DNA of 64,000 nucleotides from Niabella drilacis (GTDB lineage: Bacteria; Bacteroidota; Bacteroidia; Chitinophagales; Chitinophagaceae). The notes below the pieces were generated by a model that worked only from the letters and a program-made list of their open reading frames with translations, made no database searches and was not told the origin of the DNA. The stretch lies in the NCBI RefSeq assembly GCF_900101395.1, contig NZ_FMZO01000001.1:248001-312000 (forward strand), given 5' to 3'. Both the position numbers and the translations under genes were made by a program. Shown piece by piece: positions 1-64,000 of the stretch (position 1 is the first letter of the stretch; each line of letters starts with the position of its first letter).

Positions 1-282
1 GTACTTCAACAGGTCTTTTATTTTATTAGTTTGCAAATGCCCTATGAAATGATTGGTGTGCGGAACTTCCTGCAAAGCCTCATACTTTTCTTTGATTTCC
101 TGTATCTTGTTTTCTGCTATCAATGTATGCCCTGCCTGTAAAGCAATTTTAATACGATCGGCAGATACGGTTTTGGTTGCCAATAATAGTTTTACTTCAT
201 CGGGATTTCTGTTGCTATGCTTACAGGCGTTATTTATCCGCTCCTTTATGACGGCTATATTTTCTAAAATTTCTTCGCCCAT
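1..282 (-). CDS. yggS: YggS/PLPBP-family pyridoxal-phosphate protein, 5' part
   Basis: The minus-strand frame starting at 282 encodes 94 residues before the window edge and matches the N-terminal part of the YggS/PROSC family. A lysine in the ATKTVSADR segment sits where the family binds pyridoxal phosphate, and AENKIQE and FIGHLQTNKIK match conserved blocks. Family members bind PLP and maintain vitamin B6 and amino-acid balance. The start lies inside the end of the upstream AAA+ gene (19-bp overlap), which suggests translational coupling. The C-terminal half is outside the window. The assignment rests on recognised motifs only. Confidence 0.85.
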   Translation of the reverse strand, partial: MGEEILENIAVIKERINNACKHSNRNPDEVKLLLATKTVSADRIKIALQAGHTLIAENKIQEIKEKYEALQEVPHTNHFIGHLQTNKIKDLLKY

Positions 283-1001
283 ACTTCCACGTTTTTTTGT
301 TTTTCTTCCAAATTCTTAATCAATTCCGATTTCACGACTGTGAAAGTGTGGTCTTTAGCTTCGGCAAATGATATACCGTACTTTCGTTCTATGTCTTGTA
401 ATTCCTTTGGAAAACGTAATAAAAGATTGTTGTAATATTCATCTAAAACCTCTTTGGCAGGCATTTGAAAACTTATTCGCAACTGAAAACGTCTTAATAA
501 TGCCGTATCAATAATTTCGGGATGATTGGTGGCACATATTAATAAGGCATTATTGGGAAAATAATCTATTAACTGGATAATGGTGTTTACCAATCTTCGC
601 ATTTCGCCTACGTCTTTATCGTCATTTCCTCTTGCTTTCCCTATCTGGTCAAATTCATCTAAAAACAGAATGGCTTTTTCCCTGCCAGCCTTATCAAAAA
701 TCTGTTTGATATTCTGTGAGGTCTCGCCAATGCGTGAACATACTACATTGCTTAAATCGAGTATCAGGATGTTCTTTCCCAATGCCTGCGCAATGGCTTT
801 GGCGGTCATTGTTTTGCCACAACCCGAGCTGCCGTGAAGCAATAGTTTATTGTTTACCGGCAGTCCATATTGATTTAATTCATCAAAATAGGTGTGTTCT
901 TTTATAAGCTGTTCAATACTTTTTCGGTTGACTTCATCAAGGAATATATCCTTTAGAGATACCTGTTCTTTGTCGTTTATAATAAGGTTAAATACGTTCA
1001 T
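264..1001 (-). CDS. AAA+ family ATPase
   Basis: This 245-residue protein has a Walker A loop (GSSGCGKT, about residues 57-64), a Walker B segment (ILFLDEFD), a sensor-1-like CATNHPE and a DTALLRRF arginine-finger region. It is a compact single-domain AAA+ ATPase of the classical or SpoVK-like type with no recognised substrate domain. Its 3' end overlaps the YggS gene, and it lies downstream of a MarR regulator in an AT-rich same-strand run. Its client is unknown. A role with the neighbouring redox and PLP proteins is only inferred from order and overlap. Confidence 0.8.
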   Translation of the reverse strand: MNVFNLIINDKEQVSLKDIFLDEVNRKSIEQLIKEHTYFDELNQYGLPVNNKLLLHGSSGCGKTMTAKAIAQALGKNILILDLSNVVCSRIGETSQNIKQIFDKAGREKAILFLDEFDQIGKARGNDDKDVGEMRRLVNTIIQLIDYFPNNALLICATNHPEIIDTALLRRFQLRISFQMPAKEVLDEYYNNLLLRFPKELQDIERKYGISFAEAKDHTFTVVKSELIKNLEEKQKNVEVWAKKF

Positions 1002-1051
1002 AGTTTCTCTGATACATATAATAGACTGCTACAATGCAATTGTCAGGGGTA

Positions 1052-1693
1052 CTAAAATGTGTATGGATTTACGTTTAAGTTCTGTTTTTTCATTTCGTGT
1101 TCAGGGCAATCAATTCTTAGGTCTGTAACCTGTAGCTCTTGATTAAGCAGTTTGCAAAAATGCTTTTGCCCTTTATCGGATGATTGATAATAAGCGCACG
1201 ACATACACATCCTTTGGACAGTAATCACTTCCGATTTATTTAAGTGCCGTATAATATTAAGTAAACTTAAAAGCAGGTTTTCCTTATCCTCCTGGTGTAG
1301 GTTATTAATTGGGGTTCTGATTTCTTTTGTGAAAAGTGATACTTTATCTGTAATCGCTTCCCCCTTTTTTGTCAGATTTATAATATAGCTTCTTGTGTCG
1401 TTCAGCAAGTAATCTTTTTTGATGAGATTTTTTTGCTCCAATGTTTTAATCGTGTCACTAATAGTAGCTTTGGTCATATTAAATTCATCAGCCAAATAGC
1501 TCACTTTTCTTTTCTCCTCACTGTGATGAAGTAAGAAAATCATAACCTGCACCTGAATAGGGCTTAAAGAAAATTTCTTGCTTTCCTGCCATAACAAAAC
1601 ACGGAAAGCCTGAGATATTCTCTCCAAAGAAGCAACAATCTTGCTTTCTATGCTATTGTTCTGCTGTTTCAGGTCGAAATCAGACGTGCTCAT
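1052..1693 (-). CDS. MarR-family regulator with C-terminal cysteine cluster
   Basis: The 213-residue protein has a MarR-type winged helix: SPIQVQVMIFLL, then VSYLADEFNMTKATISDTIKTLEQKNLI as helix-turn-helix, then a basic wing. Unlike ordinary MarR proteins it carries a C-terminal extension with four cysteines (Cys163, Cys166, Cys180, Cys196) followed by His199, arranged as CMSC-x13-C-x15-CPEH. Such an array could bind zinc or an iron-sulfur cluster and make the repressor redox- or metal-responsive; that is inference. It probably binds the 15-bp palindrome upstream of the thioredoxin-like gene at the head of this cluster. Confidence 0.8.
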   Translation of the reverse strand: MSTSDFDLKQQNNSIESKIVASLERISQAFRVLLWQESKKFSLSPIQVQVMIFLLHHSEEKRKVSYLADEFNMTKATISDTIKTLEQKNLIKKDYLLNDTRSYIINLTKKGEAITDKVSLFTKEIRTPINNLHQEDKENLLLSLLNIIRHLNKSEVITVQRMCMSCAYYQSSDKGQKHFCKLLNQELQVTDLRIDCPEHEMKKQNLNVNPYTF

Positions 1694-1723
1694 ATAATTT
1701 TAAGTTTGTGTAATATACTTGAA

Positions 1724-1987
1724 TTAATTGCATCCCTGCATTTCTATAATGTGATAGCCCTTTGCTTTAACCGATTTTTTTATCTCCGGGGAAGCCTCTT
1801 CAATATGGCAAAACTGGCATTCTTTTGAAGTTAATGATTGTGCTTCCTGTCCCTTCGTTTTAAGGTACTCCTTTCCATAGCCGTAAATTACAGCTGCATC
1901 ATTTATTGCTACCGGCACAAGGATATCAAAGTGCATTATTAGACCATCCATCCTTGTTACATACGTGTCCCAAACTGTTACCTGCAT
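1724..1987 (-). CDS. DUF2024 family protein
   Basis: This 87-residue protein has the features I associate with DUF2024: an N-terminal VTVWDTYVTR strand, MHFDILVP, YGKEYLKTKGQE and a CxxC-containing CQFCHIEEASPEI block (Cys57, Cys60). A further Cys86 is near the C-terminus. The biochemical function of the family is not known to me. The CxxC suggests metal binding or redox chemistry. It lies between a thioredoxin-like gene and the cysteine-rich MarR regulator, after a hairpin terminator, so it may be expressed less than the thioredoxin-like gene or from its own promoter. Confidence 0.8.
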   Translation of the reverse strand: MQVTVWDTYVTRMDGLIMHFDILVPVAINDAAVIYGYGKEYLKTKGQEAQSLTSKECQFCHIEEASPEIKKSVKAKGYHIIEMQGCN

Positions 1988-2020
1988 TCTTTATATTTTA
2001 TAGTTTACTCAAATAGTAGA

Positions 2021-2059
2021 TAAAAAATTCCAATAGGCTGGCATGCTAACCTATTGGAA
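2021..2059 (-). terminator. Intrinsic terminator after thioredoxin-like gene
   Basis: A perfect 10-bp stem (TTCCAATAGG pairing with CCTATTGGAA, 12-nt loop, 2028-2059) lies 8 bp past the thioredoxin-like stop codon and is followed on the minus strand by six T residues. It would end or attenuate transcription before the DUF2024 gene. Confidence 0.8.
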
Positions 2060-2067
2060 CAAATTCT

Positions 2068-2301
2068 TTAGCCTTTTACATCGGCAATAGATGCACCAAA
2101 GTTAATGTGTAATACATTTCCATTTGATGTAACCAAAGCTGGTACTGATTTTACGCCCGCTTTTTCCGCTTCGTCAATTTTGGCCCGCATTTCACCAATG
2201 TGAACGATTTCTACATTGTCAGCACCAATTAGTTCAATGATGTCGTGTTCTGCGCTTACACAAACAGGACAACCTGCATGATAGAAAACTGCTTTTTCCA
2301 T
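2068..2301 (-). CDS. Thioredoxin/glutaredoxin-like protein
   Basis: A 77-residue protein with a thioredoxin-fold N-terminus (KAVFYHAGCPVC) and a CPVC active site at residues 11-14. The cis-proline region is VKSVPALVT. It is shorter than classical thioredoxin and closer in size to glutaredoxins or small thioredoxin-like disulfide reductases. It is the first gene of the AT-rich minus-strand cluster and is preceded by a TATATTTG promoter element with a 15-bp palindrome. It likely performs dithiol/disulfide exchange in the cytoplasm, as no signal peptide is visible. The electron partner is unknown. Confidence 0.8.
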   Translation of the reverse strand: MEKAVFYHAGCPVCVSAEHDIIELIGADNVEIVHIGEMRAKIDEAEKAGVKSVPALVTSNGNVLHINFGASIADVKG

Positions 2302-2343
2302 GTTTATTTGGTATTAAATTGTTAGATGGCACAATTGCCGGAA

Positions 2344-2366
2344 CAAATATAGTTAGGAGTCCTAAC
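2344..2366 (-). promoter_or_regulatory. Promoter with 15-bp palindromic operator
   Basis: On the minus strand a TATATTTG -7 element (2344-2351) abuts a perfect inverted repeat GTTAGGA-G-TCCTAAC (2352-2366) that occupies the spacer upstream of -7. This geometry is typical of a repressor operator. The likely ligand is the MarR protein at 1052-1693. Confidence 0.7.
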
Positions 2367-2381
2367 AAATAAAAACTTTAA

Positions 2382-2480
2382 TTACTCTTTTTTCACCAAA
2401 TGCTGCAAATCAGGGTCGTTTGTAAGCCACATCTTAAGCTTCATTATTTGCGTATGCATTTGCTCAAAAAAATCCTTCTT
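2382..2480 (-). pseudogene. Possible 3' remnant of a gene
   Basis: A minus-strand open frame of 32 codons ends at 2382 and begins directly after an in-frame stop at 2481. Its translation ends in an acidic, helical tail (LTNDPDLQHLVKKE) that reads like the C-terminus of a real protein, but no start or upstream body is present. It may be a deletion scar at the edge of the acquired AT-rich cluster. I do not recognise the family, and chance is possible. Confidence 0.25.
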
Positions 2481-2587
2481 TTAGACGTAATTATTTCAGT
2501 ATTGCTTCTTCTCTTCTTAACGCCTCTGTTGGTAGGGTAATTGTCCATTGTTTCCGGGCGTATGGGGGACAACGTGGTGCTTTTGTT

Positions 2588-2785
2588 TAATAAAAGATAA
2601 AAAGGTCTTTTATTGTTTTTTCTTCCTATCTTTGTGGGGTGTTTCAGCTGCAGTTCGGGTGGGGAGCAGCGTGCAGGAGAAGGGACCGGGCTATATAAAG
2701 GATAAAAAGGTATTTATATGCGGTATTGAGCGCGCGCAAAGAACTGCTTCAATAAAAGGTATTTAACATTCAAATCAATAATAGC
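2588..2785 (+). promoter_or_regulatory. ric promoter region with repeated element
   Basis: A TATCTTTG -7 element (2627-2634) predicts transcription from about 2640. Centred about 40 bp upstream is a perfect inverted repeat, TAAAAGA-8-TCTTTTA (2591-2612). A second, diverged copy of the same element (shared core GATAAAAAGGT, around 2700-2711) lies about 105 bp downstream in the leader. The first copy is placed where a Crp/Fnr-type activator would bind. The 484-bp gap 2302-2785 otherwise holds only the thioredoxin promoter, the gene remnant and this leader. Confidence 0.5.
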
Positions 2786-3496
2786 ATGGATATTCATGAA
2801 CAAACCGTTATCGGAGCGCTGGTAGCCGAAGATTACCGTACCGCCTCTGTTTTTAAGTCATATGGAATTGATTTTTGCTGTAATGGCAATCGTACCATTG
2901 GCGAGGCCTGCAGGAAAAAAGAACTGGAGCCTGGCCGGGTGCTCCGGGCGCTGGAAGAGGCCCATGGTCAGGTCAATACGGCAACAGCTGCGTACAACAA
3001 CTGGCCTGCTGACCTCCTGGCTGACTATATTGAGAAAAAGCATCATCGTTATGTGACGGCAAAGATCGCGGAGATCACGCCGTTCCTGGAAAAGGTTACA
3101 AGGGTTCATGGCGACCGGCATCCGGAGCTGAAAGAAGTAGCGGCGTTGTTCAGGGATTCTGCTGTTGATCTCTCAGCGCATATGAAAAAAGAGGAGGCCG
3201 TGCTGTTTCCCTATATCCGGAGCATGGTGGCGAACGGGACCGTTCATGCGGCATTTGGTACCGTGGAGAACCCGATCAGCGTGATGATGCATGAACACCA
3301 TATTGAAGGGGAGCGTTTTGAAAAAATTGCAGCGCTCACCGGCAACTACACACCCCCTGCGGACGCCTGCAACACTTACAGGGTTACGTTTTCTTTGCTG
3401 AAGGAATTTGAAGAGGATCTGCACCTGCATGTACACCTCGAGAATAATATCCTGTTTCCCAGAGCCATCCGGATGGAGCAGGAAAGGAGCAGTTGA
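2786..3496 (+). CDS. ric: Iron-sulfur cluster repair di-iron protein Ric (ScdA/YtfE)
   Basis: This 236-residue protein has the two-domain layout of Ric. The N-terminal DUF542/ScdA_N domain carries the SYGIDFCCNGNRTIGEAC segment, and a hemerythrin-like four-helix domain carries His and Glu ligands (KKHHRY, HGDRHPEL, HMKKEEAVLFPYI, MMHEHHIEGE, HLHVHLENNILFP). Ric repairs iron-sulfur clusters damaged by NO or oxidants and has been linked to NO turnover. It is followed 34 bp later by a Crp/Fnr regulator and a membrane haem-protein candidate on the same strand, forming a probable nitrosative-stress operon. It starts at the only ATG well placed before the domain. Confidence 0.92.
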   Translation: MDIHEQTVIGALVAEDYRTASVFKSYGIDFCCNGNRTIGEACRKKELEPGRVLRALEEAHGQVNTATAAYNNWPADLLADYIEKKHHRYVTAKIAEITPFLEKVTRVHGDRHPELKEVAALFRDSAVDLSAHMKKEEAVLFPYIRSMVANGTVHAAFGTVENPISVMMHEHHIEGERFEKIAALTGNYTPPADACNTYRVTFSLLKEFEEDLHLHVHLENNILFPRAIRMEQERSS

Positions 3497-3530
3497 GCGC
3501 CGGTGATAAGGAGTTAAGTATAACCGGGAT

Positions 3531-4121
3531 ATGCCGATCGATTATAATATACTGATTGCCTATGGAGGCGTTGCCTGCAAGGTCGAAAAAGGTGCGATCA
3601 TCTTTCACGAAGGGAATCTGCCTTACTTTTTTTACCAGCTGGAAGAAGGCTCGGTGCGGATGTATTCTACGAATATGGAAGGAAAGGAGCTGACGCAGGG
3701 ATATTTTGAAAAGGGGCAGAGTTTTGGGGAGCCGCCATTGTTGCTGGATAAGGCCTACCCGAGCACTGCAGAAGCTGCTACCCCGGCTGTACTGGTTAAG
3801 ATCAGGAAGGAAAAATTTTATGGTATCCTGCGCGATTACCCGGAAATTGCGAGAGCGCTGCTTTTTACATTTGCGGAGCGTATTTACAGTAAAGCAACGG
3901 CAGCCCAGATATGGGTACGCCAGACGCCGGAAGAAAAGATTGCCCATTTCCTGGACAGGAAGAAGGGAAATGAGCACCTGTCAAAGTCCTGGCGGGTACC
4001 TTATACCCGGCAGCAGATCGCAGATTTTACAGGGCTGCGCGTAGAAACGGTGATCCGTACGCTTATCAGGATGAGCAGTGCCGGAAAAGTAAAGATCCTG
4101 GGGCATAAACTTTATTATTAG
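3531..4121 (+). CDS. Crp/Fnr-family transcriptional regulator
   Basis: The 196-residue protein has an N-terminal cyclic-nucleotide-binding-type beta roll (EKGAIIFHEGNLPYFFYQLEEG, FGEPPLLLD) and a C-terminal winged helix-turn-helix with recognition segment RVETVIRTLIRM. There is no N-terminal cysteine cluster of the Fnr type, so direct oxygen sensing by an iron-sulfur cluster is unlikely. The position between ric and a haem-copper-like protein, beside nos genes, suggests an NO- or redox-responsive regulator of the DNR/HcpR kind; this is inference. Candidate sites are the elements before ric and the 18-bp palindrome before cytochrome c. Confidence 0.85.
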   Translation: MPIDYNILIAYGGVACKVEKGAIIFHEGNLPYFFYQLEEGSVRMYSTNMEGKELTQGYFEKGQSFGEPPLLLDKAYPSTAEAATPAVLVKIRKEKFYGILRDYPEIARALLFTFAERIYSKATAAQIWVRQTPEEKIAHFLDRKKGNEHLSKSWRVPYTRQQIADFTGLRVETVIRTLIRMSSAGKVKILGHKLYY

Positions 4122-4127
4122 TTTTTA

Positions 4128-5354
4128 ATGGATGTGGGTTTGTCAAACAAATGGGTGCGCTGGGGGTTACTGAACCTGGCTATCGTAGCGCTGTATGGAA
4201 CCTTGATGCGTTATAAGATCGCATACAATTTTCCTTTTTTTGAACAGAAGAACTTACTGCATGCGCATTCTCATTTTGCCTTCGGTGGCTGGGTCAGCCA
4301 TTTATTGTATACGGGGCTGACCCTGCTGGTGACGCCGTTCGTCACTGCAGGAAGACGGAAACAATATCAGGCCCTTGTCTTCCTCAACCTTTTGGGTTCC
4401 TTTGGTATGCTGGTGGCATTTACCATCGAGGGATACAAGGCGGTGTCGATCGCTTTTTCTACCTTGTCGATCCTGGTTGCTGTGGTATTTGCAGGTATAT
4501 TTATTAGGGACCGGCGGTGCTGGCCCGCCTCACATCCCTCCGTTCCCTGGGCGGCTGGCGGGTTGCTGCTGAACGTGGTTTCGTCCGCAGGCCCTTTTTC
4601 CCTGGCTTATATGATGGCTACCGGAAATGTTGATTCCAGCCTTTACCTGGGGTCCATTTATTTTTATTTGCATTTTCAGTATAATGGCTGGTTCTTTTTA
4701 GGCAGCATGGCACTGGCTGCGGCACTTTTACCACCAGCGTTCTTTTCACTAAAGGGGTATTTCCGTATTTTCATTATTGCCGCTATACCGTCTTTTTTCC
4801 TGTCGGTACACTGGGCCGGGATCCCCTGGTGGTTATACCTGGCAACCATTATGGCGGCATTGTTGCAACTGGGTGCATGGATCGTGTTGCTGGTCCGGGC
4901 AAAAGCATGGTATCACCAAAACAGGCCGGCCAGGCCTTCCTACAGGAAGCACCTGTTTTTTTATGCGGCAGCCTTTGCCCTTACGATCAAATTTGTACTC
5001 CAGGCACTGTCTGCCATTCCCTGGCTGAGCCGGTTGGTGTTTGGCTTCCGGCCAATTGTTATCGCGTACCTGCACCTGGTATTACTGGGTGTGTACAGCC
5101 TGTTCCTGATCGGTTATTATGTTGCCCGGCAAATGATCCGTATTACCCCGGTGGCAAAGGCGGCAGCCCTTTTATTATTGATCGGAGTTATATGCAACGA
5201 ATTGTTCCTTGCCGTACAGGGCTTTGCCGCCCTGGCCTATATACCGGTTCCTTTTGTGAATGAGCTGCTGCTGGGCGCCGCGGTGTTGCTGCTGGGCGGG
5301 GCGGCAGGATTGTATATATCGCAGTACAGAAAACAGAAGGCTGGCGGGTATTAA
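4128..5354 (+). CDS. Polytopic haem-copper-oxidase-subunit-I/NnrS-like membrane protein
   Basis: The 408-residue protein appears to have about 12 hydrophobic helices. A histidine cluster at residues 45-49 (LLHAHSHFAFGGW) resembles the HAHLNLLGW-type motif of single-subunit cbb3-like and NnrS-like proteins, and further helix histidines occur in YLHFQYNGW and AYLHLVLLGVYS. These could ligate haem. It starts 6 bp after the Crp/Fnr stop, so it is probably co-transcribed with ric. I infer a role in NO or haem-linked stress, but no catalytic subunit partner is present and enzymatic activity is unproven. NnrS-type, NO-reductase-like and regulatory functions are all possible. Confidence 0.65.
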   Translation: MDVGLSNKWVRWGLLNLAIVALYGTLMRYKIAYNFPFFEQKNLLHAHSHFAFGGWVSHLLYTGLTLLVTPFVTAGRRKQYQALVFLNLLGSFGMLVAFTIEGYKAVSIAFSTLSILVAVVFAGIFIRDRRCWPASHPSVPWAAGGLLLNVVSSAGPFSLAYMMATGNVDSSLYLGSIYFYLHFQYNGWFFLGSMALAAALLPPAFFSLKGYFRIFIIAAIPSFFLSVHWAGIPWWLYLATIMAALLQLGAWIVLLVRAKAWYHQNRPARPSYRKHLFFYAAAFALTIKFVLQALSAIPWLSRLVFGFRPIVIAYLHLVLLGVYSLFLIGYYVARQMIRITPVAKAAALLLLIGVICNELFLAVQGFAALAYIPVPFVNELLLGAAVLLLGGAAGLYISQYRKQKAGGY

Positions 5355-5452
5355 TACCGGTCGCTGTCAGGCGGGTATACCACGGTAATAAGAGGTATGA
5401 TGAATGGGGAGGATGCTTCGTGGTCAAAAAAAAACCAGGACGGACCATGTGC

Positions 5453-5824
5453 TCAGAATGCGATCTTTTGCATCATCACCATAGCAATGGCACGGGCGTG
5501 CTGCTTCATTTTTTCGGCGTTGGGACCGGCAAAGTATTGATTAACGCTATCGTCCAGCAAGGCGATCCATCGCTGAAAGTGCTCCGGGCGCGTAGCATAC
5601 TGTTCATGTATGCGGCGGTGTGTTGCAATGGGATTGCCCTCGTATTCCCCCGTGTAAAACAGTACGTTCTCCCAGAAGGTATACATCACCGGCAGGTGCT
5701 GCTCCCAGTTGACCGGGGTTACTTCTGTAAAGAAGAAGCCGATGACCGCATCGGAGCTAACCTTTTGGTAGAAGAGATCCACTACTTTTTCAATATCTTT
5801 TCGGGTGGCTATATCTGGATTCAT
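5453..5824 (-). CDS. Group III truncated haemoglobin
   Basis: The 123-residue form starting at MNPDIATRKDIEKVVDLFY matches group III truncated globins: a short A helix, the FFTEV and WEQHLPVMYTFWENVLFYTGEYEGNP region, and THRRIHEQYATRPEHFQRW containing the proximal histidine region. Family members bind O2 and NO and are implicated in NO detoxification. An in-frame upstream ATG at 5884 would add 20 residues atypical of the family and abuts the nosY stop codon. It lies directly downstream of nosY on the same strand, so it is probably the last gene of the nos transcript. Confidence 0.85.
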   Translation of the reverse strand: MNPDIATRKDIEKVVDLFYQKVSSDAVIGFFFTEVTPVNWEQHLPVMYTFWENVLFYTGEYEGNPIATHRRIHEQYATRPEHFQRWIALLDDSVNQYFAGPNAEKMKQHARAIAMVMMQKIAF

Positions 5825-5884
5825 GGTCTGAATATTTTTACAGGCTTCGTTTTGAGCAGGTTTTTTGATAGGCCGCAAGCGCAC

Positions 5885-6652
5885 CTACAGATCCTTCTTT
5901 TTGAATTTTTGCAATGAAACCCGGAACGGCACCCATATCCACAGGAGCAGCAGGCTGAACGAAAGGATAAGCCCCCAGCCATTCCCAAAGAAGTTTTTGA
6001 AAATGGCCCCCGTATAGCCCATCATGGCAGATACATCGAGCCGTAGGAGAATAAGAATGCGGCACAGATCTACCGGACTTAATGCACTGAGCAGTACTAC
6101 CGGTTTTTCTATCGGGTAATCAGCAAACTGGAAGTACAGGAACAGCACCAGTCCATCGAATAACAGGGCGAAATACAGCCATAGCATGATGGCGATACCA
6201 ATGCCTTTGGCTTTATCGCGGGTAACGATACTGCTCAGGAAGGCAATGGCAATAAATATAACAGATAGGAGCACTCCTGCGGCGATCATGATAAGGGCTG
6301 TTGCCGGATCTGCAAAGAGCAGCAAAGGGAGGCCCGCACCCAGGATAAAAGCGGCGGTCATGCTCAGGGATAGGCCCGCAAACAAGGCTTTCCAGATCAT
6401 ACTGCGCCGGACGGGATGGCTGACCAGCAGCTCAATGAATTCGTTGTTATTGTATACATAGATCGTGGAGAATAAAACGGATACCAGGGGTACCGTAAGC
6501 AGCAGGAGGTTGAGCACCGTTAGCAGTCCCTTGGAGGTATTGTCTTCCAGACCGAAGGCGCTCCATGAAAAGAGTGCCAGTACCACTGCATAGATGATGA
6601 CGATTCTGTTTTTTAATATATCAAGGGTTACATATTTGAGGATTCGGATCAT
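5885..6652 (-). CDS. nosY: NosY, ABC permease for nitrous oxide reductase maturation
   Basis: A 255-residue integral membrane protein with about six hydrophobic segments (VIIYAVVLALFSW, LLTVLNLLLLTVPLVSVLF, LSMTAAFILGAGLPLLLF and others) and the YVYNNNEFIELLVSHPVRR cytoplasmic loop typical of NosY. It pairs with NosF and with periplasmic NosD to mature the CuZ centre of NosZ. The start overlaps the nosF stop by 4 bp (6649-6652), indicating translational coupling. Confidence 0.93.
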   Translation of the reverse strand: MIRILKYVTLDILKNRIVIIYAVVLALFSWSAFGLEDNTSKGLLTVLNLLLLTVPLVSVLFSTIYVYNNNEFIELLVSHPVRRSMIWKALFAGLSLSMTAAFILGAGLPLLLFADPATALIMIAAGVLLSVIFIAIAFLSSIVTRDKAKGIGIAIMLWLYFALLFDGLVLFLYFQFADYPIEKPVVLLSALSPVDLCRILILLRLDVSAMMGYTGAIFKNFFGNGWGLILSFSLLLLWIWVPFRVSLQKFKKKDL

Positions 6653-7359
6653 TTTGCTCCGGTTTTTAGAAGGTGAACAATTGCTTCTTTGATGGTCTTT
6701 TGTCCCGTAACCGCCTTTAGCTCCGTTGTGTCTTTGTGCAGCAGCAGTTTTCCTTCCTGCATGAAAACGACCTGGTTTACCATGCCTTCCAGTTCGCTGA
6801 GAAGGTGGGACGTGATCAGGATAAGACGGCCTTTGTTTTTTGCATCCGCTATTTTAGCTTTGAGTATTTCGGCCGCAACAGGATCCAACCCAGCCGTGGG
6901 CTCATCAAGGATCAGCACCGGGGGGTGGAACAGGAATGCCAGTGTGGCGCTTACTTTTTGGGTGGTGCCCCCGCTGAGGGTGCGCATTTTTTTATGCAGC
7001 ATCCTGTCAATTCCGAACTGTTCATATAATTCATAGTCGGGCGTTTCATTGCTGTTGCGGATACCTTTGATCATACCAATTACCTGGCCAATGGTCATAT
7101 TCTCCGGATACCGGCCTATCTGCGGCATATATCCGATCTGCCGCCGGTATTCGTTGTTGTGCCTTATATCCTGGCCGTTGAAAATGAGGGAGCCTTCATC
7201 AGGCAAAACCATGCCCAGCAGCGATTTTATCAGCGTTGTTTTGCCGCATCCGTTAGGACCGATAAGGGCAACACAGGCTCCCCTGCTGAGTTGCAGGCTC
7301 AGGTGATCGAGCGCCTGCAGTTTTCCAAAACGTTTACTGATATTTTTTATTACTATCAT
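6649..7359 (-). CDS. nosF: NosF, ABC transporter ATPase for NosZ maturation
   Basis: The 236-residue ATPase shows Walker A (GPNGCGKTTL), a Q-loop region (YMPQIGRYPENMTI), the signature LSGGTTQK and Walker B (VLILDEP), then the H-loop ITSHLLSELE. It energises the NosDFY complex that delivers sulfur or copper-related cargo for NosZ cofactor assembly. The gene overlaps nosD and nosY by 4 bp at either end, consistent with a tightly coupled nosDFY unit. Confidence 0.95.
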   Translation of the reverse strand: MIVIKNISKRFGKLQALDHLSLQLSRGACVALIGPNGCGKTTLIKSLLGMVLPDEGSLIFNGQDIRHNNEYRRQIGYMPQIGRYPENMTIGQVIGMIKGIRNSNETPDYELYEQFGIDRMLHKKMRTLSGGTTQKVSATLAFLFHPPVLILDEPTAGLDPVAAEILKAKIADAKNKGRLILITSHLLSELEGMVNQVVFMQEGKLLLHKDTTELKAVTGQKTIKEAIVHLLKTGAK

Positions 7360-8615
7360 AAATTATAAGGGATCATACGGGGCCGGTTGTCGATCAACTG
7401 CTCCGGTGTAAGAGTCGGGATTATTTTTTCAGACTGATCAAGAAGGCGGATGATAAAGCTCCGGTAAAGGAGCATGGCCGGCGGATTCCGTTCTACGATC
7501 ATGGAATACATACTGAGCGGGCGGTAGGGGACATCGCCGGTACGGTCGCGGTTAAGATCGTAACCTTCGTATTTGTCCCAGTAGTTGTCAGTAAACTGGT
7601 TGAGCATTAGCGTACCATTGGTGGCCAGGTCAAAGGTATTGCCCATGAAATTATTTTGGCGGATGCTGTTGTCCATGCAATTGGCCTGTATGCGTATGCC
7701 CCAGCCATTTTCGCGGAATACGTTGCGTGTTACCACGATCCGGTTGCTGCCGTCAAAGAGTATACCGGTCGTGTTTTTTATGAACCGGTTACCGGAGAGA
7801 CAACAGTCGGACAGTTCTTTGAATAAGATGCCATAGGCTGCATCCCCCCAGTTCTCTTCAAAAGTATTGTTCAGCATAATTACATGTTTTGTGAACATGA
7901 CGGCCACGCCGGCGCCGTTGTTTTTGAAATAATTGGTGATATAAGCATTGTTATGGGAAAACATAAAATGCAGCCCATACCGGAGATTGTTACGGGCAAT
8001 GTTGCGCCAGATAACGGAATGGGTCACAAATTCGAAATAGATACCATCGCGGTGCCCGGTAATGCGGTTGCCGGTGATCTGGAGGCTGTCACTTTTCCAG
8101 CAATGAATGCCATTGCCGGACAGGTGCTCCTCCTTTTGGGAGGCAGTTATCGTATTGTTGCGGACGATGCAGTGGGCGGCATACTGGAGGTATATACCAA
8201 AATAATTATTAAGCAGGATATTGTCTGTAATGGTTACATAAGAAGCATCATAAACTTTAATGGCGCCCGGATCGTTTAATACCGAATGCCCGGAGTTCCG
8301 GAGGGTTAACCCCTTTATGGTGACCCTGTCACTTTTTACGGACAGGATCTCATACCGGAACTCCCCGTCCAGTACGGGCATTCCCTCGCCCAGGATAAAC
8401 AGAGGCTTATCGATGATGAGGTTCCCTTCTTTATAAATGCCCCTGCCGATAATGATGCTGTCTCCCGGATGACTGGCCGCCAGCGCAGGCCTGATCTTCG
8501 TAAACGGCCCGCCGTTTCCCACGTGCAGGGTGGCTGCAGGGGTATGAAGAGGCGCCCCCACCCATAGCAGGCACGCTGAAAGCAGGCGAAGGAATATCTT
8601 AATGGGCTGCCTCAT
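7356..8615 (-). CDS. nosD: NosD, periplasmic beta-helix copper-processing protein
   Basis: The 419-residue protein has a signal peptide (hydrophobic segment about residues 7-28), then a right-handed parallel beta-helix built from short NosD/CASH repeats (ITDNILLNNYFGIYL, VRNNTITAS, ITGNRITGHRDGIYF, LSGNRFIKNTTGILF). The length fits NosD. In characterised systems NosD works with NosF and NosY on copper-sulfur centre assembly. The start lies inside the end of nosL (17-bp overlap), so the two are co-translated. Confidence 0.93.
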   Translation of the reverse strand: MRQPIKIFLRLLSACLLWVGAPLHTPAATLHVGNGGPFTKIRPALAASHPGDSIIIGRGIYKEGNLIIDKPLFILGEGMPVLDGEFRYEILSVKSDRVTIKGLTLRNSGHSVLNDPGAIKVYDASYVTITDNILLNNYFGIYLQYAAHCIVRNNTITASQKEEHLSGNGIHCWKSDSLQITGNRITGHRDGIYFEFVTHSVIWRNIARNNLRYGLHFMFSHNNAYITNYFKNNGAGVAVMFTKHVIMLNNTFEENWGDAAYGILFKELSDCCLSGNRFIKNTTGILFDGSNRIVVTRNVFRENGWGIRIQANCMDNSIRQNNFMGNTFDLATNGTLMLNQFTDNYWDKYEGYDLNRDRTGDVPYRPLSMYSMIVERNPPAMLLYRSFIIRLLDQSEKIIPTLTPEQLIDNRPRMIPYNL

Positions 8616-9651
8616 GACCGGACGCCATTTTTTGTTGGATAGTTTTATACAGCACCTCCCAGCTTATGACTGTTGCCTGGTTTTGGGCGCCATAGGCGGT
8701 TGCCGCATCCCGGCCGGCAAAAGCCGCCGTGTTCCCTGCCATCGGGCTGCGCAGGGCTTCGTTCTGCACATACCAGGCGGTAGTGGCGTCGGTTAACTGA
8801 TGGTCGTTTGTAAAATCACTGACGTAGTAATGTTGTACTAACTGGGAGGGAGTAGCTGCCGCATACCGGATCATACAGCCCAGATCGTCGAATTTGTAAA
8901 CGCGCCCCTTTGTAGTGATGAGCTCTGCGGCAAAACGCCCGTCGGATATCGACATTTTGCAGAAGTCGCAGGCATCGTGGTGCAAATGGATCGGCTCGGG
9001 ACCACTGCTGCCGCAGGAGTTCAGCATAAGGATGGTAAGCGCAGCAACAGCGGTTGGTACCTTATTTTTATGTGCCCTGCCGGGCAGGCGGCTTTCCAGT
9101 ATTGCTGCGGCTGCCAGCAATACCCCGGCGCTAATGAACAGCCATCCCCCGATGTCAGGAATGGAATATGCATGGAAGTTGAGTAGCTGTTTGGCTCCGA
9201 TAAGCGGCGGCTGGTAGGCCATCCCGGGCACCCTGATGGCGGCATTTGGGTCGAGGTTGTGACCATAGTCATACTCCCATTTCCAGAAATCAACCATAGC
9301 TACGATGCCGAATAGTAAAAAAGCACCTAACAGGAAGTAGAGCCATTTTTTCCGGCCGGCGAATGCGGTGATCATAAATAAGATGGCATAAACCGCAATG
9401 AGATAGGGAAGAACAGTGAATTCGACGAAGTCATTGCTGCGCAGGGTTCTCATCCCGATATAGTGGTTCAGGCCGTTGATGATGTCGATGTCCCCGGCTA
9501 TCCTGCTGGCCCATATCTGCAATTGCAGGCCCTCCGGGTATTGGGGGGCATCCAGGTAAATAGCCCAGATGGGTACGAACAGCGATACTGCCAGCAAGAG
9601 CGCAGCAACTACCAGTAACAGTTTGGAGCGGGATGAGATCTTCTGTTTCAT
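8599..9651 (-). CDS. nosL: Membrane-domain-NosL fusion, copper chaperone for NosZ
   Basis: Residues from about 213 on are NosL: CDFCKM (Cys228, Cys231, Met233), GRFAAELITTKGRVYKFDDLGCM and the conserved core. NosL proteins bind Cu(I) and supply copper to NosZ. About 200 residues precede this domain, with hydrophobic helices near residues 11-31, 83-100, 102-122 and 169-186. A fifth helix (about 199-212) ends in LNSCGSS, a lipobox-like sequence at exactly the place where a free NosL lipoprotein would begin. The protein is therefore an apparent fusion of a four-helix membrane module with a NosL lipoprotein. The function of the N-terminal module is unknown. Confidence 0.88.
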   Translation of the reverse strand: MKQKISSRSKLLLVVAALLLAVSLFVPIWAIYLDAPQYPEGLQLQIWASRIAGDIDIINGLNHYIGMRTLRSNDFVEFTVLPYLIAVYAILFMITAFAGRKKWLYFLLGAFLLFGIVAMVDFWKWEYDYGHNLDPNAAIRVPGMAYQPPLIGAKQLLNFHAYSIPDIGGWLFISAGVLLAAAAILESRLPGRAHKNKVPTAVAALTILMLNSCGSSGPEPIHLHHDACDFCKMSISDGRFAAELITTKGRVYKFDDLGCMIRYAAATPSQLVQHYYVSDFTNDHQLTDATTAWYVQNEALRSPMAGNTAAFAGRDAATAYGAQNQATVISWEVLYKTIQQKMASGHEAAH

Positions 9652-9712
9652 TGGAGCGGTATTTTTATTTATGAAAGAGAGTGTTGTCTTTTGTTAGCCG
9701 GTAAAAAAAATG

Positions 9713-9753
9713 CTGAAAAAAAAGGGCGAGCGTGTTTTGCGCGCTGCCCTTTT
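9713..9753 (-). terminator. Hairpin with T-run between nosZ and nosL
   Basis: An inverted repeat (AAAGGGC at 9721-9727 with GCCCTTT at 9746-9752, extended by an inner AGCG/CGCT) is followed on the minus strand by a T-rich tract. It lies 24 bp after the nosZ stop and would partly terminate transcripts, giving more nosZ than nosLDFY mRNA. Confidence 0.65.
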
Positions 9754-9776
9754 GATCGAACATGGCTGGTGTTCGT

Positions 9777-11771
9777 TTATTGGACAGTGGGTTCTGGCTT
9801 CTCGTTCTTGTCTCCCAGGCTAAACCGCAGGGGAACCGTGCTGCCTTTTGGCGAAACCCTTACATACCCCGACATTTCCTGGTGCAATGCGGAACAAAAA
9901 TCGGTACAATAGATGGGGAATATGCCGGTGCGATCGGGGATCCATTTCAGGGTGAGTGTTTCCCCGGGCATTACGAGCAGCTCACCGTTGGCGGCGCCTT
10001 TTACGCCAAATCCGTGGGGCACATCCCAGTCCTGCTCCAAGTTGGTAACATGGAAAAGCACTTCATCGCCAAGCTGCACCCCTTCGATATTATCCGGTGC
10101 AAAATGTGAGCGAACGGCAGTGATGTATACGTGAACCTGGTTACCCTGGCGCACTACTTTTGCTTCCGCCTCGCCTTTTGTGACAAAGGGATGCTTATTG
10201 GCATTGATGTCAAAGATCTTCAGCTGCTTGTCCCTGATCAGCTCCGCCGGTACCGCCTGCGCGTAGTGTGGCTCGCCAATAGTGGGATAGTCGAGGATCA
10301 GCTCCATCTTGTCGCCGCTGATATCATATAGTTGCGCGCTTTGCGAAAGTTCCGGTCCTGTAGGCAGGTAGCGGTCCTTGGTGATCTTGTTATACGCCAC
10401 CAGGTACTTTCCAAAAGGCTTTTTGCTATCGCCGCCCGGTATCATCAGGTGTCCTACAGAGTAATAGGTAGGTTGCCGGTCAAGTACTTTCAGGTCTTTG
10501 ATATTCCATTTTACAACTTCTGAGGATACAAAGAATGAGGTGTATGCGTTTCCCTTCCCGTCGAACTCTGTATGCAGGGGGCCCAGGCCGGGTTTCTGTA
10601 CTTCGCCGTACAGGGCGGCCTCATATTTGATAACGGGCAGGCCGGCATATGTTTCCTGCTCAAAATCTTTCGCGGCAATAGCCTTCTGGATCTTGTCATA
10701 GCTGAATACCGGCAGCAGTGCAGCCAGCTTGCCGCTGCCTACAATATACTCACCCGTGGGATCCACATCGCATCCGTGTGGCGATTTGGGGCAGGGAATA
10801 AAGTAAACAATATCCGGGAAGTCTGCGACATCCAGCACGGTTACTTCATTTTCCATTGCTGATTTTGCAGTATGGGTTGCTTCATCATAGGTGTTATGGG
10901 CATATTTTACAGAATGTTTTTTGCCTTTTCCGGCTTTTACGTATTCCTCGGCTTTTTTCCAGTTCACGGCCATGATAAAGTCTTTATCTCTCCGTGATGC
11001 GTTTACTTCCAGCAGCGTATTGGCCTGCTCGGTATTATAAGTGCTGAAGAAAAACCAGTCGTGAGACTTTCCCTTACCCGCATGGGAAAGATCAAAGTTT
11101 ACACCAGGCGTTTTTAACTGAAACGCTATCTTCATCTCCCCGTTTGTTTTATCTACACTTACAAAGCTGATATGTCCTTTGAAGTTTTCTTTATAGGAAT
11201 TGATCGGGATATCGCCATTGACATCATCGGGTGGTACGCTAAAACGGGTACCTGCTACGATATACTCCGAGTTTTCGGTGCTGAAGGGGGAGCTGTGGTT
11301 CCCGGCACTATTGGGCAGTTCAAGGATCTCCGCAGTGCGGAAGGTCTTCAGGTCCACCCGCGCAAGCCTGGGTGTGTTATTGCCGTTTACGAATACCCAT
11401 CTGCCATCGGCCTGGCCATCGGTCATCGACATTTCCACGTGATGAAGGTCGTCCCAGGGAACGAAGCCGTGCGATGTGTTGAGCATGGGTTTGGTTTCTT
11501 CACTATAGCCCCAGCCTTTTTCAGGATCGACAGAAAAAACGGGGATCACGCGCAGCAGGCGCCCGCTGGGCAGGCCGTAAACACTAAGCTGCCCGCTGAA
11601 CCCCCCGGATACAAAATTGTAAAACTCATCGTATTTGCCGGGAGGTACATAAACTTTTGATGCGGCGTTGCCGCTAACAGCAGTGCCTGCGCTTTTAGGT
11701 TTACAGGAAGTAACGGATACCGTGGCCGCAGCCAGGAAAAGTACAGGGGTTATGAAATTTTTAATATACAT
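9777..11771 (-). CDS. nosZ: Nitrous oxide reductase, atypical (clade II-like)
   Basis: The 664-residue enzyme reduces N2O to N2 in the periplasm. The N-terminus is a Sec/lipoprotein-type signal (SVTSCKP), not a twin-arginine signal, which with the neighbouring cytochrome c is typical of clade II NosZ. CuZ-region histidines appear in DDLHHVEMS, PHGCDVD, LHTEFDG and GEPHYAQ. The C-terminal cupredoxin domain has the CuA motif CTDFCSALHQEM (Cys622, Cys626, His630, Met633) plus the histidine in DVPHGFG. All expected copper ligands I can identify are present, so it should be active. The downstream maturation genes and upstream cytochrome c support the assignment. Confidence 0.96.
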   Translation of the reverse strand: MYIKNFITPVLFLAAATVSVTSCKPKSAGTAVSGNAASKVYVPPGKYDEFYNFVSGGFSGQLSVYGLPSGRLLRVIPVFSVDPEKGWGYSEETKPMLNTSHGFVPWDDLHHVEMSMTDGQADGRWVFVNGNNTPRLARVDLKTFRTAEILELPNSAGNHSSPFSTENSEYIVAGTRFSVPPDDVNGDIPINSYKENFKGHISFVSVDKTNGEMKIAFQLKTPGVNFDLSHAGKGKSHDWFFFSTYNTEQANTLLEVNASRRDKDFIMAVNWKKAEEYVKAGKGKKHSVKYAHNTYDEATHTAKSAMENEVTVLDVADFPDIVYFIPCPKSPHGCDVDPTGEYIVGSGKLAALLPVFSYDKIQKAIAAKDFEQETYAGLPVIKYEAALYGEVQKPGLGPLHTEFDGKGNAYTSFFVSSEVVKWNIKDLKVLDRQPTYYSVGHLMIPGGDSKKPFGKYLVAYNKITKDRYLPTGPELSQSAQLYDISGDKMELILDYPTIGEPHYAQAVPAELIRDKQLKIFDINANKHPFVTKGEAEAKVVRQGNQVHVYITAVRSHFAPDNIEGVQLGDEVLFHVTNLEQDWDVPHGFGVKGAANGELLVMPGETLTLKWIPDRTGIFPIYCTDFCSALHQEMSGYVRVSPKGSTVPLRFSLGDKNEKPEPTVQ

Positions 11772-11811
11772 AGAGCGTATGACTTTTGAGTTTGGAAATT
11801 ACGGGCGGGCT

Positions 11812-12297
11812 TTAGTGAGCGCCGTCATTCTGGCGCATAAACTCCAGGATGCTTCTGGCTTCGTCTTCAGAAAGATTTTGGTTGGGCATGCGCACCAGGC
11901 AAAGCTCAAGCTGGGCCTGCACTTCGGGGTCCTTGTCGATCATCGGATCGGGGTTGGTAATGAAGTTCATAATCCAGTGCGGAGTCTTCCGGGTCGTTAC
12001 GCCTTTCCAGCCCGGCCCCACCAGCTTTTCATCGGTTGTTTTGTGGCAGGAGAAGCATTTGGTTGCTGCAATAGATTTACCTTTGTCTGCCATGGCAGCA
12101 TCCAGCGGTCCAATTTTGATATTGGTTTCGTCAAACTTGCCTTCGCCTCGTTTGGGATCATAGTCTGCAGGTGCTTTCGTTGCGCTTGCAGGTGCTGCTG
12201 CTGATTCAGCAGCCGGTGCGGAGGTCTCAGACCCGCCGCAGGCACCAAGGCAAATGATCAATGCCAGGCCCAGTACGGTAAGGATTTTTTTCTTCAT
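11812..12297 (-). CDS. Lipoprotein c-type cytochrome, probable electron donor to NosZ
   Basis: A 161-residue protein when started at MKKKILTVLGL, which gives a lipoprotein signal ending LGACGG. A longer frame from 12366 would overlap an 18-bp palindrome and has no signal, so I reject it. One haem-c motif is present (CFSCH), followed by VGPGWKGV, and a distal methionine lies near RMPNQNLSEDEA. An Ala/Pro-rich linker separates the lipid anchor from the haem domain. It precedes nosZ by 40 bp on the same strand, so it probably carries electrons to NosZ. Confidence 0.9.
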   Translation of the reverse strand: MKKKILTVLGLALIICLGACGGSETSAPAAESAAAPASATKAPADYDPKRGEGKFDETNIKIGPLDAAMADKGKSIAATKCFSCHKTTDEKLVGPGWKGVTTRKTPHWIMNFITNPDPMIDKDPEVQAQLELCLVRMPNQNLSEDEARSILEFMRQNDGAH

Positions 12298-12321
12298 ATT
12301 GTGATTGATTTGATTCGGGAT

Positions 12322-12368
12322 CAAAAGTAGGCCGGGTTTTGCTGCCCGTTTTATGACCTTGGTCATAA
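12322..12368 (-). promoter_or_regulatory. cyt c-nosZ promoter with Crp/Fnr-like palindrome
   Basis: A minus-strand TACTTTTG -7 element (12322-12329) is preceded by a perfect 18-bp palindrome TTATGACCTTGGTCATAA (12351-12368). The palindrome centre lies about 43 bp upstream of the predicted transcription start, the position used by class II Crp/Fnr activators. It is also about 107 bp upstream of the divergent hemerythrin gene and could serve both. Confidence 0.65.
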
Positions 12369-12474
12369 GCAGATAAATTCTATATCAGTATCTTTCCTGT
12401 ATTATATACACCGGAAAATAACATGCGATGCGCTGGGCCCCGATGGTTCACCGGTCGCAGATAAAAAAGAGATC

Positions 12475-12933
12475 ATGAAACGGCACGAAAGCATTGTACC
12501 ACTATCCCGGGATCATCACCATGGGTTACTATGTTGCTGGAAGATACGACAGGGGATCAAAAAAAAGGTTGCGGTGACAAGGATCGGCGCTTATATCCGG
12601 TACTTTTGGGATATCCATTTAAAGGACCATTTTGATGAGGAAGAGCAGTGGCTGTTTGTTGCCGGGGATGCACAGTGCGCGCAGGCGATAGCAGAGCACC
12701 GCAGGCTGCAGGCATTGCAGGAGACCATTGCGGCAAACGCGGTAACAGGGGATGTAGAAGCTTTTGCCGATCTGCTGGACCGGCATATCCGGTTTGAAGA
12801 GCGAATATTGTTTCCGCACCTGGAGCAGACCCTTTCCGCGGAAAAAATGGCGGTGATCGGAACCGCTCTGGAAGCGTCGCATAAGAAGACCGGACAGGAC
12901 GACTATCCGGATGCTTTTTGGCTGGATACCTGA
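12475..12933 (+). CDS. Hemerythrin-domain protein
   Basis: The 152-residue protein is a single HHE/hemerythrin-like domain with di-iron ligand candidates in LSRDHHHGL, DHFDEEEQWLF, AEHRRLQ and HIRFEERILFPHLE. There is no signal peptide, so it should be cytoplasmic. Related proteins bind O2 or NO or protect iron-sulfur enzymes. It is divergent from the cytochrome c-nosZ operon and may share the Crp/Fnr-like palindrome between them, which fits a nitrosative-stress role. Confidence 0.85.
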   Translation: MKRHESIVPLSRDHHHGLLCCWKIRQGIKKKVAVTRIGAYIRYFWDIHLKDHFDEEEQWLFVAGDAQCAQAIAEHRRLQALQETIAANAVTGDVEAFADLLDRHIRFEERILFPHLEQTLSAEKMAVIGTALEASHKKTGQDDYPDAFWLDT

Positions 12934-12965
12934 TCCCGGGCGGTTGGGGGAACACCTGGCCGGGC

Positions 12966-13123
12966 AAAAAAAAATGGACATACTGCAGAGAGCCAGAGCA
13001 TATCCATTGTCAACCCGTCATCGCAGAAGCACTTAGTTGGCCTGTTTTAACTAGCAACGGCACACTTAAGATCAAAAAAGCAATAGTGCAGGCAAATTGC
13101 CTGACAGCATCTGCAATTTTGGA
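12966..13123 (-). ncRNA. Candidate small RNA of about 157 nt
   Basis: The 433-bp gap 12934-13366 has no convincing ORF but has a complete minus-strand transcription unit. It has a TACCTTTG -7 element (13129-13136), a TTG -33 element 20 nt upstream (13157-13159) and, about 150 nt downstream, a 10-bp stem with two G.U pairs directly followed by nine T residues (12966-13006). Those two positions pair only in the minus-strand RNA (A.C in the plus strand), which supports orientation. Internal hairpins include CAGGCAA-A-TTGCCTG (13089-13103). I do not recognise the RNA family. Confidence 0.5.
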
Positions 13124-13141
13124 GGCCACAAAGGTACAATA

Positions 13142-13183
13142 TTAATCGTTATAAGTCAACGATCGTTGACTTATAACGATTAA
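13142..13183. promoter_or_regulatory. 42-bp perfect palindrome, probable repressor operator
   Basis: Positions 13142-13183 form an uninterrupted perfect palindrome centred at 13162.5. It contains overlapping ATCGTT-N7-AACGAT units that share the central AACGATCGTT. It covers the -33 element of the candidate small-RNA promoter and lies 184 bp upstream of the TetR gene. TetR proteins commonly bind such nested palindromes, so the adjacent regulator is the likely ligand. Confidence 0.7.
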
Positions 13184-13366
13184 GCGGTTGCCGGAAGTAA
13201 AAAAAATATACCTCAGCCGCCCTTGCCTGATATGGAATTTAAAGCAGATGTATAAAAGTTTTGAATTATTTAAGGTTCCCCGGAAAGATTTTTAATATTT
13301 CAAATGAAAGGTATTTTTTGGGAAATTGATAAAAATAAGGACCTTTAGAGGCTGTTTACTATCAAC

Positions 13367-14011
13367 ATGAGACAAAGAGCTACACAGGAACCAAAGCGTG
13401 ATAAGCAGAAGTCGATGCAGAAACTGCTGCATTCTGTAGGGGCGATCCTTCAAAAAGACGGGTACAAGGCACTAAAGGCCAGTAATATTGCCGCGCATGC
13501 AAAGCTCGACAAAAAGCTGATCTATAATTATTTTGGAAGCCTGGGTGGGCTGATCGATGCCTATCTGAAGAAGAATGATTTCTGGAAAAGAACAGAGTTC
13601 CTTGCAACAGAAAAGGAACCGCTTACAGACCTGGATGCGGACACGATAATGTCGATCCTGAAAGGGCAGTTTGAATTTCTTGAGCATTCAGTGGAAATGC
13701 AGAACATTATCCTTTGGGAGTTATGCGAAATGAACCCGCTGCTGCAGGCGATACTGGAAGAGCGGGAGCAATTTGGTGAGCAGCTGCTGAAGCTGTCGGA
13801 CCCCTATTTCAAAAATACGTCGGTGAACTTCCGGGCGATCAATGCCCTGCTTGTATCGGCGATCTATTATATTGTCCTGCATTCCCGTTACAACACCAAT
13901 ACCATCTGCGGTATTCACAGCACTACCAGAAAAGGGAAGGAGCAGCTGCTGGGCTCGATCCGGCAGATCATTGACTGGTGCTATCGTGAGGCTGCTGAGC
14001 AGCAACGTTGA
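13367..14011 (+). CDS. TetR/AcrR-family regulator
   Basis: A 214-residue protein with an N-terminal TetR helix-turn-helix (KLLHSVGAILQKDGYKALKASNIAAHAKLDKKLIYNYFGSLGGLIDAYL) and a C-terminal helical ligand domain (EHSVEMQNIILWELCEMNPLL and after). No efflux pump or enzyme gene is adjacent on the same strand. It is preceded by a long palindrome and a candidate small RNA on the opposite strand, so these are its most likely targets. The ligand is unknown. Confidence 0.85.
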   Translation: MRQRATQEPKRDKQKSMQKLLHSVGAILQKDGYKALKASNIAAHAKLDKKLIYNYFGSLGGLIDAYLKKNDFWKRTEFLATEKEPLTDLDADTIMSILKGQFEFLEHSVEMQNIILWELCEMNPLLQAILEEREQFGEQLLKLSDPYFKNTSVNFRAINALLVSAIYYIVLHSRYNTNTICGIHSTTRKGKEQLLGSIRQIIDWCYREAAEQQR

Positions 14012-14044
14012 AGCAGCGCCGGTATAAGCCCGCGGCGTCTCAAA

Positions 14045-14536
14045 TTATACATTGTTCTTTTCACGCGCATGCAAAGCCAGTGCAGCATCGGTAAGTGCTG
14101 TATCTGCCAGGCGCCCTTCTGTTTCTGTGATGGCTTTGAACAGGTTGTTCTTAGTGGCTGTTATTTGCAGGATGGCCTGTGTAAGCAGTTCCCAGACGGG
14201 CTGCATCTCCAGCACCAGGGACTGTCCTTTGGGGGAAAGTTGCAATAGCCGTTTGCGGTCATCCTGGGGGTGTTTTCTGGAACGGACCAGTTTCTCCTTT
14301 TGCAGTTCTTTTAACAGGCTGATGGTGGAAGGATGGCTATAGCCGATCTCCCGGGCCAGGGCAACCACGCTCAGCACATGGTTCTTATGCAGCGCATAGA
14401 TCACGGGAAACCATTTGGGATCAAAGCTGATGCCACAGGCGCGGTAAACTTCCAGCCCCTGTTTCCGGATGCTTTCACTAAGCCGCTGCAGCCGGGTTGC
14501 CAGTGCGAGGATGCCGGCTTCGTCGATCGTATTCAT
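14045..14536 (-). CDS. MarR-family regulator
   Basis: The 163-residue protein has a MarR winged helix (PVIYALHKNHVLSVVALAREIGYSHPSTISLLKELQKEKLVRSRKHPQDDRKRLLQLSPKG). It is the second gene of a two-gene minus-strand unit, 7 bp after the GNAT acetyltransferase, and is probably an autorepressor acting at the 20-bp palindrome upstream of that gene. Its convergence with the TetR gene leaves only about 33 bp between them. Confidence 0.88.
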   Translation of the reverse strand: MNTIDEAGILALATRLQRLSESIRKQGLEVYRACGISFDPKWFPVIYALHKNHVLSVVALAREIGYSHPSTISLLKELQKEKLVRSRKHPQDDRKRLLQLSPKGQSLVLEMQPVWELLTQAILQITATKNNLFKAITETEGRLADTALTDAALALHAREKNNV

Positions 14537-14543
14537 AATAAGC

Positions 14544-15029
14544 TCAGTTCTTAAGGGTGCGGTAATAAAAGATGTTATCTACAGGCATTTTCGGAAAAAC
14601 AGCCGGGAGCGCTGCTTCTGCGATCCGGGTGAAGCCATTCTTCTCATAAAACCGTTGTGCCGCTTTCAGCTGTTCTACGGTACCCAGGTACAGGGCCTGC
14701 AGCTGTTGCTGCCTGCTGTACCTGATGAGGGTGTCCAGCAGTTCCCCGGCAATACCGGGGCGGGCGCCCCGGTGCTCTTTTCTTACAAACATTTTCCGGA
14801 TCGCCCCGATCGGTCCTGCATGCATAAGAGCGATTGTGCCTACCAGGACGTTCTCCGAAAAAGCTCCCCAGAAATTTCCGCCGGGGCGTATATATGTGGT
14901 CTCAATATCGAGCAGGTCCGGCTGGCTTTCCAGTGTTACCGGCACATTGAATTCTACCTGCTGAATGGGCAGGATCAGCTCTGTAATAGCGTTACAATAG
15001 CTGTTGTCGAGTTCCTTTATCGTAAACAT
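14544..15029 (-). CDS. GNAT-family N-acetyltransferase
   Basis: The 161-residue protein has GNAT features: TIALMHAGPIGAIRKMFVRKEHRGARPGIAGELLDTLIRYSRQQ, with the acetyl-CoA loop region altered to RGARPGIA, and the C-terminal YLGTVEQLKAAQRFYEKNGFTRI block. The substrate is unknown. It resembles the small acetyltransferases often co-encoded with MarR regulators, and here the two genes are 7 bp apart and share one operator-promoter. Confidence 0.85.
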   Translation of the reverse strand: MFTIKELDNSYCNAITELILPIQQVEFNVPVTLESQPDLLDIETTYIRPGGNFWGAFSENVLVGTIALMHAGPIGAIRKMFVRKEHRGARPGIAGELLDTLIRYSRQQQLQALYLGTVEQLKAAQRFYEKNGFTRIAEAALPAVFPKMPVDNIFYYRTLKN

Positions 15030-15043
15030 AGGGTCTTTTGATG

Positions 15044-15068
15044 CAAATATACGTAGTTAACTACGTAT
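15044..15068 (-). promoter_or_regulatory. GNAT-MarR promoter with 20-bp palindrome
   Basis: A minus-strand TATATTTG -7 element (15044-15051) overlaps the perfect palindrome ATACGTAGTTAACTACGTAT (15049-15068) that extends into the -33/-7 spacer. The arrangement matches the MarR operator at 2344-2366 and suggests autorepression by the downstream MarR protein. Confidence 0.75.
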
Positions 15069-15177
15069 CTGAATACATTTATTTCCCGGCTGCAGGCTTT
15101 GCCTTGTTTTGCCGACAGGGGGTGCCCCGGGGATGCCTGCGGCTCAAAACAATAAAAACGTGGCTATATTTGTAGCT

Positions 15178-16425
15178 ATGTTGAGGCGCACCCTGGAAAT
15201 CGTTGGCAGTAGTTTTCGCATGGCCATGCAAGAGCTGTGGAAAAACAAGTTGCGCACTTTTCTTTCGCTCTTTGGGGTTACGATCGGCATCTTTTGTATC
15301 ATCGGCGTGCTGGCTACGGTAAACAGCCTGCAGCAGAATATACAAAATGAAATAAAAACACTGGGCTCTAATACGATCTATGTCGATAAATGGGAATACG
15401 GGGGCGGTCCGGATTATCCCTGGTGGAAATACGTCAATCGCCCGGTGCCCCGGTACGAAGAGGTAAGGCAGATCCGGGAGCGTACTCCCAATGCCAAATA
15501 TGTGGCATTTACACTGCAGGGAAGGGGGAATGTAGAGTTTTCGGGCTACCTGCTGAATGGAGTGAATGTATACAGCGTAAGTGAAGAGTATATCAGGATC
15601 CAGCCCCTTACGATGAGTTTTGGCCGGTATTTATCTGATGCTGAATTTAATTATGGTTCCGGTGTGGCGGTCATCGGCAACGAGATCGCCGAAAAGTTAT
15701 TTAACGAGCCGGAGCTGGCTGTTAATAAAATGATCTCCATAGGCGGTAAGAAAATACTGGTTGCAGGGGTGATCGAAAAACAGGGCAAGCAGATGATCGG
15801 AGGCTGGGGGTTTGATCAGAGTGTGATCCTTCCCTTCCAGTTCGGACGCACGATCTATAACGAGGAGAAGACGGACCCGGTCATCATGGTGCAGGGAAGG
15901 GCGCAGGTTACCAGCAAAGGGCTTAAGGATGAGCTGATGGTAACCATGCGGAGTTTGCATAAGCTGAGCCCCCGGCAGGCCGATAATTTTGCCCTGAATG
16001 ATATCAATGATATCGGCGACCAGGTATCCGAGGCGTTTGCGGGGCTGAATATCGGGGGCGCTGTTATCGGTGGCATCAGCCTTATCGTTGGACTGTTCGG
16101 GGTGGCAAATATTATGTTTGTAACGGTGAAAGAGCGTACTTCGCAGATCGGGTTAAAGAAAGCGCTGGGCGCCAAACGGCAGATCATCCTTACCGAATTC
16201 CTGCTGGAGTCCGCTTTTCTTTGTATGCTGGGCGGATTGATCGGTTTGTTCCTGGTATATGTACTGGCACAGATCCTGAGCAAGGCGCTGGATTTCCCCG
16301 TATTTATTTCGATAGGGAACATGATCTGGACCTTTTTGATCTGTGTGTTTGTGGGTGTGATCGCCGGCATTATACCGGCTGTACAGGCCGCAAAAATGGA
16401 CCCGGTGGTGGCCATACGGAGCTGA
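15178..16425 (+). CDS. MacB/FtsX-type ABC transporter permease
   Basis: From the ATG at 15178 the protein has 415 residues. It has an N-terminal transmembrane helix after LWKNKLRTFLSLFGVTIG, a periplasmic MacB-core domain (about residues 50-270), and three C-terminal helices including IGGISLIVGLFGVANIMFVTVKERTSQIGLKKALGAKR. The last is the characteristic FtsX/MacB coupling segment. An in-frame start at 15109 would add an unlikely hydrophilic leader. The ATPase and membrane-fusion partners are not in the neighbourhood. It may export lipids, peptides or toxic compounds; the substrate cannot be told. Confidence 0.88.
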   Translation: MLRRTLEIVGSSFRMAMQELWKNKLRTFLSLFGVTIGIFCIIGVLATVNSLQQNIQNEIKTLGSNTIYVDKWEYGGGPDYPWWKYVNRPVPRYEEVRQIRERTPNAKYVAFTLQGRGNVEFSGYLLNGVNVYSVSEEYIRIQPLTMSFGRYLSDAEFNYGSGVAVIGNEIAEKLFNEPELAVNKMISIGGKKILVAGVIEKQGKQMIGGWGFDQSVILPFQFGRTIYNEEKTDPVIMVQGRAQVTSKGLKDELMVTMRSLHKLSPRQADNFALNDINDIGDQVSEAFAGLNIGGAVIGGISLIVGLFGVANIMFVTVKERTSQIGLKKALGAKRQIILTEFLLESAFLCMLGGLIGLFLVYVLAQILSKALDFPVFISIGNMIWTFLICVFVGVIAGIIPAVQAAKMDPVVAIRS

Positions 16426-16532
16426 TGCAGGATGGGTGATGTGTGATTTTGGCGGTCAGTTATCAGTTTTCAGCCATCAGCAATCAGTGCCGTGGTATCC
16501 GGGACCCGGCATCAGAAGATGAATAATTAAGA

Positions 16533-17576
16533 ATGAGGAAGATTAACATATTAGCTATAGAATCCAGCTGTGATGAAACTTCGGCTGCTGTTTGCAGCTC
16601 GGGAGCCATTTTGTCGAACAGGATCGCAACACAGGCGGTACATGCGGCTCACGGAGGTGTGGTACCCGAGCTGGCCTCCAGGGCCCATATGCAGAATATC
16701 GTACCGGTGGTGGATGTGGCATTAAAGGAAAGCGGGATGCAGCTGGGAGATATGGACGCCATCGCGTTTACACAGGCGCCCGGCCTTATCGGGAGTTTGC
16801 TGGTCGGCGGCCAGTTCGCCAAATCTTTATCACTGGCGCTGAACAAACCGCTGATCGCCGTTAATCATATGCAGGCGCATGTGCTGGCCAACCTGATACC
16901 CGAACATAAACCTTCTTTTCCCTTCCTGTGCTTAACCGTAAGCGGGGGGCATACCCAGATCGTGAAGTGCACTGCGCCCACAAAGCTGGAGATCATTGGT
17001 GAAACGATCGATGACGCGGCGGGGGAAGCTTTTGATAAGGCGGCTAAGATGCTGGGGCTGCCTTACCCGGGCGGACCGCTGGTTGACCGGTATGCCAAAG
17101 AGGGAAACCCCAACCGGTTCCAGTTTCCGGAGCCCAGGATACCGGGGTATAATTTCAGCTTCAGCGGACTAAAAACCGCTATCCTTTATTTTTTAAGGAA
17201 TGCAGGTACTGCCCAGGTATACAAAGAGGAGTTTGCTGCTACCGAGGCGGAACGGAAGCGTTTTATTGACGAAAACCTGCAGGATATCTGCGCCTCTGTT
17301 CAGCAGCGGATCATTTCTATTTTACTCAATAAGCTGGGCAGGGCTGCAAAGGACCTGGGTATAAAGGACCTTTGTATAGCAGGCGGGGTGTCCGCCAACA
17401 GTGGCCTTCGCAAGGCATTCAGGGAGATGGGCGAACAGCAGGGATGGAATACGTTTATCCCCGATTTTCAGTATTGCACCGATAATGCGGGAATGATCGC
17501 CATCACCGGCTATTACAAATACCTTGAGCGTGATTTTGCAGATCTTTCCATACCGTCAATGGCAAGGGGCTTTTAG
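16533..17576 (+). CDS. tsaD: tRNA N6-adenosine threonylcarbamoyltransferase TsaD
   Basis: The 347-residue protein is full-length TsaD (Kae1/Gcp). It has the ASKHA ATPase fold with the N-terminal ILAIESSCDETSAAV signature, metal-binding histidines in NHMQAHVLAN, and VSGGHTQIV, DDAAGEAFDKAAKMLGLPYPGG and the late CTDNAGMIA motif. It transfers the threonylcarbamoyl group to A37 of ANN-decoding tRNAs and is essential in many bacteria. The first 108 bp upstream are low-complexity intergenic sequence. It converges with the methionine operon. Confidence 0.97.
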   Translation: MRKINILAIESSCDETSAAVCSSGAILSNRIATQAVHAAHGGVVPELASRAHMQNIVPVVDVALKESGMQLGDMDAIAFTQAPGLIGSLLVGGQFAKSLSLALNKPLIAVNHMQAHVLANLIPEHKPSFPFLCLTVSGGHTQIVKCTAPTKLEIIGETIDDAAGEAFDKAAKMLGLPYPGGPLVDRYAKEGNPNRFQFPEPRIPGYNFSFSGLKTAILYFLRNAGTAQVYKEEFAATEAERKRFIDENLQDICASVQQRIISILLNKLGRAAKDLGIKDLCIAGGVSANSGLRKAFREMGEQQGWNTFIPDFQYCTDNAGMIAITGYYKYLERDFADLSIPSMARGF

Positions 17577-17741
17577 CAGTTTCCTGTTATCAGAGTGGGG
17601 ATTTGAGAATTAGGATCTGCGTATTCAGCGATCGGCTCCGAGCCCGGGCATCCCGATACCCGGTACTAAGCGCCAAGATCCGAATTCCAAATGTCAGGAA
17701 CCCGGATCGGCATCGGGTATCAGACAGAACCCGACTTAAGC

Positions 17742-18998
17742 TTATAAGAGGCCGGCGAGCTCCAGGCTTTTCTTTTTTAATTTCCGTTCTTCAATATCTT
17801 CAATGATCCCATCGGCTTCCACAATAAGGGACGTGCCGTTTTCTTTCCACCACGTGTTTTGCTTTAGTTTTTGTAAAGCGATCACCCCGGATAAATATTT
17901 ACGGCTTTCCTGTGCATGCCATTCCTCGATCCATTCAAAATCTTCTTTGGGAATATTGGCCAGGTCGGTAAAGCTTACAAATACTTTCAGGTAAATGGCA
18001 TCATTGAGCTGATGCGGTTTATGATGGTATAACTTTTTATATTCATACCGGTATTCATACCGTAAAGCAGAAATATCGCTCAGTACTGCGGATGCAGTTG
18101 GGAAGCTGCCCGCTCCCTTCCCGTAGAAGAATTGCTGGTCTGCAAACCCGCTCTCGATCACTACGCCATTGTATTCGTTCTTTACAAAGGACAGGGGACT
18201 GTCTGTATTTACAAACTGCGGCAGTACATAAGCGCCCACGCCGCCATTGATCAGCTTTTTGGCCTGTGCCACCAGTTTGATCTGTTGCCCGCGCGCCTTG
18301 GCCACCAGGGCATCTGATTTGGCAATGTTCTGGATACCGTTAAACAGTATATGATCCGGGTGCGCTACGATACCATAGGCATGCAGCAGCAGGATGGTCC
18401 ACTTGTTGAGGGCATCAAACCCTTCCACATCCAGCGTGGGGTCGCTTTCTGCAAAGCCCAGTTGCTGGGCCAGGAGCAGGGCATCTTTAAAGGACAGGTT
18501 CTCTTCAAAGATCTTGGTGAGTATAAAATTGGTACTTCCGTTTACAATAGCCCGGATGCTGTGGAGCAGGTCATTGTCGTAATATTCCTCCAGGTTGCGG
18601 ATCACGGGGATGGAAGCGCAGGCAGAGGATTCATACAGGAGTGATCTGCCGGTTGCCTGCTGCAGCTCCAGGAGCGCCGGCAGGTTTTCCGCGATCATTT
18701 TTTTGGACGAGCTTACCACATCCTTGCCATTCTTTAAAGCCGTGCTTACGATCTCAAAACCGGCCACGGCATCGTCAATCACTTCCACGATCAGGTTGAT
18801 GGCGGAATCGTTCAGCAATTCATTACGGTCGGTGGTGAACAGCGCTTCCGGCGCATTTCTTGTTTTGCCGGGATGCTTGATACATACTTTTTTTATGGAG
18901 GCCTTCAGGGAGGGGGTTTGCTGCAATACTTTATAAAGGCCTTCGCCTACCACACCAAATCCAAATAATCCGATCACTAATTCTTTATGTTCGCCCAT
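17742..18998 (-). CDS. hom: Homoserine dehydrogenase
   Basis: The 418-residue enzyme has an N-terminal Rossmann motif (IGLFGFGVVGEGLYKVL), a catalytic domain with GSTNFILTKI and SDPTLDVEGFDALNK, and the GAGSFPTASAVLSDI segment. It reduces aspartate semialdehyde to homoserine with NAD(P)H. No clear ACT domain is visible in the C-terminal part. It is the last gene of metY-metX-hom, 5 bp after metX, so homoserine supply and its conversion to methionine precursors are co-expressed. Confidence 0.93.
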   Translation of the reverse strand: MGEHKELVIGLFGFGVVGEGLYKVLQQTPSLKASIKKVCIKHPGKTRNAPEALFTTDRNELLNDSAINLIVEVIDDAVAGFEIVSTALKNGKDVVSSSKKMIAENLPALLELQQATGRSLLYESSACASIPVIRNLEEYYDNDLLHSIRAIVNGSTNFILTKIFEENLSFKDALLLAQQLGFAESDPTLDVEGFDALNKWTILLLHAYGIVAHPDHILFNGIQNIAKSDALVAKARGQQIKLVAQAKKLINGGVGAYVLPQFVNTDSPLSFVKNEYNGVVIESGFADQQFFYGKGAGSFPTASAVLSDISALRYEYRYEYKKLYHHKPHQLNDAIYLKVFVSFTDLANIPKEDFEWIEEWHAQESRKYLSGVIALQKLKQNTWWKENGTSLIVEADGIIEDIEERKLKKKSLELAGLL

Positions 18999-19003
18999 TG
19001 TTT

Positions 19004-20044
19004 TTATTTTAGCGCCACGCTTTCCGCATGGCGGGTTGTGAATTTTTTTATAGCTTCCGATATCTGTTCAAATTCCAGCAGAAAGCCGTCATGCCCATAA
19101 TCCGAGCGGATCAGTTTTTCTATGGCCCCGGGAATATGTTCGGCCAAAAATTCCTGTTCTTCCGGGGGAAACAGCACATCGCCTTCCAGTGCCAGCGCCA
19201 GGGTTTGGGCCCGGATCTGTTCCAGGGCTTTGATAACCCCGCCCCGGCCGCGGCCGAGATTGTGGCTGTCCATACTTTTGCTTAATGCATAGTAGCTGAA
19301 GGCATTGAAGCGCGCCGATAATTTTGTGCCCTGGTAACGCTGGTAGCTCTCGCTCCGGAAGGCCTCCAGCCGGTCATCAGAAGCTTCCGACTGCGTTTTG
19401 TTATACGCCGTAGCATTCCGATAGGAAAGCAGTGCAATACCCCGTGCTACCTCCATCCCTTTAAGCCCGGCACCCGGGCTTTTGGTTTGCCAGGTCTGAT
19501 CAGCTTCGATAGCAAAGCGCTGCGATGCATTAAAGGCCTTTCCCCAGGGGGAGTGAACCGCATTGGTAGCCAGGGGAATGATATATTCAAAGAGTCCGGG
19601 ATCCTGCACCGCCCATTCCAGTAATTGCTGGCCGCCGGTGCTGCCGCCGATACCGATCCTTATTTTCCGGATGCCCAGTTCTTTTTGCAGCAGCTGGTAA
19701 GCCCCGGCCATATCCCGGATCGTAAAGAAGGGGAAGTCGTGATAGTAGGGTTCACCGGTTGCCGGATCTTCATCCAGCGGGCTGCTGCTGCCATAGCAGC
19801 TCCCGGGCATGTTTACACAGATGATAAAATCTTTTGCCGGATCAAACACTTTTCCGGCCCCGATCATTTCGGGCCACCATTCATGCGGATTGCTGTTGGC
19901 CGTCAGCGCATGAAAGATCCAGACGATATTGTCCTGCGCTGCGTTTATGGTACCATAAGTAGTATAGGCCAGCCGCAGGTTCCGGAAAACGGTGCCGCTT
20001 TCCAACACAAAGGGCTCCGGATGTATAAATACTTCTTGTTGCAT
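19004..20044 (-). CDS. metX: Homoserine O-acetyltransferase MetX
   Basis: The 346-residue alpha/beta-hydrolase activates homoserine for sulfhydrylation. Its nucleophile elbow is GGSTGGQQ, with Asp in LEGDVLFPPEEQEFLAE and His in YGHDGFLLE completing the triad. The NIVWIFHALTANSNPHEWW and NMPGSCYGSSSPLDEDPATGEPY blocks are typical of the family. The gene lies between metY and hom, with a 38-bp near-perfect hairpin just before its start codon that may tune its translation. Confidence 0.93.
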   Translation of the reverse strand: MQQEVFIHPEPFVLESGTVFRNLRLAYTTYGTINAAQDNIVWIFHALTANSNPHEWWPEMIGAGKVFDPAKDFIICVNMPGSCYGSSSPLDEDPATGEPYYHDFPFFTIRDMAGAYQLLQKELGIRKIRIGIGGSTGGQQLLEWAVQDPGLFEYIIPLATNAVHSPWGKAFNASQRFAIEADQTWQTKSPGAGLKGMEVARGIALLSYRNATAYNKTQSEASDDRLEAFRSESYQRYQGTKLSARFNAFSYYALSKSMDSHNLGRGRGGVIKALEQIRAQTLALALEGDVLFPPEEQEFLAEHIPGAIEKLIRSDYGHDGFLLEFEQISEAIKKFTTRHAESVALK

Positions 20045-20052
20045 AAGCTAAG

Positions 20053-20090
20053 CAAGACCTGTTAAGTTTTATAAAACCTAACAGGTCTTG
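20053..20090. terminator. 38-bp hairpin in the metY-metX gap
   Basis: CAAGACCTGTTA at 20053-20064 pairs with TAACAGGTCTTG at 20079-20090, and the inner GTTTTATAAAAC is itself palindromic; one mismatch pair interrupts the whole. Six T residues follow only on the plus strand (20091-20096). By orientation it would terminate plus-strand (antisense) transcripts. In the met mRNA it would sit 8 nt before the metX start codon. Confidence 0.6.
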
Positions 20091-20094
20091 TTTT

Positions 20095-21414
<1,320 letters not shown>

Positions 21415-21506
21415 TCATGAATTTAATGAAGTGAAAAAAGATGTTGGAGTATGAAATTAAGGCCTGGTACAGACCCTTTGGGTGTAATTAAAGTAGAAGA
21501 TGCCTG

Positions 21507-21581
21507 CTAAGGCATACAGCAAATGCAGCAACACATTACAGGGGTAATGCAAGAGATCTTATATGTCGCGCTTTCATTCAT
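21507..21581 (-). CDS. Cys-rich leader peptide upstream of metY (24 aa)
   Basis: A 24-codon minus-strand ORF starts at 21581, about 7 nt beyond a promoter-like -7 element, and ends with TAG at 21507. Residues 16-23 read MCCCICCM, with another Cys at position 11, giving six Cys and three Met codons including the start. The stop codon lies in the loop of a hairpin, ATGCCT-TAGC-AGGCAT (21500-21515). This is the expected layout of a translational attenuator sensing charged tRNA-Cys (or tRNA-Met). It is too short for automatic gene calling. No ribosome binding site is possible if transcription starts where predicted, so it would be translated leaderless. Confidence 0.6.
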   Translation of the reverse strand: MNESATYKISCITPVMCCCICCMP

Positions 21582-21589
21582 GCAGACTA

Positions 21590-21621
21590 CGAATTTAGTA
21601 GAGTTTTGTTTCATATTCAAA
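21590..21621 (-). promoter_or_regulatory. Candidate promoter for Cys-rich leader ORF
   Basis: On the minus strand TTTG (21618-21621), a 20-nt spacer and TAAATTCG (21590-21597) match the Bacteroidota TTTG-N19-21-TAnnTTTG promoter with one mismatch. It would start transcription downstream of the SAM riboswitch terminator, at or just before the leader ORF's ATG. Confidence 0.5.
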
Positions 21622-21653
21622 AAAAATTAAGAGGCAGCAAAACGCCGGCGCAT

Positions 21654-21685
21654 AAAAAAAGCCCACCGGATAAACCAGATGAGCT
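21654..21685 (-). terminator. Riboswitch expression-platform terminator
   Basis: On the minus strand AGCTCATC (21678-21685) pairs with GGTGGGCT-type sequence (3' arm 21660-21669) around a TTTAT loop, with two G.U pairs and one bulge, followed by a run of T residues (21654-21660). It lies about 35 nt downstream of the SAM-I aptamer, as expected for a transcription-terminating riboswitch. Confidence 0.8.
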
Positions 21686-21720
21686 GTTCTATTAATAAGT
21701 TTAATATACTACTGATCCGA

Positions 21721-21824
21721 CTTATCTTCCTCCCGCTTTGCGGGAGCTGGAATTGGCACCTTGTTATCCTCATAACAGGTTGCCAAGGCTTCACAGGGCC
21801 AAACCCTCTGCCTTTCTTGATAAG
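21721..21824 (-). ncRNA. SAM-I (S-box) riboswitch aptamer
   Basis: Read on the minus strand, the region shows the S-box signature. P1 is CTTATC (21819-21824) pairing with GATAAG (21721-21726). Then come AAGAAAGGCAGAGGG, TTTGGCCCTGTGAAGCC, the invariant TTGGCAACC, a P3 stem (TGTTAT/ATAACA), AAGGTGCCAATTCC and a P4 hairpin CTCCCGCAAAGCGGGAG. SAM binding should stabilise the aptamer and promote the downstream terminator. It controls metY-metX-hom. An 86-codon frame across this region is incidental. Confidence 0.95.
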
Positions 21825-21884
21825 GTTTCCCGCTGTGGGCGGGAAAAATAAAAAAGAACTGTTGCTGTCCAAAACCGAACGGCG

Positions 21885-21892
21885 CAAAGGTA
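21885..21892 (-). promoter_or_regulatory. -7 element of the riboswitch-led met operon
   Basis: TACCTTTG on the minus strand matches the TAnnTTTG consensus and lies about 60 nt upstream of the SAM-I aptamer. It is the probable main promoter of the metY operon leader. The -33 region is only a T-rich stretch. Confidence 0.55.
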
Positions 21893-22083
21893 GGAAACTA
21901 TGGGGAAAGAAAAAAGTGCTCCTGTTATCATTATCCTAATTGCATGCAGATTGATATTATTGACAAACAATTGTTAGTTTGTTGGTGTTTATTTAGAATA
22001 TTTCTACTGTTTTATCGTTTTTTGTTTGATATTTTATAATATCAGATGCTTTAAATATATTTTTTTTAGAATTTGTCAAATAA

Positions 22084-22091
22084 TACTTTTG
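22084..22091 (+). promoter_or_regulatory. pckA promoter -7 element
   Basis: TACTTTTG matches TAnnTTTG and is 28 bp upstream of the pckA start, in a strongly AT-rich stretch (21950-22080) with a T-run at the -33 position. Confidence 0.5.
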
Positions 22092-22119
22092 TGGCCTCAA
22101 CAAAAGTATAAAACGTAAT

Positions 22120-23724
22120 ATGCTTACAAAGCCATTCGAGATTCCCCGGAAACAGCTAAAGGCTGCGGGGCTGCATCAGACCAACCCCATCCATTACCAG
22201 CTGACACCTGATGAGCTGGTTACAGATACGCTTATGAATCATCAGGGCCGGCTTAATGATACCGGCGCATTGGTGATCCAAACCGGAAAGTTCACCGGCC
22301 GCTCGCCCCGGGATAAATTTATAGTAAAAGACGAGCTAACGGCGGCAACGATCGACTGGGGCAACTTTAATAATCCCCTTGAAGAAAAATATTTTGACCG
22401 GATCCTCGAAGATGTCCGTGCTTATTTGAATGAAAGAAAAGAGTTGTGGGTAAGGGATGCTTATGCGTGCGCCGCCCGGGAATACCGTTTGAATATCCGC
22501 ATTGTAAACGAGCTACCCTGGATGAACCTGTTTGCCCATCATCTTTTTTTACGCCCGTCAGAAGCTGCGCTGGAATGCTTTGAGCCGGAGTGGCATATTC
22601 TTTCTGCACCGGGGCTGGAGCTGGACCCGGTGCGCTGTGGTACCCGGCAGGGTAATGCTACCGTGATCAGCTTTAAACATAAGACGATCCTGATCGCGGG
22701 CAGCAGCTACACCGGTGAAATCAAAAAGGGGATCTTTTCGGTTCTGAATTATCTCCTGCCGCAGAACCGGGATGTGCTCAGCATGCACTGTTCTGCCAAT
22801 ATCGGTGCCGCCGGGGATACCGCTTTATTTTTTGGATTGAGCGGAACGGGTAAAACGACGCTGAGCACGGACCCCGGCCGCCGGCTGATCGGCGATGATG
22901 AACATGGCTGGGATGATCACCAGGTCTTTAATTTTGAAGGAGGCTGTTATGCCAAGTGCATTCATCTTTCCGAAGAAAAAGAGCCGGAGATTTATCATGC
23001 CGTGAAAGATGGTGCGCTTGTTGAAAATGTTACGTTCCTGCCCGGAACGGACCAGATCAATTTTGACGATGCTTCTGTTACCGAAAATACCCGGGTGAGT
23101 TACCCCATCCACTTTTTAGAAAATATCGTTCCGGAGGAAACGGGACGTGTGCCCGGGAATATCTTCTTCCTGACCTGCGACGCCTACGGTGTGCTGCCAC
23201 CTGTTGCCCGGCTTACGCAGGAGCAGGCGTTGTACTATTTTATCAGTGGCTACACCGCAAAGGTTGCCGGAACAGAAACCGGCATTACCGAGCCCAGGGC
23301 TACGTTCAGTGCCTGTTTTGGAGCACCCTTTATACCGCTGCATCCGGGCCGTTATGCATCCATGCTGGGCAGCCGGATAGCCTTGCATGGGGTAAAAGTA
23401 TGGATGGTGAATACCGGCTGGACAGGTGGCGCATACGGAACCGGAAGCCGGATAAAGCTGGGCGAATCCAGGGCCATGATCCGGGCAGCGCTGAATGGCA
23501 GCCTGGATAAAGTGGAATATCACAAAGACCCCGTTTTTGGATTGATGATCCCGGGTCATTGTCCCGGTGTGGATCCGGGGATACTCAATCCCCGCAATAC
23601 CTGGGCAGAGCCGGAAGCCTATGACCGGCAGGCAAGGGACCTGGCTGGCAGGTTTGCCGAAAATTTTAGGAACTACCAGAACCTGGTTGCAACGGAGATC
23701 AGCGCCGCCGGACCTGTGAGCTGA
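22120..23724 (+). CDS. pckA: Phosphoenolpyruvate carboxykinase (ATP)
   Basis: The 534-residue enzyme converts oxaloacetate and ATP to phosphoenolpyruvate, the entry step of gluconeogenesis. It shows the family's RSPRDKFIV, the kinase-1 P-loop GLSGTGKTTLSTDPGR, metal-site segment DDEHGWDD and the substrate segment YTAKVAGTE. The C-terminal NTGWTGG and TGSRIKL blocks are present. Length is normal. It is a single-gene unit with its own promoter and a clear terminator. Confidence 0.97.
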   Translation: MLTKPFEIPRKQLKAAGLHQTNPIHYQLTPDELVTDTLMNHQGRLNDTGALVIQTGKFTGRSPRDKFIVKDELTAATIDWGNFNNPLEEKYFDRILEDVRAYLNERKELWVRDAYACAAREYRLNIRIVNELPWMNLFAHHLFLRPSEAALECFEPEWHILSAPGLELDPVRCGTRQGNATVISFKHKTILIAGSSYTGEIKKGIFSVLNYLLPQNRDVLSMHCSANIGAAGDTALFFGLSGTGKTTLSTDPGRRLIGDDEHGWDDHQVFNFEGGCYAKCIHLSEEKEPEIYHAVKDGALVENVTFLPGTDQINFDDASVTENTRVSYPIHFLENIVPEETGRVPGNIFFLTCDAYGVLPPVARLTQEQALYYFISGYTAKVAGTETGITEPRATFSACFGAPFIPLHPGRYASMLGSRIALHGVKVWMVNTGWTGGAYGTGSRIKLGESRAMIRAALNGSLDKVEYHKDPVFGLMIPGHCPGVDPGILNPRNTWAEPEAYDRQARDLAGRFAENFRNYQNLVATEISAAGPVS

Positions 23725-23753
23725 AATATTGTTTCTTGTTTGTTTTATGAAGG

Positions 23754-23778
23754 GCCACCGTAACAGGTGGCTTTTTTT
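23754..23778 (+). terminator. pckA terminator
   Basis: GCCACC-GTAACA-GGTGGC forms a perfect 6-bp stem with a 6-nt loop followed by seven T residues, 30 bp after the pckA stop codon. Confidence 0.9.
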
Positions 23779-23816
23779 GGGGCATCGGTCGGCCACTACC
23801 GGGCGCCCGTAATGAA

Positions 23817-23836
23817 TCCCAATTCTTTCCAGAATT
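23817..23836 (+). repeat. 20-bp promoter repeat, copy 1
   Basis: TCCCAATTCTTTCCAGAATT contains the inverted repeat AATTCT-TTCC-AGAATT and ends 34 bp before the response-regulator start. The identical 20 bases recur at 25829-25848. It is the probable binding site of the encoded response regulator. Confidence 0.7.
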
Positions 23837-23869
23837 TAATGCGATTTTTACACTCCTTAAATCAACAGC

Positions 23870-24541
23870 ATGAAAATTCTTATTATTGAGGATGAGGCAG
23901 CGCTCCTGTCTGTTATCCGGGATGCGCTTGGCAGGGAGGGGTATATCACTGAAATAGCGGCAGATTTTGACCAGGCGCTCGATAAAATAAGCACTTATGA
24001 ATATGACTGTATTCTATTGGATATTATGTTGCCCGGGGGGAGTGGCCTGGAGCTGCTTTCAGAAATAAAAAAGAATAAAAAGAAGGAAGCTGTTATCATC
24101 ATCTCAGCAAAGGATTCCGTAGAAGATAAGGTCAACGGCCTGGATCTGGGCGCTGACGATTATCTTGCAAAACCGTTTCATCTCGCTGAATTAAATGCAC
24201 GGGTAAAATCGGCCATTCGCAGGAAAAACCAGAACGGCGATCATAAAGTGCAGTGGCGTAACATTACGCTTGACCCGGATAACAGGACCGTGGTGGTAAA
24301 TAATGCGGACTTGTTGCTTAACCGGAAGGAATTTGATTTGCTGTATTATTTTGTGACCAATCCTAACAGGCTTATTAATAAGACCTCGATAGCGGAGTAT
24401 GTGTGGGGCGATTATACCGATCAGGCATCAAGTCTTGATTTTGTCTATTCCCAGATAAAAAACCTCAGGAAGAAACTTTCAACAGCCGGAGCTGATGCAG
24501 ATATATTGTCTGTATATGGCGTTGGCTATAAGATTTCATAA
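23870..24541 (+). CDS. OmpR-family response regulator
   Basis: The 223-residue protein has a receiver domain with acidic pocket EDE (7-9), phospho-acceptor Asp51 in CILLDIMLPG and the conserved lysine in YLAKPF, followed by an OmpR/PhoB winged helix (LLLNRKEFDLLYYFVTNPNRLINKTSIAEYVWG, LDFVYSQIKNLRKKL). The sensor kinase begins 2 bp after its stop codon. A 20-bp repeat in its own promoter and before a secreted PepSY-like protein suggests autoregulation and a small regulon. Confidence 0.95.
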   Translation: MKILIIEDEAALLSVIRDALGREGYITEIAADFDQALDKISTYEYDCILLDIMLPGGSGLELLSEIKKNKKKEAVIIISAKDSVEDKVNGLDLGADDYLAKPFHLAELNARVKSAIRRKNQNGDHKVQWRNITLDPDNRTVVVNNADLLLNRKEFDLLYYFVTNPNRLINKTSIAEYVWGDYTDQASSLDFVYSQIKNLRKKLSTAGADADILSVYGVGYKIS

Positions 24542-24542
24542 A

Positions 24543-25814
24543 ATGCGAAAACGTTCATTAAAGAATTTTACATTGCGGTACCTGGTACTGGCGATCCTTG
24601 GTGTTATAGGGATCTGGGCAGGTGTCTTTTACGTGGTCATCATTGAAGAGGTCTATGATAATATTGATGATGGTTTAAAGGATAGTAAGGACCATATTAT
24701 AAAAGAGGCCGCATCCGACCCGGGGATATTAAATACGAATGCATTCGGTATCGCGCAATTTAAGATAACCAAATTGCCGGGCGGATGGCATGAAACCGGC
24801 AATCAGATATACAACTCAAAATTGTATATTCCACAGGAGGACGACGAAGCGTCTGTCCGCATGTTGCGCACTGTTTTTAAAAAGGATGATCAGTTTTACC
24901 GGTTGGAGGTATATGCTTCTACCGTTGAAGAGGATGACCTGATAGAGAATATACTGACCGCTTTGGTGATGCTATATATCGCGCTGGTCTTAAGTATCCT
25001 GTTGCTTAACCATATTTTATTAAAAAAGGCATGGAAGCCGTTTTATAGGATCCTGGAAAAGCTCCGGCCATATAAATTGGGCGCTGCCGGGAAGTTTGAG
25101 TGCGCTGATCAGAAGATCCGGGAATTTGATGACCTGGAAAAGGATCTTGCTGCCATGATTCAAAGAAATGAGTCTATTTACACGCAGCAGAAACAGTTTA
25201 TAGAAAATGCGGCTCATGAACTTCAGACGCCCCTGGCAATCGCATCCGGCAAGCTGGAGCTTTTTATGGACGAGGGCAGTCTGACGGAGCGCCAGTTATT
25301 AAAAATTGAAGAAGTAAGTAACACGTTGAATCGCTTAAAGCGGATGAATAGATCTCTTTTAATGCTTTCCAAAATAGAGAATAACCAGTTTAGAGCCGCG
25401 GAAAAAGTGAATTTTAATAAGATCTTCAACGAGCTGGCCGACGAATATGATAGCCTGATCCAATTTAAGGCCATTCAGGTACAAATACAGGAAAACGGGG
25501 TCTTTGAATTTGAAATGAACCGGGAGCTTGCGATCGTCCTGGTGAGCAACCTGCTTAAAAATGCCATTGTGCACAGTGAGAAAGACAAATGGGTCGAGAT
25601 CACCATTACGTCCGGATCATTCCGGATTCAAAATGAAGGAACCCTGCCGCTGGATGAAGGCTTTATTTTTGAGCGGTTCAGCAAAGGGAAGCAAAATGCC
25701 CATTCTACCGGGCTGGGACTGTCCATTTGTCAATCAATCTGCAATTTATACGGTAACATGCGCTTCCGTTATTTTTTTAAAGAAGGACATTGTTTTGAAG
25801 TAGCGGTTTCGTAA
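24543..25814 (+). CDS. Sensor histidine kinase
   Basis: I place the start at 24543 (423 residues), where MRKRSLKNFTLRYLVLAIL gives a sensible first transmembrane helix. A longer frame from 24495 overlaps the regulator gene. Two transmembrane helices flank a short periplasmic sensor. The HisKA box is ENAAHELQTPLAIASGKL (His about residue 225), and the ATPase domain has an N box (VLVSNLLKNAIVHSEKD) and a G2 box (STGLGLSICQSI). The usual DxGxG G1 motif is degenerate (FRIQNEGTLPL). The signal is unknown. Confidence 0.93.
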   Translation: MRKRSLKNFTLRYLVLAILGVIGIWAGVFYVVIIEEVYDNIDDGLKDSKDHIIKEAASDPGILNTNAFGIAQFKITKLPGGWHETGNQIYNSKLYIPQEDDEASVRMLRTVFKKDDQFYRLEVYASTVEEDDLIENILTALVMLYIALVLSILLLNHILLKKAWKPFYRILEKLRPYKLGAAGKFECADQKIREFDDLEKDLAAMIQRNESIYTQQKQFIENAAHELQTPLAIASGKLELFMDEGSLTERQLLKIEEVSNTLNRLKRMNRSLLMLSKIENNQFRAAEKVNFNKIFNELADEYDSLIQFKAIQVQIQENGVFEFEMNRELAIVLVSNLLKNAIVHSEKDKWVEITITSGSFRIQNEGTLPLDEGFIFERFSKGKQNAHSTGLGLSICQSICNLYGNMRFRYFFKEGHCFEVAVS

Positions 25815-25828
25815 CGAAAGGAGCCTGT

Positions 25829-25848
25829 TCCCAATTCTTTCCAGAATT
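25829..25848 (+). repeat. 20-bp promoter repeat, copy 2
   Basis: This is identical to 23817-23836 (TCCCAATTCTTTCCAGAATT). It ends 38 bp before the start of the PepSY-like protein, nearly the same distance as copy 1 from the response regulator, which supports a functional site. Confidence 0.7.
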
Positions 25849-25885
25849 GTTTTTGAGCTTTGCAGGAACACTAAAAATTTAAGGT

Positions 25886-26332
25886 ATGAAAGTAAAGTTA
25901 GCCCTGGCAGCTACCGTTATCGTAGTTGCAACCTTGTTTGGATCAAAGTTATTAGCTCAGGAAACACCAATTACAAAAGCGCAGCTTCCAAAAGGGGCTC
26001 AGGCGTTTTTAAATCAGTATTTCCCGGGCCAGGCGCTCAGTCGTGTAACCAGGGACAAGGAATTAATGAAAACAGAGTACGAGGTGTATCTTGGAAATTC
26101 GGTAAAGGTAGAGTTTGACAGGAACGGAAAGTGGAAGGAAGTGGATGGTAAGCATAACGAAATTCCCACCGGTTTTATACTGCCGTCTATAGCCCGGTAC
26201 ATTTCGGGGAATTTTCCCGGTCAGAAGATCGTGAAAATTGAACGGTCAAATACCCGGTACGAAGTCGGGTTATCCAATGGCGCAGACCTGGATTTTAGTT
26301 CGAAGGGCGCTTTTCTAAAGATGGATGATTGA
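25886..26332 (+). CDS. Secreted PepSY-like (DUF2874-type) protein
   Basis: The 148-residue protein has a signal peptide (hydrophobic about residues 3-24, cleavage after LLAQ) and two repeats of the PepSY-like fold: LPKGAQAFLNQYFPGQALSRV...YEVYLGNSVKVEFDRNGKWKEVDG and LPSIARYISGNFPGQKIVKIERSNTRYEVGLSNGADLDFSSKGAFLKM. Such periplasmic proteins often accompany two-component systems in Bacteroidota. Here it directly follows the sensor kinase and shares the regulator's promoter repeat, so it is probably a regulon member or a modulator of the sensor. Confidence 0.8.
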   Translation: MKVKLALAATVIVVATLFGSKLLAQETPITKAQLPKGAQAFLNQYFPGQALSRVTRDKELMKTEYEVYLGNSVKVEFDRNGKWKEVDGKHNEIPTGFILPSIARYISGNFPGQKIVKIERSNTRYEVGLSNGADLDFSSKGAFLKMDD

Positions 26333-26522
26333 TGCAGGCAATTGCCGGGATGTTATGGAAGCAAGCAATGTAATTGTTCATTCCCGGTAGCAATGAATCG
26401 CAGGACGCAGGGGCGGACGCGAAGTACGCAAGGATATTTGACAACGCGGATCGGTCCCTGCGCTCCTTACATTTTTTGCGGATGCGGCGGTTAAAATGCC
26501 GGATTGCGGGGAGCATAGAAGA

Positions 26523-28019
26523 TCAGTGTTTCAGCGCCTCTGAGGCTTTTTCAAATTTAGGGTCTATAAATTCCCAGTCTTTAATATGCGGATGCTGATG
26601 CTCCTTTACAGCAACCGCCTGCATCTGCCGGATGACGTCAGGATGTTGGGCCGCAACATCCTGCACCTCGCGGAGATCGGTCTCCAGGTTGTACAGCTGC
26701 CACGGCGCATTCCTGTCTTTTTGAACACCGGTGCGGATCCCTTTCCACGGACCGATCCGTACCGCCACCTGTCCCCCCTTTTCGGGATACTCAAAATAAA
26801 GATAGGCATGCTGTTGCTGGTTGCCTTTGCCCAGCAGTTCGGGCAGCAGCGAGATACCGCTTACTGCATGGGCCAGTGGCTGCCCGGTCAGTTCCGCAAA
26901 CGTAGGCATCATATCATATTGCACAGACAGCAACGCGCTGGTTTTCCCGGCAGGGATCTTCCCCGGCCAGCGGGCAATAAAAGGCTCCCGGAAGCCGCCC
27001 TCGTAGATGTCCATTTTTAATCCCCGCAATCCCTGTACACTGTTGAAGAACGCTGCATCCACACCACCGTTAAAAGTGGCCCCGTTATCGCTGGAGAAGA
27101 GGATGATCGTATTTTGATCCAGCCCCAGTTTTTTGATCTCCTTCATGATCAGGCCTACCTGGTCGTCCAGGCAGGTGATCATGCCGGCGTAAGCAGATAA
27201 GGGGTACCGTGCGGCAGCATAACCCTGTTGCCCGTAATAGGGTTTTTCGTCAAACTGTCCTTTATACATATTGATGTATTTTTCGGGAACCTGAAGGGAT
27301 ACATGGGGAATGGTATAAGGCAGGTAAAGAAAAAAAGGTTGCTCCCGGTGCGTACGGATAAACCGGAGCGCCTTTTCAGTCATCCTGTCAATCGAGTATA
27401 CATTGCCTTTGAAATAGTCGAAATCCCGGTCGGTGGCAGTTTGCGGGTTGAGCTGCCGGTGTACCCAGATGTAGGGGTTATTGAGGGTGTCCCATGTTTG
27501 GTTTTCCCAAAGATGGGTTGGGTAGTAATTGTGCGCCTGCTTCTGATCGAGGTAGCCGTAAAAATAATCGAAGCCCTGCAATAGCGGGTGACCGGTAGTG
27601 TTTACGGAGCCGAGTCCCCATTTGCCAATGGCGGCTGTTGCATATCCGGCGTTCCTGAAAAGGTGTCCGAGTGTAAAACTGCCTTCCGGCAGCGGCATCT
27701 GTCCGCCTTCAAGACTGTCCGGGAATCCACCCAGCTCATAGTTGCCTCTTATATAGGAATGGCCTCCGTTCTTTCCGGTAAGCAGCATGCAGCGTGCCGG
27801 GGCGCAAACCGGGGTGCCGGAATAGTGCTGTGTAAACCGCATGCCCTCTGCCGCCATCCGGTCCAGGTTGGGGGTTTTGATCTTTTGCTGTCCATAACAG
27901 CCCAGTTCTCCATACCCCATATCATCTGCATAAATGTAGATAACGTTGGGCCGCGATTGTGCATCAATCGTATGAAAGAAGATGATGAGACCAGCTGTGA
28001 GGAGGAGTATTTTTTTCAT
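26523..28019 (-). CDS. Secreted sulfatase
   Basis: Starting at 28019 the protein has 498 residues with a signal peptide (cleavage near TIDAQS). The sulfatase fold shows metal-binding RPNVIYIYADDMGYGELGCYG and the modification motif CAPAR (Cys72), whose Cys is normally converted to formylglycine, then TGKNGGHSYIRGN. A late IILFSSDNGATF contributes metal ligands. It desulfates an unknown sulfated glycan or ester in the periplasm. It is divergent from a second sulfatase. Additional in-frame codons to 28076 lack signal features. Confidence 0.93.
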   Translation of the reverse strand: MKKILLLTAGLIIFFHTIDAQSRPNVIYIYADDMGYGELGCYGQQKIKTPNLDRMAAEGMRFTQHYSGTPVCAPARCMLLTGKNGGHSYIRGNYELGGFPDSLEGGQMPLPEGSFTLGHLFRNAGYATAAIGKWGLGSVNTTGHPLLQGFDYFYGYLDQKQAHNYYPTHLWENQTWDTLNNPYIWVHRQLNPQTATDRDFDYFKGNVYSIDRMTEKALRFIRTHREQPFFLYLPYTIPHVSLQVPEKYINMYKGQFDEKPYYGQQGYAAARYPLSAYAGMITCLDDQVGLIMKEIKKLGLDQNTIILFSSDNGATFNGGVDAAFFNSVQGLRGLKMDIYEGGFREPFIARWPGKIPAGKTSALLSVQYDMMPTFAELTGQPLAHAVSGISLLPELLGKGNQQQHAYLYFEYPEKGGQVAVRIGPWKGIRTGVQKDRNAPWQLYNLETDLREVQDVAAQHPDVIRQMQAVAVKEHQHPHIKDWEFIDPKFEKASEALKH

Positions 28020-28371
28020 AATGACCTTTTCTTTAGAACGGCCCCGGATGGGTTTTGCCGGTAGTGCACGCTGCACGGAAGTATTGAAATTGCCCGGCGC
28101 CGTGTGGCAAACGTACAGATAAAATCCCGGTTTCCGCTTTCCTGTAACGCGGGGGAATGGTACGGCTCCTGTGCAATCGAATGCACAAAAAGCAAAGCGG
28201 ATCGCCCTTCATACGTTGTTTAAAATTTATCTTCGCCAGGGGCAGCCGTTTGATAGAATTGGCCTGTCTGCAGGGCGTACGGATAAGTGCTGCATCAGTT
28301 ATTTTTTAAGAAGTGGATTCCTGCCGGGTAACAGGAGCCGGCTATGAGATCTGCATAAACTGTTTTTAAAA
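28020..28371. promoter_or_regulatory. Divergent sulfatase intergenic region
   Basis: The 352-bp gap between the two divergent sulfatases holds a minus-strand TACGTTTG -7 element (28108-28115) likely driving the leftward sulfatase and a weaker plus-strand TATCTTCG-like element near 28228. No ORF, repeat or terminator is evident. Confidence 0.35.
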
Positions 28372-29898
28372 ATGAAACGGATCGTTTTTAGTATGATGTT
28401 ATTGTTTGGGATACATGCGGCATATGCCCAGGTACAGAACCGTCCCAATGTATTGATCATTTACACGGATGATGTGGGGTACGGGGATCTGAGTTGCAAT
28501 GGGGCAAAGGTGATCGCTACTCCCAATATAGACCGGCTGGCACAGAACGGGATCAACTTTTCCAACGCGCATGCAACGGCCTCTACCTGTACTCCCTCCC
28601 GGTATTCGTTGCTTTCAGGACGGTATGCCTGGCGCAAAAAAGGAACCAATATCCTGCCCGGTGATGCCAACCTGGTGATCCCTACCGATATTACCACCCT
28701 GCCAAAAGTATTTCAGCAGGCAGGATATGTAACGGGGGCCGTGGGCAAATGGCATTTGGGCCTGGGCAGCCAATCCCCGGTGAACTGGAATAAAGAAGTA
28801 ACGCCCGGCCCAAGGGAAGTAGGATTCGACTATTCATTCATTTTTCCGGCAACCGCCGACAGGGTGCCTACCGTTTTTATGGAAAACCAACAGACGCTGG
28901 GTTTGGAAGCGAAGGACCCGATAGCTGTGGACTATCATAAAGCCTTCCCCGGGGAACTGACAGGGAAAGCACACCCGGAACTGCTGAAGCAGCCCAATGA
29001 TCCCCGGCAGGGACATGACGGGCATATCGTAAACGGTATCGGTCGTATCGGTTTTATGCAGGGAGGCAAGCGCAGCGAATGGACAGACGAAGAGCTGGGC
29101 TATGTGTTCAATAATAAAGCGCTGTCCTTTATTGATGAAAGCCTGAAGAAGCAAAAACCTTTCTTTCTTTATTATGCCATTCATAATATTCATGTGCCCC
29201 GTATGCCCGGCACCGAATTTAAAGGGAAAAGCAAGCTGGGGTACCGGGGTGATGTAACCCTCGAAATGGATCATAGTGTGGGGGTGATCATGAACGGACT
29301 GAAAGAGCGGGGATTGCTCCGGAACACTATAGTGATCTTTAGCAGCGACAACGGACCTGTATTGAACGATGGGTACATGGATCAGTCGGCAGAAACAGCG
29401 GCAGCGCTGGATCACAGGCCGGGCGGCATTTACCGGGGCGGAAAATACAGCGCCTTTGAGGCCGGGACCCGGGTGCCCTTTATTGTGCAATGGCCTGCAA
29501 AGATCGCCGGGGGAAAGAAATCGGATGCACTGGTGAGCCAGGTGGATCTCATGGCGTCTTTTGCAGCAATGCTGAATGTAAAATTGCCGGCAGGAGAGTT
29601 TACCGATAGCAGGAATTATTTTTCAACCCTGACCGGTCGCAGTAGGAAGCACCGCGACTTTGTTATTGAGCAGCCTGCCAATAGTGCCTTATGTATTATA
29701 AAAGATGGCTGGAAATACCTGTCGCCCTCAAAAGGGCCCGCACTGATGGGCGCCGTAAATATCGAAACCGGCTATAGTACAGCCGATCAGTTGTATGATC
29801 TTAACAAGGACCCTGGGGAGCGGACCAACCTTGCCGGAAAGTATCCGCAGCGGGTGCAGGCATTAAAAGCACTGCTGGAAAAGGTAATGGCTGAGTAG
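28372..29898 (+). CDS. Secreted arylsulfatase-family sulfatase
   Basis: The 508-residue protein has a signal peptide (cleavage near AAYAQ). The N-terminal metal site is RPNVLIIYTDDVGYGDLSCNG, and the C-type signature CTPSRYSLLSGRY (Cys73) is the formylglycine site. GKWHLGLG and IVIFSSDNGPVLNDG are the conserved catalytic and metal segments. The substrate is unknown. Its pairing with a divergent paralogue suggests stepwise desulfation of a common substrate, but no glycoside hydrolase or SusCD pair is adjacent. Confidence 0.94.
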   Translation: MKRIVFSMMLLFGIHAAYAQVQNRPNVLIIYTDDVGYGDLSCNGAKVIATPNIDRLAQNGINFSNAHATASTCTPSRYSLLSGRYAWRKKGTNILPGDANLVIPTDITTLPKVFQQAGYVTGAVGKWHLGLGSQSPVNWNKEVTPGPREVGFDYSFIFPATADRVPTVFMENQQTLGLEAKDPIAVDYHKAFPGELTGKAHPELLKQPNDPRQGHDGHIVNGIGRIGFMQGGKRSEWTDEELGYVFNNKALSFIDESLKKQKPFFLYYAIHNIHVPRMPGTEFKGKSKLGYRGDVTLEMDHSVGVIMNGLKERGLLRNTIVIFSSDNGPVLNDGYMDQSAETAAALDHRPGGIYRGGKYSAFEAGTRVPFIVQWPAKIAGGKKSDALVSQVDLMASFAAMLNVKLPAGEFTDSRNYFSTLTGRSRKHRDFVIEQPANSALCIIKDGWKYLSPSKGPALMGAVNIETGYSTADQLYDLNKDPGERTNLAGKYPQRVQALKALLEKVMAE

Positions 29899-30015
29899 GA
29901 GCGGGTATCCTGAGTTGCCGGCTGGTTAATATCCGGCAAATACACGGGACTGGTATGCGATTTGCTGCATATCCAGGTAGCTTCAATAGGCACATTGCTT
30001 CTTAAAAATACTGTT

Positions 30016-30750
30016 ATGAAAGATCAGGATATACAGGAGGGGAATGACAATAACGAAGGCCGCAGCCGGCGTTCTTTTCTTACAAAAGGCCTGAATATAG
30101 CCCTTGTTACGGCGGTTACCGGTACGGCGTACCTCGCGGGATGTAAAGGTGCCGAAGAAGATGAAATAGGTCCGCCGGAGGACCTGATGCGTGAACATGG
30201 TATCTTGAACCGGGTTTTATTGATTTATGATCATTTTTTGAGGATGCTGGCAGCCAACGAGCCGGTTGCCCCCCAGCTTATTACCGCTTCTGCAGGGATT
30301 ATCCGCACTTTTATTGAGGAATATCATGAGAAACAGGAAGAGGATTTTTTATTCCCCCGTTTTGAAAAGGCACATCAGCTGACAGATCTTGTTCAGGTAT
30401 TAAGGGCGCAACATCAGCAGGGAAGGCTGATCACCGGCCAGCTATTGCAGCTGGGCAAACAGCCACAGGTATCAGCAGATGGGGATAAACAAAGATTAAG
30501 CAGCCTGATAGCCGCTTTTATACACATGTACCGGCCACATGAAGCAAGGGAGGATACGGTACTATTCCCGGCATTGCGGAAGATCATCAGCAAACAGGAG
30601 TTTGACAGCTTGGGTGAGGACTTTGAGAAAAGGGAGCACCAGCTTTTTGGAGAAGGGGGATTTGAGCTGTTTGTAGATAAAGTAGCAGGCATAGAACAAC
30701 AACTGGGCATCTACGACCTGGCGCAGTTTACCCCCCGCATTCAGGCCTGA
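30016..30750 (+). CDS. Hemerythrin-domain protein with RR-type signal
   Basis: Starting at MKDQDIQEG the 244-residue protein carries a twin-arginine-like signal (RRSFLTKGLNIALVTAVTG, followed by YLAGCKG, which could also be a lipobox). A hemerythrin domain follows with di-iron ligand candidates in MREHGILNR, FIEEYHEKQEEDFLFP, LRAQHQQG and YRPHEAREDTVLFPAL. It would be periplasmic or membrane-anchored, unlike the cytoplasmic hemerythrin at 12.5 kb. It may bind O2 or NO or handle iron; the role is unknown. In-frame sequence upstream of 30016 has no signal character. Confidence 0.82.
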   Translation: MKDQDIQEGNDNNEGRSRRSFLTKGLNIALVTAVTGTAYLAGCKGAEEDEIGPPEDLMREHGILNRVLLIYDHFLRMLAANEPVAPQLITASAGIIRTFIEEYHEKQEEDFLFPRFEKAHQLTDLVQVLRAQHQQGRLITGQLLQLGKQPQVSADGDKQRLSSLIAAFIHMYRPHEAREDTVLFPALRKIISKQEFDSLGEDFEKREHQLFGEGGFELFVDKVAGIEQQLGIYDLAQFTPRIQA

Positions 30751-30879
30751 TTTGGACATTTTGGAATGGCATATACCGGCAGGTCCGGACACCCGGACAA
30801 AGGCGGGCATGCCTTGTTTTGCACTGCTGTTTCATTAATTTTTATGGATCCGATCCGGTAGTTGGCTACCTTTGCAGCA

Positions 30880-31203
30880 ATGAAGTTTTTCGCACTCCTG
30901 TTTGTTGTATATCTCCTGGCGGTATCTGTAATGCCGTGCAGCGATGGCTACAGCAGGTGCAATACTTCCGGTTCCGGTACTGAAATGACCAGGAGCCATG
31001 ATCACCCGGCCAGCCACAGGGATATTTGCGGTCCCTTCTGCATTTGCAGCTGCTGTGGTGCCACTGCAAACTTTGCTTTTCAGCTTCTTAAAGCAGATGC
31101 AACAAAAGCGCCTGATGTAAAAGCCCGGAAATTCCTGCCAAGGGATTTTTTCTTCATTTCTAACTATTATGGAAATATCTGGCAACCGCCTAAGATATCC
31201 TGA
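30880..31203 (+). CDS. DUF6660-like Cys/His-rich secreted peptide
   Basis: From the ATG at 30880 the protein is 107 residues with a signal-like N-terminus (MKFFALLFVVYLLAVSVMPC). A His stretch (SHDHPASHRD) and a dense CGPFCICSCCG motif suggest metal binding. Small proteins of this kind precede CzcCBA efflux operons in Bacteroidota, and here czcA follows after 204 bp. A TACCTTTG -7 element (30867-30874) just upstream implies a very short leader. It may be a periplasmic metal sensor or chaperone. Confidence 0.7.
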   Translation: MKFFALLFVVYLLAVSVMPCSDGYSRCNTSGSGTEMTRSHDHPASHRDICGPFCICSCCGATANFAFQLLKADATKAPDVKARKFLPRDFFFISNYYGNIWQPPKIS

Positions 31204-31347
31204 CTTACTTTTCTTATTGATCGCGGGTTCCGGCTTAGTACCTTAAGGTATTAACCCTGCTGACGGTGCATCAAACAGGCCCGGTAAGGGAACTGCCCTG
31301 CCCTATAACCCGCCGCATGGGCTCCCGGCACAATAACGGTTATTATA

Positions 31348-31402
31348 GGCTGTAGACTACAGCCGCCGGATCCGGTGGCAGGGGTATCTATCAAAATAAC
31401 AA
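31348..31402 (+). promoter_or_regulatory. czcA leader with two adjacent palindromes
   Basis: The 204-bp gap before czcA contains a perfect 17-bp inverted repeat GGCTGTAG-A-CTACAGCC (31348-31364), directly followed by GCCGCCGGATCCGGTGGC (one mismatched pair, 31362-31379). They may be operator sites or an mRNA structure controlling metal efflux. A 12-bp TACCTTAAGGTA palindrome occurs near 31237. Confidence 0.4.
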
Positions 31403-31407
31403 AAGAT

Positions 31408-34400
31408 ATGCTTAATAAAATCATACGTTTCAGTATAAAAAATAAACTGGTAATTGCTGCTGGTACAATAGCGCTTATTATCTGGGGTATCTGGAGTGCT
31501 GCAAAATTGCCTGTTGATGCCGTTCCCGATATTACGAACAACCAGGTTCAGATCATCACGATATCGCCTACACTGGCTTCACAGGAGGTAGAACAGTTTG
31601 TAACCTATCCGGTTGAACAAAGTCTGGCGAACCTTCCAGACCTGGAGGAAATGCGTTCTATTTCAAGGTTTGGTCTGTCGGTTATCACTGTGGTGTTTCA
31701 CGATGATATTGATATCTATTTTGCCCGCCAGCTGATCAATGAAAAACTGAAGGAAGCCGAAGAAAAGATCCCGAAGGGAATGGGTAAGCCGGAACTGGCA
31801 CCGGTAAGTACCGGCCTGGGTGAAATATACCAGTACATCATCCATCCCAAAAAAGGCGCAGAAAATAAGTACAACGCGATGGACTTGCGCACCATGCAGG
31901 ACTGGATCGTTGCACGGCAATTATATGGTACGCCGGGCGTTGCGGAGGTGAACAGCTTCGGAGGCCAGTTAAAGCAATACGAAGTAGCTGTAAACCCGGA
32001 CCGGTTAAAGGCTATGAATGTGACCATCCCGGAAATATTCACTGCGCTGGAAAAAAACAACCAGAATACCGGCGGCGCCTATATCGACAAGAAGCCGAAT
32101 GCCTATTTTATCAGGGGTATTGGATTGGTGACCTCACTGGAGGATATCAAAAACATATCGGTAAAGACCAGCAGCGCGCGCATCCCTGTTCTGGTTAAAG
32201 ATGTGGCAGTAGTGAAACTGGGCTATGCGGTAAGATATGGAGCGTTAACCTATAACGGGGAAAAAGAGGCCGTAGGTGGTATCGTAATGATGCTCAAAGG
32301 TGCCAATAGCGCAGAAGTGGTTTCGAGGGTAAAGGCTAAAATGGAAACGATCAGGAAATCTTTGCCGGAGGATATAGAGATCGAACCATTTGTTGATCGT
32401 ACAGGGCTGGTAGACCGGGCGATCAGTACCGTTGAAACCAACCTGGTAGAAGGCGCCCTGATCGTAATATTCGTCCTGATCCTTTTCCTGGGTAATATAC
32501 GGGCAGGCCTGATCGTAGCTTCGGCGATCCCGTTGTCGATGCTGTTTGCCCTGGGTATGATGCGGCTTTTTGGCGTAAGTGCCAACCTGATGAGCCTGGG
32601 GGCCATCGATTTCGGATTGATCGTGGACGGGGCTGTAATTATTGTGGAAGCCACCCTGCACTTACTCGTAGCCAAAAAATTTACAACCGCGCTTACCAGG
32701 CAGCAGATGGATGAAGCTGTTGAGGAAAGCGCAAAAAAAATGATGAGCTCTGCAGCGTTCGGACAGGTGATCATCCTGATCGTTTACCTGCCCATTCTTT
32801 CGCTGAGTGGTATCGAAGGCAAGATGTTTAAGCCAATGGCGCAGACGGTAAGTTTTGCGATCATCGGTGCGCTGATATTGTCTTTGACCTATATCCCGAT
32901 GATGAGCGCTGTTTTTCTTTCAAGAAAGATCGCGCATAAAAAGACATTTGCCGACAGGATGATGCATCGTTTCCAGCGCATCTATGATCCTGTTATTCAT
33001 TGGGCCATCCGGATGAAGTATGGGGTAGTTACCGGCGCATTGTTGTTGCTGGTGCTGGCGGGCTTTATTTTTTCAAGAATGGGAGGCGAGTTTCTGCCGC
33101 AGTTACAGGAGGGCGATTACGCTTTTCACTGCATATTGCCACAGGGCACTTCGCTGTCGCAAAGTGTTGAAACGTCTATGCAGGCGGAGCGGATCATTAA
33201 ATCATTCCCCGAGGTAAAAACCGTGGTGGGTAAAACGGGCAGCGCAGAAATTCCCACCGATCCCATGCCACCTGAAGCAACGGATCTGATCATAACATTA
33301 AAACCCCTGAAGGAATGGACCACTACAAAGAACTATAATGTACTGGCGGCAAAGATGATGGAAAAGCTGGAAGTGATACCCGGAGTTTTCTTTGAAGCCA
33401 CGCAGCCGATCCAGATGCGGTTTAATGAACTCATGACAGGTGTACGGCAGGATGTGGCAATAAAGATCTTTGGGGAGGATATTGATTCTCTTGCTGCATG
33501 GGCGCCAAGGATCTCAAAGGTGGTGCAATCTGTAAAGGGAGCCACGGCTCCGCAGATCGAACGTACCACGGGCCTGCCGCAAATAACCATCCAGTACGAC
33601 AGGGCCAGAATGGCCAATTACAAACTGAATGTTGATGATGTGAATAAGACCATCAGCACTGCCTTTGCGGGCGAAGCCGCCAGTGTGATCTTCGAAAATG
33701 AACGGAAGTTTGACCTGGTTGTGCGCCTCGATAGCGCGAGCCGTGCTTCGATCGAGGACGTGGGCAATTTATATATAGCTACCGAAACAGGGAACCAGAT
33801 CCCGCTGTCACAGGTAGCAACGGTATCCATAAAGGAAGGCCCCGCGCAGATAAGCCGTGAGGATGGAAAACGCAGGATCGTGGTTGGGTTTAACGTGAAA
33901 GGAAGGGATGTGGAAAGCGTGGTAAAGGAGATACAGGATAAATTGGCGCAGCCGCAAAATAAGCTGCCAACCGGCTATTACCTTACCTACGGCGGCACAT
34001 TTGAGAACCTGCAGGAAGCGTCCGGGAGATTGCGGCTGGCCGTGCCGGTTGCATTGCTGCTGATCTTTGGGTTACTTTATTTTACATTCAACTCTGTAAA
34101 ACAGGCCACGCTGATCTATACGGCCATTCCCATGAGTGCTATCGGCGGCGTATTTGCATTGCTGCTGCGGGGAATGCCCTTCAGCATTTCAGCAGGGGTT
34201 GGCTTTATTGCCCTGTTTGGTGTGGCTGTGTTAAACGGGATTGTACTGATCAGCACTTTTAACCAGTTGCAGAAAGAAGGTGTTGCCGACGTGATACAAC
34301 GGGTACTGGATGGGACCCGGATGCGCTTACGCCCCGTGCTGATGACGGCAACCGTTGCCTCCCTGGGATTCTTACCGATGGCGATGAGCGCCGGGGCAGG

Positions 34401-34554
34401 GGCTGAAGTGCAAAAGCCACTGGCTACCGTTGTCATCGGCGGATTGATAACAGCAACTTTTTTAACGCTGGTGGTATTGCCTTGTTTATATATTATTTTC
34501 TCTGTTGAGCGAAGGAGGGGCAGCAACAGGCAAAGGGCAGCAGGCAAGGGGTAG
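31408..34554 (+). CDS. czcA: CzcA/CusA-family heavy-metal RND efflux pump
   Basis: The 1048-residue protein (start at MLNKIIRFSIKNKLVIAAG) is a full-length HME-RND transporter with two sets of transmembrane helices and two large periplasmic loops. The helix-4 motif GAIDFGLIVDGAVIIVEA, with the proton-relay Asp residues, and the NNQVQIITISPTLASQEVEQFVTYPVE and PVSTGLGEIYQYI blocks are typical of CzcA/CusA. With the downstream CzcC-like channel and CzcB-like adaptor it should export Co/Zn/Cd or Cu/Ag across the outer membrane. Specificity cannot be fixed by reading alone. Confidence 0.94.
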   Translation: MLNKIIRFSIKNKLVIAAGTIALIIWGIWSAAKLPVDAVPDITNNQVQIITISPTLASQEVEQFVTYPVEQSLANLPDLEEMRSISRFGLSVITVVFHDDIDIYFARQLINEKLKEAEEKIPKGMGKPELAPVSTGLGEIYQYIIHPKKGAENKYNAMDLRTMQDWIVARQLYGTPGVAEVNSFGGQLKQYEVAVNPDRLKAMNVTIPEIFTALEKNNQNTGGAYIDKKPNAYFIRGIGLVTSLEDIKNISVKTSSARIPVLVKDVAVVKLGYAVRYGALTYNGEKEAVGGIVMMLKGANSAEVVSRVKAKMETIRKSLPEDIEIEPFVDRTGLVDRAISTVETNLVEGALIVIFVLILFLGNIRAGLIVASAIPLSMLFALGMMRLFGVSANLMSLGAIDFGLIVDGAVIIVEATLHLLVAKKFTTALTRQQMDEAVEESAKKMMSSAAFGQVIILIVYLPILSLSGIEGKMFKPMAQTVSFAIIGALILSLTYIPMMSAVFLSRKIAHKKTFADRMMHRFQRIYDPVIHWAIRMKYGVVTGALLLLVLAGFIFSRMGGEFLPQLQEGDYAFHCILPQGTSLSQSVETSMQAERIIKSFPEVKTVVGKTGSAEIPTDPMPPEATDLIITLKPLKEWTTTKNYNVLAAKMMEKLEVIPGVFFEATQPIQMRFNELMTGVRQDVAIKIFGEDIDSLAAWAPRISKVVQSVKGATAPQIERTTGLPQITIQYDRARMANYKLNVDDVNKTISTAFAGEAASVIFENERKFDLVVRLDSASRASIEDVGNLYIATETGNQIPLSQVATVSIKEGPAQISREDGKRRIVVGFNVKGRDVESVVKEIQDKLAQPQNKLPTGYYLTYGGTFENLQEASGRLRLAVPVALLLIFGLLYFTFNSVKQATLIYTAIPMSAIGGVFALLLRGMPFSISAGVGFIALFGVAVLNGIVLISTFNQLQKEGVADVIQRVLDGTRMRLRPVLMTATVASLGFLPMAMSAGAGAEVQKPLATVVIGGLITATFLTLVVLPCLYIIFSVERRRGSNRQRAAGKG

Positions 34555-34650
34555 CAATGCTCTGGAAGGCGGTCGCCTGATTAAAATGACGAAATAGGGC
34601 GGCTCATATTTTACCGGAACAGCTTTATATAAGAAAACTTTTTACTGGCC

Positions 34651-34942
34651 ATGGAAATAGTTGAATTAAGCAAAGACTTTCCTAAAGAAGCAACCTGCTC
34701 TCTTGCAGATCAGATAAGGAGCAGCAGGAGCGTTTGTACAAAATTTGCAGAAGCGTATCGGGAAAAAAATGATCCGGCACATTTTGTTTCAAAACAAGCC
34801 GGTCGTGACGCGGAAAACCCTGGAACGCTTGTTGGGCCTGGTTTTTTGCCTGAAGGTAAATATATCGTACAGCTATGAAAAAGCAAGCTAAGAAATCGGG
34901 AAACTGATTGATTACATGATTGATAATCCTGAAAAATATTGA
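34651..34942 (+). pseudogene. Frameshifted four-helix-bundle (S23-type) protein
   Basis: The first frame (34651-34878) reads SKDFPKEATCSLADQIRSSRSVCTKFAEAYREKNDPAHF in short conserved blocks of the four-helix-bundle family, then degenerates. The family's C-terminal block (EIGKLIDYMIDNPEKY) reappears in the +1 frame at 34892-34939 and ends with TGA at 34942. One frameshift between about 34810 and 34890 therefore splits the gene. It may be a real pseudogene inside the efflux operon or a sequencing error. The family's function is poorly known. Confidence 0.8.
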
Positions 34943-35034
34943 TAATGAAATGGAATGATAAAATTGAAATAATGGAGTTTACAAACTGCCGGGTATGGGG
35001 TACAGGCGACAAATGGCAAGTGGCAGGGGATGCA

Positions 35035-36258
35035 ATGCAAAATACTGGGTCCTTTGCTTCCTGTCTTTTGCGCACGGCCTTTTGCATGTTGTTTTTTTTC
35101 TGTGCCGCTGCAACGCAGGCGCAACATCGCATCAGCGTCAGCGAAGCAATTGATACGGCATTGAGGAATAACCTGCAGCTCGACATCAACCGGTCCGAGA
35201 TCAGCAGGGCAGGCTATGCAGTAAAAACTGCGCAAGAAATTCCTAAAACGGGTGTGTTTGCCGAAAATGAGGATCTGCGCCCATCCGACAATAAAGGGGT
35301 ATTAAAGATCGGTATTTCGCAAAGTATGGCCTGGCCGGGATTGTATAAAGCAAGAAAGGCGTATCTGGATCAGCAGCTGAAATATTACCGGTTGAATACA
35401 CCTGCTTTGAGTGCAGTACTAAGAAAAGAGGTCCGTAGTGTTTATTATGAACTTTGGTATCTGGAGGATAAATTTCAATTGTTTAAGCGATTAGACAGTA
35501 TTTATACTTCACTGTACAAGGCCGCTGAACTGCGGTTTAAGACGGGGGAAGCTGCAGGGTTGGATAAGATCGCAGCAAATGCAAAACTGAAAGAACTGCA
35601 GGCACTGCTGGAGCAGAACGGTAAGGATATGGTGGTACAGCAACAACAGCTGATGCTGTTGCTGAATAAAAATGAATGGCTGTTGCCGGTCCAAAGGCCT
35701 TTGGAAAAACTGGGTCTTTTAATTGGCACAACAGATAGCCTGCATCCTTCGTTGGCCTTGCAGCAGCAAAATGTTGATGTTGCCGCATCGAATATTGCGG
35801 TCCAGAAAAATGGTAATAAGCCCGAGTTTTCCGGCCGGGTTTTTACACAACGGCTCTGGGGGGCTAAAGACCCCTATACCGGCTTTTCTGTTACAGCTGC
35901 ATTCCCCTTATTTGGCAACAGTGCTTATAAGAGCCGGATAAAAGTTGCCAGAGCCGAAATGGAAATACAACAAAAACAATTGAGCTATCAAACGCTGCAG
36001 GTGAATACACAGCGGCAAACGGCGCTGACTGAAATTGAAAAAAACCTGGCAATGCTTCAGTTTTATGAAACGACGGGTCTGAAGCAGGCGGACGAGATCA
36101 TAAAAGCAGCAACGTTGAGTTATAAAGCAGGTGAAATAAGTTTTGCCGAGCTCAGCCAGTTCCTGACGCAGGCTATTGATACCCAAAAGAACTACCTGGA
36201 TGTATTGAATCAATACAATCAGTCTGTTATTCAATTTTACTACTATAACAATCATTAA
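35035..36258 (+). CDS. czcC: TolC-like outer-membrane efflux channel (CzcC/CusC type)
   Basis: Starting at 35035 the 407-residue protein has a signal peptide (SCLLRTAFCMLFFFCAAATQAQ) followed by paired coiled-coil and beta segments of the outer-membrane efflux family (ISVSEAIDTALRNNLQLDI, GISQSMAWPGLYKARK, ELRFKTGEAAGLDKIAA, SYKAGEISFAELSQFLTQAID). An upstream in-frame extension to 34939 overlaps the pseudogene and lacks signal features. It supplies the outer-membrane exit duct for the CzcA pump. Confidence 0.88.
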   Translation: MQNTGSFASCLLRTAFCMLFFFCAAATQAQHRISVSEAIDTALRNNLQLDINRSEISRAGYAVKTAQEIPKTGVFAENEDLRPSDNKGVLKIGISQSMAWPGLYKARKAYLDQQLKYYRLNTPALSAVLRKEVRSVYYELWYLEDKFQLFKRLDSIYTSLYKAAELRFKTGEAAGLDKIAANAKLKELQALLEQNGKDMVVQQQQLMLLLNKNEWLLPVQRPLEKLGLLIGTTDSLHPSLALQQQNVDVAASNIAVQKNGNKPEFSGRVFTQRLWGAKDPYTGFSVTAAFPLFGNSAYKSRIKVARAEMEIQQKQLSYQTLQVNTQRQTALTEIEKNLAMLQFYETTGLKQADEIIKAATLSYKAGEISFAELSQFLTQAIDTQKNYLDVLNQYNQSVIQFYYYNNH

Positions 36259-36269
36259 AAATAACGGTA

Positions 36270-37523
36270 ATGACGCGAATATTGACTATAGCATTGATGC
36301 TTTTTTGTTTATCCGGGATCATCTCCTGCGGAAATAAACCGGGTGCTGAAACGGTAGAAAAGGAAGAACATGGGGAGGAAGCCGGGGAGCATTCCAATGA
36401 AAATACGACCACGCTTACAGCAGCGCAGATGGAGGCCATTGGTGTGCAGCTGGGCGGCGTTGAAAGGAAAGAACTGACCAATTCAATTAAGGCAAATGGC
36501 ATCCTTACCGTGCCTAATCAAAACAAGGCCTTTGTGGTGCCCCTGTACAGCGGGGTTATTAAAACGCTTCATGTACAGCCCGGGAGTTTTGTAAAACAGG
36601 GACAGGCAATTGCCACCATTGTAAACCCCGACCTGATACAGATGCAGCAGCAGTTGCAGCAGGTAGAAGCTCAAATTGCTTTATCGGAAATGGAAGTCAA
36701 AAGACAGCAGGAACTGGTAGAAGGCAATGCTGCTCCTCTGAAAAGGCTGCAACAGGCGCAAACAGAGCTGGCAACACTCAGGAGCCAGCGGAATGGCTGG
36801 CAAAAGCAGTTGTCGGCTGTGGGGGCCACCCGTAGTTTTTCATCAGCGATAGTGGTGCGGGCTCCCATAGGCGGAACGGTGAGTAAGGTCTCGGCGCAGC
36901 TGGGGAGCAATGTTGATGTAAGTACGCCTATCGCAGAGATCGTGAACAACTCGCAGTTGCACCTGGATTTATATGTGTATGAGAAGGACCTCCCCAGGCT
37001 GAGGTCCAATCAGACCATTCACTTTACCATTACCAACAATGCGGGTAAGGAGTATGATGCTGAAATATTTTCGATCGGCGCCGCATTTGAAGCGGGAAGT
37101 AAAACCATTCCCGTACATGCAAAGGTGATTGGCGATAAAGCCGGTCTGATTGATGGAATGAATGTGACGGCCCTGGTGAGCCTGGATAAATCGACAGTGC
37201 CGGCGGTGCCTTCAGATGCAATTGTGAGCTACCAGGGGAAGGATTTTATTTTCGTGGTTACAGGGGCATACCCGGAAGGGGGGGGCGAAAACTCCGGGGG
37301 AGCAAGGGGTACAAAGACAACGCCGGTCAAACAAGAGGATACACATGAGAATGAGGCCGGAGGCCTGATCTTTGAGCGGATACCGGTTGCAAAAGGCACA
37401 ACTGATGTGGGGTATAGTGAAGTAACCCTGCTAAAGGAGATACCGGCTGATGCAAAGATCGTGATAAAAGGCGCTTTCTTTATTTTGGCGAAAATGACCA
37501 ATAGCGGAGCGCATGAACATTAG
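36270..37523 (+). CDS. czcB: RND efflux periplasmic adaptor (CzcB/CusB type)
   Basis: The 417-residue lipoprotein (signal LSGIISCGN) has an acidic, His/Glu-rich N-terminal stretch (EKEEHGEEAGEHSNEN), a barrel-sandwich domain (VPLYSGVIKTLHVQPGSFVKQGQAIATI), an alpha hairpin (about residues 110-175, Gln-rich) and a beta-barrel domain. A low-complexity linker with GGGENSGG and a HENEAGG stretch interrupts the C-terminal region. It bridges CzcA to the outer-membrane channel. It follows czcC by 11 bp. Confidence 0.9.
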   Translation: MTRILTIALMLFCLSGIISCGNKPGAETVEKEEHGEEAGEHSNENTTTLTAAQMEAIGVQLGGVERKELTNSIKANGILTVPNQNKAFVVPLYSGVIKTLHVQPGSFVKQGQAIATIVNPDLIQMQQQLQQVEAQIALSEMEVKRQQELVEGNAAPLKRLQQAQTELATLRSQRNGWQKQLSAVGATRSFSSAIVVRAPIGGTVSKVSAQLGSNVDVSTPIAEIVNNSQLHLDLYVYEKDLPRLRSNQTIHFTITNNAGKEYDAEIFSIGAAFEAGSKTIPVHAKVIGDKAGLIDGMNVTALVSLDKSTVPAVPSDAIVSYQGKDFIFVVTGAYPEGGGENSGGARGTKTTPVKQEDTHENEAGGLIFERIPVAKGTTDVGYSEVTLLKEIPADAKIVIKGAFFILAKMTNSGAHEH

Positions 37524-37588
37524 TAAATTTACAGGAAGCAGAAAGACGTTTCAGGCGCACCCAGACGCTGCTCATTAAATCAGTTACC

Positions 37589-40060
37589 ATGGAAAAAACA
37601 AGAATAAACCTGGAGATCGTTTTGCCGGGGATCCCCGATGAAAGGGATGAATGTGTGGCCCGGCTGATCGGCCTGCTTCAGTACAGAAGAGGCATTGATA
37701 AAGTACATGTTATTTCCGGGGAGGCCGATCAAAAGGCACAGCTTTGTTTTCATTATGATCCGTCTGAGATCCTGCTTGACGAGGTGGAACAAATTGCCGG
37801 GAGGGCCGGTGCTGCAATTACGGCGCATTATGGACATTTATTGATTGAGGTTAGGGGCGTGCGCCATCTGCGTCATGCACGAATGATCGAAGCTACCCTC
37901 AGGAAGCATAAGGGCCTGCTGAATGCTTCTGTATCCGGCACAGGCTTTATACGAGTGGAATATAATAAAGGAGAAACAACGGGGAAAGCCATTCTTGAAC
38001 GAGTTGAAAAAACGGGATTAGCCGTTAGCGGTGTTGAAGATTTTCATGCCCGGGGGCAAAAGCCCCGCGAAGAAGCACATGAGGACCATGAGCATGATCA
38101 TGAGGCCGGGGCACATGAACATGCTCACGGCGGGATCTTCGGAGAAAGAACGGAACTGATCTTTGCCATCATTTGCGGCTTATTGTTAGGGCTTGGCTTT
38201 GGACTCTCTTTTGTCAATGGACTGCCCCCTGCTATTTCCATATGGTTTTATATTGCCGCCTACTTCTTTGGTGGTTTTTTCACTACCAAAGAGGCTGTCG
38301 AAGGTATCCGCAAAGGGACTTTTGAGATCGATTTTCTTATGCTTGTTGCGGCGGTGGGTGCCGCCGTATTAGGTCAATGGGCTGAAGGGGCATTGTTGCT
38401 TTTCCTGTTCAGTCTCGGGCACTCGCTGGAGCACTATGCCATGGAAAGAGCAAAAAGATCAATTGCCGGCCTGGCCGCCCTGGCGCCGAAGACCGCATTG
38501 CTTAAAGCGGGCGGTGCCATTGAAGAAGTACAGATCGAAGCATTAAAACAAGGGGATATTATCGTGGTAAAACCCAACTCGAAAATTGCAGCGGATGGTA
38601 TTGTGGTAAAGGGAAGTAGCAGCGTTAACCAGGCCCCCATTACGGGAGAAAGTGTACCTGTGGATAAAATGGCGGTTGACGATGTTGATATGGACCTGCA
38701 AAGTTCCGGCAAATTGGATGCCCGGTATAAAGTGTTTGCGGGCTCTATCAACGGAGGAGCAAACCTGGAAGTTAAAGTAACAAAAGTTGCGGCAGACAGC
38801 ACCATTGCGAGACTGGTAAAACTGGTTAATGAAGCCCAGACACAAAAATCACCCACGCAGAATTTTACAGATAAACTGGAGCGCTATTATGTTCCGTCTG
38901 TGCTCATTTTGGTTGGCATCCTGTTGCTGGCCTTCCTGGTGGTAGACGAACCGTTTAGCGCAAGTTTTTACCGGGCTATGGCCGTATTGGTTGCTGCAAG
39001 CCCCTGCGCATTAGCTATATCCACCCCCAGTGCGGTCTTAAGCGGGGTAGCAAGAGCCGCAAGAGGCGGCGTTTTAATAAAGGGAGGAAAGCCGCTGGAA
39101 GAGCTGGGGGCTCTTTCTGCGATTGCTTTTGATAAAACCGGAACACTTACCGAAGGAAAGCCCAGGCTCACCGGTGTGTACCCGCTTAACGGGATATCGG
39201 AAGAGCAGTTGCTGGAAATTGTCATTGCTGTAGAAAAGCTAAGCGATCATCCCCTGGCAGCGGCCATTGTAAAAGATGGCACAGAGCGGTTAAAAAGAGC
39301 GGTTGCCGCAGCTGAGAATGTATCGGCAATCCAGGGAAGAGGCATCAAAGCGCAGTATAATGGCACTACGGTTCATGTAGGTAATAAGGAGTTGTTCGCC
39401 GGAAAGAACACCGGGCTTCCTGATGATCTGAAGGCAAAGGTAGAGGAGCTGGAGCGCCAGGGAAATACCACCATGCTTGTTCAGCAGAACGATTTGTACG
39501 CAGGCATCATTACGCTTATGGATGTTGCCCGGGAAGATGCAAAAGAGACCCTTACACAGCTAACGGGTATCGGTATCCGCAAAATGATCATGCTTACAGG
39601 TGATAATCAGAAGGTGGCGGAAGCAATTGCCGGGGAAATCGGTATTACTGATGCCTGGGGTAACCTGCTGCCCGAGCAAAAGGTAGCTGCTATTGAAAAA
39701 TTACGTGCCAGTGAAACCCGGGTAGCAATGGTTGGTGACGGCGTCAATGATGCGCCGGCAATGGCCAAAAGCACGGTGGGCATTGCAATGGGTGCAGCAG
39801 GCAGCGACGTGGCTTTGGAAACAGCGGACATTGCATTAATGGCCGATCAATTAAGTAATCTACCCTTTGCCATCGGGCTCAGCAGAAAAGCAGGCCGGAT
39901 CATCCGGCAAAACCTGGTCCTCAGCCTTGGAATGGTAGCAGTGCTGATACCGCTTACCATCCTGGGGATTGCAGATATAGGACCTGCCGTTATCGGACAC
40001 GAAGGCTCTACCTTGGTGGTTGTATTTAATGCCTTACGCTTGCTGGGATATAAGAAGTGA
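37589..40060 (+). CDS. P1B-4-like heavy-metal-transporting ATPase
   Basis: The 823-residue P-type ATPase has the phosphorylation motif DKTGTLTEGKP (about residue 514), SDHPLAAAIV, MLTGDN and MVGDGVNDAPAMA. The metal-site motif is SPC (about residue 471), and the last helix carries HEGSTLVVVFNALRLL. SPC plus HEG(G/S)T defines the P1B-4 group (Co, Zn, Fe, Cd or Ni export). Two N-terminal HMA-like modules lack CxxC, and a His/Glu/Asp-rich linker follows (HEDHEHDHEAGAHEHAHGG, about residues 165-185). It ends the efflux operon. Confidence 0.92.
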   Translation: MEKTRINLEIVLPGIPDERDECVARLIGLLQYRRGIDKVHVISGEADQKAQLCFHYDPSEILLDEVEQIAGRAGAAITAHYGHLLIEVRGVRHLRHARMIEATLRKHKGLLNASVSGTGFIRVEYNKGETTGKAILERVEKTGLAVSGVEDFHARGQKPREEAHEDHEHDHEAGAHEHAHGGIFGERTELIFAIICGLLLGLGFGLSFVNGLPPAISIWFYIAAYFFGGFFTTKEAVEGIRKGTFEIDFLMLVAAVGAAVLGQWAEGALLLFLFSLGHSLEHYAMERAKRSIAGLAALAPKTALLKAGGAIEEVQIEALKQGDIIVVKPNSKIAADGIVVKGSSSVNQAPITGESVPVDKMAVDDVDMDLQSSGKLDARYKVFAGSINGGANLEVKVTKVAADSTIARLVKLVNEAQTQKSPTQNFTDKLERYYVPSVLILVGILLLAFLVVDEPFSASFYRAMAVLVAASPCALAISTPSAVLSGVARAARGGVLIKGGKPLEELGALSAIAFDKTGTLTEGKPRLTGVYPLNGISEEQLLEIVIAVEKLSDHPLAAAIVKDGTERLKRAVAAAENVSAIQGRGIKAQYNGTTVHVGNKELFAGKNTGLPDDLKAKVEELERQGNTTMLVQQNDLYAGIITLMDVAREDAKETLTQLTGIGIRKMIMLTGDNQKVAEAIAGEIGITDAWGNLLPEQKVAAIEKLRASETRVAMVGDGVNDAPAMAKSTVGIAMGAAGSDVALETADIALMADQLSNLPFAIGLSRKAGRIIRQNLVLSLGMVAVLIPLTILGIADIGPAVIGHEGSTLVVVFNALRLLGYKK

Positions 40061-40403
40061 TGGGGTTTGAAAAATGTGGACATATGAATTCAGGGTTAGG
40101 GATAAGACCGGATCCGGCCGGGGCAATGGTCGGTAGGCATTGGCTAATGCTTTCCATATTTGCAACTGATTCGGTAATGTCCGGAAGAACTGACAGGAAA
40201 GGACCGGTAGCTCAGGAAGGTTTAATGCGCTACGCCCGGCAAAATGGCAAATCGGTATGGCAATGACCAATTAAAACTAATACGCATTTTACAATGGAAG
40301 CGTTGGGCCAGTGGCATAAGCAGCAATGGAAGCCTGTTATTATCCGGCCCCGTTGACTATCTTATGTTTAGCGGAGGAGGATTCTGTAATGGTAAAAAGT
40401 GAT
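40061..40403. other. Intergenic region, no gene recognised
   Basis: The 343 bp between the convergent metal ATPase and the DUF3592-like gene show only short frames with low coding character. I see no strong terminator, repeat or RNA. Confidence 0.5.
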
Positions 40404-41729
40404 TTAGAAATTTTCCCGGACCACCTGTATATCGGGTCTTTTTTCGAAAAGCTGTTCTATTGCAAATTGTATTTGGGCATAGGAGCCCACATTTGTTTTG
40501 CGGGTTTCGCCGGAATGCGTAACAACTTTTAATGTATAAGTAACAGGTCCGCGAAAAGGCCGGTGCTGCCTGATCCTGACGGAGACTATTTCATTATAGG
40601 AAATGGCGGAAAACGAAAAGCTGGGCAATAAAGAAATGACTTCTTTTTCAAAAACAAAAGGGGGCGCCACCGCGAACATTCTTGGTGTTAACCGTATATA
40701 ATTCCGGTACAAATGCAGGCTGTCCGTATCGAGCCGGCGCAGTATACCGATAAAGCGTGTAAGCCTTTTGTGTATAATGATCATTACAGGCGCCAGGAAA
40801 AGAGCCAGCAACAGTTGCAGCGTCATTAAAATGGAAGCCGAGGTCGAGAGGAATGCGTCATCGGGTGTACGGCGGCTGTTATGGACTATGAAAAACTGGA
40901 TGGCGAAAAAGAGGATGATCGCACAATCCAGTGTTATAAAAAATCCCATGATCACAAATCGTAGTTTGCGGATGCCCGTTATTTCATTTGCCCTGAATAC
41001 TTCAGGAGGAACTTCCGGCCTGATGCGGGGAATTCGTTTTCCTGTAGCCATTGCCGGCATAAGTGCCACCAGTAGTATGACGGTAATAAGAACGCCAAAA
41101 ACAAGAAAAAGATCGTAGAGTGCTGAGCCATTCAGCCGGACAAACGACATGTCGGCAAATAAACGACTTTTGCCGGGTTTGCCGGGTTGGTAAAAGATCA
41201 CATAGTTATTTTGGGCGATTGCTTTTTTTATCAGCGTTTCCGCTTCCTGTTTAAGGGCCTTTTTCCCGGCCTCAGTTATCCAAAGCAACGAATAAACTTT
41301 TATGGCCTTTTCCTGTGTGGTTTGATAGAGGGTGCCGTTTACCCGGTATTGGTAGTGGATATCGGAATAGGCATATTTGCCGCCGCGGCCTCCTTTCCAG
41401 TCTGCTTCATATTTGGTAATGATACCGGTGGTTTGTTTCCAGTTCCGGTGCCATAGAGAAAAGTCTTTCATCTGCAGCCATGGAAGGAAAGAACATATCG
41501 CTGCCAGTAGTACATATGCCAGGGCGCTTATAATAAGCAGCCGTTTCAGCGTGTTTTTAATACCATTATTGTAGCGGCGCAGGAAGATGAATTGAACCGG
41601 AATGCTGAATGCGAATGCATAGAGCGCATATTGATAGGGGTTGAGTAAAAAGAGGAGCGCAGCGGCAAAGGAGATAAACCCAATATGCCCCACGAATTCA
41701 GCTATGGTGTTCTTTCTCATTTTGTACAT
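40404..41729 (-). CDS. DUF3592-like membrane protein
   Basis: The 442-residue protein (start MYKMRKNTIAEF) has paired N-terminal helices (about residues 9-50), a third helix, then an extracytoplasmic-like beta domain (WKQTTGIITKYEADWKGGRGGKYAYSDIHYQYRVNGTLYQT, YVIFYQPGKPGKSRL) resembling DUF3592. Further helices and a C-terminal cytoplasmic PH-like segment follow. The function is unknown. An extended frame to 41858 overlaps the tRNA-terminator area and is rejected. It lies downstream of tRNA-Val as an apparent single-gene unit. Confidence 0.6.
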   Translation of the reverse strand: MYKMRKNTIAEFVGHIGFISFAAALLFLLNPYQYALYAFAFSIPVQFIFLRRYNNGIKNTLKRLLIISALAYVLLAAICSFLPWLQMKDFSLWHRNWKQTTGIITKYEADWKGGRGGKYAYSDIHYQYRVNGTLYQTTQEKAIKVYSLLWITEAGKKALKQEAETLIKKAIAQNNYVIFYQPGKPGKSRLFADMSFVRLNGSALYDLFLVFGVLITVILLVALMPAMATGKRIPRIRPEVPPEVFRANEITGIRKLRFVIMGFFITLDCAIILFFAIQFFIVHNSRRTPDDAFLSTSASILMTLQLLLALFLAPVMIIIHKRLTRFIGILRRLDTDSLHLYRNYIRLTPRMFAVAPPFVFEKEVISLLPSFSFSAISYNEIVSVRIRQHRPFRGPVTYTLKVVTHSGETRKTNVGSYAQIQFAIEQLFEKRPDIQVVRENF

Positions 41730-41856
41730 TTTACAATAGAGCCCCTTATTATTTGAATAGTGCGTTCTCAGGCATTCTCCCAGCCGACCGGCGGCAAGGC
41801 CGGTATAAAATCTTTTCCTCCGGGGACGTATAAAATATAGACGTGCAACACAGGTC

Positions 41857-41889
41857 AATAAAAAAGGGTTTCATTATCTGAAACCCTTT
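41857..41889 (-). terminator. tRNA-Val terminator
   Basis: A perfect 10-bp stem (AAAGGGTTTC at 41863-41872 with GAAACCCTTT at 41880-41889, 7-nt loop) is followed on the minus strand by a T-rich run. It lies 8 bp beyond the tRNA 3' end. Confidence 0.9.
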
Positions 41890-41896
41890 ATGGTAT

Positions 41897-41974
41897 TGGT
41901 GGGAGTTGACGGGCTCGAACCGCCGACCCTCTGCTTGTAAGGCAGATGCTCTGAACCAACTGAGCTAAACTCCC
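41897..41974 (-). tRNA. tRNA-Val (anticodon UAC)
   Basis: The minus strand folds as a complete tRNA. The acceptor stem GGGAGTT pairs with AACTCCC, followed by an encoded ACCA end. The D-arm is TAGCTCAGTTGG, the anticodon stem TCTGC/GCAGA encloses loop CTTACAA with anticodon TAC, and the T-arm carries GGTTCGAGCC. Confidence 0.96.
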
Positions 41975-42097
41975 GATATGTCAATGCTTCTTTGTCCCTG
42001 TTTTACAGTGTGTTGTTCCGTAAAGGGATTGCAAAGATAAGGGGAAGTTTTTTTATATTCAAAATATTTTTCAAAAAAATTTATTGCATTTTGCAGC

Positions 42098-42643
42098 ATG
42101 TCATTTTACTGTACGTTTGTCAAGGAAAAAGGGAAGGGGACCGTTCATGAAAGCTATCATAATACTGAATATGGCTTCCCGCTGGAATCGGATAACGAGT
42201 TGTTTGCCCGGCTGGTACTGGAGATCAACCAGGCAGGGTTGAGCTGGGAAACGATCCTGAAAAAGAAGGATGCCTTTTATAAGGCTTTTGACCAGTTTGA
42301 CATCCGTAAGGTAAGCCGCTACACGCAAAAGAAATTTGACGCATTGATGGCCGATGCAGGCATCATCCGCAACAGGCTTAAGATTAATGCGGCGATCGAG
42401 AACGCCAAAATTATCATTACGCTTCAAAAGGAATTTGGCTCTTTTAAGAACTGGCTTGATCATCATCATCCAAAAACGAAAGAGGAGTGGGTCAAATTGT
42501 TTAAAAAGCATTTTAAATTCACCGGTGGCGAAATCGTGAACGAATTTTTGATGAGCACCGGCTACCTGCCGGGGTGTCATGCAGAAGATTGTCCGGTCTA
42601 TAAAAAGATCCTTAAGAAAAAACCAATGTGGATGAAGGGGTAA
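42098..42643 (+). CDS. tag: DNA-3-methyladenine glycosylase I
   Basis: The 181-residue protein matches Tag: HESYHNTEYGFPLESDNELFARLVLEINQAGLSWETILKKKDAFYKAFDQFD, then MADAGIIRNRLKINAAIENA and FTGGEIVNEFLMSTGYLPGCHAEDCP. The catalytic Glu in TEYG and the C-terminal His/Cys zinc ligands (GCHAEDC) are present. The usual first Cys-rich motif is reduced, as seen in some Bacteroidota forms. It excises 3-methyladenine from alkylated DNA. Confidence 0.92.
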   Translation: MSFYCTFVKEKGKGTVHESYHNTEYGFPLESDNELFARLVLEINQAGLSWETILKKKDAFYKAFDQFDIRKVSRYTQKKFDALMADAGIIRNRLKINAAIENAKIIITLQKEFGSFKNWLDHHHPKTKEEWVKLFKKHFKFTGGEIVNEFLMSTGYLPGCHAEDCPVYKKILKKKPMWMKG

Positions 42644-42993
42644 CGCAGAGCTCCAGGCCCCCTTAAAAATGAACTGTTGCGCTCCCCGTCGCAGCAAAGA
42701 CATGTCCTTACCCGGGTGCACCCCCGGCTTTTTTGACGGCCGCTCCCAACATGGGATCATGTAACTGCTGTTGACGCCTGTGATGCCGGCGGTCCGGGTG
42801 TTGCAAAAAATGGTGTTGTCTGCAAGTCTTCTTGCTGCCGGTACCGGGGTGCCGTTGCTATTGGCGAAAGCGTTTATAACGGGACCGGTATCCGCTGTAG
42901 TATCTGATTTTATGCAGGCATTGCATAGCAGGACCTGCACAAAATCAGCTGGTTCATTTTTTAAGATTTAAGAGTAATGAAATAGCAACGCAT
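42644..42993 (+). terminator. Intergenic region with tag terminator
   Basis: In this 350-bp gap CCGGG (42712-42716) pairs with CCCGG (42723-42727) around a short loop, followed by six T residues (42729-42734), giving a plus-strand terminator about 70 bp after tag. A 279-codon antisense frame crossing tag is not supported. The rest appears empty. Confidence 0.6.
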
Positions 42994-44700
42994 CTACTTA
43001 TATTTAGGAAGAGCTTCATCCCAATGGAGGCGGGTGGTGAAAAGAGCGGGTACATAATCGGGCGCATCAAAATAGAGACCCGCTGCTACGCCGGTACCGG
43101 TCTTCAAAGGCATGGCTCCTGCCATAATGGAGGCATTGCCGGAGAACCGGAGCGGGATGATGGCCTCGTGGAACCCCTGGATCTGGATGGCATCGGGCAC
43201 GTCATCGTTGGTACTGCCGCTGTGACAATCAACAAATTTCCGGTGGGTCATGAGCACGTTTTCTGCCATCAGTCTTATCTTCAGATCAAAGCCGTTGGGC
43301 TTGTTCACCACGCTTCCGCTCAGCCCGTCAGCTTCGGTATATTTCTTACGGGATACGACGAGGTCGCGGATGGCATCCCATTTTACCGTGTAATCGCCGC
43401 AGGCATCCATGGTAACATGATTGGTGTAGCTGCCGGCCGGCATATTGATGATGCCCTTGCTGCTTTCATGGAGATTGGTTTCCTTAACCATGGCAACCTG
43501 CCCCTGTTGAAAAAAACCTTCGGCGTCGCCACGGAAACGCAGAACGAGGTTTACCTTTTTGGTAAGCGCCCCACCGGGGCTTTCCACCTTATCATAGTAC
43601 ATATCCAGCACCCATTCGTTGAGCAGTTTACTGGCAGCGGCGGCTCCGGCTTCCACTTTCACTATGCCGGAGGCATAGGGCCCGGAGGTCGGAATGTCGC
43701 AGGCAATCATGCCGGGCATCCAGGTTGCTACCGTAACATCCGTGTTATTGATCTTTACCGAACGTTTTCCTTTACCGGGATCTTCCCCAAAGCTGCCATA
43801 GATCCAGAGCCGGCTGGGATAGTTAAAGCCCCCCGTATAAAGTTCCGTTTCGTCTACCTGCATATAATCGATATGAAATGCAGTGCGGATCGTTATGTTG
43901 GAGACCAGGAGAAACTGTCCTTTTCGCTGCATCTTAACCGCCACGCTTACGGATTCGGGGTTAACTTTTGGCGCCGCATCGGGCGCCCGGTAATGTGCGG
44001 TGTTGCCTTTTCCCTCAAGAGAACCGTTGCCTGAGTAATTCCATGCGCCAAAATAACTGTTGTCTGGCTGGTAAGGTTGCAGCACCGGGCTTTCGCCGGG
44101 AAGGGGAATATAGCCGGAATTATCGGGAACTGTCGCCATTACACGGAGGTCGAGTTGTGCGCCCGGGTCTGTAAGTACCCGGGCAGGGTCGATGTAGAAA
44201 TAGGGGAAAAAGCCCCAGTCGCTGAAATGTGTGGAGCTTACGGTCAGCGTCCTGTTCTCTTTATCCAGCATAGGCGCTGCGGCATGGAACCATTTGCCTT
44301 CCTGGTCCTGGTAGGCAATGCCAAGCAGTTCAGGCGCCGTGTTCCGGATGCTGTTTTCCTCGTAGCGGAAGCGGATGGTCACGGGCTTCTGAAAGGAAAT
44401 CGTGTGTGGCGTTAAGCGGTAGGCCCTGCCATAACCTGCAGGCAGCTGGTTCATGACGGGTTGTACGGAGATCTCCTGGTTGCCGGCCAGGGCCCCGGCA
44501 GGAATGATGACGCTGAAATCTCCATCGGCACTTGTGAGAGATCCCCCGGAAACGCCAATGGTTTTGGTAATGGCACTTCCCTGTGGAATGCCCGGTACGG
44601 TGATCAGCGGGCCGGGTATGGAAACCGGGGAAGAAAGGTCAGGCTTGGTACAGGCAGAAGCGAGGAGGATGACGCAGAGCCATACGTTTATTTTTTTCAT
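42994..44700 (-). CDS. ZU5-like domain lipoprotein
   Basis: The 568-residue protein has a lipoprotein signal (VILLASACTKP). A ZU5-like region follows (GGSLTSADGDFSVIIPAGALAGNQEISVQPV, SFQKPVTIRFRYEE), a fold found in several Bacteroidota surface proteins. The middle and C-terminal regions are beta-rich with a conserved-looking SDWGFFPYF segment, but I recognise no enzyme motif. It is probably surface- or periplasm-exposed. No neighbour gives a clear functional link. Confidence 0.7.
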   Translation of the reverse strand: MKKINVWLCVILLASACTKPDLSSPVSIPGPLITVPGIPQGSAITKTIGVSGGSLTSADGDFSVIIPAGALAGNQEISVQPVMNQLPAGYGRAYRLTPHTISFQKPVTIRFRYEENSIRNTAPELLGIAYQDQEGKWFHAAAPMLDKENRTLTVSSTHFSDWGFFPYFYIDPARVLTDPGAQLDLRVMATVPDNSGYIPLPGESPVLQPYQPDNSYFGAWNYSGNGSLEGKGNTAHYRAPDAAPKVNPESVSVAVKMQRKGQFLLVSNITIRTAFHIDYMQVDETELYTGGFNYPSRLWIYGSFGEDPGKGKRSVKINNTDVTVATWMPGMIACDIPTSGPYASGIVKVEAGAAAASKLLNEWVLDMYYDKVESPGGALTKKVNLVLRFRGDAEGFFQQGQVAMVKETNLHESSKGIINMPAGSYTNHVTMDACGDYTVKWDAIRDLVVSRKKYTEADGLSGSVVNKPNGFDLKIRLMAENVLMTHRKFVDCHSGSTNDDVPDAIQIQGFHEAIIPLRFSGNASIMAGAMPLKTGTGVAAGLYFDAPDYVPALFTTRLHWDEALPKYK

Positions 44701-44942
44701 ATATAACTTATTTTGGAACAGGTGCTTTAACGTGTGTTTAAAAAATATATTTGATTTGAAATTTTGCGCAGGTTGCTGCCCGGTCCCGGTAACGGGATAC
44801 GGCCAATGGATCGTTTACAACGCAAAACGGGTAAATGAATGCCTTTAACTGCTACCAGTATTCCCCGCAGGGAAGTGCTGTCCGGCTATCGGACGGTATC
44901 CGGGCGGAGCAACCGTGCCGGGCGTTCCAATAACCAGGTCTT

Positions 44943-46295
44943 CTACTGCCGGTAAGGAACCGGCAACTGGTCAATAAACTTTTCGCACAGGGATAACGGG
45001 TTATACCGGGCAAATTCAGCAGACAATGTTTCAATGTTTTCCTGGTAAACCGGTGTGCCCAGAATTTTGTTTACGGCATTTTTTATCTTTTCGGGCCGGG
45101 GGTGTTCGGTGCGCAGGTTGATGCCTATCCCGAAATAGCCCACGCGGGCGCATATTTCGTTTTTGCCTTCATGTATGCCCGCCACCACCAGGGGCAGTTT
45201 GTTGCAGATGCTCTGCATTACCCCGCCATATCCGCCGTTTGAAATGAATACGTCAGCAAAAGGCATCACCTGGCTGAAGGGGATAAAATCTTCAATAACA
45301 ATATTGTCAAAGGCTTTGTATCGTCCGCGCAGCATACGGGTTTGCCAGCCGGCCGTGGTTACTATAACCAGGTAGTTGCTGTTTTTGAAAGCTTCTATTG
45401 CCGGGACGATCAGTTTGTTGACGTCACCTTCAAAAGTGCCCTGAGTGACCAGCAGGATTTTTTCATATTGATGAAATTTATTTTCGAAGCCCAGTGGTTG
45501 CACCGCGCTGTTGTTATACGGCAGCAGGGGCCCTATAAAGTGGATATGCCGGCTCATATGTGTCCGTTTATATTCAAACCCGGGTGTGCCGCTTTGCAAA
45601 AACAGCGTGGCTTTGTCGATCTGCACATCAAACAGGTTCCTGCCATTGGTCGACATGCCCACCCGGCGGTATTGCGCATCAATCAGCGCGTGTGGTTTTT
45701 TAAGCAGCACTTTGTTGGTGAGCAGGCGCAGGAATGAATGAAAGACTTTACCTGCCCGGGTTTTGGCCGGGGTAAGTCCCATAATGGGCGGGGGCAGCTG
45801 TTTTGACGATTCACATAGCGGCAGAATGCCGATAGCTACTGCGTGCTTACAAAGCTTTTCTTTTACGAACGACATACCGGTGAAGGCACTGTCGCAGATC
45901 AGGACGTCAAAGTCGAAGCGCTTATTGATGTCTTTTATGTCTTCATAAAATTCGGTCCCCCGCTCTATAAAATAGGTGCAGATATCGAAGATTACTTTTT
46001 TGACATGATTTCTGATCTGCTTCCTTTCAGGGAATACTTCATCAATATTATGAACCGTTACTTCCTTTGCCTTATTAAAAAGATAAAAGGGAATATCCAG
46101 CTGCCGGATCCTGGGGGCATAGCTGGGGCCGGTATACCACCGGACATCGTGCCCGGCGTTCTTTAACTGAACCGCTAATCCCGTTAATGGATTAAAATGT
46201 CCGTCTGCCGGGATGTTGGCAAATAATATTCTTTTTTTAAACGGACCGCCTAAAGGCGCAACCGTGCTGGCTGTGTTCGCTGTTTTTGTATACAT
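44943..46295 (-). CDS. GT1/UGT-like glycosyltransferase
   Basis: The 450-residue protein has a GT-B fold. Its N-terminal domain begins KRILFANIPADGHFNPLTGLAVQLKNAGHDVRWYTG, and its C-terminal nucleotide-sugar site is FIPFSQVMPFADVFISNGGYGGVMQSICNKLPLVVAGIHEGKNE, a divergent version of the UDPGT/MGT signature with Gly replacing the usual His in the HGG element. Members glycosylate small lipophilic acceptors such as antibiotics or flavonoids. It is divergent from an AraC regulator that may control it. The acceptor is unknown. Confidence 0.82.
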   Translation of the reverse strand: MYTKTANTASTVAPLGGPFKKRILFANIPADGHFNPLTGLAVQLKNAGHDVRWYTGPSYAPRIRQLDIPFYLFNKAKEVTVHNIDEVFPERKQIRNHVKKVIFDICTYFIERGTEFYEDIKDINKRFDFDVLICDSAFTGMSFVKEKLCKHAVAIGILPLCESSKQLPPPIMGLTPAKTRAGKVFHSFLRLLTNKVLLKKPHALIDAQYRRVGMSTNGRNLFDVQIDKATLFLQSGTPGFEYKRTHMSRHIHFIGPLLPYNNSAVQPLGFENKFHQYEKILLVTQGTFEGDVNKLIVPAIEAFKNSNYLVIVTTAGWQTRMLRGRYKAFDNIVIEDFIPFSQVMPFADVFISNGGYGGVMQSICNKLPLVVAGIHEGKNEICARVGYFGIGINLRTEHPRPEKIKNAVNKILGTPVYQENIETLSAEFARYNPLSLCEKFIDQLPVPYRQ

Positions 46296-46382
46296 CTTCT
46301 GTTATTGTTTAGAGCGCAAAGCAACGGCGATATGAATGGCGGAAAAAGTGTAATTTGTGCCTTAAAAAGGTCATTTTACGCC

Positions 46383-47393
46383 ATGGGATTACAAGCAACT
46401 GCTATCAGGGACATGCTCTATGCCGCCGCTACCTACGGGGAGGCTTACGATACCTTACGGGAAATGGCCGGTTTTACGCAGGAGGAAATAAGCGATTCGG
46501 GGCAGATGGTGGAGTGGCAAAAAGCTGCAAAGCTATATGATCTTTTAGCGGATATAACCCATAACGAACAGATCGGGTTAGTGATGGGGGGCGATGTTTC
46601 CATGGCTATTACAGGCATGGTGGGTTTTTTAATGCAGGCCAGTAAAAACCTGGAAGATGCTATCGGTGTTTATTGCAGATACGGGCAGATGGTATGCCCT
46701 ATGATTACATATACCTATAGGAGAGAAGGGAAATTTGCGGTTGTAGAGCTGCATCAGAATGCGCTTTGGAAATCGACATACCCCCGTAACGCAAGGATCG
46801 CGATCGATTTTGTACTGTCTTCGACCCTCCATTTCATAAGAGGGCTCTGTGGCCGGAGTATTTACCCGCAGGCTGTGGAAGTGGAGTATGCAAAAGATGC
46901 CGTTAAAATGTATCAGGAGGTTTTGCATTGCCAGGTATTGTTCAATGCTCCTTTGCACCGCATGTTGTTCCTGGCGGAGGATATGCACACTCCTGTTACC
47001 TCGAGTGATGCATCATTATTTGAACTGTTCAGCAACATCCTGGGCCAAAAGAAATCACTGGCGATACAGTCCAGCTGCAGGGATGCGGTAAAGCACCTGC
47101 TGCTGATGCAGCACAAAGGACAGATACCAACCATTGAAGATGCAGCGTCCGGCCTGGAGATGACCGTGCGCACCCTCCAGCGAAAACTGACCGCCGAGCA
47201 AACCAGCTTCAGGGAAATTGCTGCCGAAGTAAAAAAAGAACTGGCACTGCACTTAATGAAGAACCGCACCGGCACTATTACAGAGGTTGCTGAAGTACTG
47301 GGCTATAATGATCTTCCTGCATTCAGACGTGCTTTCAAACTCTGGACCAGGTCAACCCCCAAGGTGGTTAAAAAACAGCTGGTGAACGGGTAA
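46383..47393 (+). CDS. AraC-family transcriptional regulator
   Basis: Starting at 46383 the protein has 336 residues. The N-terminal domain resembles the Arabinose_bd/OruR-type effector domain (GQMVEWQKAAKLYDLLADITHNEQIGLVMGGDVS...MVGFLMQASKNLEDAI). The C-terminal AraC domain has two helix-turn-helix units (TIEDAASGLEMTVRTLQRKLTAEQTSFREI and TITEVAEVLGYNDLPAFRRAFKLWTRSTPKVVKK). Earlier in-frame starts (46305, 46332) are possible. It is divergent from the glycosyltransferase, its likely target. Confidence 0.85.
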   Translation: MGLQATAIRDMLYAAATYGEAYDTLREMAGFTQEEISDSGQMVEWQKAAKLYDLLADITHNEQIGLVMGGDVSMAITGMVGFLMQASKNLEDAIGVYCRYGQMVCPMITYTYRREGKFAVVELHQNALWKSTYPRNARIAIDFVLSSTLHFIRGLCGRSIYPQAVEVEYAKDAVKMYQEVLHCQVLFNAPLHRMLFLAEDMHTPVTSSDASLFELFSNILGQKKSLAIQSSCRDAVKHLLLMQHKGQIPTIEDAASGLEMTVRTLQRKLTAEQTSFREIAAEVKKELALHLMKNRTGTITEVAEVLGYNDLPAFRRAFKLWTRSTPKVVKKQLVNG

Positions 47394-47421
47394 ACAGGTG
47401 CTCCGGAATATCCGGCAGGAT

Positions 47422-49446
47422 CTAATGCAGGATCACTGTTCCCAGGAGATTGGTGATCTCCCGTTCCATATCTTTTAGTGATTTATGAATAAAATGAAGC
47501 TCCTTGAATTTATGCTCACTGAGGGTGCCCGACATATCATTCTGGTTCTGGAGCAGCATCCGGCGGATCTTTTTGAGTTTGAGGTATTGAATCGCAGATT
47601 CCACTTTTTGATTGGTCCGGTCTTCTGAGATCAGCTTGTATTTGTTCAGGTCGGTTTCATTGCCTTTGCTGATCACCCTTGCAAATGCTTCAAAGCTTTG
47701 CTTAAACAGGTCTCTCTGGTAGCCGGTATTGGGGCTGAAATCAGCCGCCCAGCGTTCACTTTCTTCATAAGGATGATTGAGCAGCGATACCGCGAAGGCG
47801 CTGAGCTTTTTATCTTCGTTGTAGATAAAATATTTATCGTTCAGCTGCTCAGGATGATTGCGCAGCAGTTGTTTGATGGAAGCGACGAGCGTATTTACCT
47901 CGGGGTCCTCAAGTTCCAGCTCATCAATTTCGTCGAATACATGCTGTGCTATCAGTGAGTTCTCATCCCATTTCCGGTTCCCGTATTCCAGTAAGATCCG
48001 CGCCAGTTCTTTTTCCTGCAGCTGGTCTTTAAACAGCAGGTCAAAAGTGGCGTCGTCGTAATTGCTGAGGGCTGCCTCGGGGAGCTGTTGCTCTTTCTGG
48101 GCATTCCCCGCGGCCTTTCGCTCCATGGCGGTTACCTTATCACGGATGTACTTGTTCACGAGGGCGTGTAAACCGGCTTCATCGATCTGCAAAATAGCGG
48201 CAGATTCTTTTATATAATCCTGTTGTTTGGTAAAATCTTCGGCCTTGTTGATCCGGCTGATGGATTCAGCGATCTTGTTGACCAGCTCCGATTTTTTTAC
48301 CGGGTCGTCGCCAATATCATTGAGGGAGGACTCCAGCTGGAACAGGATGAAGTCCTTTTTGTTTTTTTTGATGAATTCGGTAAATGCGCCCGCCCCTACT
48401 TTATTGACATAGCTGTCCGGATCTTCTTTGTCCGGGATAAGCACCAGCTTTACATTCAGACTTTCCTCCAGGGCCAGGTCCAGACCGCGCAGGGCTGCTT
48501 TAATGCCTGCGGCATCCCCGTCGTAAATGATCGTAAGGTTATTGGTGTACTTTTTGATCAGCCGCAGCTGATCTACGGTAAGGGAGGTACCCCCGGAGGC
48601 TACCACGTTCTCGATCCCCGCCTGGTGCAGGGAAACCACATCCGTATAGCCTTCCACCAGCAGGCATTCATCGGCCTTCTCAATGGCGGTTCTTGCAAAA
48701 TAGGAACCGTAAAGGATCTTGCTTTTTACATAGATCTCGTTTTCCGGTGTGTTGATGTATTTGGGCGCTTTTTCAGTTGTTTTTAAGATACGGGCGCCAA
48801 AGCCCATTACTTTCCCGCTGTGGTTGTGAACCGGGAAGATCACTCTTCCCCTGTAATTGTCGAGCAGGGTGCCGTTGCGCTCTATAACGAGCCCCGTTTT
48901 GAGCAGGAGCTCCTTGTTGTATTGTTTGGCCAGGGCCTCCCGGGCAAAAGCGCTCCGGTCTGCGGGGGCGTAGCCCAGCCGGAACTTTTTAATGATCGCT
49001 TCCCGGAATCCCCGCTCTTTAAAATAACTGAGACCAATGGCACGGCCTTCTTCAGATTCCATCAATGTCTGGGAAAAATATTGCTCGGCAAAATTATTGA
49101 TGATGAAGAGGCTGTCTGCGGTCTGGTATTGTTCCCGCTGCTCAGCACTGGCAAAGGTCTCTTCCACCTCAATACCGTATCTGTTTGCCAGCCATTTCAG
49201 GGTTTCCACATAGCTGTACTTTTCATGCTCCATAATGAAGCTGATGGTATTGCCGCTCTTGCCACATCCAAAACATTTATAAATTTCCTTGGAAGGGGAA
49301 ACGGTAAAGGAGGGGGTTTTTTCGTTATGGAAGGGGCAAACGCCAAGGTAGTTGGCTCCTCTTTTTTTTAGCTTTACAAATTCGCCTACTACATCCAGGA
49401 TATCGATCCGGGACAAAATCTCCTGTATGGTATTCTGAGAAATCAC
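47422..49446 (-). CDS. dnaG: DNA primase DnaG
   Basis: The 674-residue primase has the N-terminal CHC2 zinc finger (CPFHNEKTPSF...CFGCGKSGN), the RNA-polymerase core with YFKERGF and VIFPVHNHSGKVMGFGARIL, and a TOPRIM domain (CLLVEGYTDVVSLHQAGIENVVASGGTSLT, IYDGDAAGIKAALRG). The C-terminal helicase-binding region is divergent, as usual in Bacteroidota. It makes RNA primers at the replication fork. It appears to be a stand-alone gene here rather than part of an rpsU-dnaG-rpoD operon. Confidence 0.97.
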   Translation of the reverse strand: MISQNTIQEILSRIDILDVVGEFVKLKKRGANYLGVCPFHNEKTPSFTVSPSKEIYKCFGCGKSGNTISFIMEHEKYSYVETLKWLANRYGIEVEETFASAEQREQYQTADSLFIINNFAEQYFSQTLMESEEGRAIGLSYFKERGFREAIIKKFRLGYAPADRSAFAREALAKQYNKELLLKTGLVIERNGTLLDNYRGRVIFPVHNHSGKVMGFGARILKTTEKAPKYINTPENEIYVKSKILYGSYFARTAIEKADECLLVEGYTDVVSLHQAGIENVVASGGTSLTVDQLRLIKKYTNNLTIIYDGDAAGIKAALRGLDLALEESLNVKLVLIPDKEDPDSYVNKVGAGAFTEFIKKNKKDFILFQLESSLNDIGDDPVKKSELVNKIAESISRINKAEDFTKQQDYIKESAAILQIDEAGLHALVNKYIRDKVTAMERKAAGNAQKEQQLPEAALSNYDDATFDLLFKDQLQEKELARILLEYGNRKWDENSLIAQHVFDEIDELELEDPEVNTLVASIKQLLRNHPEQLNDKYFIYNEDKKLSAFAVSLLNHPYEESERWAADFSPNTGYQRDLFKQSFEAFARVISKGNETDLNKYKLISEDRTNQKVESAIQYLKLKKIRRMLLQNQNDMSGTLSEHKFKELHFIHKSLKDMEREITNLLGTVILH

Positions 49447-49507
49447 GGGCCGAAATTACATTAAACAGTGTAAAAAAGAATGAAATATTCCCTCCTGTGG
49501 CACCGGG

Positions 49508-50296
49508 CTATTCCAGGTAGATCTGTCCCTCCAGGTATAGCTTTCCCTGGCCGCTGATCTCAACCCGGTCGCCCAAATGGCGGCATTGCAAAAATCCTTT
49601 ACGCTCAGAAAGTTGTACGGCTGAAAGTTCGGTTTTCCCCAGCCGCTCCGCCCAGTAGGGAGTAAGGCTGGTATGGGCAGAACCGGTTACCGGGTCTTCA
49701 TTAACCCCGGATTGTGGTGCAAAAAAGCGGGATACAAAATCCGCGCTGCTGCCGGGCGCTGTAACAATGACCCCGCGTGCGTTCAATGACGCAATGGCAT
49801 GCAACCGGGGTGCCAGGTTTTTGATCACCTCTTCCTTATCGAACACCAGCAGGTAGTCGGTTTTGCCTTTAAATGCCTGGAGGGGTGTGATGCCGAAACA
49901 AGCGTTCAGTTCATCAGACAGGGCAACAGGGTGCAGGCGGTCCGCCGGGAAGTTGAGGGTCAGCAGATCAGCGTTACGGACCACGGTTAAGGTTCCGCTC
50001 CGGGGCGAATGGAACCGGATCCTGTGGGATGTATGTCCCTCCCGGTGAAATAATACAAATGCTGCAGCAAGTGTGGCATGGCCGCAAAGGTCAACTTCAA
50101 CGGCCGGGGTAAACCAGCGGATCTCGTAGTGCGCTGCATGGGGTACATAAAAGGCGGTTTCAGCCAGGTTGTTCTCCATCGCTATTTGCTGCAGCCGGGT
50201 ATCCGGCAGCCAGTGCTGAAGCGGGCAGACGGCCGCCGGGTTCCCGGAAAATACTTCAGTGGCAAAGGCGTCAACCTGGTAGATACGTTGTGTCAT
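49508..50296 (-). CDS. PhzF-family isomerase/epimerase-like protein
   Basis: The 262-residue protein fits the PhzF family: IYQVDAFATEVFSGNPAAVCPL at the N-terminus, the catalytic Glu in MENNLAETAFYV, the WFTPAVEVDLCGHATLAAAFVLF block, and a second-half PVTGSAHTSLTPYWAERLGK repeat with a DPVTGSAH motif. Family members catalyse proton shifts, best known in phenazine synthesis, but most are housekeeping enzymes of unknown substrate. No phenazine genes are present. Confidence 0.9.
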   Translation of the reverse strand: MTQRIYQVDAFATEVFSGNPAAVCPLQHWLPDTRLQQIAMENNLAETAFYVPHAAHYEIRWFTPAVEVDLCGHATLAAAFVLFHREGHTSHRIRFHSPRSGTLTVVRNADLLTLNFPADRLHPVALSDELNACFGITPLQAFKGKTDYLLVFDKEEVIKNLAPRLHAIASLNARGVIVTAPGSSADFVSRFFAPQSGVNEDPVTGSAHTSLTPYWAERLGKTELSAVQLSERKGFLQCRHLGDRVEISGQGKLYLEGQIYLE

Positions 50297-50333
50297 TAAT
50301 TTTGTTGTTAACAGTGTAAAAAGATCGCTGTCA

Positions 50334-50804
50334 TTACAGCCATCTGCGAACTTTTTCCTTATAGTTCAGGTAAGCTGCTCCAAACCATGTCTCCATCCAT
50401 TGCTCCTCGCGCAGGATGAACTGAAAGTGCAGCAGCAGGATAACCAGGGGGATCATGACCAGGGGTGTGAGGGTACCCAGGACGATACCTGTTCCGGTGA
50501 GCATGGTCACCAGCCCGAGATACATCGGGTTTCTTGTAAAGCGGAATGGCCCCCCTGTAACCAGCGTTGTAGCCTTTGCTCCCGGCCGGAGACGGGTACC
50601 CAGTTTACGAAAAAGCATGCTGCCGGCGGCGCTGAGAAGAAACCCGGCTACGATCAACAGGATCCCTGTGTACCGGTAGGGATACTCCAGCCAGCGCATA
50701 ACGGGAACGTATCGGTCAAGCAGGACCATCAGGATGATGGCGAGCAGGAAGTAGACCGGGGGTGGAACCCGGGGTATGGAATGGTTCATCATTGATTGTT
50801 GCAT
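50334..50804 (-). CDS. Isoprenylcysteine/phospholipid methyltransferase-family membrane protein
   Basis: The 156-residue protein has about four transmembrane helices and the C-terminal ICMT/PEMT-like motif: GPFRFTRNPMYLGLVTMLTGTGIVLG followed by LHFQFILREEQWMETWFGAAYLNYKEKVRRWL, with RNPMY and the EEQWMETWFG pair as the expected SAM-site elements. Bacterial members methylate lipids or small molecules and their substrate is usually unknown. It starts 37 bp downstream of the PhzF-like gene's start region on the same strand and may be co-transcribed with it. Confidence 0.8.
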   Translation of the reverse strand: MQQSMMNHSIPRVPPPVYFLLAIILMVLLDRYVPVMRWLEYPYRYTGILLIVAGFLLSAAGSMLFRKLGTRLRPGAKATTLVTGGPFRFTRNPMYLGLVTMLTGTGIVLGTLTPLVMIPLVILLLHFQFILREEQWMETWFGAAYLNYKEKVRRWL

Positions 50805-50917
50805 TGCTTTTTAAAACGGTCCCGGCTTCCTGGTCAGGTATACGATGGCGTGCAGGCAGCGGGAGTTGGCCTGTCAAATTTAATACAAAAAATGGATAGC
50901 AGCGGTTAAAGCGGGGC

Positions 50918-51163
50918 CAGGGCAAATGCATCTAAATCGGGTGAAAAGAGCAAAAGCAGGAACACTATCAGGGAGGTAAGTACCCGAGTTTGTAGCGTGG
51001 TGTTAAAAGGAAAACCCCGACTCCTATAGGAGCCGCGCAAAATTGTCAACGGCCAAACAAACACGGGACTCCAAAGGCGCCTGTTGATTAAAACGACACA
51101 TTTGCAATAACCATAACCCTCCTTTGGCGCAGGGCAATGCTGAAATTAGATGCATTTGCCCTG
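50918..51163. mobile_element. Possible MITE-like element with 18-bp terminal inverted repeats
   Basis: CAGGGCAAATGCATCTAA (50918-50935) and TTAGATGCATTTGCCCTG (51146-51163) are perfect inverted repeats bounding a 246-bp segment with no ORF. Inside are CTCCTATAGGAG and a CCAAAGG/CCTTTGG pair. No clear target-site duplication is seen, so a long-range structured RNA or a decayed transposon end are alternatives. It lies in a gene-poor stretch (50805-51373) otherwise empty. Confidence 0.45.
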
Positions 51164-51373
51164 CGGCGGGGGTAGAGAAAGAACTCCGCAGCTGTGGGGT
51201 GTTTTATCATGCGGTTCCGATGCCAGTTGGCTAAAGGGCGTTATAAAGATCATGACCACGGCAATCTGGCGCTGTAATGAGCAAAATAAAGTATCTTTAT
51301 AGAGAGCCGGCTGATAATGGATGGCCCTTTTTTGTTTGCAATTTTTGAAAGAGCAGCTGCTGTCGGCAAAAAA

Positions 51374-51426
51374 TGTTTACAAGGAATTTGTTTACATTTT
51401 TTTTGTAAACAAATTCCTTGTAAACA
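51374..51426. repeat. 22-bp perfect hairpin with repeated TGTTTAC boxes
   Basis: Arms 51374-51395 and 51405-51426 are exact reverse complements around a 9-nt loop (A followed by eight T). Each arm carries TGTTTAC at its outer end and again at its inner end, so four boxes are arranged as two inverted pairs. It ends 14 bp before the HTH gene start and is a probable autoregulatory operator or a 5'-UTR hairpin. Confidence 0.75.
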
Positions 51427-51440
51427 ACCTAAAATGCACT

Positions 51441-52001
51441 ATGATGAGAATTTTTCGGGAGGAAACACAACTAACGCTTCGCGACCTGGCCTTATTACTC
51501 GGCGTTTCGCACACCCTGATTGCGATGGATGAAAAGGGCCTCCGGTTTTTGCCCGGTGTTGCGGAGAAAAAGCTGGAAATGCTGGAGAAAACCTGGAAGG
51601 CATTGCAAAAGGATAAGAGCAGGAAGATAGGGTCATTGCCTGAAGAATTGAAGGAAAAAGGGCAGGCATTAGCAAAAAAAAACCAGACAACTGCTAAAAA
51701 AATTAAAAAAGAGCTGGAACGCCTGGAAGATAAACTGGAGGCCCTTCGGGTAAGGTATCAGGTCCTGCAACAAAGGCTGGAATTTCTTCAGGTAACGAGG
51801 GCAGCGGTTGAAACGAAAGATCCAATAGCAGCAGCTGTTGAACAATTGACAAAACGCACTGTCAGCAGCATGAAGAGCTGCTGCCCTGCAATACAGCAAC
51901 TGTTGGAGATCGATCAAAAAACACTGGCCTTCAAGCATAAAGAACTGATCAAACTGGCCAACAGCCTTTCAACTTCACCGGTAACGAAAACAGCCCAATA
52001 G
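51441..52001 (+). CDS. HTH-domain protein with coiled-coil C-terminus
   Basis: From the ATG at 51441 the protein is 186 residues. The N-terminus has an XRE-like helix-turn-helix (REETQLTLRDLALLLGVSHTLIAMDEKGLRFLP), followed by long charged helices (KKNQTTAKKIKKELERLEDKLEALRVRYQVLQQRLEFLQ) predicted to form a coiled coil. An in-frame extension to 51321 would translate through the 22-bp hairpin and is unlikely. I do not recognise the family; it may be a DNA-binding regulator acting on the hairpin just upstream. Confidence 0.65.
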   Translation: MMRIFREETQLTLRDLALLLGVSHTLIAMDEKGLRFLPGVAEKKLEMLEKTWKALQKDKSRKIGSLPEELKEKGQALAKKNQTTAKKIKKELERLEDKLEALRVRYQVLQQRLEFLQVTRAAVETKDPIAAAVEQLTKRTVSSMKSCCPAIQQLLEIDQKTLAFKHKELIKLANSLSTSPVTKTAQ

Positions 52002-52015
52002 TTAGTTGCTAAAAA

Positions 52016-52055
52016 CAAGCGGCTGTTTGAAAATAATCATTCAAACAGCCGCTTG
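52016..52055. terminator. Bidirectional terminator hairpin
   Basis: CAAGCGGCTGTTTGAA (52016-52031) pairs with TTCAAACAGCCGCTTG (52040-52055) around an 8-nt loop. On the minus strand it is followed by five T residues, on the plus strand by a T-rich tract. It separates the convergent HTH gene and gluconate-dehydrogenase-like gene. Confidence 0.85.
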
Positions 52056-52079
52056 TGTCTCTTATATCCGTCAGCCGCG

Positions 52080-52748
52080 CTAAAAGCTCAGGCACTCCTT
52101 TAATTCCTTTTCTGTATAGGCCAGTCCGTATTGTTTGAGCACATCATCCGGTACGCCATTCCACTGGTTGGGCTGGTTGCCGGCATACCCGATGTCTTTT
52201 ACGCCGATCTCCGACGTATAAAATCCTGTTGCGGTAAGGTCCCGCATCCGGCTAAAAAAGGCAACGCCCTGGGCCAGTTCCGGTTTGCCCTTGGCCCTTT
52301 CGGGATAGGCAATAAGATCTACCATTTCAATCTGCTGCTGCCCGGCACAGTCTTTAAATGCTTTGCCGTATTTTTTCAGGCATTGCATGTCCAGCCAGCG
52401 CAATCCGCCCCTTAAGGGTGTTTGAAGGGCCGGCTGATCTTTTACGGTAAACTGTATAAAATCCGGAACCTTTGCATCACTGGCGCTGCCGCTGACTTCA
52501 TCCCTGGGAATAATGATATCTGCAAGGACGGTAATGGTAGCCATTTCATGCGCATCAAAAAAGTCCGGTGTTTTTTCCACGTCATCCTCATGCTTTTTTT
52601 CATCTTCATACCGGTGAAGCCCGGTCTTTTTATCAGTAGGGGCCGCAGTGGTTTCGCCTTTCTTTTCGACAGGGTTACAACCAATGGCTAAAGAGCCCGT
52701 TGCCAGCGCCCCGGCAGCGATATATTTTAAGGAATCTCTTCTTTTCAT
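52080..52748 (-). CDS. Gluconate 2-dehydrogenase subunit 3-family protein
   Basis: The 222-residue protein has an RR-type or lipoprotein-like signal (MKRRDSLKYIAAGALATGSLAIGCNP), a charged linker (EDEKKHEDDVEKTP) and the gluconate_2-dh3 fold (FFDAHEMATITVLADIIIPRDEVSGSASDAKVPDFIQF). It is the small partner of the GMC oxidoreductase encoded just upstream on the same strand. In related systems this pair oxidises sugars or glucosides in the periplasm and passes electrons to the respiratory chain. Confidence 0.9.
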   Translation of the reverse strand: MKRRDSLKYIAAGALATGSLAIGCNPVEKKGETTAAPTDKKTGLHRYEDEKKHEDDVEKTPDFFDAHEMATITVLADIIIPRDEVSGSASDAKVPDFIQFTVKDQPALQTPLRGGLRWLDMQCLKKYGKAFKDCAGQQQIEMVDLIAYPERAKGKPELAQGVAFFSRMRDLTATGFYTSEIGVKDIGYAGNQPNQWNGVPDDVLKQYGLAYTEKELKECLSF

Positions 52749-52821
52749 ACTGGTATATTTAATGTTTGCCAGATGTTAGACTATGGGCTGAATTCAGCGT
52801 CCGGCATCTGGCGTCTGATAG

Positions 52822-54561
52822 CTATAAATTTTGTTTTTTCATTTCATCAATGATGTATTCGCTGGCACGCATGCTCAGCGCAAGGATGGTCCAGGTAATA
52901 TTCTTATTGGCCTGGGAAGTAAACTGGCTTCCATCCACGCAAAACAGGTTCTTACAGTCATGCGCCTGGCTCCATTTGTTGAGGGCAGAGGTCTTCGCAT
53001 CGTCACCCATACGTGCGGTTCCGGCCTCGTGTATGATCCATCCCGGTTTATCAATGCCATAATTATTTTCCGGACCATCGTCGCCCCAGGTGATCACGGC
53101 TCCCATATTATGCATGATCTCTTTAAAGGTTTCTTTCATGTGTTTGGCCTGTTTGACCTCGTAATCGCTGAGCTTCACATTGAATTTTAAAACCGGGATA
53201 CCGTATTTATCGACAACCGTGGGATCAATCTCACAGCGGTTATGTTCATAGGCAATGGCTTCACCGCGCCCGGCCATACCAACGCTGGCCCCGTAGAAAT
53301 AACGCTGATCTTCTTTTAAGGATTTACCATAACCGCCGGCTTCTTTCTTCTGGCCGTTTACGGGATATTTGCCATTAAAGGATTCCATGCCCATACCAAA
53401 TCCATAGGCGGGCTGACCAAAGCCTCCCCAGTACTCAATATGGTATCCCCTTGGAAAATCAAGTTTTTTATCATCGCCCCACCAGGGAGAGTATACGTGC
53501 ATACCACCCACGCCGTCTTCGTTATATCGCTTCCGGCCAAAGAGTTCGGGTATATAGCCTCCCATGGCGGCGCCGGTACTGTCCTGCAGGTACTTGCCTA
53601 CGACGTTGCTGCTGTTGGCCAGGCCGTTGGGATGGCGCTGTGATTTTGAATTGAGTAATAACCTGGCCGTTTCACAGGCACTGGCTGCCAGGATCACCAC
53701 GCGGCCTTCCACCTGGTATTCCAGCATATCATCCTTATTAACATAAGACACGCCTGTTGCCACTCCTTCAGAATTGGTCAGCACTTCGCGTGCCATGGCA
53801 TTGGCGATCACTTCCAGCTTGCCGGTCTTCAGCGCCGGGTAAATCAGCACATTTGAAGAGGAGAAGTCGGCCTTGGCCATACTGCAGTTCCTGCCGCATT
53901 GCGCGCAAAAGAAGCAGGCTCCCCGGTCATCATTTATTTTTTTGGTAAGGATCGATAAACGGGAGGGGATGATCGGTACATTGGATTTTTGAGCCCCTTT
54001 CTTTATAAAGAGTTCATGAAGACGGGGTTTGGGCGGAGGCAGGAAGATCCCATCCGGCTCGTTGGGGAGGTTTTCCACGCTTCCGAAAATGCCGATCAAC
54101 TGATCTACCTTATCATAGTAGGGTTTGATGTCATCGTAACTGATGGGCCAGTCGGCGCCAACGCCGTCATGACTGTAGCCCTTAAAATCTTTGGGTCCGA
54201 AGCGGAGCGATATCCGTCCCCAGTGGTTGGTTCTGCCACCAAGCATCCGCGCCCGGAACCATTCCCATTCAGTACCGCTTTCTTTTGTATAAGGTTCTCC
54301 TTCAAGTTCCCATCCGCCATAGCAGGCATCAAAGTCTCCAAAAGGACGGTACTTGGTAGCCCGGCCCCTGCGCTTTGACTCCCAGGGTCTTTTCAGCTGG
54401 AAGATCTCCTTTTGAGGGTCATACATAGGACCCGCTTCCAGCATACATACGCTAAGCCCGGCTTTCGACAGCGTGTACGCAGCCATACCGCCGCCCGCAC
54501 CGGAACCAACGATCACCACATCATACTTTTTGCCCTGTTTCTTGATTTGCAATTCTTTCAT
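52822..54561 (-). CDS. GMC-family FAD oxidoreductase
   Basis: The 579-residue flavoprotein has the FAD-binding Rossmann motif VVIVGSGAGGGMAAYTLSKAGLSVCMLEAG and the GRTNHWGRISLRFGP block. A Cys-rich insert (FFCAQCGRNCSMAKADFSSSNVLIYPAL) is typical of the Bacteroidota members paired with gluconate_2-dh3. The C-terminal TARMGDDAKTSALNKWSQAHDCKNLFCVDGSQFTSQANKNITWTILAL holds the catalytic region. Likely substrates are sugars or glycosides (for example C3 oxidation), but none is shown. Two AT-rich palindromes lie upstream. Confidence 0.92.
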   Translation of the reverse strand: MKELQIKKQGKKYDVVIVGSGAGGGMAAYTLSKAGLSVCMLEAGPMYDPQKEIFQLKRPWESKRRGRATKYRPFGDFDACYGGWELEGEPYTKESGTEWEWFRARMLGGRTNHWGRISLRFGPKDFKGYSHDGVGADWPISYDDIKPYYDKVDQLIGIFGSVENLPNEPDGIFLPPPKPRLHELFIKKGAQKSNVPIIPSRLSILTKKINDDRGACFFCAQCGRNCSMAKADFSSSNVLIYPALKTGKLEVIANAMAREVLTNSEGVATGVSYVNKDDMLEYQVEGRVVILAASACETARLLLNSKSQRHPNGLANSSNVVGKYLQDSTGAAMGGYIPELFGRKRYNEDGVGGMHVYSPWWGDDKKLDFPRGYHIEYWGGFGQPAYGFGMGMESFNGKYPVNGQKKEAGGYGKSLKEDQRYFYGASVGMAGRGEAIAYEHNRCEIDPTVVDKYGIPVLKFNVKLSDYEVKQAKHMKETFKEIMHNMGAVITWGDDGPENNYGIDKPGWIIHEAGTARMGDDAKTSALNKWSQAHDCKNLFCVDGSQFTSQANKNITWTILALSMRASEYIIDEMKKQNL

Positions 54562-54720
54562 TTCAGATGGCCTGTTTTAAATTTTTAAAATGGTGACCCA
54601 AGATACAATGAAATGTTTAAAAATTTTAAACCTATTTTTTAAGTTCTGCGGAGAAAGGCGGTTTTAAATGATTTTCGGCTAATTTTAACGGGAATTTGAA
54701 TTGTTACAAATGGGTTACTT

Positions 54721-55350
54721 ATGCAAAAAAGCTGTTTACCGCTGGTGATCCTGGTCTGTGTGATCGCAGTGGGGATACTGGCCTATCTCCTGGGAAAACG
54801 GAACGGGACAAAGACGATCGATCATATTGCGCTGAATGCCGCATTTGTGCAGGAGGTTGCTGAATTGTCGTCGCTGGAAGTGCAGGGGACCGCCAGTATC
54901 AGAACCACCAATGTGGCCAATGATGGCAGCATTACCGACGAGCTCAGAAAACTGTTTGCAGAACAGACCCTGAACATCTCTGTACCTTATATTGCCAAGT
55001 ACGGGGTTAACCTGCAGCAGCAGCAGCTGACCATAGAAGAAAAGAACCGGCAGGTATATATTGTAATACCAGCGCCGCAGCTGCTGAGCTATGAGCTGCG
55101 GCTGGATCGCGCCGATGCCAGTACCCGGAAGGGATTGCTTACCAGTTTTAACGAAGCGGCTTACAGTACGGTAGAAAAAAAACTATATACAGCGTCGCGC
55201 AAACAACTGGATGGCCAGCCGGTCTATGTGGAGCAGGCAAAGGAAAAGATCCGGAAAGTGCTGGAACAGTATTACGCCCCCATGCAGTTTAAGGTTAACG
55301 TAGTATTTAAAGATGAGATAAAAAGTAAGGTAAACAGCCCCTTAAATTAA
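54721..55350 (+). CDS. DUF4230 domain protein
   Basis: The 209-residue protein has one N-terminal transmembrane anchor (LPLVILVCVIAVGILAYLLG) and a DUF4230-type extracytoplasmic domain (IRTTNVANDG..LRKLFAEQTLNISVPYIAKYGVNLQQQQLTIEEKNRQVYIVIPAPQLLSYEL). The function is unknown in the literature I can recall. It is divergent from the GMC operon and upstream of the Gfo/Idh pair on the same strand. Confidence 0.8.
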   Translation: MQKSCLPLVILVCVIAVGILAYLLGKRNGTKTIDHIALNAAFVQEVAELSSLEVQGTASIRTTNVANDGSITDELRKLFAEQTLNISVPYIAKYGVNLQQQQLTIEEKNRQVYIVIPAPQLLSYELRLDRADASTRKGLLTSFNEAAYSTVEKKLYTASRKQLDGQPVYVEQAKEKIRKVLEQYYAPMQFKVNVVFKDEIKSKVNSPLN

Positions 55351-55456
55351 ATAATTTTTAAAAAAAGCGAAAAACTACCGACTGTTAATATGCTGTTTAA
55401 ACGAAATTTATTACTTTGATTGCTTTTTAAAACTAAATTTAAAATTTTTCGCCATT

Positions 55457-56905
55457 ATGAAACCAAAAAATCAATATTCCAGAAGGAAGTTTATCCGGAA
55501 CTCGGCTCTTGCAGGCAGCGCCTTTTTTATAGTACCAAGGCATGTGCTCGGCAGGGGACACGTGGCGCCCAGCGATAAATTGAATATTGCGGGCATTGGC
55601 GCCGGCGGAAAAGGCGAAAGTGATCTGGCAAACTTTGCCAAGAGCCCCAATGTTAATATTGTAGCGCTCTGTGACGTGGATGACCGCCAGGCGGTTAATT
55701 CGCGGAAGAATTTTCCGAAAGCCAATTATTACAAAGATTTCCGGGAGATGCTGCAAAAAGAAGCAAAGAATATCGATGCCTGCAGCATCAGTACGCCCGA
55801 TCATACCCACGCGGTGGCTACACTGGCAGCCATGCAGCTGGGAAAACATGTGTATACGCAAAAACCGCTGACACATGATATTTATGAAGCACGTATCCTG
55901 GCACAGGCTGCAAAGAAATACCGCGTGGTAACCCAAATGGGGAACCAGGGCGGTTCCGGTGATGGTGTACGCAGGATGAAGGAACTCTATGATGCAGGAC
56001 TGATCGGTGATATCGTGGAAGCGCAGGCCTGGACCAACCGTCCCATCTGGCCGCAGGGTGTACCCAAGCCCTCCGGAAGCCATGCCGTTCCCAGTGAACT
56101 GAACTGGGACCTCTGGCTGGGTACCGCACCTAAAGAGGAGTACAATCCCGCATATGTGCCCTTTAACTGGAGGGGATTCTGGGCTTACGGAACCGGGGCG
56201 CTGGGCGATATGGCCTGCCATATTATGGACCCTATTTACCGGATCCTGCCTATTGATTATCCGACATCGGCAGAGTGCAGTATCGCCAACCAGTGGACAG
56301 GTATGAACCAGGAGGCGAATAATACAGATAGTTGCCCGGTTGCTTCGATCATTCACCTGGAGTACCCGCGGAAAGATAAAAAAGCAACCCTGAAAGTATC
56401 CTGGTATGACGGGGGACTACTTCCCAAACGCCCGGATGAGCTGCAGCCGGAAGAGTCCTTTGGTAACTGGGATGGAGGTGTATTATTTATCGGTACCAAG
56501 GGCAAACTGCTGGCTGACTGTTACGGGGGTAATCCAAGACTGTTGCCGCTTTCCAAAAATGAAAGTGCCAAAGCTGTTAAGCAAACCATTGCCCGTGTAC
56601 CCGGAGGAGAAGGCGGGCACTACCTGCAGTGGGTTAATGCCTGCATCGCAGGGTATGGAAAAGGGGTTACGAGCTCGCCTTTTGAATATGCAGGTCCGTT
56701 TACCGAAAGCATCCTGATGGGCAACCTGGCTATCCGGAGTGCATTATATATGGATCCCTCCGTGAGTGGCTGGGGCAAGAGCAAATTTACAGGCCGTAAA
56801 AAATTGTTGTGGGATGCAAAGAATATGAAGATCACCAACTTTGAAGAGGCGAACCGGTTTGTAAAAAGAACCTACAGGGATGGCTGGGGAAGCCTGAACC
56901 TCTAA
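55457..56905 (+). CDS. Gfo/Idh/MocA-family oxidoreductase, copy 1
   Basis: The 482-residue protein has a twin-arginine-like signal (SRRKFIRNSALAGSAFFIVPRHVLG) and an NAD-binding fold (KLNIAGIGAGGKGESDLANF, VNIVALCDVDDRQA, CSISTPDHTHAVATLAAMQLGKHVYTQKPLTHD). The usual EKP catalytic motif is read as QKP. The C-terminal sugar-binding domain has WDLWLGTAPKEEYNPAYVPFNWRGFWAYGTGALGDMACHIMD. It likely acts on a periplasmic sugar derivative with tightly bound NAD(P). Copy 2 follows after 54 bp. Confidence 0.92.
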   Translation: MKPKNQYSRRKFIRNSALAGSAFFIVPRHVLGRGHVAPSDKLNIAGIGAGGKGESDLANFAKSPNVNIVALCDVDDRQAVNSRKNFPKANYYKDFREMLQKEAKNIDACSISTPDHTHAVATLAAMQLGKHVYTQKPLTHDIYEARILAQAAKKYRVVTQMGNQGGSGDGVRRMKELYDAGLIGDIVEAQAWTNRPIWPQGVPKPSGSHAVPSELNWDLWLGTAPKEEYNPAYVPFNWRGFWAYGTGALGDMACHIMDPIYRILPIDYPTSAECSIANQWTGMNQEANNTDSCPVASIIHLEYPRKDKKATLKVSWYDGGLLPKRPDELQPEESFGNWDGGVLFIGTKGKLLADCYGGNPRLLPLSKNESAKAVKQTIARVPGGEGGHYLQWVNACIAGYGKGVTSSPFEYAGPFTESILMGNLAIRSALYMDPSVSGWGKSKFTGRKKLLWDAKNMKITNFEEANRFVKRTYRDGWGSLNL

Positions 56906-56959
56906 GGGATCTCATTGCTATTTTATTTTTATTATGTTCAATTAATTCCTGAAGTAATT

Positions 56960-58405
56960 ATGGACCAAAAGAATCGAAACTCAAGAAGGAAGTTTATCCG
57001 GAATTCCGCGCTGGCCGGCGGAGCCTTTTTTATCGTGCCGAGGCACGTACTGGGAAGGGGCTATGTAGCTCCCAGCGATAAGCTGATAATAGCCGGTGTG
57101 GGCGTTGGCGGAAAAGGTTCGGGTGATATCAGTATGTTTCACAAGAGCGGCAACGCAGAGATCGCGTTCCTTTGTGATGTGGACGATCGTCAGGCAGCCG
57201 GCAGCCGCAAACGGTTTCCGAATGCGAAGTATTACAAGGACTGGCGGGAGCTGCTGGATAAGGAAAGCAAACATTTTGATGCGGTAAGTGTAAGCACGCC
57301 GGATCATACCCATGCTATTGTGGCCTTTCATGCCATGCAGCTCAAAAAGCACGTATATGTGCAAAAGCCGCTGACACATGATATCTGGGAATCGCGCATG
57401 CTGGGCGATGCTGCAAAACGTTATAAAGTGGTAACCCAGATGGGCGACCAGGGCTCTTCCAACGACGGGGTCCGCGATCTGAAAGAGTGGTATGAAGCCG
57501 GTCTGATCGGTGATATCGAATCCATTCATTGCTGGACGAACCGCCCGGTGTGGCCCCAGGGGATCGCATGGCCCACAGAAAAGCCGGCTGTACCGGAAGG
57601 GCTCGACTGGGATCTGTGGCTGGGTACTGCGCCCTACCGGGATTATGCAGATAACGTAGTGCCCTTTAACTGGCGTGGCTGGTGGGATTATGGTACCGGT
57701 GCGCTTGGAGACATGGCCTGTCATATTGTAGGGCCGGTGTTCAAAGTGCTGGGACTGGGTTTCCCCACAGAAGTAACCTGTAGTAACAGTACGATCTATA
57801 CCGGTAACTTTAAACAGGGCTTCTTCCCGGATAGTCCCCCGGTTTCTTCTTCTGTTCATTTTAAATACAAGGGAAAGAACGGTAAGAACATCAAGCTGCA
57901 CTGGATGGACGGAGGTATTCAGCCGGAGCGCCCGGATGAACTGGGCCCCAATGATATCATGGGAGGCAAAGGCGATGTAGGTAATGGCGCCCTTTTTGTA
58001 GGAACCAAAGGCAAAATGATGTGCGGGGTATACGGACAGGATCCCACATTGCTGCCGCTTTCAAAAATGAACGGGCTGAAGGTAGCAAAAAAATATCCCC
58101 GTATCCCCGGCGGCGCTGATGGGCATTACAAACAATGGGTAGACGCCTGTATCGCTGGTTATGAAAAGGGCAGCAAAATGGTGGATTCTCCCTTTATTGG
58201 TTATGCAGTGCCGCTGACCGAAAGTATCCTGATGGGGAACCTGGCCATCCGCAGCTTTAACTTTAAAGATGCCCAGGGCAAGTTCCCGGGAAGAGGCATC
58301 ACCCTGCAATGGGATGGAGACAATATGAAGGTGACCAATTTTGAACCGGCCAATCAGTATGTAAAACGTACCTACCGTGAGGGGTGGCCGGATCTGAAGT
58401 TCTAA
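56960..58405 (+). CDS. Gfo/Idh/MocA-family oxidoreductase, copy 2
   Basis: The 481-residue paralogue (start MDQKNRNSRRKF) repeats the layout of copy 1, with identical RKFIRNSALAG and VPRHVLGRG signal blocks, QKPLTHDI and a closely matching WDLWLGTAP..VPFNWRG core, so it arose by tandem duplication. Divergence is largest in the middle, near residues 300-350, suggesting different substrates. A terminator follows. With the GMC and gluconate_2-dh3 genes it fits a periplasmic sugar oxidation/reduction route, possibly via 3-keto intermediates (inference). Confidence 0.92.
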   Translation: MDQKNRNSRRKFIRNSALAGGAFFIVPRHVLGRGYVAPSDKLIIAGVGVGGKGSGDISMFHKSGNAEIAFLCDVDDRQAAGSRKRFPNAKYYKDWRELLDKESKHFDAVSVSTPDHTHAIVAFHAMQLKKHVYVQKPLTHDIWESRMLGDAAKRYKVVTQMGDQGSSNDGVRDLKEWYEAGLIGDIESIHCWTNRPVWPQGIAWPTEKPAVPEGLDWDLWLGTAPYRDYADNVVPFNWRGWWDYGTGALGDMACHIVGPVFKVLGLGFPTEVTCSNSTIYTGNFKQGFFPDSPPVSSSVHFKYKGKNGKNIKLHWMDGGIQPERPDELGPNDIMGGKGDVGNGALFVGTKGKMMCGVYGQDPTLLPLSKMNGLKVAKKYPRIPGGADGHYKQWVDACIAGYEKGSKMVDSPFIGYAVPLTESILMGNLAIRSFNFKDAQGKFPGRGITLQWDGDNMKVTNFEPANQYVKRTYREGWPDLKF

Positions 58406-58428
58406 GAACGATCACTGAATTGCATATA

Positions 58429-58466
58429 AAGAGATTGTCTCAGAAATGGGGCAGTCTCTTTTTTTT
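58429..58466 (+). terminator. Terminator after Gfo/Idh copy 2
   Basis: AAGAGATTG (58429-58437) pairs with CAGTCTCTT (58452-58460), including one G.U pair, and is followed by a long T-run. It lies 24 bp after the stop codon. Confidence 0.9.
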
Positions 58467-58516
58467 GATACCTGATAATGAACCGGAATCAATTTTATTA
58501 AAATGCGTAATTACTA

Positions 58517-58573
58517 GTGGTTTGTGAGGACACAAACCACGGCCCACGCCACGGTCAGTGTCCTCACTGACCG
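58517..58573. repeat. Twin hairpins with complementary loops
   Basis: Two perfect hairpins stand 11 bp apart: GTGGTTTGTG-AGGA-CACAAACCAC (58517-58540) and CGGTCAGTG-TCCT-CACTGACCG (58552-58573). The tetraloops AGGA and TCCT are complementary, and GTGAGGACAC in the first is the reverse complement of GTGTCCTCAC in the second. This looks like a REP/BIME-type or structured RNA element. The rest of 58467-58811 (345 bp) holds no recognised gene. Confidence 0.6.
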
Positions 58574-58811
58574 AGAAAAGAAATAATTTTGATGCCGACT
58601 TATTATGAAGCGAACACCCTAATGCAGCATTGCTCTGTTCCCCCGTTGCAGGGATGCTGCAAGGCTGTAAAATATCTTCTCCGCGGTTGATTTTTTACCA
58701 CGGAACCAGGAAGCATTTCTGTAATGATCTTTCCGTTTGCTATAGCATTACCTTGCGGAGGCTCCGTGCACATTGCATTGAAACCTTAACTGCAGGGATA
58801 CCGTAAAAAGG

Positions 58812-59663
58812 CTAAGATACCACAAGACTTACCGCCACAATGTGACTGTATGCCTCGTTTAGGAAATTCGGAATTAAATGTTTGTTGGTCCATAGGATCT
58901 TATCCGGATCCTTTAGCTGGTCGATCATGCTGGTCAGCTTTGCTTCTCCATGATTTTCAATCACGGTCTTTCGCTTGTCTTCCGACTGGAAATGTTTCAG
59001 CATCCCGTCTGCATCGGCTTCAGGATGGAACTGTGTCCCAAACATATAGGGATTAAATGAGATCCCCATCACGGCCCTTTCGTAGGGTACATGCGGCCGC
59101 TCTTTTTCAATACAGGTAATATAGGCACCCATATCGCCCAGCAGGGAAAGATTGGGCTGGATCAGCTGAAAATCCCTGCTGTCAACCGCATAAAAGGGAT
59201 CGCTTAAGTTTTCAAAAACCGGGTTCGTCTTGCCTTCCGGAAGCATATGTACCGGGAATACACCAAAGGAGGTTGATCTCCGTTTGCAGATCAGCCCTGC
59301 ATTAAAATACCGGCTGGCCAGCTGAAAGGAATGACAGATGAAGAACACATATTTTTTTTGTTCATTGCCCGGATTTTCATTCCACCGGAGCACTTCATTC
59401 AGCCATTTATTCCAGTTAATATCCCAGTCATCAAAACGGGTACTCAGCGGATCCCCGGGGCCGCCACTTGAGATGTAAATGTCGTACGACATATCCGGCA
59501 ATTCATTTTTCACCCGCACATCAAATACATCGTAGGTCAGGTCAACCTGTTTTTCGTTTGCCCACCGGTGTACGATCTCTTTAATGCAACGCATCCCCTG
59601 GTTGGGTTGCCCGTCATTCAAGTCCAGTATTGCAAAACGAACACATTCTTTTTCCATCAACAT
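58812..59663 (-). CDS. Class I glutamine amidotransferase-like protein
   Basis: The 283-residue protein has the class I amidotransferase fold with nucleophile Cys in VFFICHSFQLASRYF and the His/Glu pair in TQFHPEADADG. The oxyanion region IYISSGGPGDP is present. There is no attached synthetase domain. It may supply ammonia to a partner, or act as a gamma-glutamyl hydrolase; neither is shown by neighbours. Two start codons (59663, 59657) are possible. Confidence 0.82.
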   Translation of the reverse strand: MLMEKECVRFAILDLNDGQPNQGMRCIKEIVHRWANEKQVDLTYDVFDVRVKNELPDMSYDIYISSGGPGDPLSTRFDDWDINWNKWLNEVLRWNENPGNEQKKYVFFICHSFQLASRYFNAGLICKRRSTSFGVFPVHMLPEGKTNPVFENLSDPFYAVDSRDFQLIQPNLSLLGDMGAYITCIEKERPHVPYERAVMGISFNPYMFGTQFHPEADADGMLKHFQSEDKRKTVIENHGEAKLTSMIDQLKDPDKILWTNKHLIPNFLNEAYSHIVAVSLVVS

Positions 59664-59741
59664 CCTGCAAAAATAGCGATTGAAGCCCTAATGGTAGTTA
59701 ATCCGGCTCAAGAATTACTAACAAGTGTGTATTTTTAACAC

Positions 59742-60350
59742 TTACCGGTATTTTTTGGTGATCGTATAACCTACTTTATCGTTCACTCTTTTCAGCACAT
59801 TGCCGTTGATCTGCCGGCGTCTTTTACGGTCAGACCGGTCCAGGAAGATCCCTTTATTATTAAAAGGCTGCGGTGTTTCAAAGAACACAAGGGTGCAGTA
59901 GCTTTCGCCCTTCAGCGTGCTGTTGAGCGCCTTATTTCTTACAGACATCTGTGTTAACCGGCGGGCCTTCAGCCCTTCATAGTAGTCTACATTCGCTATC
60001 CAGGTGCATTGGATGGCGCGCATATTTTCCACAAGTTTTTGAACTTCCTGTGCCTGATAGTGATGGGCTTTCAGACTGTCTGTAAAAGCCGGTGCATGAA
60101 TATTGAAATGATAAATATATTTAATGCTGTCCTCGTTGAATTCGAAGGAGATATTTGTAAACGTTTTTTCTTCAAACAGGATGGAGAAAGGATGCTGGTT
60201 ATATAACCGGTTAAAATCATCTTTTATGGTTTCCAGCCGCTGCTCATTTTTTGCATAGAAATCCGAGGTGAAATTCCTGGGATAGGAACAGCCTCCGAGG
60301 ACGCCCATGAGCCCGGAGATCAGGGTTAATATGAATATACTCTTTTTCAT
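59742..60350 (-). CDS. Putative lipoprotein, second gene of two-gene unit
   Basis: The 202-residue protein starts at 60350, where its ATG overlaps the TGA of the upstream gene (ATGA), so translation is coupled. The signal ends in GVLGGCSYP, a lipobox. I do not recognise the domain. The C-terminal region is basic (DRSDRKRRRQINGNVLKRVNDK). Its consistent pairing with the predicted papain-fold protein suggests they act together, for example as a protease and its anchor or inhibitor (inference). Confidence 0.65.
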   Translation of the reverse strand: MKKSIFILTLISGLMGVLGGCSYPRNFTSDFYAKNEQRLETIKDDFNRLYNQHPFSILFEEKTFTNISFEFNEDSIKYIYHFNIHAPAFTDSLKAHHYQAQEVQKLVENMRAIQCTWIANVDYYEGLKARRLTQMSVRNKALNSTLKGESYCTLVFFETPQPFNNKGIFLDRSDRKRRRQINGNVLKRVNDKVGYTITKKYR

Positions 60351-61270
60351 TTTGAAGCCTTTGGGATCCACAGGCTGACCCCATAGATGATGTTCTTTAA
60401 AAAATCCGGCGACAGCTGCTGTACCGCTCTTGCGCCATAGTCCCAGTATTCAAACTGGATATTGCCATCCGGAAGCTGCCGGATATCGGTCAGCAATACA
60501 TAATGGGTGGGCGTGCTGATCAGCGATTGCTTATGCGATTTCCGGTAGAGTTTTTTATTATTCAGGTAAAGGAATACCAGGCCTTTTTGCATTTGTGCCT
60601 CCAGGTACCCCGGAAGGTCTTTGACAGAAGGCCGGAAAAGATCTGCGCCCCTGGCTTTTACGTTCCCGTTAAAAAGGCGCCGGAGCATCCGGTTAAACTT
60701 TGCAAAGTTTGTTGAGGCCCAGAAGGTATTTTCATCACCCTTTTGAAAGCGCCGGTTAAAAAAGTTGAGATAGCCTTTAAAATGGTCCGCAAGGGCCAGG
60801 AACCACATCTGGCCGGCGGGATTGATGTCCAGGGAGCCTTTATAACGCAGCAGACCGGCCTCCAGGCGCACCGGTTTACTGGGCTTCAGCTGGATCTTCC
60901 CGATATTGGCCTGGCCGTTCCGGTAAAGGTCCACCATAAAACGCGCAAAGCCCAGCGGATCGTAGGTTAACGGAATATACGTAAGCGCAGAGTAGGAACA
61001 AAAATTGGTGGTTTTTCCCTCAAAAAAGGCCAATGGCTTTATGGTAAAGGTCTTCAGGTTCTGCAGCAGCAGGTCCGGCGCAACATTGGGCCACCATCTG
61101 CTCTGGCGCAGTTCTTTAATGCTGCTGAGGTATTGCAGTGCCTGTTCAGGAGAGCTTGTAGGGGTAATATCCTCCGGCAAGGCGGCGCTGACCTGCCGTA
61201 CGGAGAAGATCAGGAGTGCAATGAAAACAAAGTATTTTGTGGTTTTTATTTTCCGGGTCACGGTCGTCAT
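60347..61270 (-). CDS. Secreted protein with papain/C39-like catalytic arrangement
   Basis: The 307-residue protein has a signal peptide (YFVFIALLIFSVRQVSAA). Cys91 in NFCSYSALTYI, His256 in TPTHYVLLTDI and Asp277 in FEYWDYGAR are spaced as a Cys-His-Asp triad of papain/C39-like peptidases or transglutaminase-fold proteins, with the Cys at a helix start and the His starting a strand. I do not recognise the exact family. It could be a peptidase, amidase or transglutaminase-like enzyme acting in the periplasm. It is translationally coupled to the downstream lipoprotein. Confidence 0.55.
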   Translation of the reverse strand: MTTVTRKIKTTKYFVFIALLIFSVRQVSAALPEDITPTSSPEQALQYLSSIKELRQSRWWPNVAPDLLLQNLKTFTIKPLAFFEGKTTNFCSYSALTYIPLTYDPLGFARFMVDLYRNGQANIGKIQLKPSKPVRLEAGLLRYKGSLDINPAGQMWFLALADHFKGYLNFFNRRFQKGDENTFWASTNFAKFNRMLRRLFNGNVKARGADLFRPSVKDLPGYLEAQMQKGLVFLYLNNKKLYRKSHKQSLISTPTHYVLLTDIRQLPDGNIQFEYWDYGARAVQQLSPDFLKNIIYGVSLWIPKASK

Positions 61271-61300
61271 GGTCCCGAAAATAGTGAATTTGAAATTAAT

Positions 61301-61849
61301 TTATTCAGCGCCCGGTGTGCGGGAGGTATTTTTGCGGATGCGTTTTAGCTTGTAAAAATCAGTATTCAGGGATAATACCGCCTGATCAAGAGGATCCAGG
61401 TTTATTTTTACCCGGTTCCTGCCTTGCGGAACCAGTACAAAAAATATCTTGTCGGATTTATCCGGATCGCCGGAGGGCAGCTGCATGTATAACCGGTGCT
61501 TTTTATATTCTTTGCCACTGTCAAAATAAACCTGCCGCTGGTAATCATAGTCGCCCATGGTATAGCGGTAAAACGGGCTGAATTGATCCTGGAAAGGGGA
61601 ATAAGCGTCAGTTTCCGATTTTGTATACCACTTGCCGGTGGCTCTTTGCCCGTTTTTCGGCGTATAGGTCAAAACATGGTCTTTACCAAAGCTGAGCGTG
61701 CTTCCGGTTGAAAGCAGGGGCGCTGTTTCTGAGATCATATCACTGTTGATGATCTTCCACCGACCGGAAAGGAGCGTATCCGGTTGTATGGATTTAGGAC
61801 TGGCACATGAAGCAGCAAACAATACCAGGAAAGCAGGCAGTATTTTCAT
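61301..61849 (-). CDS. Putative lipoprotein, lipocalin-like
   Basis: The 182-residue protein has a lipoprotein signal (LFAASCASP) and a beta-rich body (LLSGRWKIINSD...STLSFGKDHVLTYTPKNGQRATGKWYTKS) resembling lipocalin-like or DUF-type stress lipoproteins that open with a GxW motif. The function is unknown. It lies 30 bp upstream of the papain-like gene on the same strand and may be in the same transcript. Confidence 0.65.
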   Translation of the reverse strand: MKILPAFLVLFAASCASPKSIQPDTLLSGRWKIINSDMISETAPLLSTGSTLSFGKDHVLTYTPKNGQRATGKWYTKSETDAYSPFQDQFSPFYRYTMGDYDYQRQVYFDSGKEYKKHRLYMQLPSGDPDKSDKIFFVLVPQGRNRVKINLDPLDQAVLSLNTDFYKLKRIRKNTSRTPGAE

Positions 61850-61918
61850 ATTGGACTTTTAATAAAAGTACAATAATACAGGTCGGTTTCCTGTTTGATA
61901 ATGTTAAAATTTATGGTA

Positions 61919-62440
61919 CTATTTATTTTCCTCTATTTCACCATTAAATGAGATGGGGGTCTTGTTTAAACTCAGCACCCGCAGCGATGCAAATCCTGCC
62001 GGTGTTATGGTGAGGTAAAGCGACCGTACCTCGTTATTATCCTTTGGTATGATCTCTATTTCGTAATTGCTCTTCCGCTGTGTTTTCCTGTAATCAAATT
62101 TGGTGGATGTGAATTTGATACCGCCTTTTGAGGGATCTGTGGGCGCTGTGTAGGAACGGCCAAAGAAAGGCAGATAGGCGATCACCGAATCCGGCGTTAC
62201 CCGTACATCATAACGGGAGGTCAGCTGGTAAAGGTTACTGGCATTGGGGAGCAGTACCCTTGGATTGAACCGGCTGTCTTCTGTTGGAAAAACGCTACGG
62301 GCAACAAATGTATACTGTTGGGCAGTAAGGGCCTCCGATACGGCTGCAGATGTATTGGCAGCCTGCTTTTGAGATGTGCAGGAGGAATAAATGACCATTG
62401 CCGATAACAGGATCAGCAATGAATGATGTATTGTTTTCAT
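61919..62440 (-). CDS. DUF4251-like lipoprotein
   Basis: Starting at 62440 the protein is 173 residues with lipoprotein signal ending IYSSCTSQ. The body matches the DUF4251 pattern: LTAQQYTFVARSVFPTEDSRFNPRVLLPNASNLYQLTSRYDVRVTPDSVIAYLPFFGRSYTAPTDPSKGGIKFTS. Its function is unknown. The upstream in-frame ATGs at 62458 and 62485 add non-signal residues and are not preferred. Confidence 0.8.
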   Translation of the reverse strand: MKTIHHSLLILLSAMVIYSSCTSQKQAANTSAAVSEALTAQQYTFVARSVFPTEDSRFNPRVLLPNASNLYQLTSRYDVRVTPDSVIAYLPFFGRSYTAPTDPSKGGIKFTSTKFDYRKTQRKSNYEIEIIPKDNNEVRSLYLTITPAGFASLRVLSLNKTPISFNGEIEENK

Positions 62441-62543
62441 AAAAACGATTTTATTCATGATGCGATCTGAAGGTAATTTACACAATTTTCCGGTAACAAA
62501 AATGGCGCATTGGCGTTCTGCCCCGATAGCGATCGTATGTGCG

Positions 62544-62880
62544 TCAGGTCCATGTTGGTCCGTAGGGGATTATGGGTAACCAGGGCATAGGAGGGGGACC
62601 GCTTCTATATATAAATGACCGCCCAACCACTGTTATTCCCCGGCTGCTGCCCTGATAAACCCGTAAGGGGTTTTCTTTGATGAAACGCGCGTGGAACGCG
62701 GGGTTCATGATCCGGATCCTGGTGGAACCCCGGCCGGGGTTCCATGCAAATGAATCGCCCATAAACCGACGGTTGCACCGCCGGCTATCCGGGTATAACC
62801 CCATTCAGGGTTTTACCGCTCACCTTGACGCATATGCGATAGCGATCGGGGTTGTTTCAGCGTCTATTGACGGATAACCA
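62544..62880. repeat. Palindrome-rich intergenic stretch
   Basis: The 527-bp gap 62441-62967 contains several GC-rich inverted repeats, including the perfect 22-bp palindrome TGGAACCCCGG/CCGGGGTTCCA (62723-62744), AAACCC-GTAAG-GGGTTT near 62656-62672 and AACCC-CATTCA-GGGTT near 62797-62812. No ORF is convincing. The pattern resembles decayed REP or MITE-type sequences found between Bacteroidota genes. Confidence 0.45.
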
Positions 62881-62967
62881 TCTTTAGATGCCGAATAGAA
62901 GCGAAAGCAGGTCCTGTTTGACATTGTTCGGCAAGACAAAATAAAGACGGTTGATACAGGTACAGGC

Positions 62968-63786
62968 TTATTCTTTTTCCGGGTCCTCGCTTTTGGGTAA
63001 TACCGGCCCGTTTAAATGAACAATGTGCTGCTGCTGTCTTTTACGCATGAACAGGTTCAGCAGTTCTACGATGAAGGAGAACGCCATCGCGAAATAAATG
63101 TAATTTTTCAGGTGGAGCTCATGCGCCATTTCTGAGTTCCAGCCTTCCACGATCAGGCTCACGCCGATCATCACCAGGAAGGAGAGCGCCAGCATTTTTA
63201 TGGTAGGGTGGTTTTGTATGAAATCGGAGATCCTAGCACTGAAGGTGAACATAACAAACATGGCAACGATCACCGCTGCGATCATGATCTCAATATGTTT
63301 GGCTGTTCCGCCTGCGGTGATCACACTGTCGAATGAAAAAACGGCGTCAATGATCAGTATCTGGCCGATGGCCTGCCCGAAGCCGAGCTGCTTTTGATTT
63401 TGCGTGGCCGCTGAAGGATCTTCTCCTTCCAGTTTATGATGGATCTCTTTTACGGATTTATAAATAAGAAAGAGCCCCCCGGCCAGCATTACGATGCTTG
63501 CCAGGTCAAACCCTTTGCCAAACCAGGATTCCGGAATAATGTGTTTGCCCTTTTGTGCCAGTAACCAGCTTAGCGCCATCAGCAGCAGGCAGCGGGACAG
63601 AATGCCCGTAACCATCCATACGCGCCGGGCCTTTTTCCGCGAATCTTTATGGAGCCGGTTCAGGATAATGCTTACGAAAATAACATTGTCAATGCCCAGC
63701 ACGATCTCCAGGACAGACAGGATCAGGAAACTGATCAGGGAATCAACGGTGAATATTTCAGCGGTTGAAATAAATAAAAGCTCCAT
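62968..63786 (-). CDS. TerC-family integral membrane protein
   Basis: The 272-residue protein has about seven transmembrane helices and the TerC signature: a helix with EIVLGIDNVIFVSIIL and a second with QILIIDAVFSFDSVITAGG, each bearing the conserved Asp that is thought to bind metal (Mn2+) in related Alx/MntE-type exporters. The family is linked to tellurite resistance and manganese efflux, but the substrate here is not established. It lies 14 bp upstream of the pyrD end on the same strand. Confidence 0.92.
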   Translation of the reverse strand: MELLFISTAEIFTVDSLISFLILSVLEIVLGIDNVIFVSIILNRLHKDSRKKARRVWMVTGILSRCLLLMALSWLLAQKGKHIIPESWFGKGFDLASIVMLAGGLFLIYKSVKEIHHKLEGEDPSAATQNQKQLGFGQAIGQILIIDAVFSFDSVITAGGTAKHIEIMIAAVIVAMFVMFTFSARISDFIQNHPTIKMLALSFLVMIGVSLIVEGWNSEMAHELHLKNYIYFAMAFSFIVELLNLFMRKRQQQHIVHLNGPVLPKSEDPEKE

Positions 63787-63800
63787 AAAAGGTTTTTGGT

Positions 63801-64000
63801 TTATAAATGTGTGCAGATATTTTTAACGATAGCCGGGCCTTCATAAATAAAGCCGGTCCAGATCTGTACCAGGGATGCGCCTGCTGCCAGTTTTTCCTTT
63901 GCATCAGAAGCGGTAAAAATACCGCCGGATGCTATGATGGGAATGGCTCCGTTGGTTTGCTCGGTAATGTATTGTACAATAGCGGTGCTTTTTTGTTGTA
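63801..64000 (-). CDS. pyrD: Dihydroorotate dehydrogenase, C-terminal part
   Basis: The minus-strand frame entering at the window edge ends with TAA at 63801. Its 65 residues ([42 protein letters not shown]) are the C-terminal FMN-phosphate-binding segment of quinone-dependent dihydroorotate dehydrogenase, which oxidises dihydroorotate to orotate in pyrimidine synthesis. The 5' part is outside the window. Confidence 0.93.

Follow-up and report, generated by a model that had tools for sequence, protein, structure and literature searches.

The window analysed here, a stretch of 64,000 nt from the genome of Niabella drilacis, raises a question about the control of metY: between a SAM riboswitch and this gene lies a short open reading frame (ORF) full of cysteine codons. 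Is this ORF a chance product of the leader, or does it read the supply of cysteine for the gene behind it? An earlier note on this DNA had proposed the latter, on the grounds of a Cys-codon run, a hairpin over the stop codon and an internal promoter. The features concerned are the following, in the order in which the minus strand is read.

21719..21826, minus strand: SAM-I riboswitch aptamer (Rfam RF00162, 93.2 bits)
21654..21684, minus strand: apparent intrinsic terminator of the SAM riboswitch, GCTCATCTGG/TCCGGTGGGC and seven T, read by eye
21590..21621, minus strand: putative internal promoter TTTG-N20-TAAATTCG (TTTG 21621-21618, TAAATTCG 21597-21590)
21587..21601, minus strand: CTAC-N7-GTAG, an inverted repeat that overlaps the -7 element; candidate operator, from sequence reading
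21507..21581, minus strand: leader ORF, 24 codons and stop, peptide MNESATYKISCITPVMCCCICCMP, read directly from the strand
21533..21550, minus strand: hairpin H0, GCATTAC-CCCT-GTAATGT, directly before the Cys cluster; family-wide signal modest
21516..21533, minus strand: Cys-codon cluster TGT TGC TGC ATT TGC TGT, from sequence reading
21500..21515, minus strand: hairpin H1, ATGCCT-TAGC-AGGCAT, 6 bp, stop codon TAG (21509-21507) in the loop
21473..21483, minus strand: candidate antiterminator ACCC-AAA-GGGT, predicted pairing
21459..21477, minus strand: hairpin H2, AGGGTCTG-TAC-CAGGCCTT, candidate attenuator hairpin whose U tract is weak (4 T in 9 nt)
20095..21408, minus strand: metY, O-acetylhomoserine aminocarboxypropyltransferase (TIGR01326, 670.9 bits, cut-off 495.1)
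19004..20044, minus strand: metX-like acyltransferase, downstream of metY (TIGR01392, 318.5 bits, below the cut-off of 500)
17742..18998, minus strand: homoserine dehydrogenase, downstream of the metX-like gene (NF004976, 289.2 bits, cut-off 205)

The leader therefore runs from the SAM-I riboswitch over its apparent terminator to TTTG-N20-TAAATTCG, the ORF, H1, a second hairpin region and metY. Read directly from the strand, the 24-codon Cys-rich ORF and its coordinates proved to be as the earlier note had them, and so did the stop codon in the loop of the 6-bp hairpin at 21500-21515. The ORF has six Cys, residues 16-23 read MCCCICCM, and its end is VMCCCICCMP. Further upstream the open frame takes in two more possible starts, ATG at 21614 (35 codons) and TTG at 21620 (37 codons); as this ATG lies upstream of the -7 element, it would be usable only when transcription has passed through the riboswitch. 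No known Rfam family reached its gathering score over 21390-21700, where the best of the sub-threshold matches had an E value of 0.74. The product of MetY is homocysteine, which can supply both methionine and cysteine. CysK is above its cut-off in the N. drilacis genome, and a 456-residue open frame there encodes another, cysKM-like protein, so another route to cysteine is probably available. The Cys pattern occurs at nine sites in this genome, and when the frames were read by eye only the one in the window was recognised as a leader ORF. The sole other exact CTAYTANNTTYGTAG site in the genome (G000:C20:3632-3646, L311) may be due to chance; the reversed pattern, used as a control, also finds one site.

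A BLAST-like search of the relatives with the 35-residue peptide gave only weak and mixed matches, indicating that the peptide is too divergent for sequence search and that the comparison has to be based on the locus. MetY itself was sought directly, and was found at an E value of 1e-150 or better in 88 of 195 Chitinophagaceae genomes. The 450 nt upstream of each metY (less at five loci, only 94 nt at one of them) were scanned by an automatic rule under which 9 residues near the end of an upstream ORF must include at least 4 Cys; no ATG is demanded. Such an ORF precedes 39 of the 88 metY genes, as compared with 0.25 per 88 in dinucleotide shuffles; the reverse strand of the same stretches yields 6 of 88, above the shuffles. 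Ten leaders were added to the 39 by hand and one was dropped, giving a curated set of 49 and leaving 39 of the 88 family metY genes outside it. The additions comprise eight of the 11 with a score of 3 (G055, G070, G076, G085, G116, G120, G131 with another ORF, and G162) and two with a score of 2 (G045 and G134), while G102 and G177 were left out and G172 was the one dropped. Some were added for their hairpin-like end, and the set of 49 therefore favours H1.

The proposal in the earlier note depended on the Cys run and the ORF being conserved in related metY leaders, and they are: the automatically picked leaders span 24 genera and the curated ones 29. The reading frame is conserved as well. 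All 39 automatically picked leaders have an ATG 30-105 nt upstream from which the Cys frame is open (3 and 3 for the other two frames), as do 47 of the curated 49 (3 and 5); when only 60 nt free of stop codons are asked for, which is a weaker measure, the Cys frame qualifies in 38 of the 49 and the others in 8 and 21. The curated ORFs have a median length of 25 codons, in agreement with the 24-codon start in the window. Together with the hairpin and promoter described below, these features carry the leader through the comparison: the Cys leader before metY is a real, conserved element and not a product of chance. Two related leaders (L290 in G085, L292 in G162) have two Cys groups each, SCCC...GCSC and SCCC...GCCC, and a weak or absent H1. 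Upstream of metY at L284 (G086) there is a frame reading SCMPYG with a hairpin-like end and a single Cys, perhaps a decayed leader.

A degenerate motif was then scanned against the genome contigs of 84,980 species. All 41 sites were from Bacteroidota, among them Terrimonas ferruginea, T. ginsenosidimutans, Lacibacter luteus, L. cauensis, Flavisolibacter ginsengisoli and Foetidibacter luteolus; these sites overlap in part with the sampled family genomes, and one place may be counted twice, as L319 and L341 of a single assembly. Thirty-nine of them lie directly before metY, and the other two, followed by only 81 and 125 bases of sequence, are undecidable. In the 49 leaders Cys makes up 45.3% of a 10-codon span over the cluster, compared with 2.7% in the varied stretch that precedes it; the clusters use 164 TGT and 58 TGC codons, and the span holds 2 to 6 Cys at variable spacing. 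A Cys-rich cluster behind a varied N-terminal stretch, with no fixed spacing, suggests that it is the codons that matter rather than a folded peptide. Cys-rich regulatory uORFs connected with copper exist in other bacteria, and Cys runs could bind metal, so the nascent chain or the free peptide might itself bind a metal or sense redox state and arrest the ribosome. Given that the number and spacing of the Cys and the N-terminal part all vary, and that every decidable motif site precedes metY, we regard an action of the peptide itself as very unlikely.

The Cys codons abut a hairpin in most of the leaders. A stem counted as H1 when it had at least 4 pairs and began between -5 and +3 nt relative to the point where the last Cys codon ends; the final Cys of G127 sits within the hairpin and was disregarded when the cluster end was set for this count. 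It is present in 35 of the 39 automatically picked leaders, with a mean of -6.95 kcal/mol, and by this measure missing in 4; in the curated set, 43 of 49 have it and 6 lack it, and the mean over all 49 is -6.59 kcal/mol as compared with -0.71 in shuffles. The stop codon begins inside H1 in 30 of the 43. A 4-nt loop closes H1 in 35 of the 49 leaders, 30 of which are distinct, and among these GTAA (11), GCAA (10) and GTGA (1) indicate that a GNRA loop often includes UAA or UGA. For covariation, 30 rows (28 distinct) were aligned, leaving out five 4-nt-loop rows, including the window, that the aligner shifted by one column, and 14 rows with another loop or none. Compensatory changes, with both sides altered, are seen in 4 of the 6 H1 pairs (5 cells), the covariation score of 0.127 was reached by 0 of 500 shuffles, and the count of further pair types was equalled by 21 of 500; the rows had been chosen for having a hairpin, and the percentage paired is accordingly biased upward. 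Relative to the Cys codons, the frame that runs through this hairpin differs in G081, G096 and G158 (CRKA versus CMPQG), which argues that H1 is conserved as RNA. The hairpin H0 before the cluster was set aside as weak (mean -2.28 versus -1.20 in shuffles).

H1 could be a plain intrinsic terminator, or a stabiliser of the mRNA, with the ORF as a by-product, and in the window it is indeed terminator-like in a simple scan, as one of 3 such hairpins compared with 0.5 in shuffles. The 9 nt that follow H1 hold 3.98 T on average against a background of 3.43, however, and at least 6 T in only 7 of 43 leaders, and H1 was rejected as a terminator on this count. A by-product would also hardly keep an ATG in the Cys frame of every automatically picked leader, and we give this explanation very little credence.

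Where the transcript that carries the ORF would begin is indicated by TTTG-N20-TAAATTCG, which we take to be a Bacteroidota promoter of the -33/-7 type. The apparent terminator of the SAM riboswitch (missed by the simple terminator scan) lies upstream of it. Allowing at most one mismatch, TTTG-N18-21-TANNTTTG precedes the cluster in 32 of the 49 curated leaders, compared with 3.5% of shuffles, and in 27 of the 39 automatically picked ones. The -7 element and the ATG are separated by a median of 12 nt in 35 leaders and by 8 nt in the window, and the position of the promoter suggests a transcript start some 0-20 nt before the ATG. The earlier note had transcription starting at or beside the ATG and the ORF translated leaderless; the promoter-like element is conserved, but with this distance the transcript is probably near-leaderless rather than leaderless. 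Bacteroidota largely do without Shine-Dalgarno sequences. The inverted repeat CTAC-N7-GTAG over the -7 element looks like the operator of a regulator, and similar inverted repeats were read by eye in several relatives. CTAC-N7-GTAG also stands directly before metY at L243 and L297, in genomes without a Cys leader.

The neighbouring riboswitch has its own distribution. Of the 195 Chitinophagaceae genomes, 155 contain the SAM family, and the comparison uses the 150 loci that were listed. A MetY-like protein is encoded downstream in 115 of these 150 and neither type in 35; the 115 comprise 36 with MetY itself (>60% identity) and 79 with a distant, metZ-like relative. Among the listed loci a loose filter for a Cys-bearing ORF retained 24 of the 36 metY and 9 of the 79 metZ-like cases, and a check by eye recognised a leader of the window's type in 22 of the 36 and in none of the 9. 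An RNA model of the leader (R1, 12 training rows) was applied as well: of its best 30 family loci 29 lie directly before metY, or 17 of 18 without the training loci, with L204 as the exception. The window's own copy, at 25.7 bits and an E value of 0.013, is at the level of weak matches and outside the best 30. At ten R1 loci the leader sits between a metZ-like gene and metY, and at L199, also of the family, no SAM match was found in the fetched stretch. The element thus belongs to metY; its position between riboswitch and gene, as described in the earlier note, is right for the window, whereas a pairing with the SAM riboswitch is not what defines it. Judged from these loci, the SAM riboswitch is not needed for the Cys leader. 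The distribution suggests a division of labour within the same cluster, with SAM controlling the metZ-like enzyme and cysteine controlling MetY.

The element is, in our view, quite probably a ribosome-mediated attenuator by which metY responds to cysteine. Such attenuators are marked by a short leader ORF in which codons for the regulatory amino acid occur in a row, as they do here, and we infer translation of the leader, stalling, the direction of the response and the output step as follows. The promoter inside the leader, past the terminator of the SAM riboswitch, would start a short transcript whose first feature is the ORF of about 25 codons, ending in the Cys-codon run that abuts H1. With charged tRNA-Cys plentiful, the ribosome would pass the Cys codons into H1 and terminate at the stop codon, which H1 contains or adjoins, and the RNA further on would then fold into a state that keeps metY low. 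With charged tRNA-Cys scarce, it would stall on the Cys codons, an alternative fold would form downstream, and metY would be expressed. The conserved features are the ORF with its Cys run and frame, the hairpins, the promoter-like sequence and the position before metY; the sensing of charged tRNA-Cys that the earlier note had proposed is the part that we deduce from them.

Elements of this kind are known elsewhere. Cys leader peptides have been described in Actinobacteria, before cys operons and cbs (PMC1262725, 2005), and appear again in a survey of 2015 (PMC4633059) and as a Cys-codon uORF in a figure legend of PMC13236596. Leaderless polycysteine short ORFs of mycobacteria have been reported to be Cys-responsive attenuators (Canestrari et al. 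2020, as described in PMC9031893). The metY leader resembles these in being a short ORF with consecutive Cys codons, probably at or near the 5' end of the transcript, upstream of a sulfur/cysteine gene that it would regulate; it differs in phylum, in its gene, and in having a hairpin next to the Cys codons, in many cases with the stop inside. The Actinobacterial leaders share the Cys-codon runs near the stop and an unclear terminator, and the accessible text of PMC1262725 reports no conserved terminator hairpin for the mycobacterial ones, which sets them apart from the hairpin-bearing leader here. The uORFC-8-2 motif, predicted before cysS in Rhodobacterales, likewise joins a uORF with Cys codons to RNA structure and has been read as ribosome-mediated attenuation, but its first stem contains the two tandem Cys codons and it has a consensus terminator U run (PMC8632094); in the window the gene is metY and the Cys cluster precedes H1. 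The SAM-I riboswitch with its terminator (RF00162) occupies the same leader and also serves sulfur control, but as a ligand-binding aptamer upstream of the promoter. The Bacteroid-trp motif (RF01692), presumably a Trp attenuator, is among the candidate cis-regulatory RNAs listed for Bacteroidetes and has no match in the window. The SAM-V metY riboswitch of the literature is another kind of RNA. Among titles and opening lines of abstracts in the open-licence literature, no Cys leader in Bacteroidota or before metY was recognised; mycobacteria and Rhodobacterales have elements of this kind, and this lineage, target and architecture appear to be new to the literature searched. If the proposal is true, cysteine attenuation is no peculiarity of mycobacteria and serves one gene in a class of environmental bacteria, often beside a SAM riboswitch. 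The metY leader would then offer a conserved case, tractable at the bench, of ribosome position coupled to gene control in Bacteroidota.

Similar leaders were also read in other families of the class. Among 25 metY genes read there (counts without a shuffle comparison), 11 follow an ORF that satisfies the same Cys rule (4 or more in 9 residues towards the end) and 3 more an ORF with 3 Cys; the ten clear poly-Cys leaders outside Chitinophagaceae, excluding the doubtful L277, represent eight families. A phylum-wide R1 search of 395 genomes gave 13 matches besides L205, none with metY beside it, which reflects the model, because the metY-based comparison did find leaders in other families. Of the 25 metY loci, 19 were inspected for a hairpin with a T-rich tail behind the stop, and 7 have one, a count without shuffle control. 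The strongest of these, L262 (-13.5 kcal/mol) and L272 (-14.4 kcal/mol), are from the same family and have T-rich tails between the Cys/Met leader and metY; in L272 a second copy of the 5' arm, competing with it, was read by eye further upstream.

The Met codons beside the Cys codons may matter too, so that both sulfur amino acids would be sensed. Met runs occur in four other-family leaders (L256 CCMCMMRMCC, L258 CNCCMMMRMRC, L262 MMMCCCM and L272 MMCMCCCM), all without a SAM match in the fetched stretch. However, L260 has a Met run together with a SAM riboswitch and L199 has neither, and in the Chitinophagaceae clusters Met amounts to 6.7%, some of it from H1, compared with 7.4% in the preceding stretch; we think such a double signal unlikely. 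With mixed Met/Cys runs and terminator-like hairpins before metY, the leaders L256, L258, L262 and L272 may sense both. Somewhat short of an even chance, in our estimate, is the fullest form of the proposal: an ancient attenuator throughout the class Bacteroidia that senses cysteine, perhaps also methionine where there is no SAM aptamer, in which the Chitinophagaceae hairpin, often with the stop codon in a GNRA loop, would set the timing of ribosome and polymerase, and a separate promoter past the SAM terminator would give metY two independent inputs, SAM through the aptamer and cysteine through the ribosome.

The step at which the cysteine-responsive attenuator would act was sought in the RNA past H1. 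In the window, H2 shares an arm with the ACCC-AAA-GGGT hairpin, making the two mutually exclusive, and the pair resembles an antiterminator and a weak terminator in its predicted pairing. H2 is absent from the matches of the simple terminator scan of the window. The fold of the whole leader in the window is no better than its shuffles (z -1.05); for the part that holds H1 and H2 the advantage is slight (z -1.67, with 13 of 200 shuffles equally good). Across the family leaders the H2 energy exceeds that of shuffles in strength (-3.52 versus -1.47), and 3.58 of the next 9 nt are T versus 3.41 expected, with at least 6 T in 4 of 31. A single intrinsic terminator after H2 was rejected as a family-wide rule, the U tract being mostly absent.

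The hairpins were also scored as pairs in 69 leaders, 43 from the curated set and 26 further named ones. A mutually exclusive pair with a summed energy of -4 or below follows H1 in 28 of the 69, compared with 6.6% of shuffles, and 41 of the 69 have none at this threshold. The pair starts a median of 11 nt past H1, at 8-16 nt in 24 of the 28 (measured from GGCAT in the named rows), and the 9 nt after it hold 5.11 T, compared with 3.67 after shuffled pairs. We put the chances at about even that the output is through transcription, by two mutually exclusive hairpins, and favour this over translation or Rho-dependent termination. The same sensor might instead let the ribosome control initiation of metY translation or the access of Rho, with no intrinsic terminator involved. 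The mostly missing U tract of H2 fits such an output, as do the stretch past H1, which is rich in C and poor in G (23% C, 9.5% G; median C/G 2.5, as compared with 1.65 in 38 family leaders outside the set), and the short and fairly constant distance from the leader stop to metY (median 91 nt, 5-95% range 74-106, in the 49 leaders). For the mycobacterial Cys leaders, too, Rho has been proposed in the absence of conserved terminators, as far as the accessible part of PMC1262725 goes. The enrichment of exclusive hairpins over shuffles and the strong terminator-like hairpins of L262 and L272 speak against it, and we hold this other output to be possible, although rather unlikely. A ribosome terminating at the leader stop covers about 13 nt past its A site. 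With the stop codon in the H1 loop, it would open H1 and would hardly reach the candidate antiterminator.
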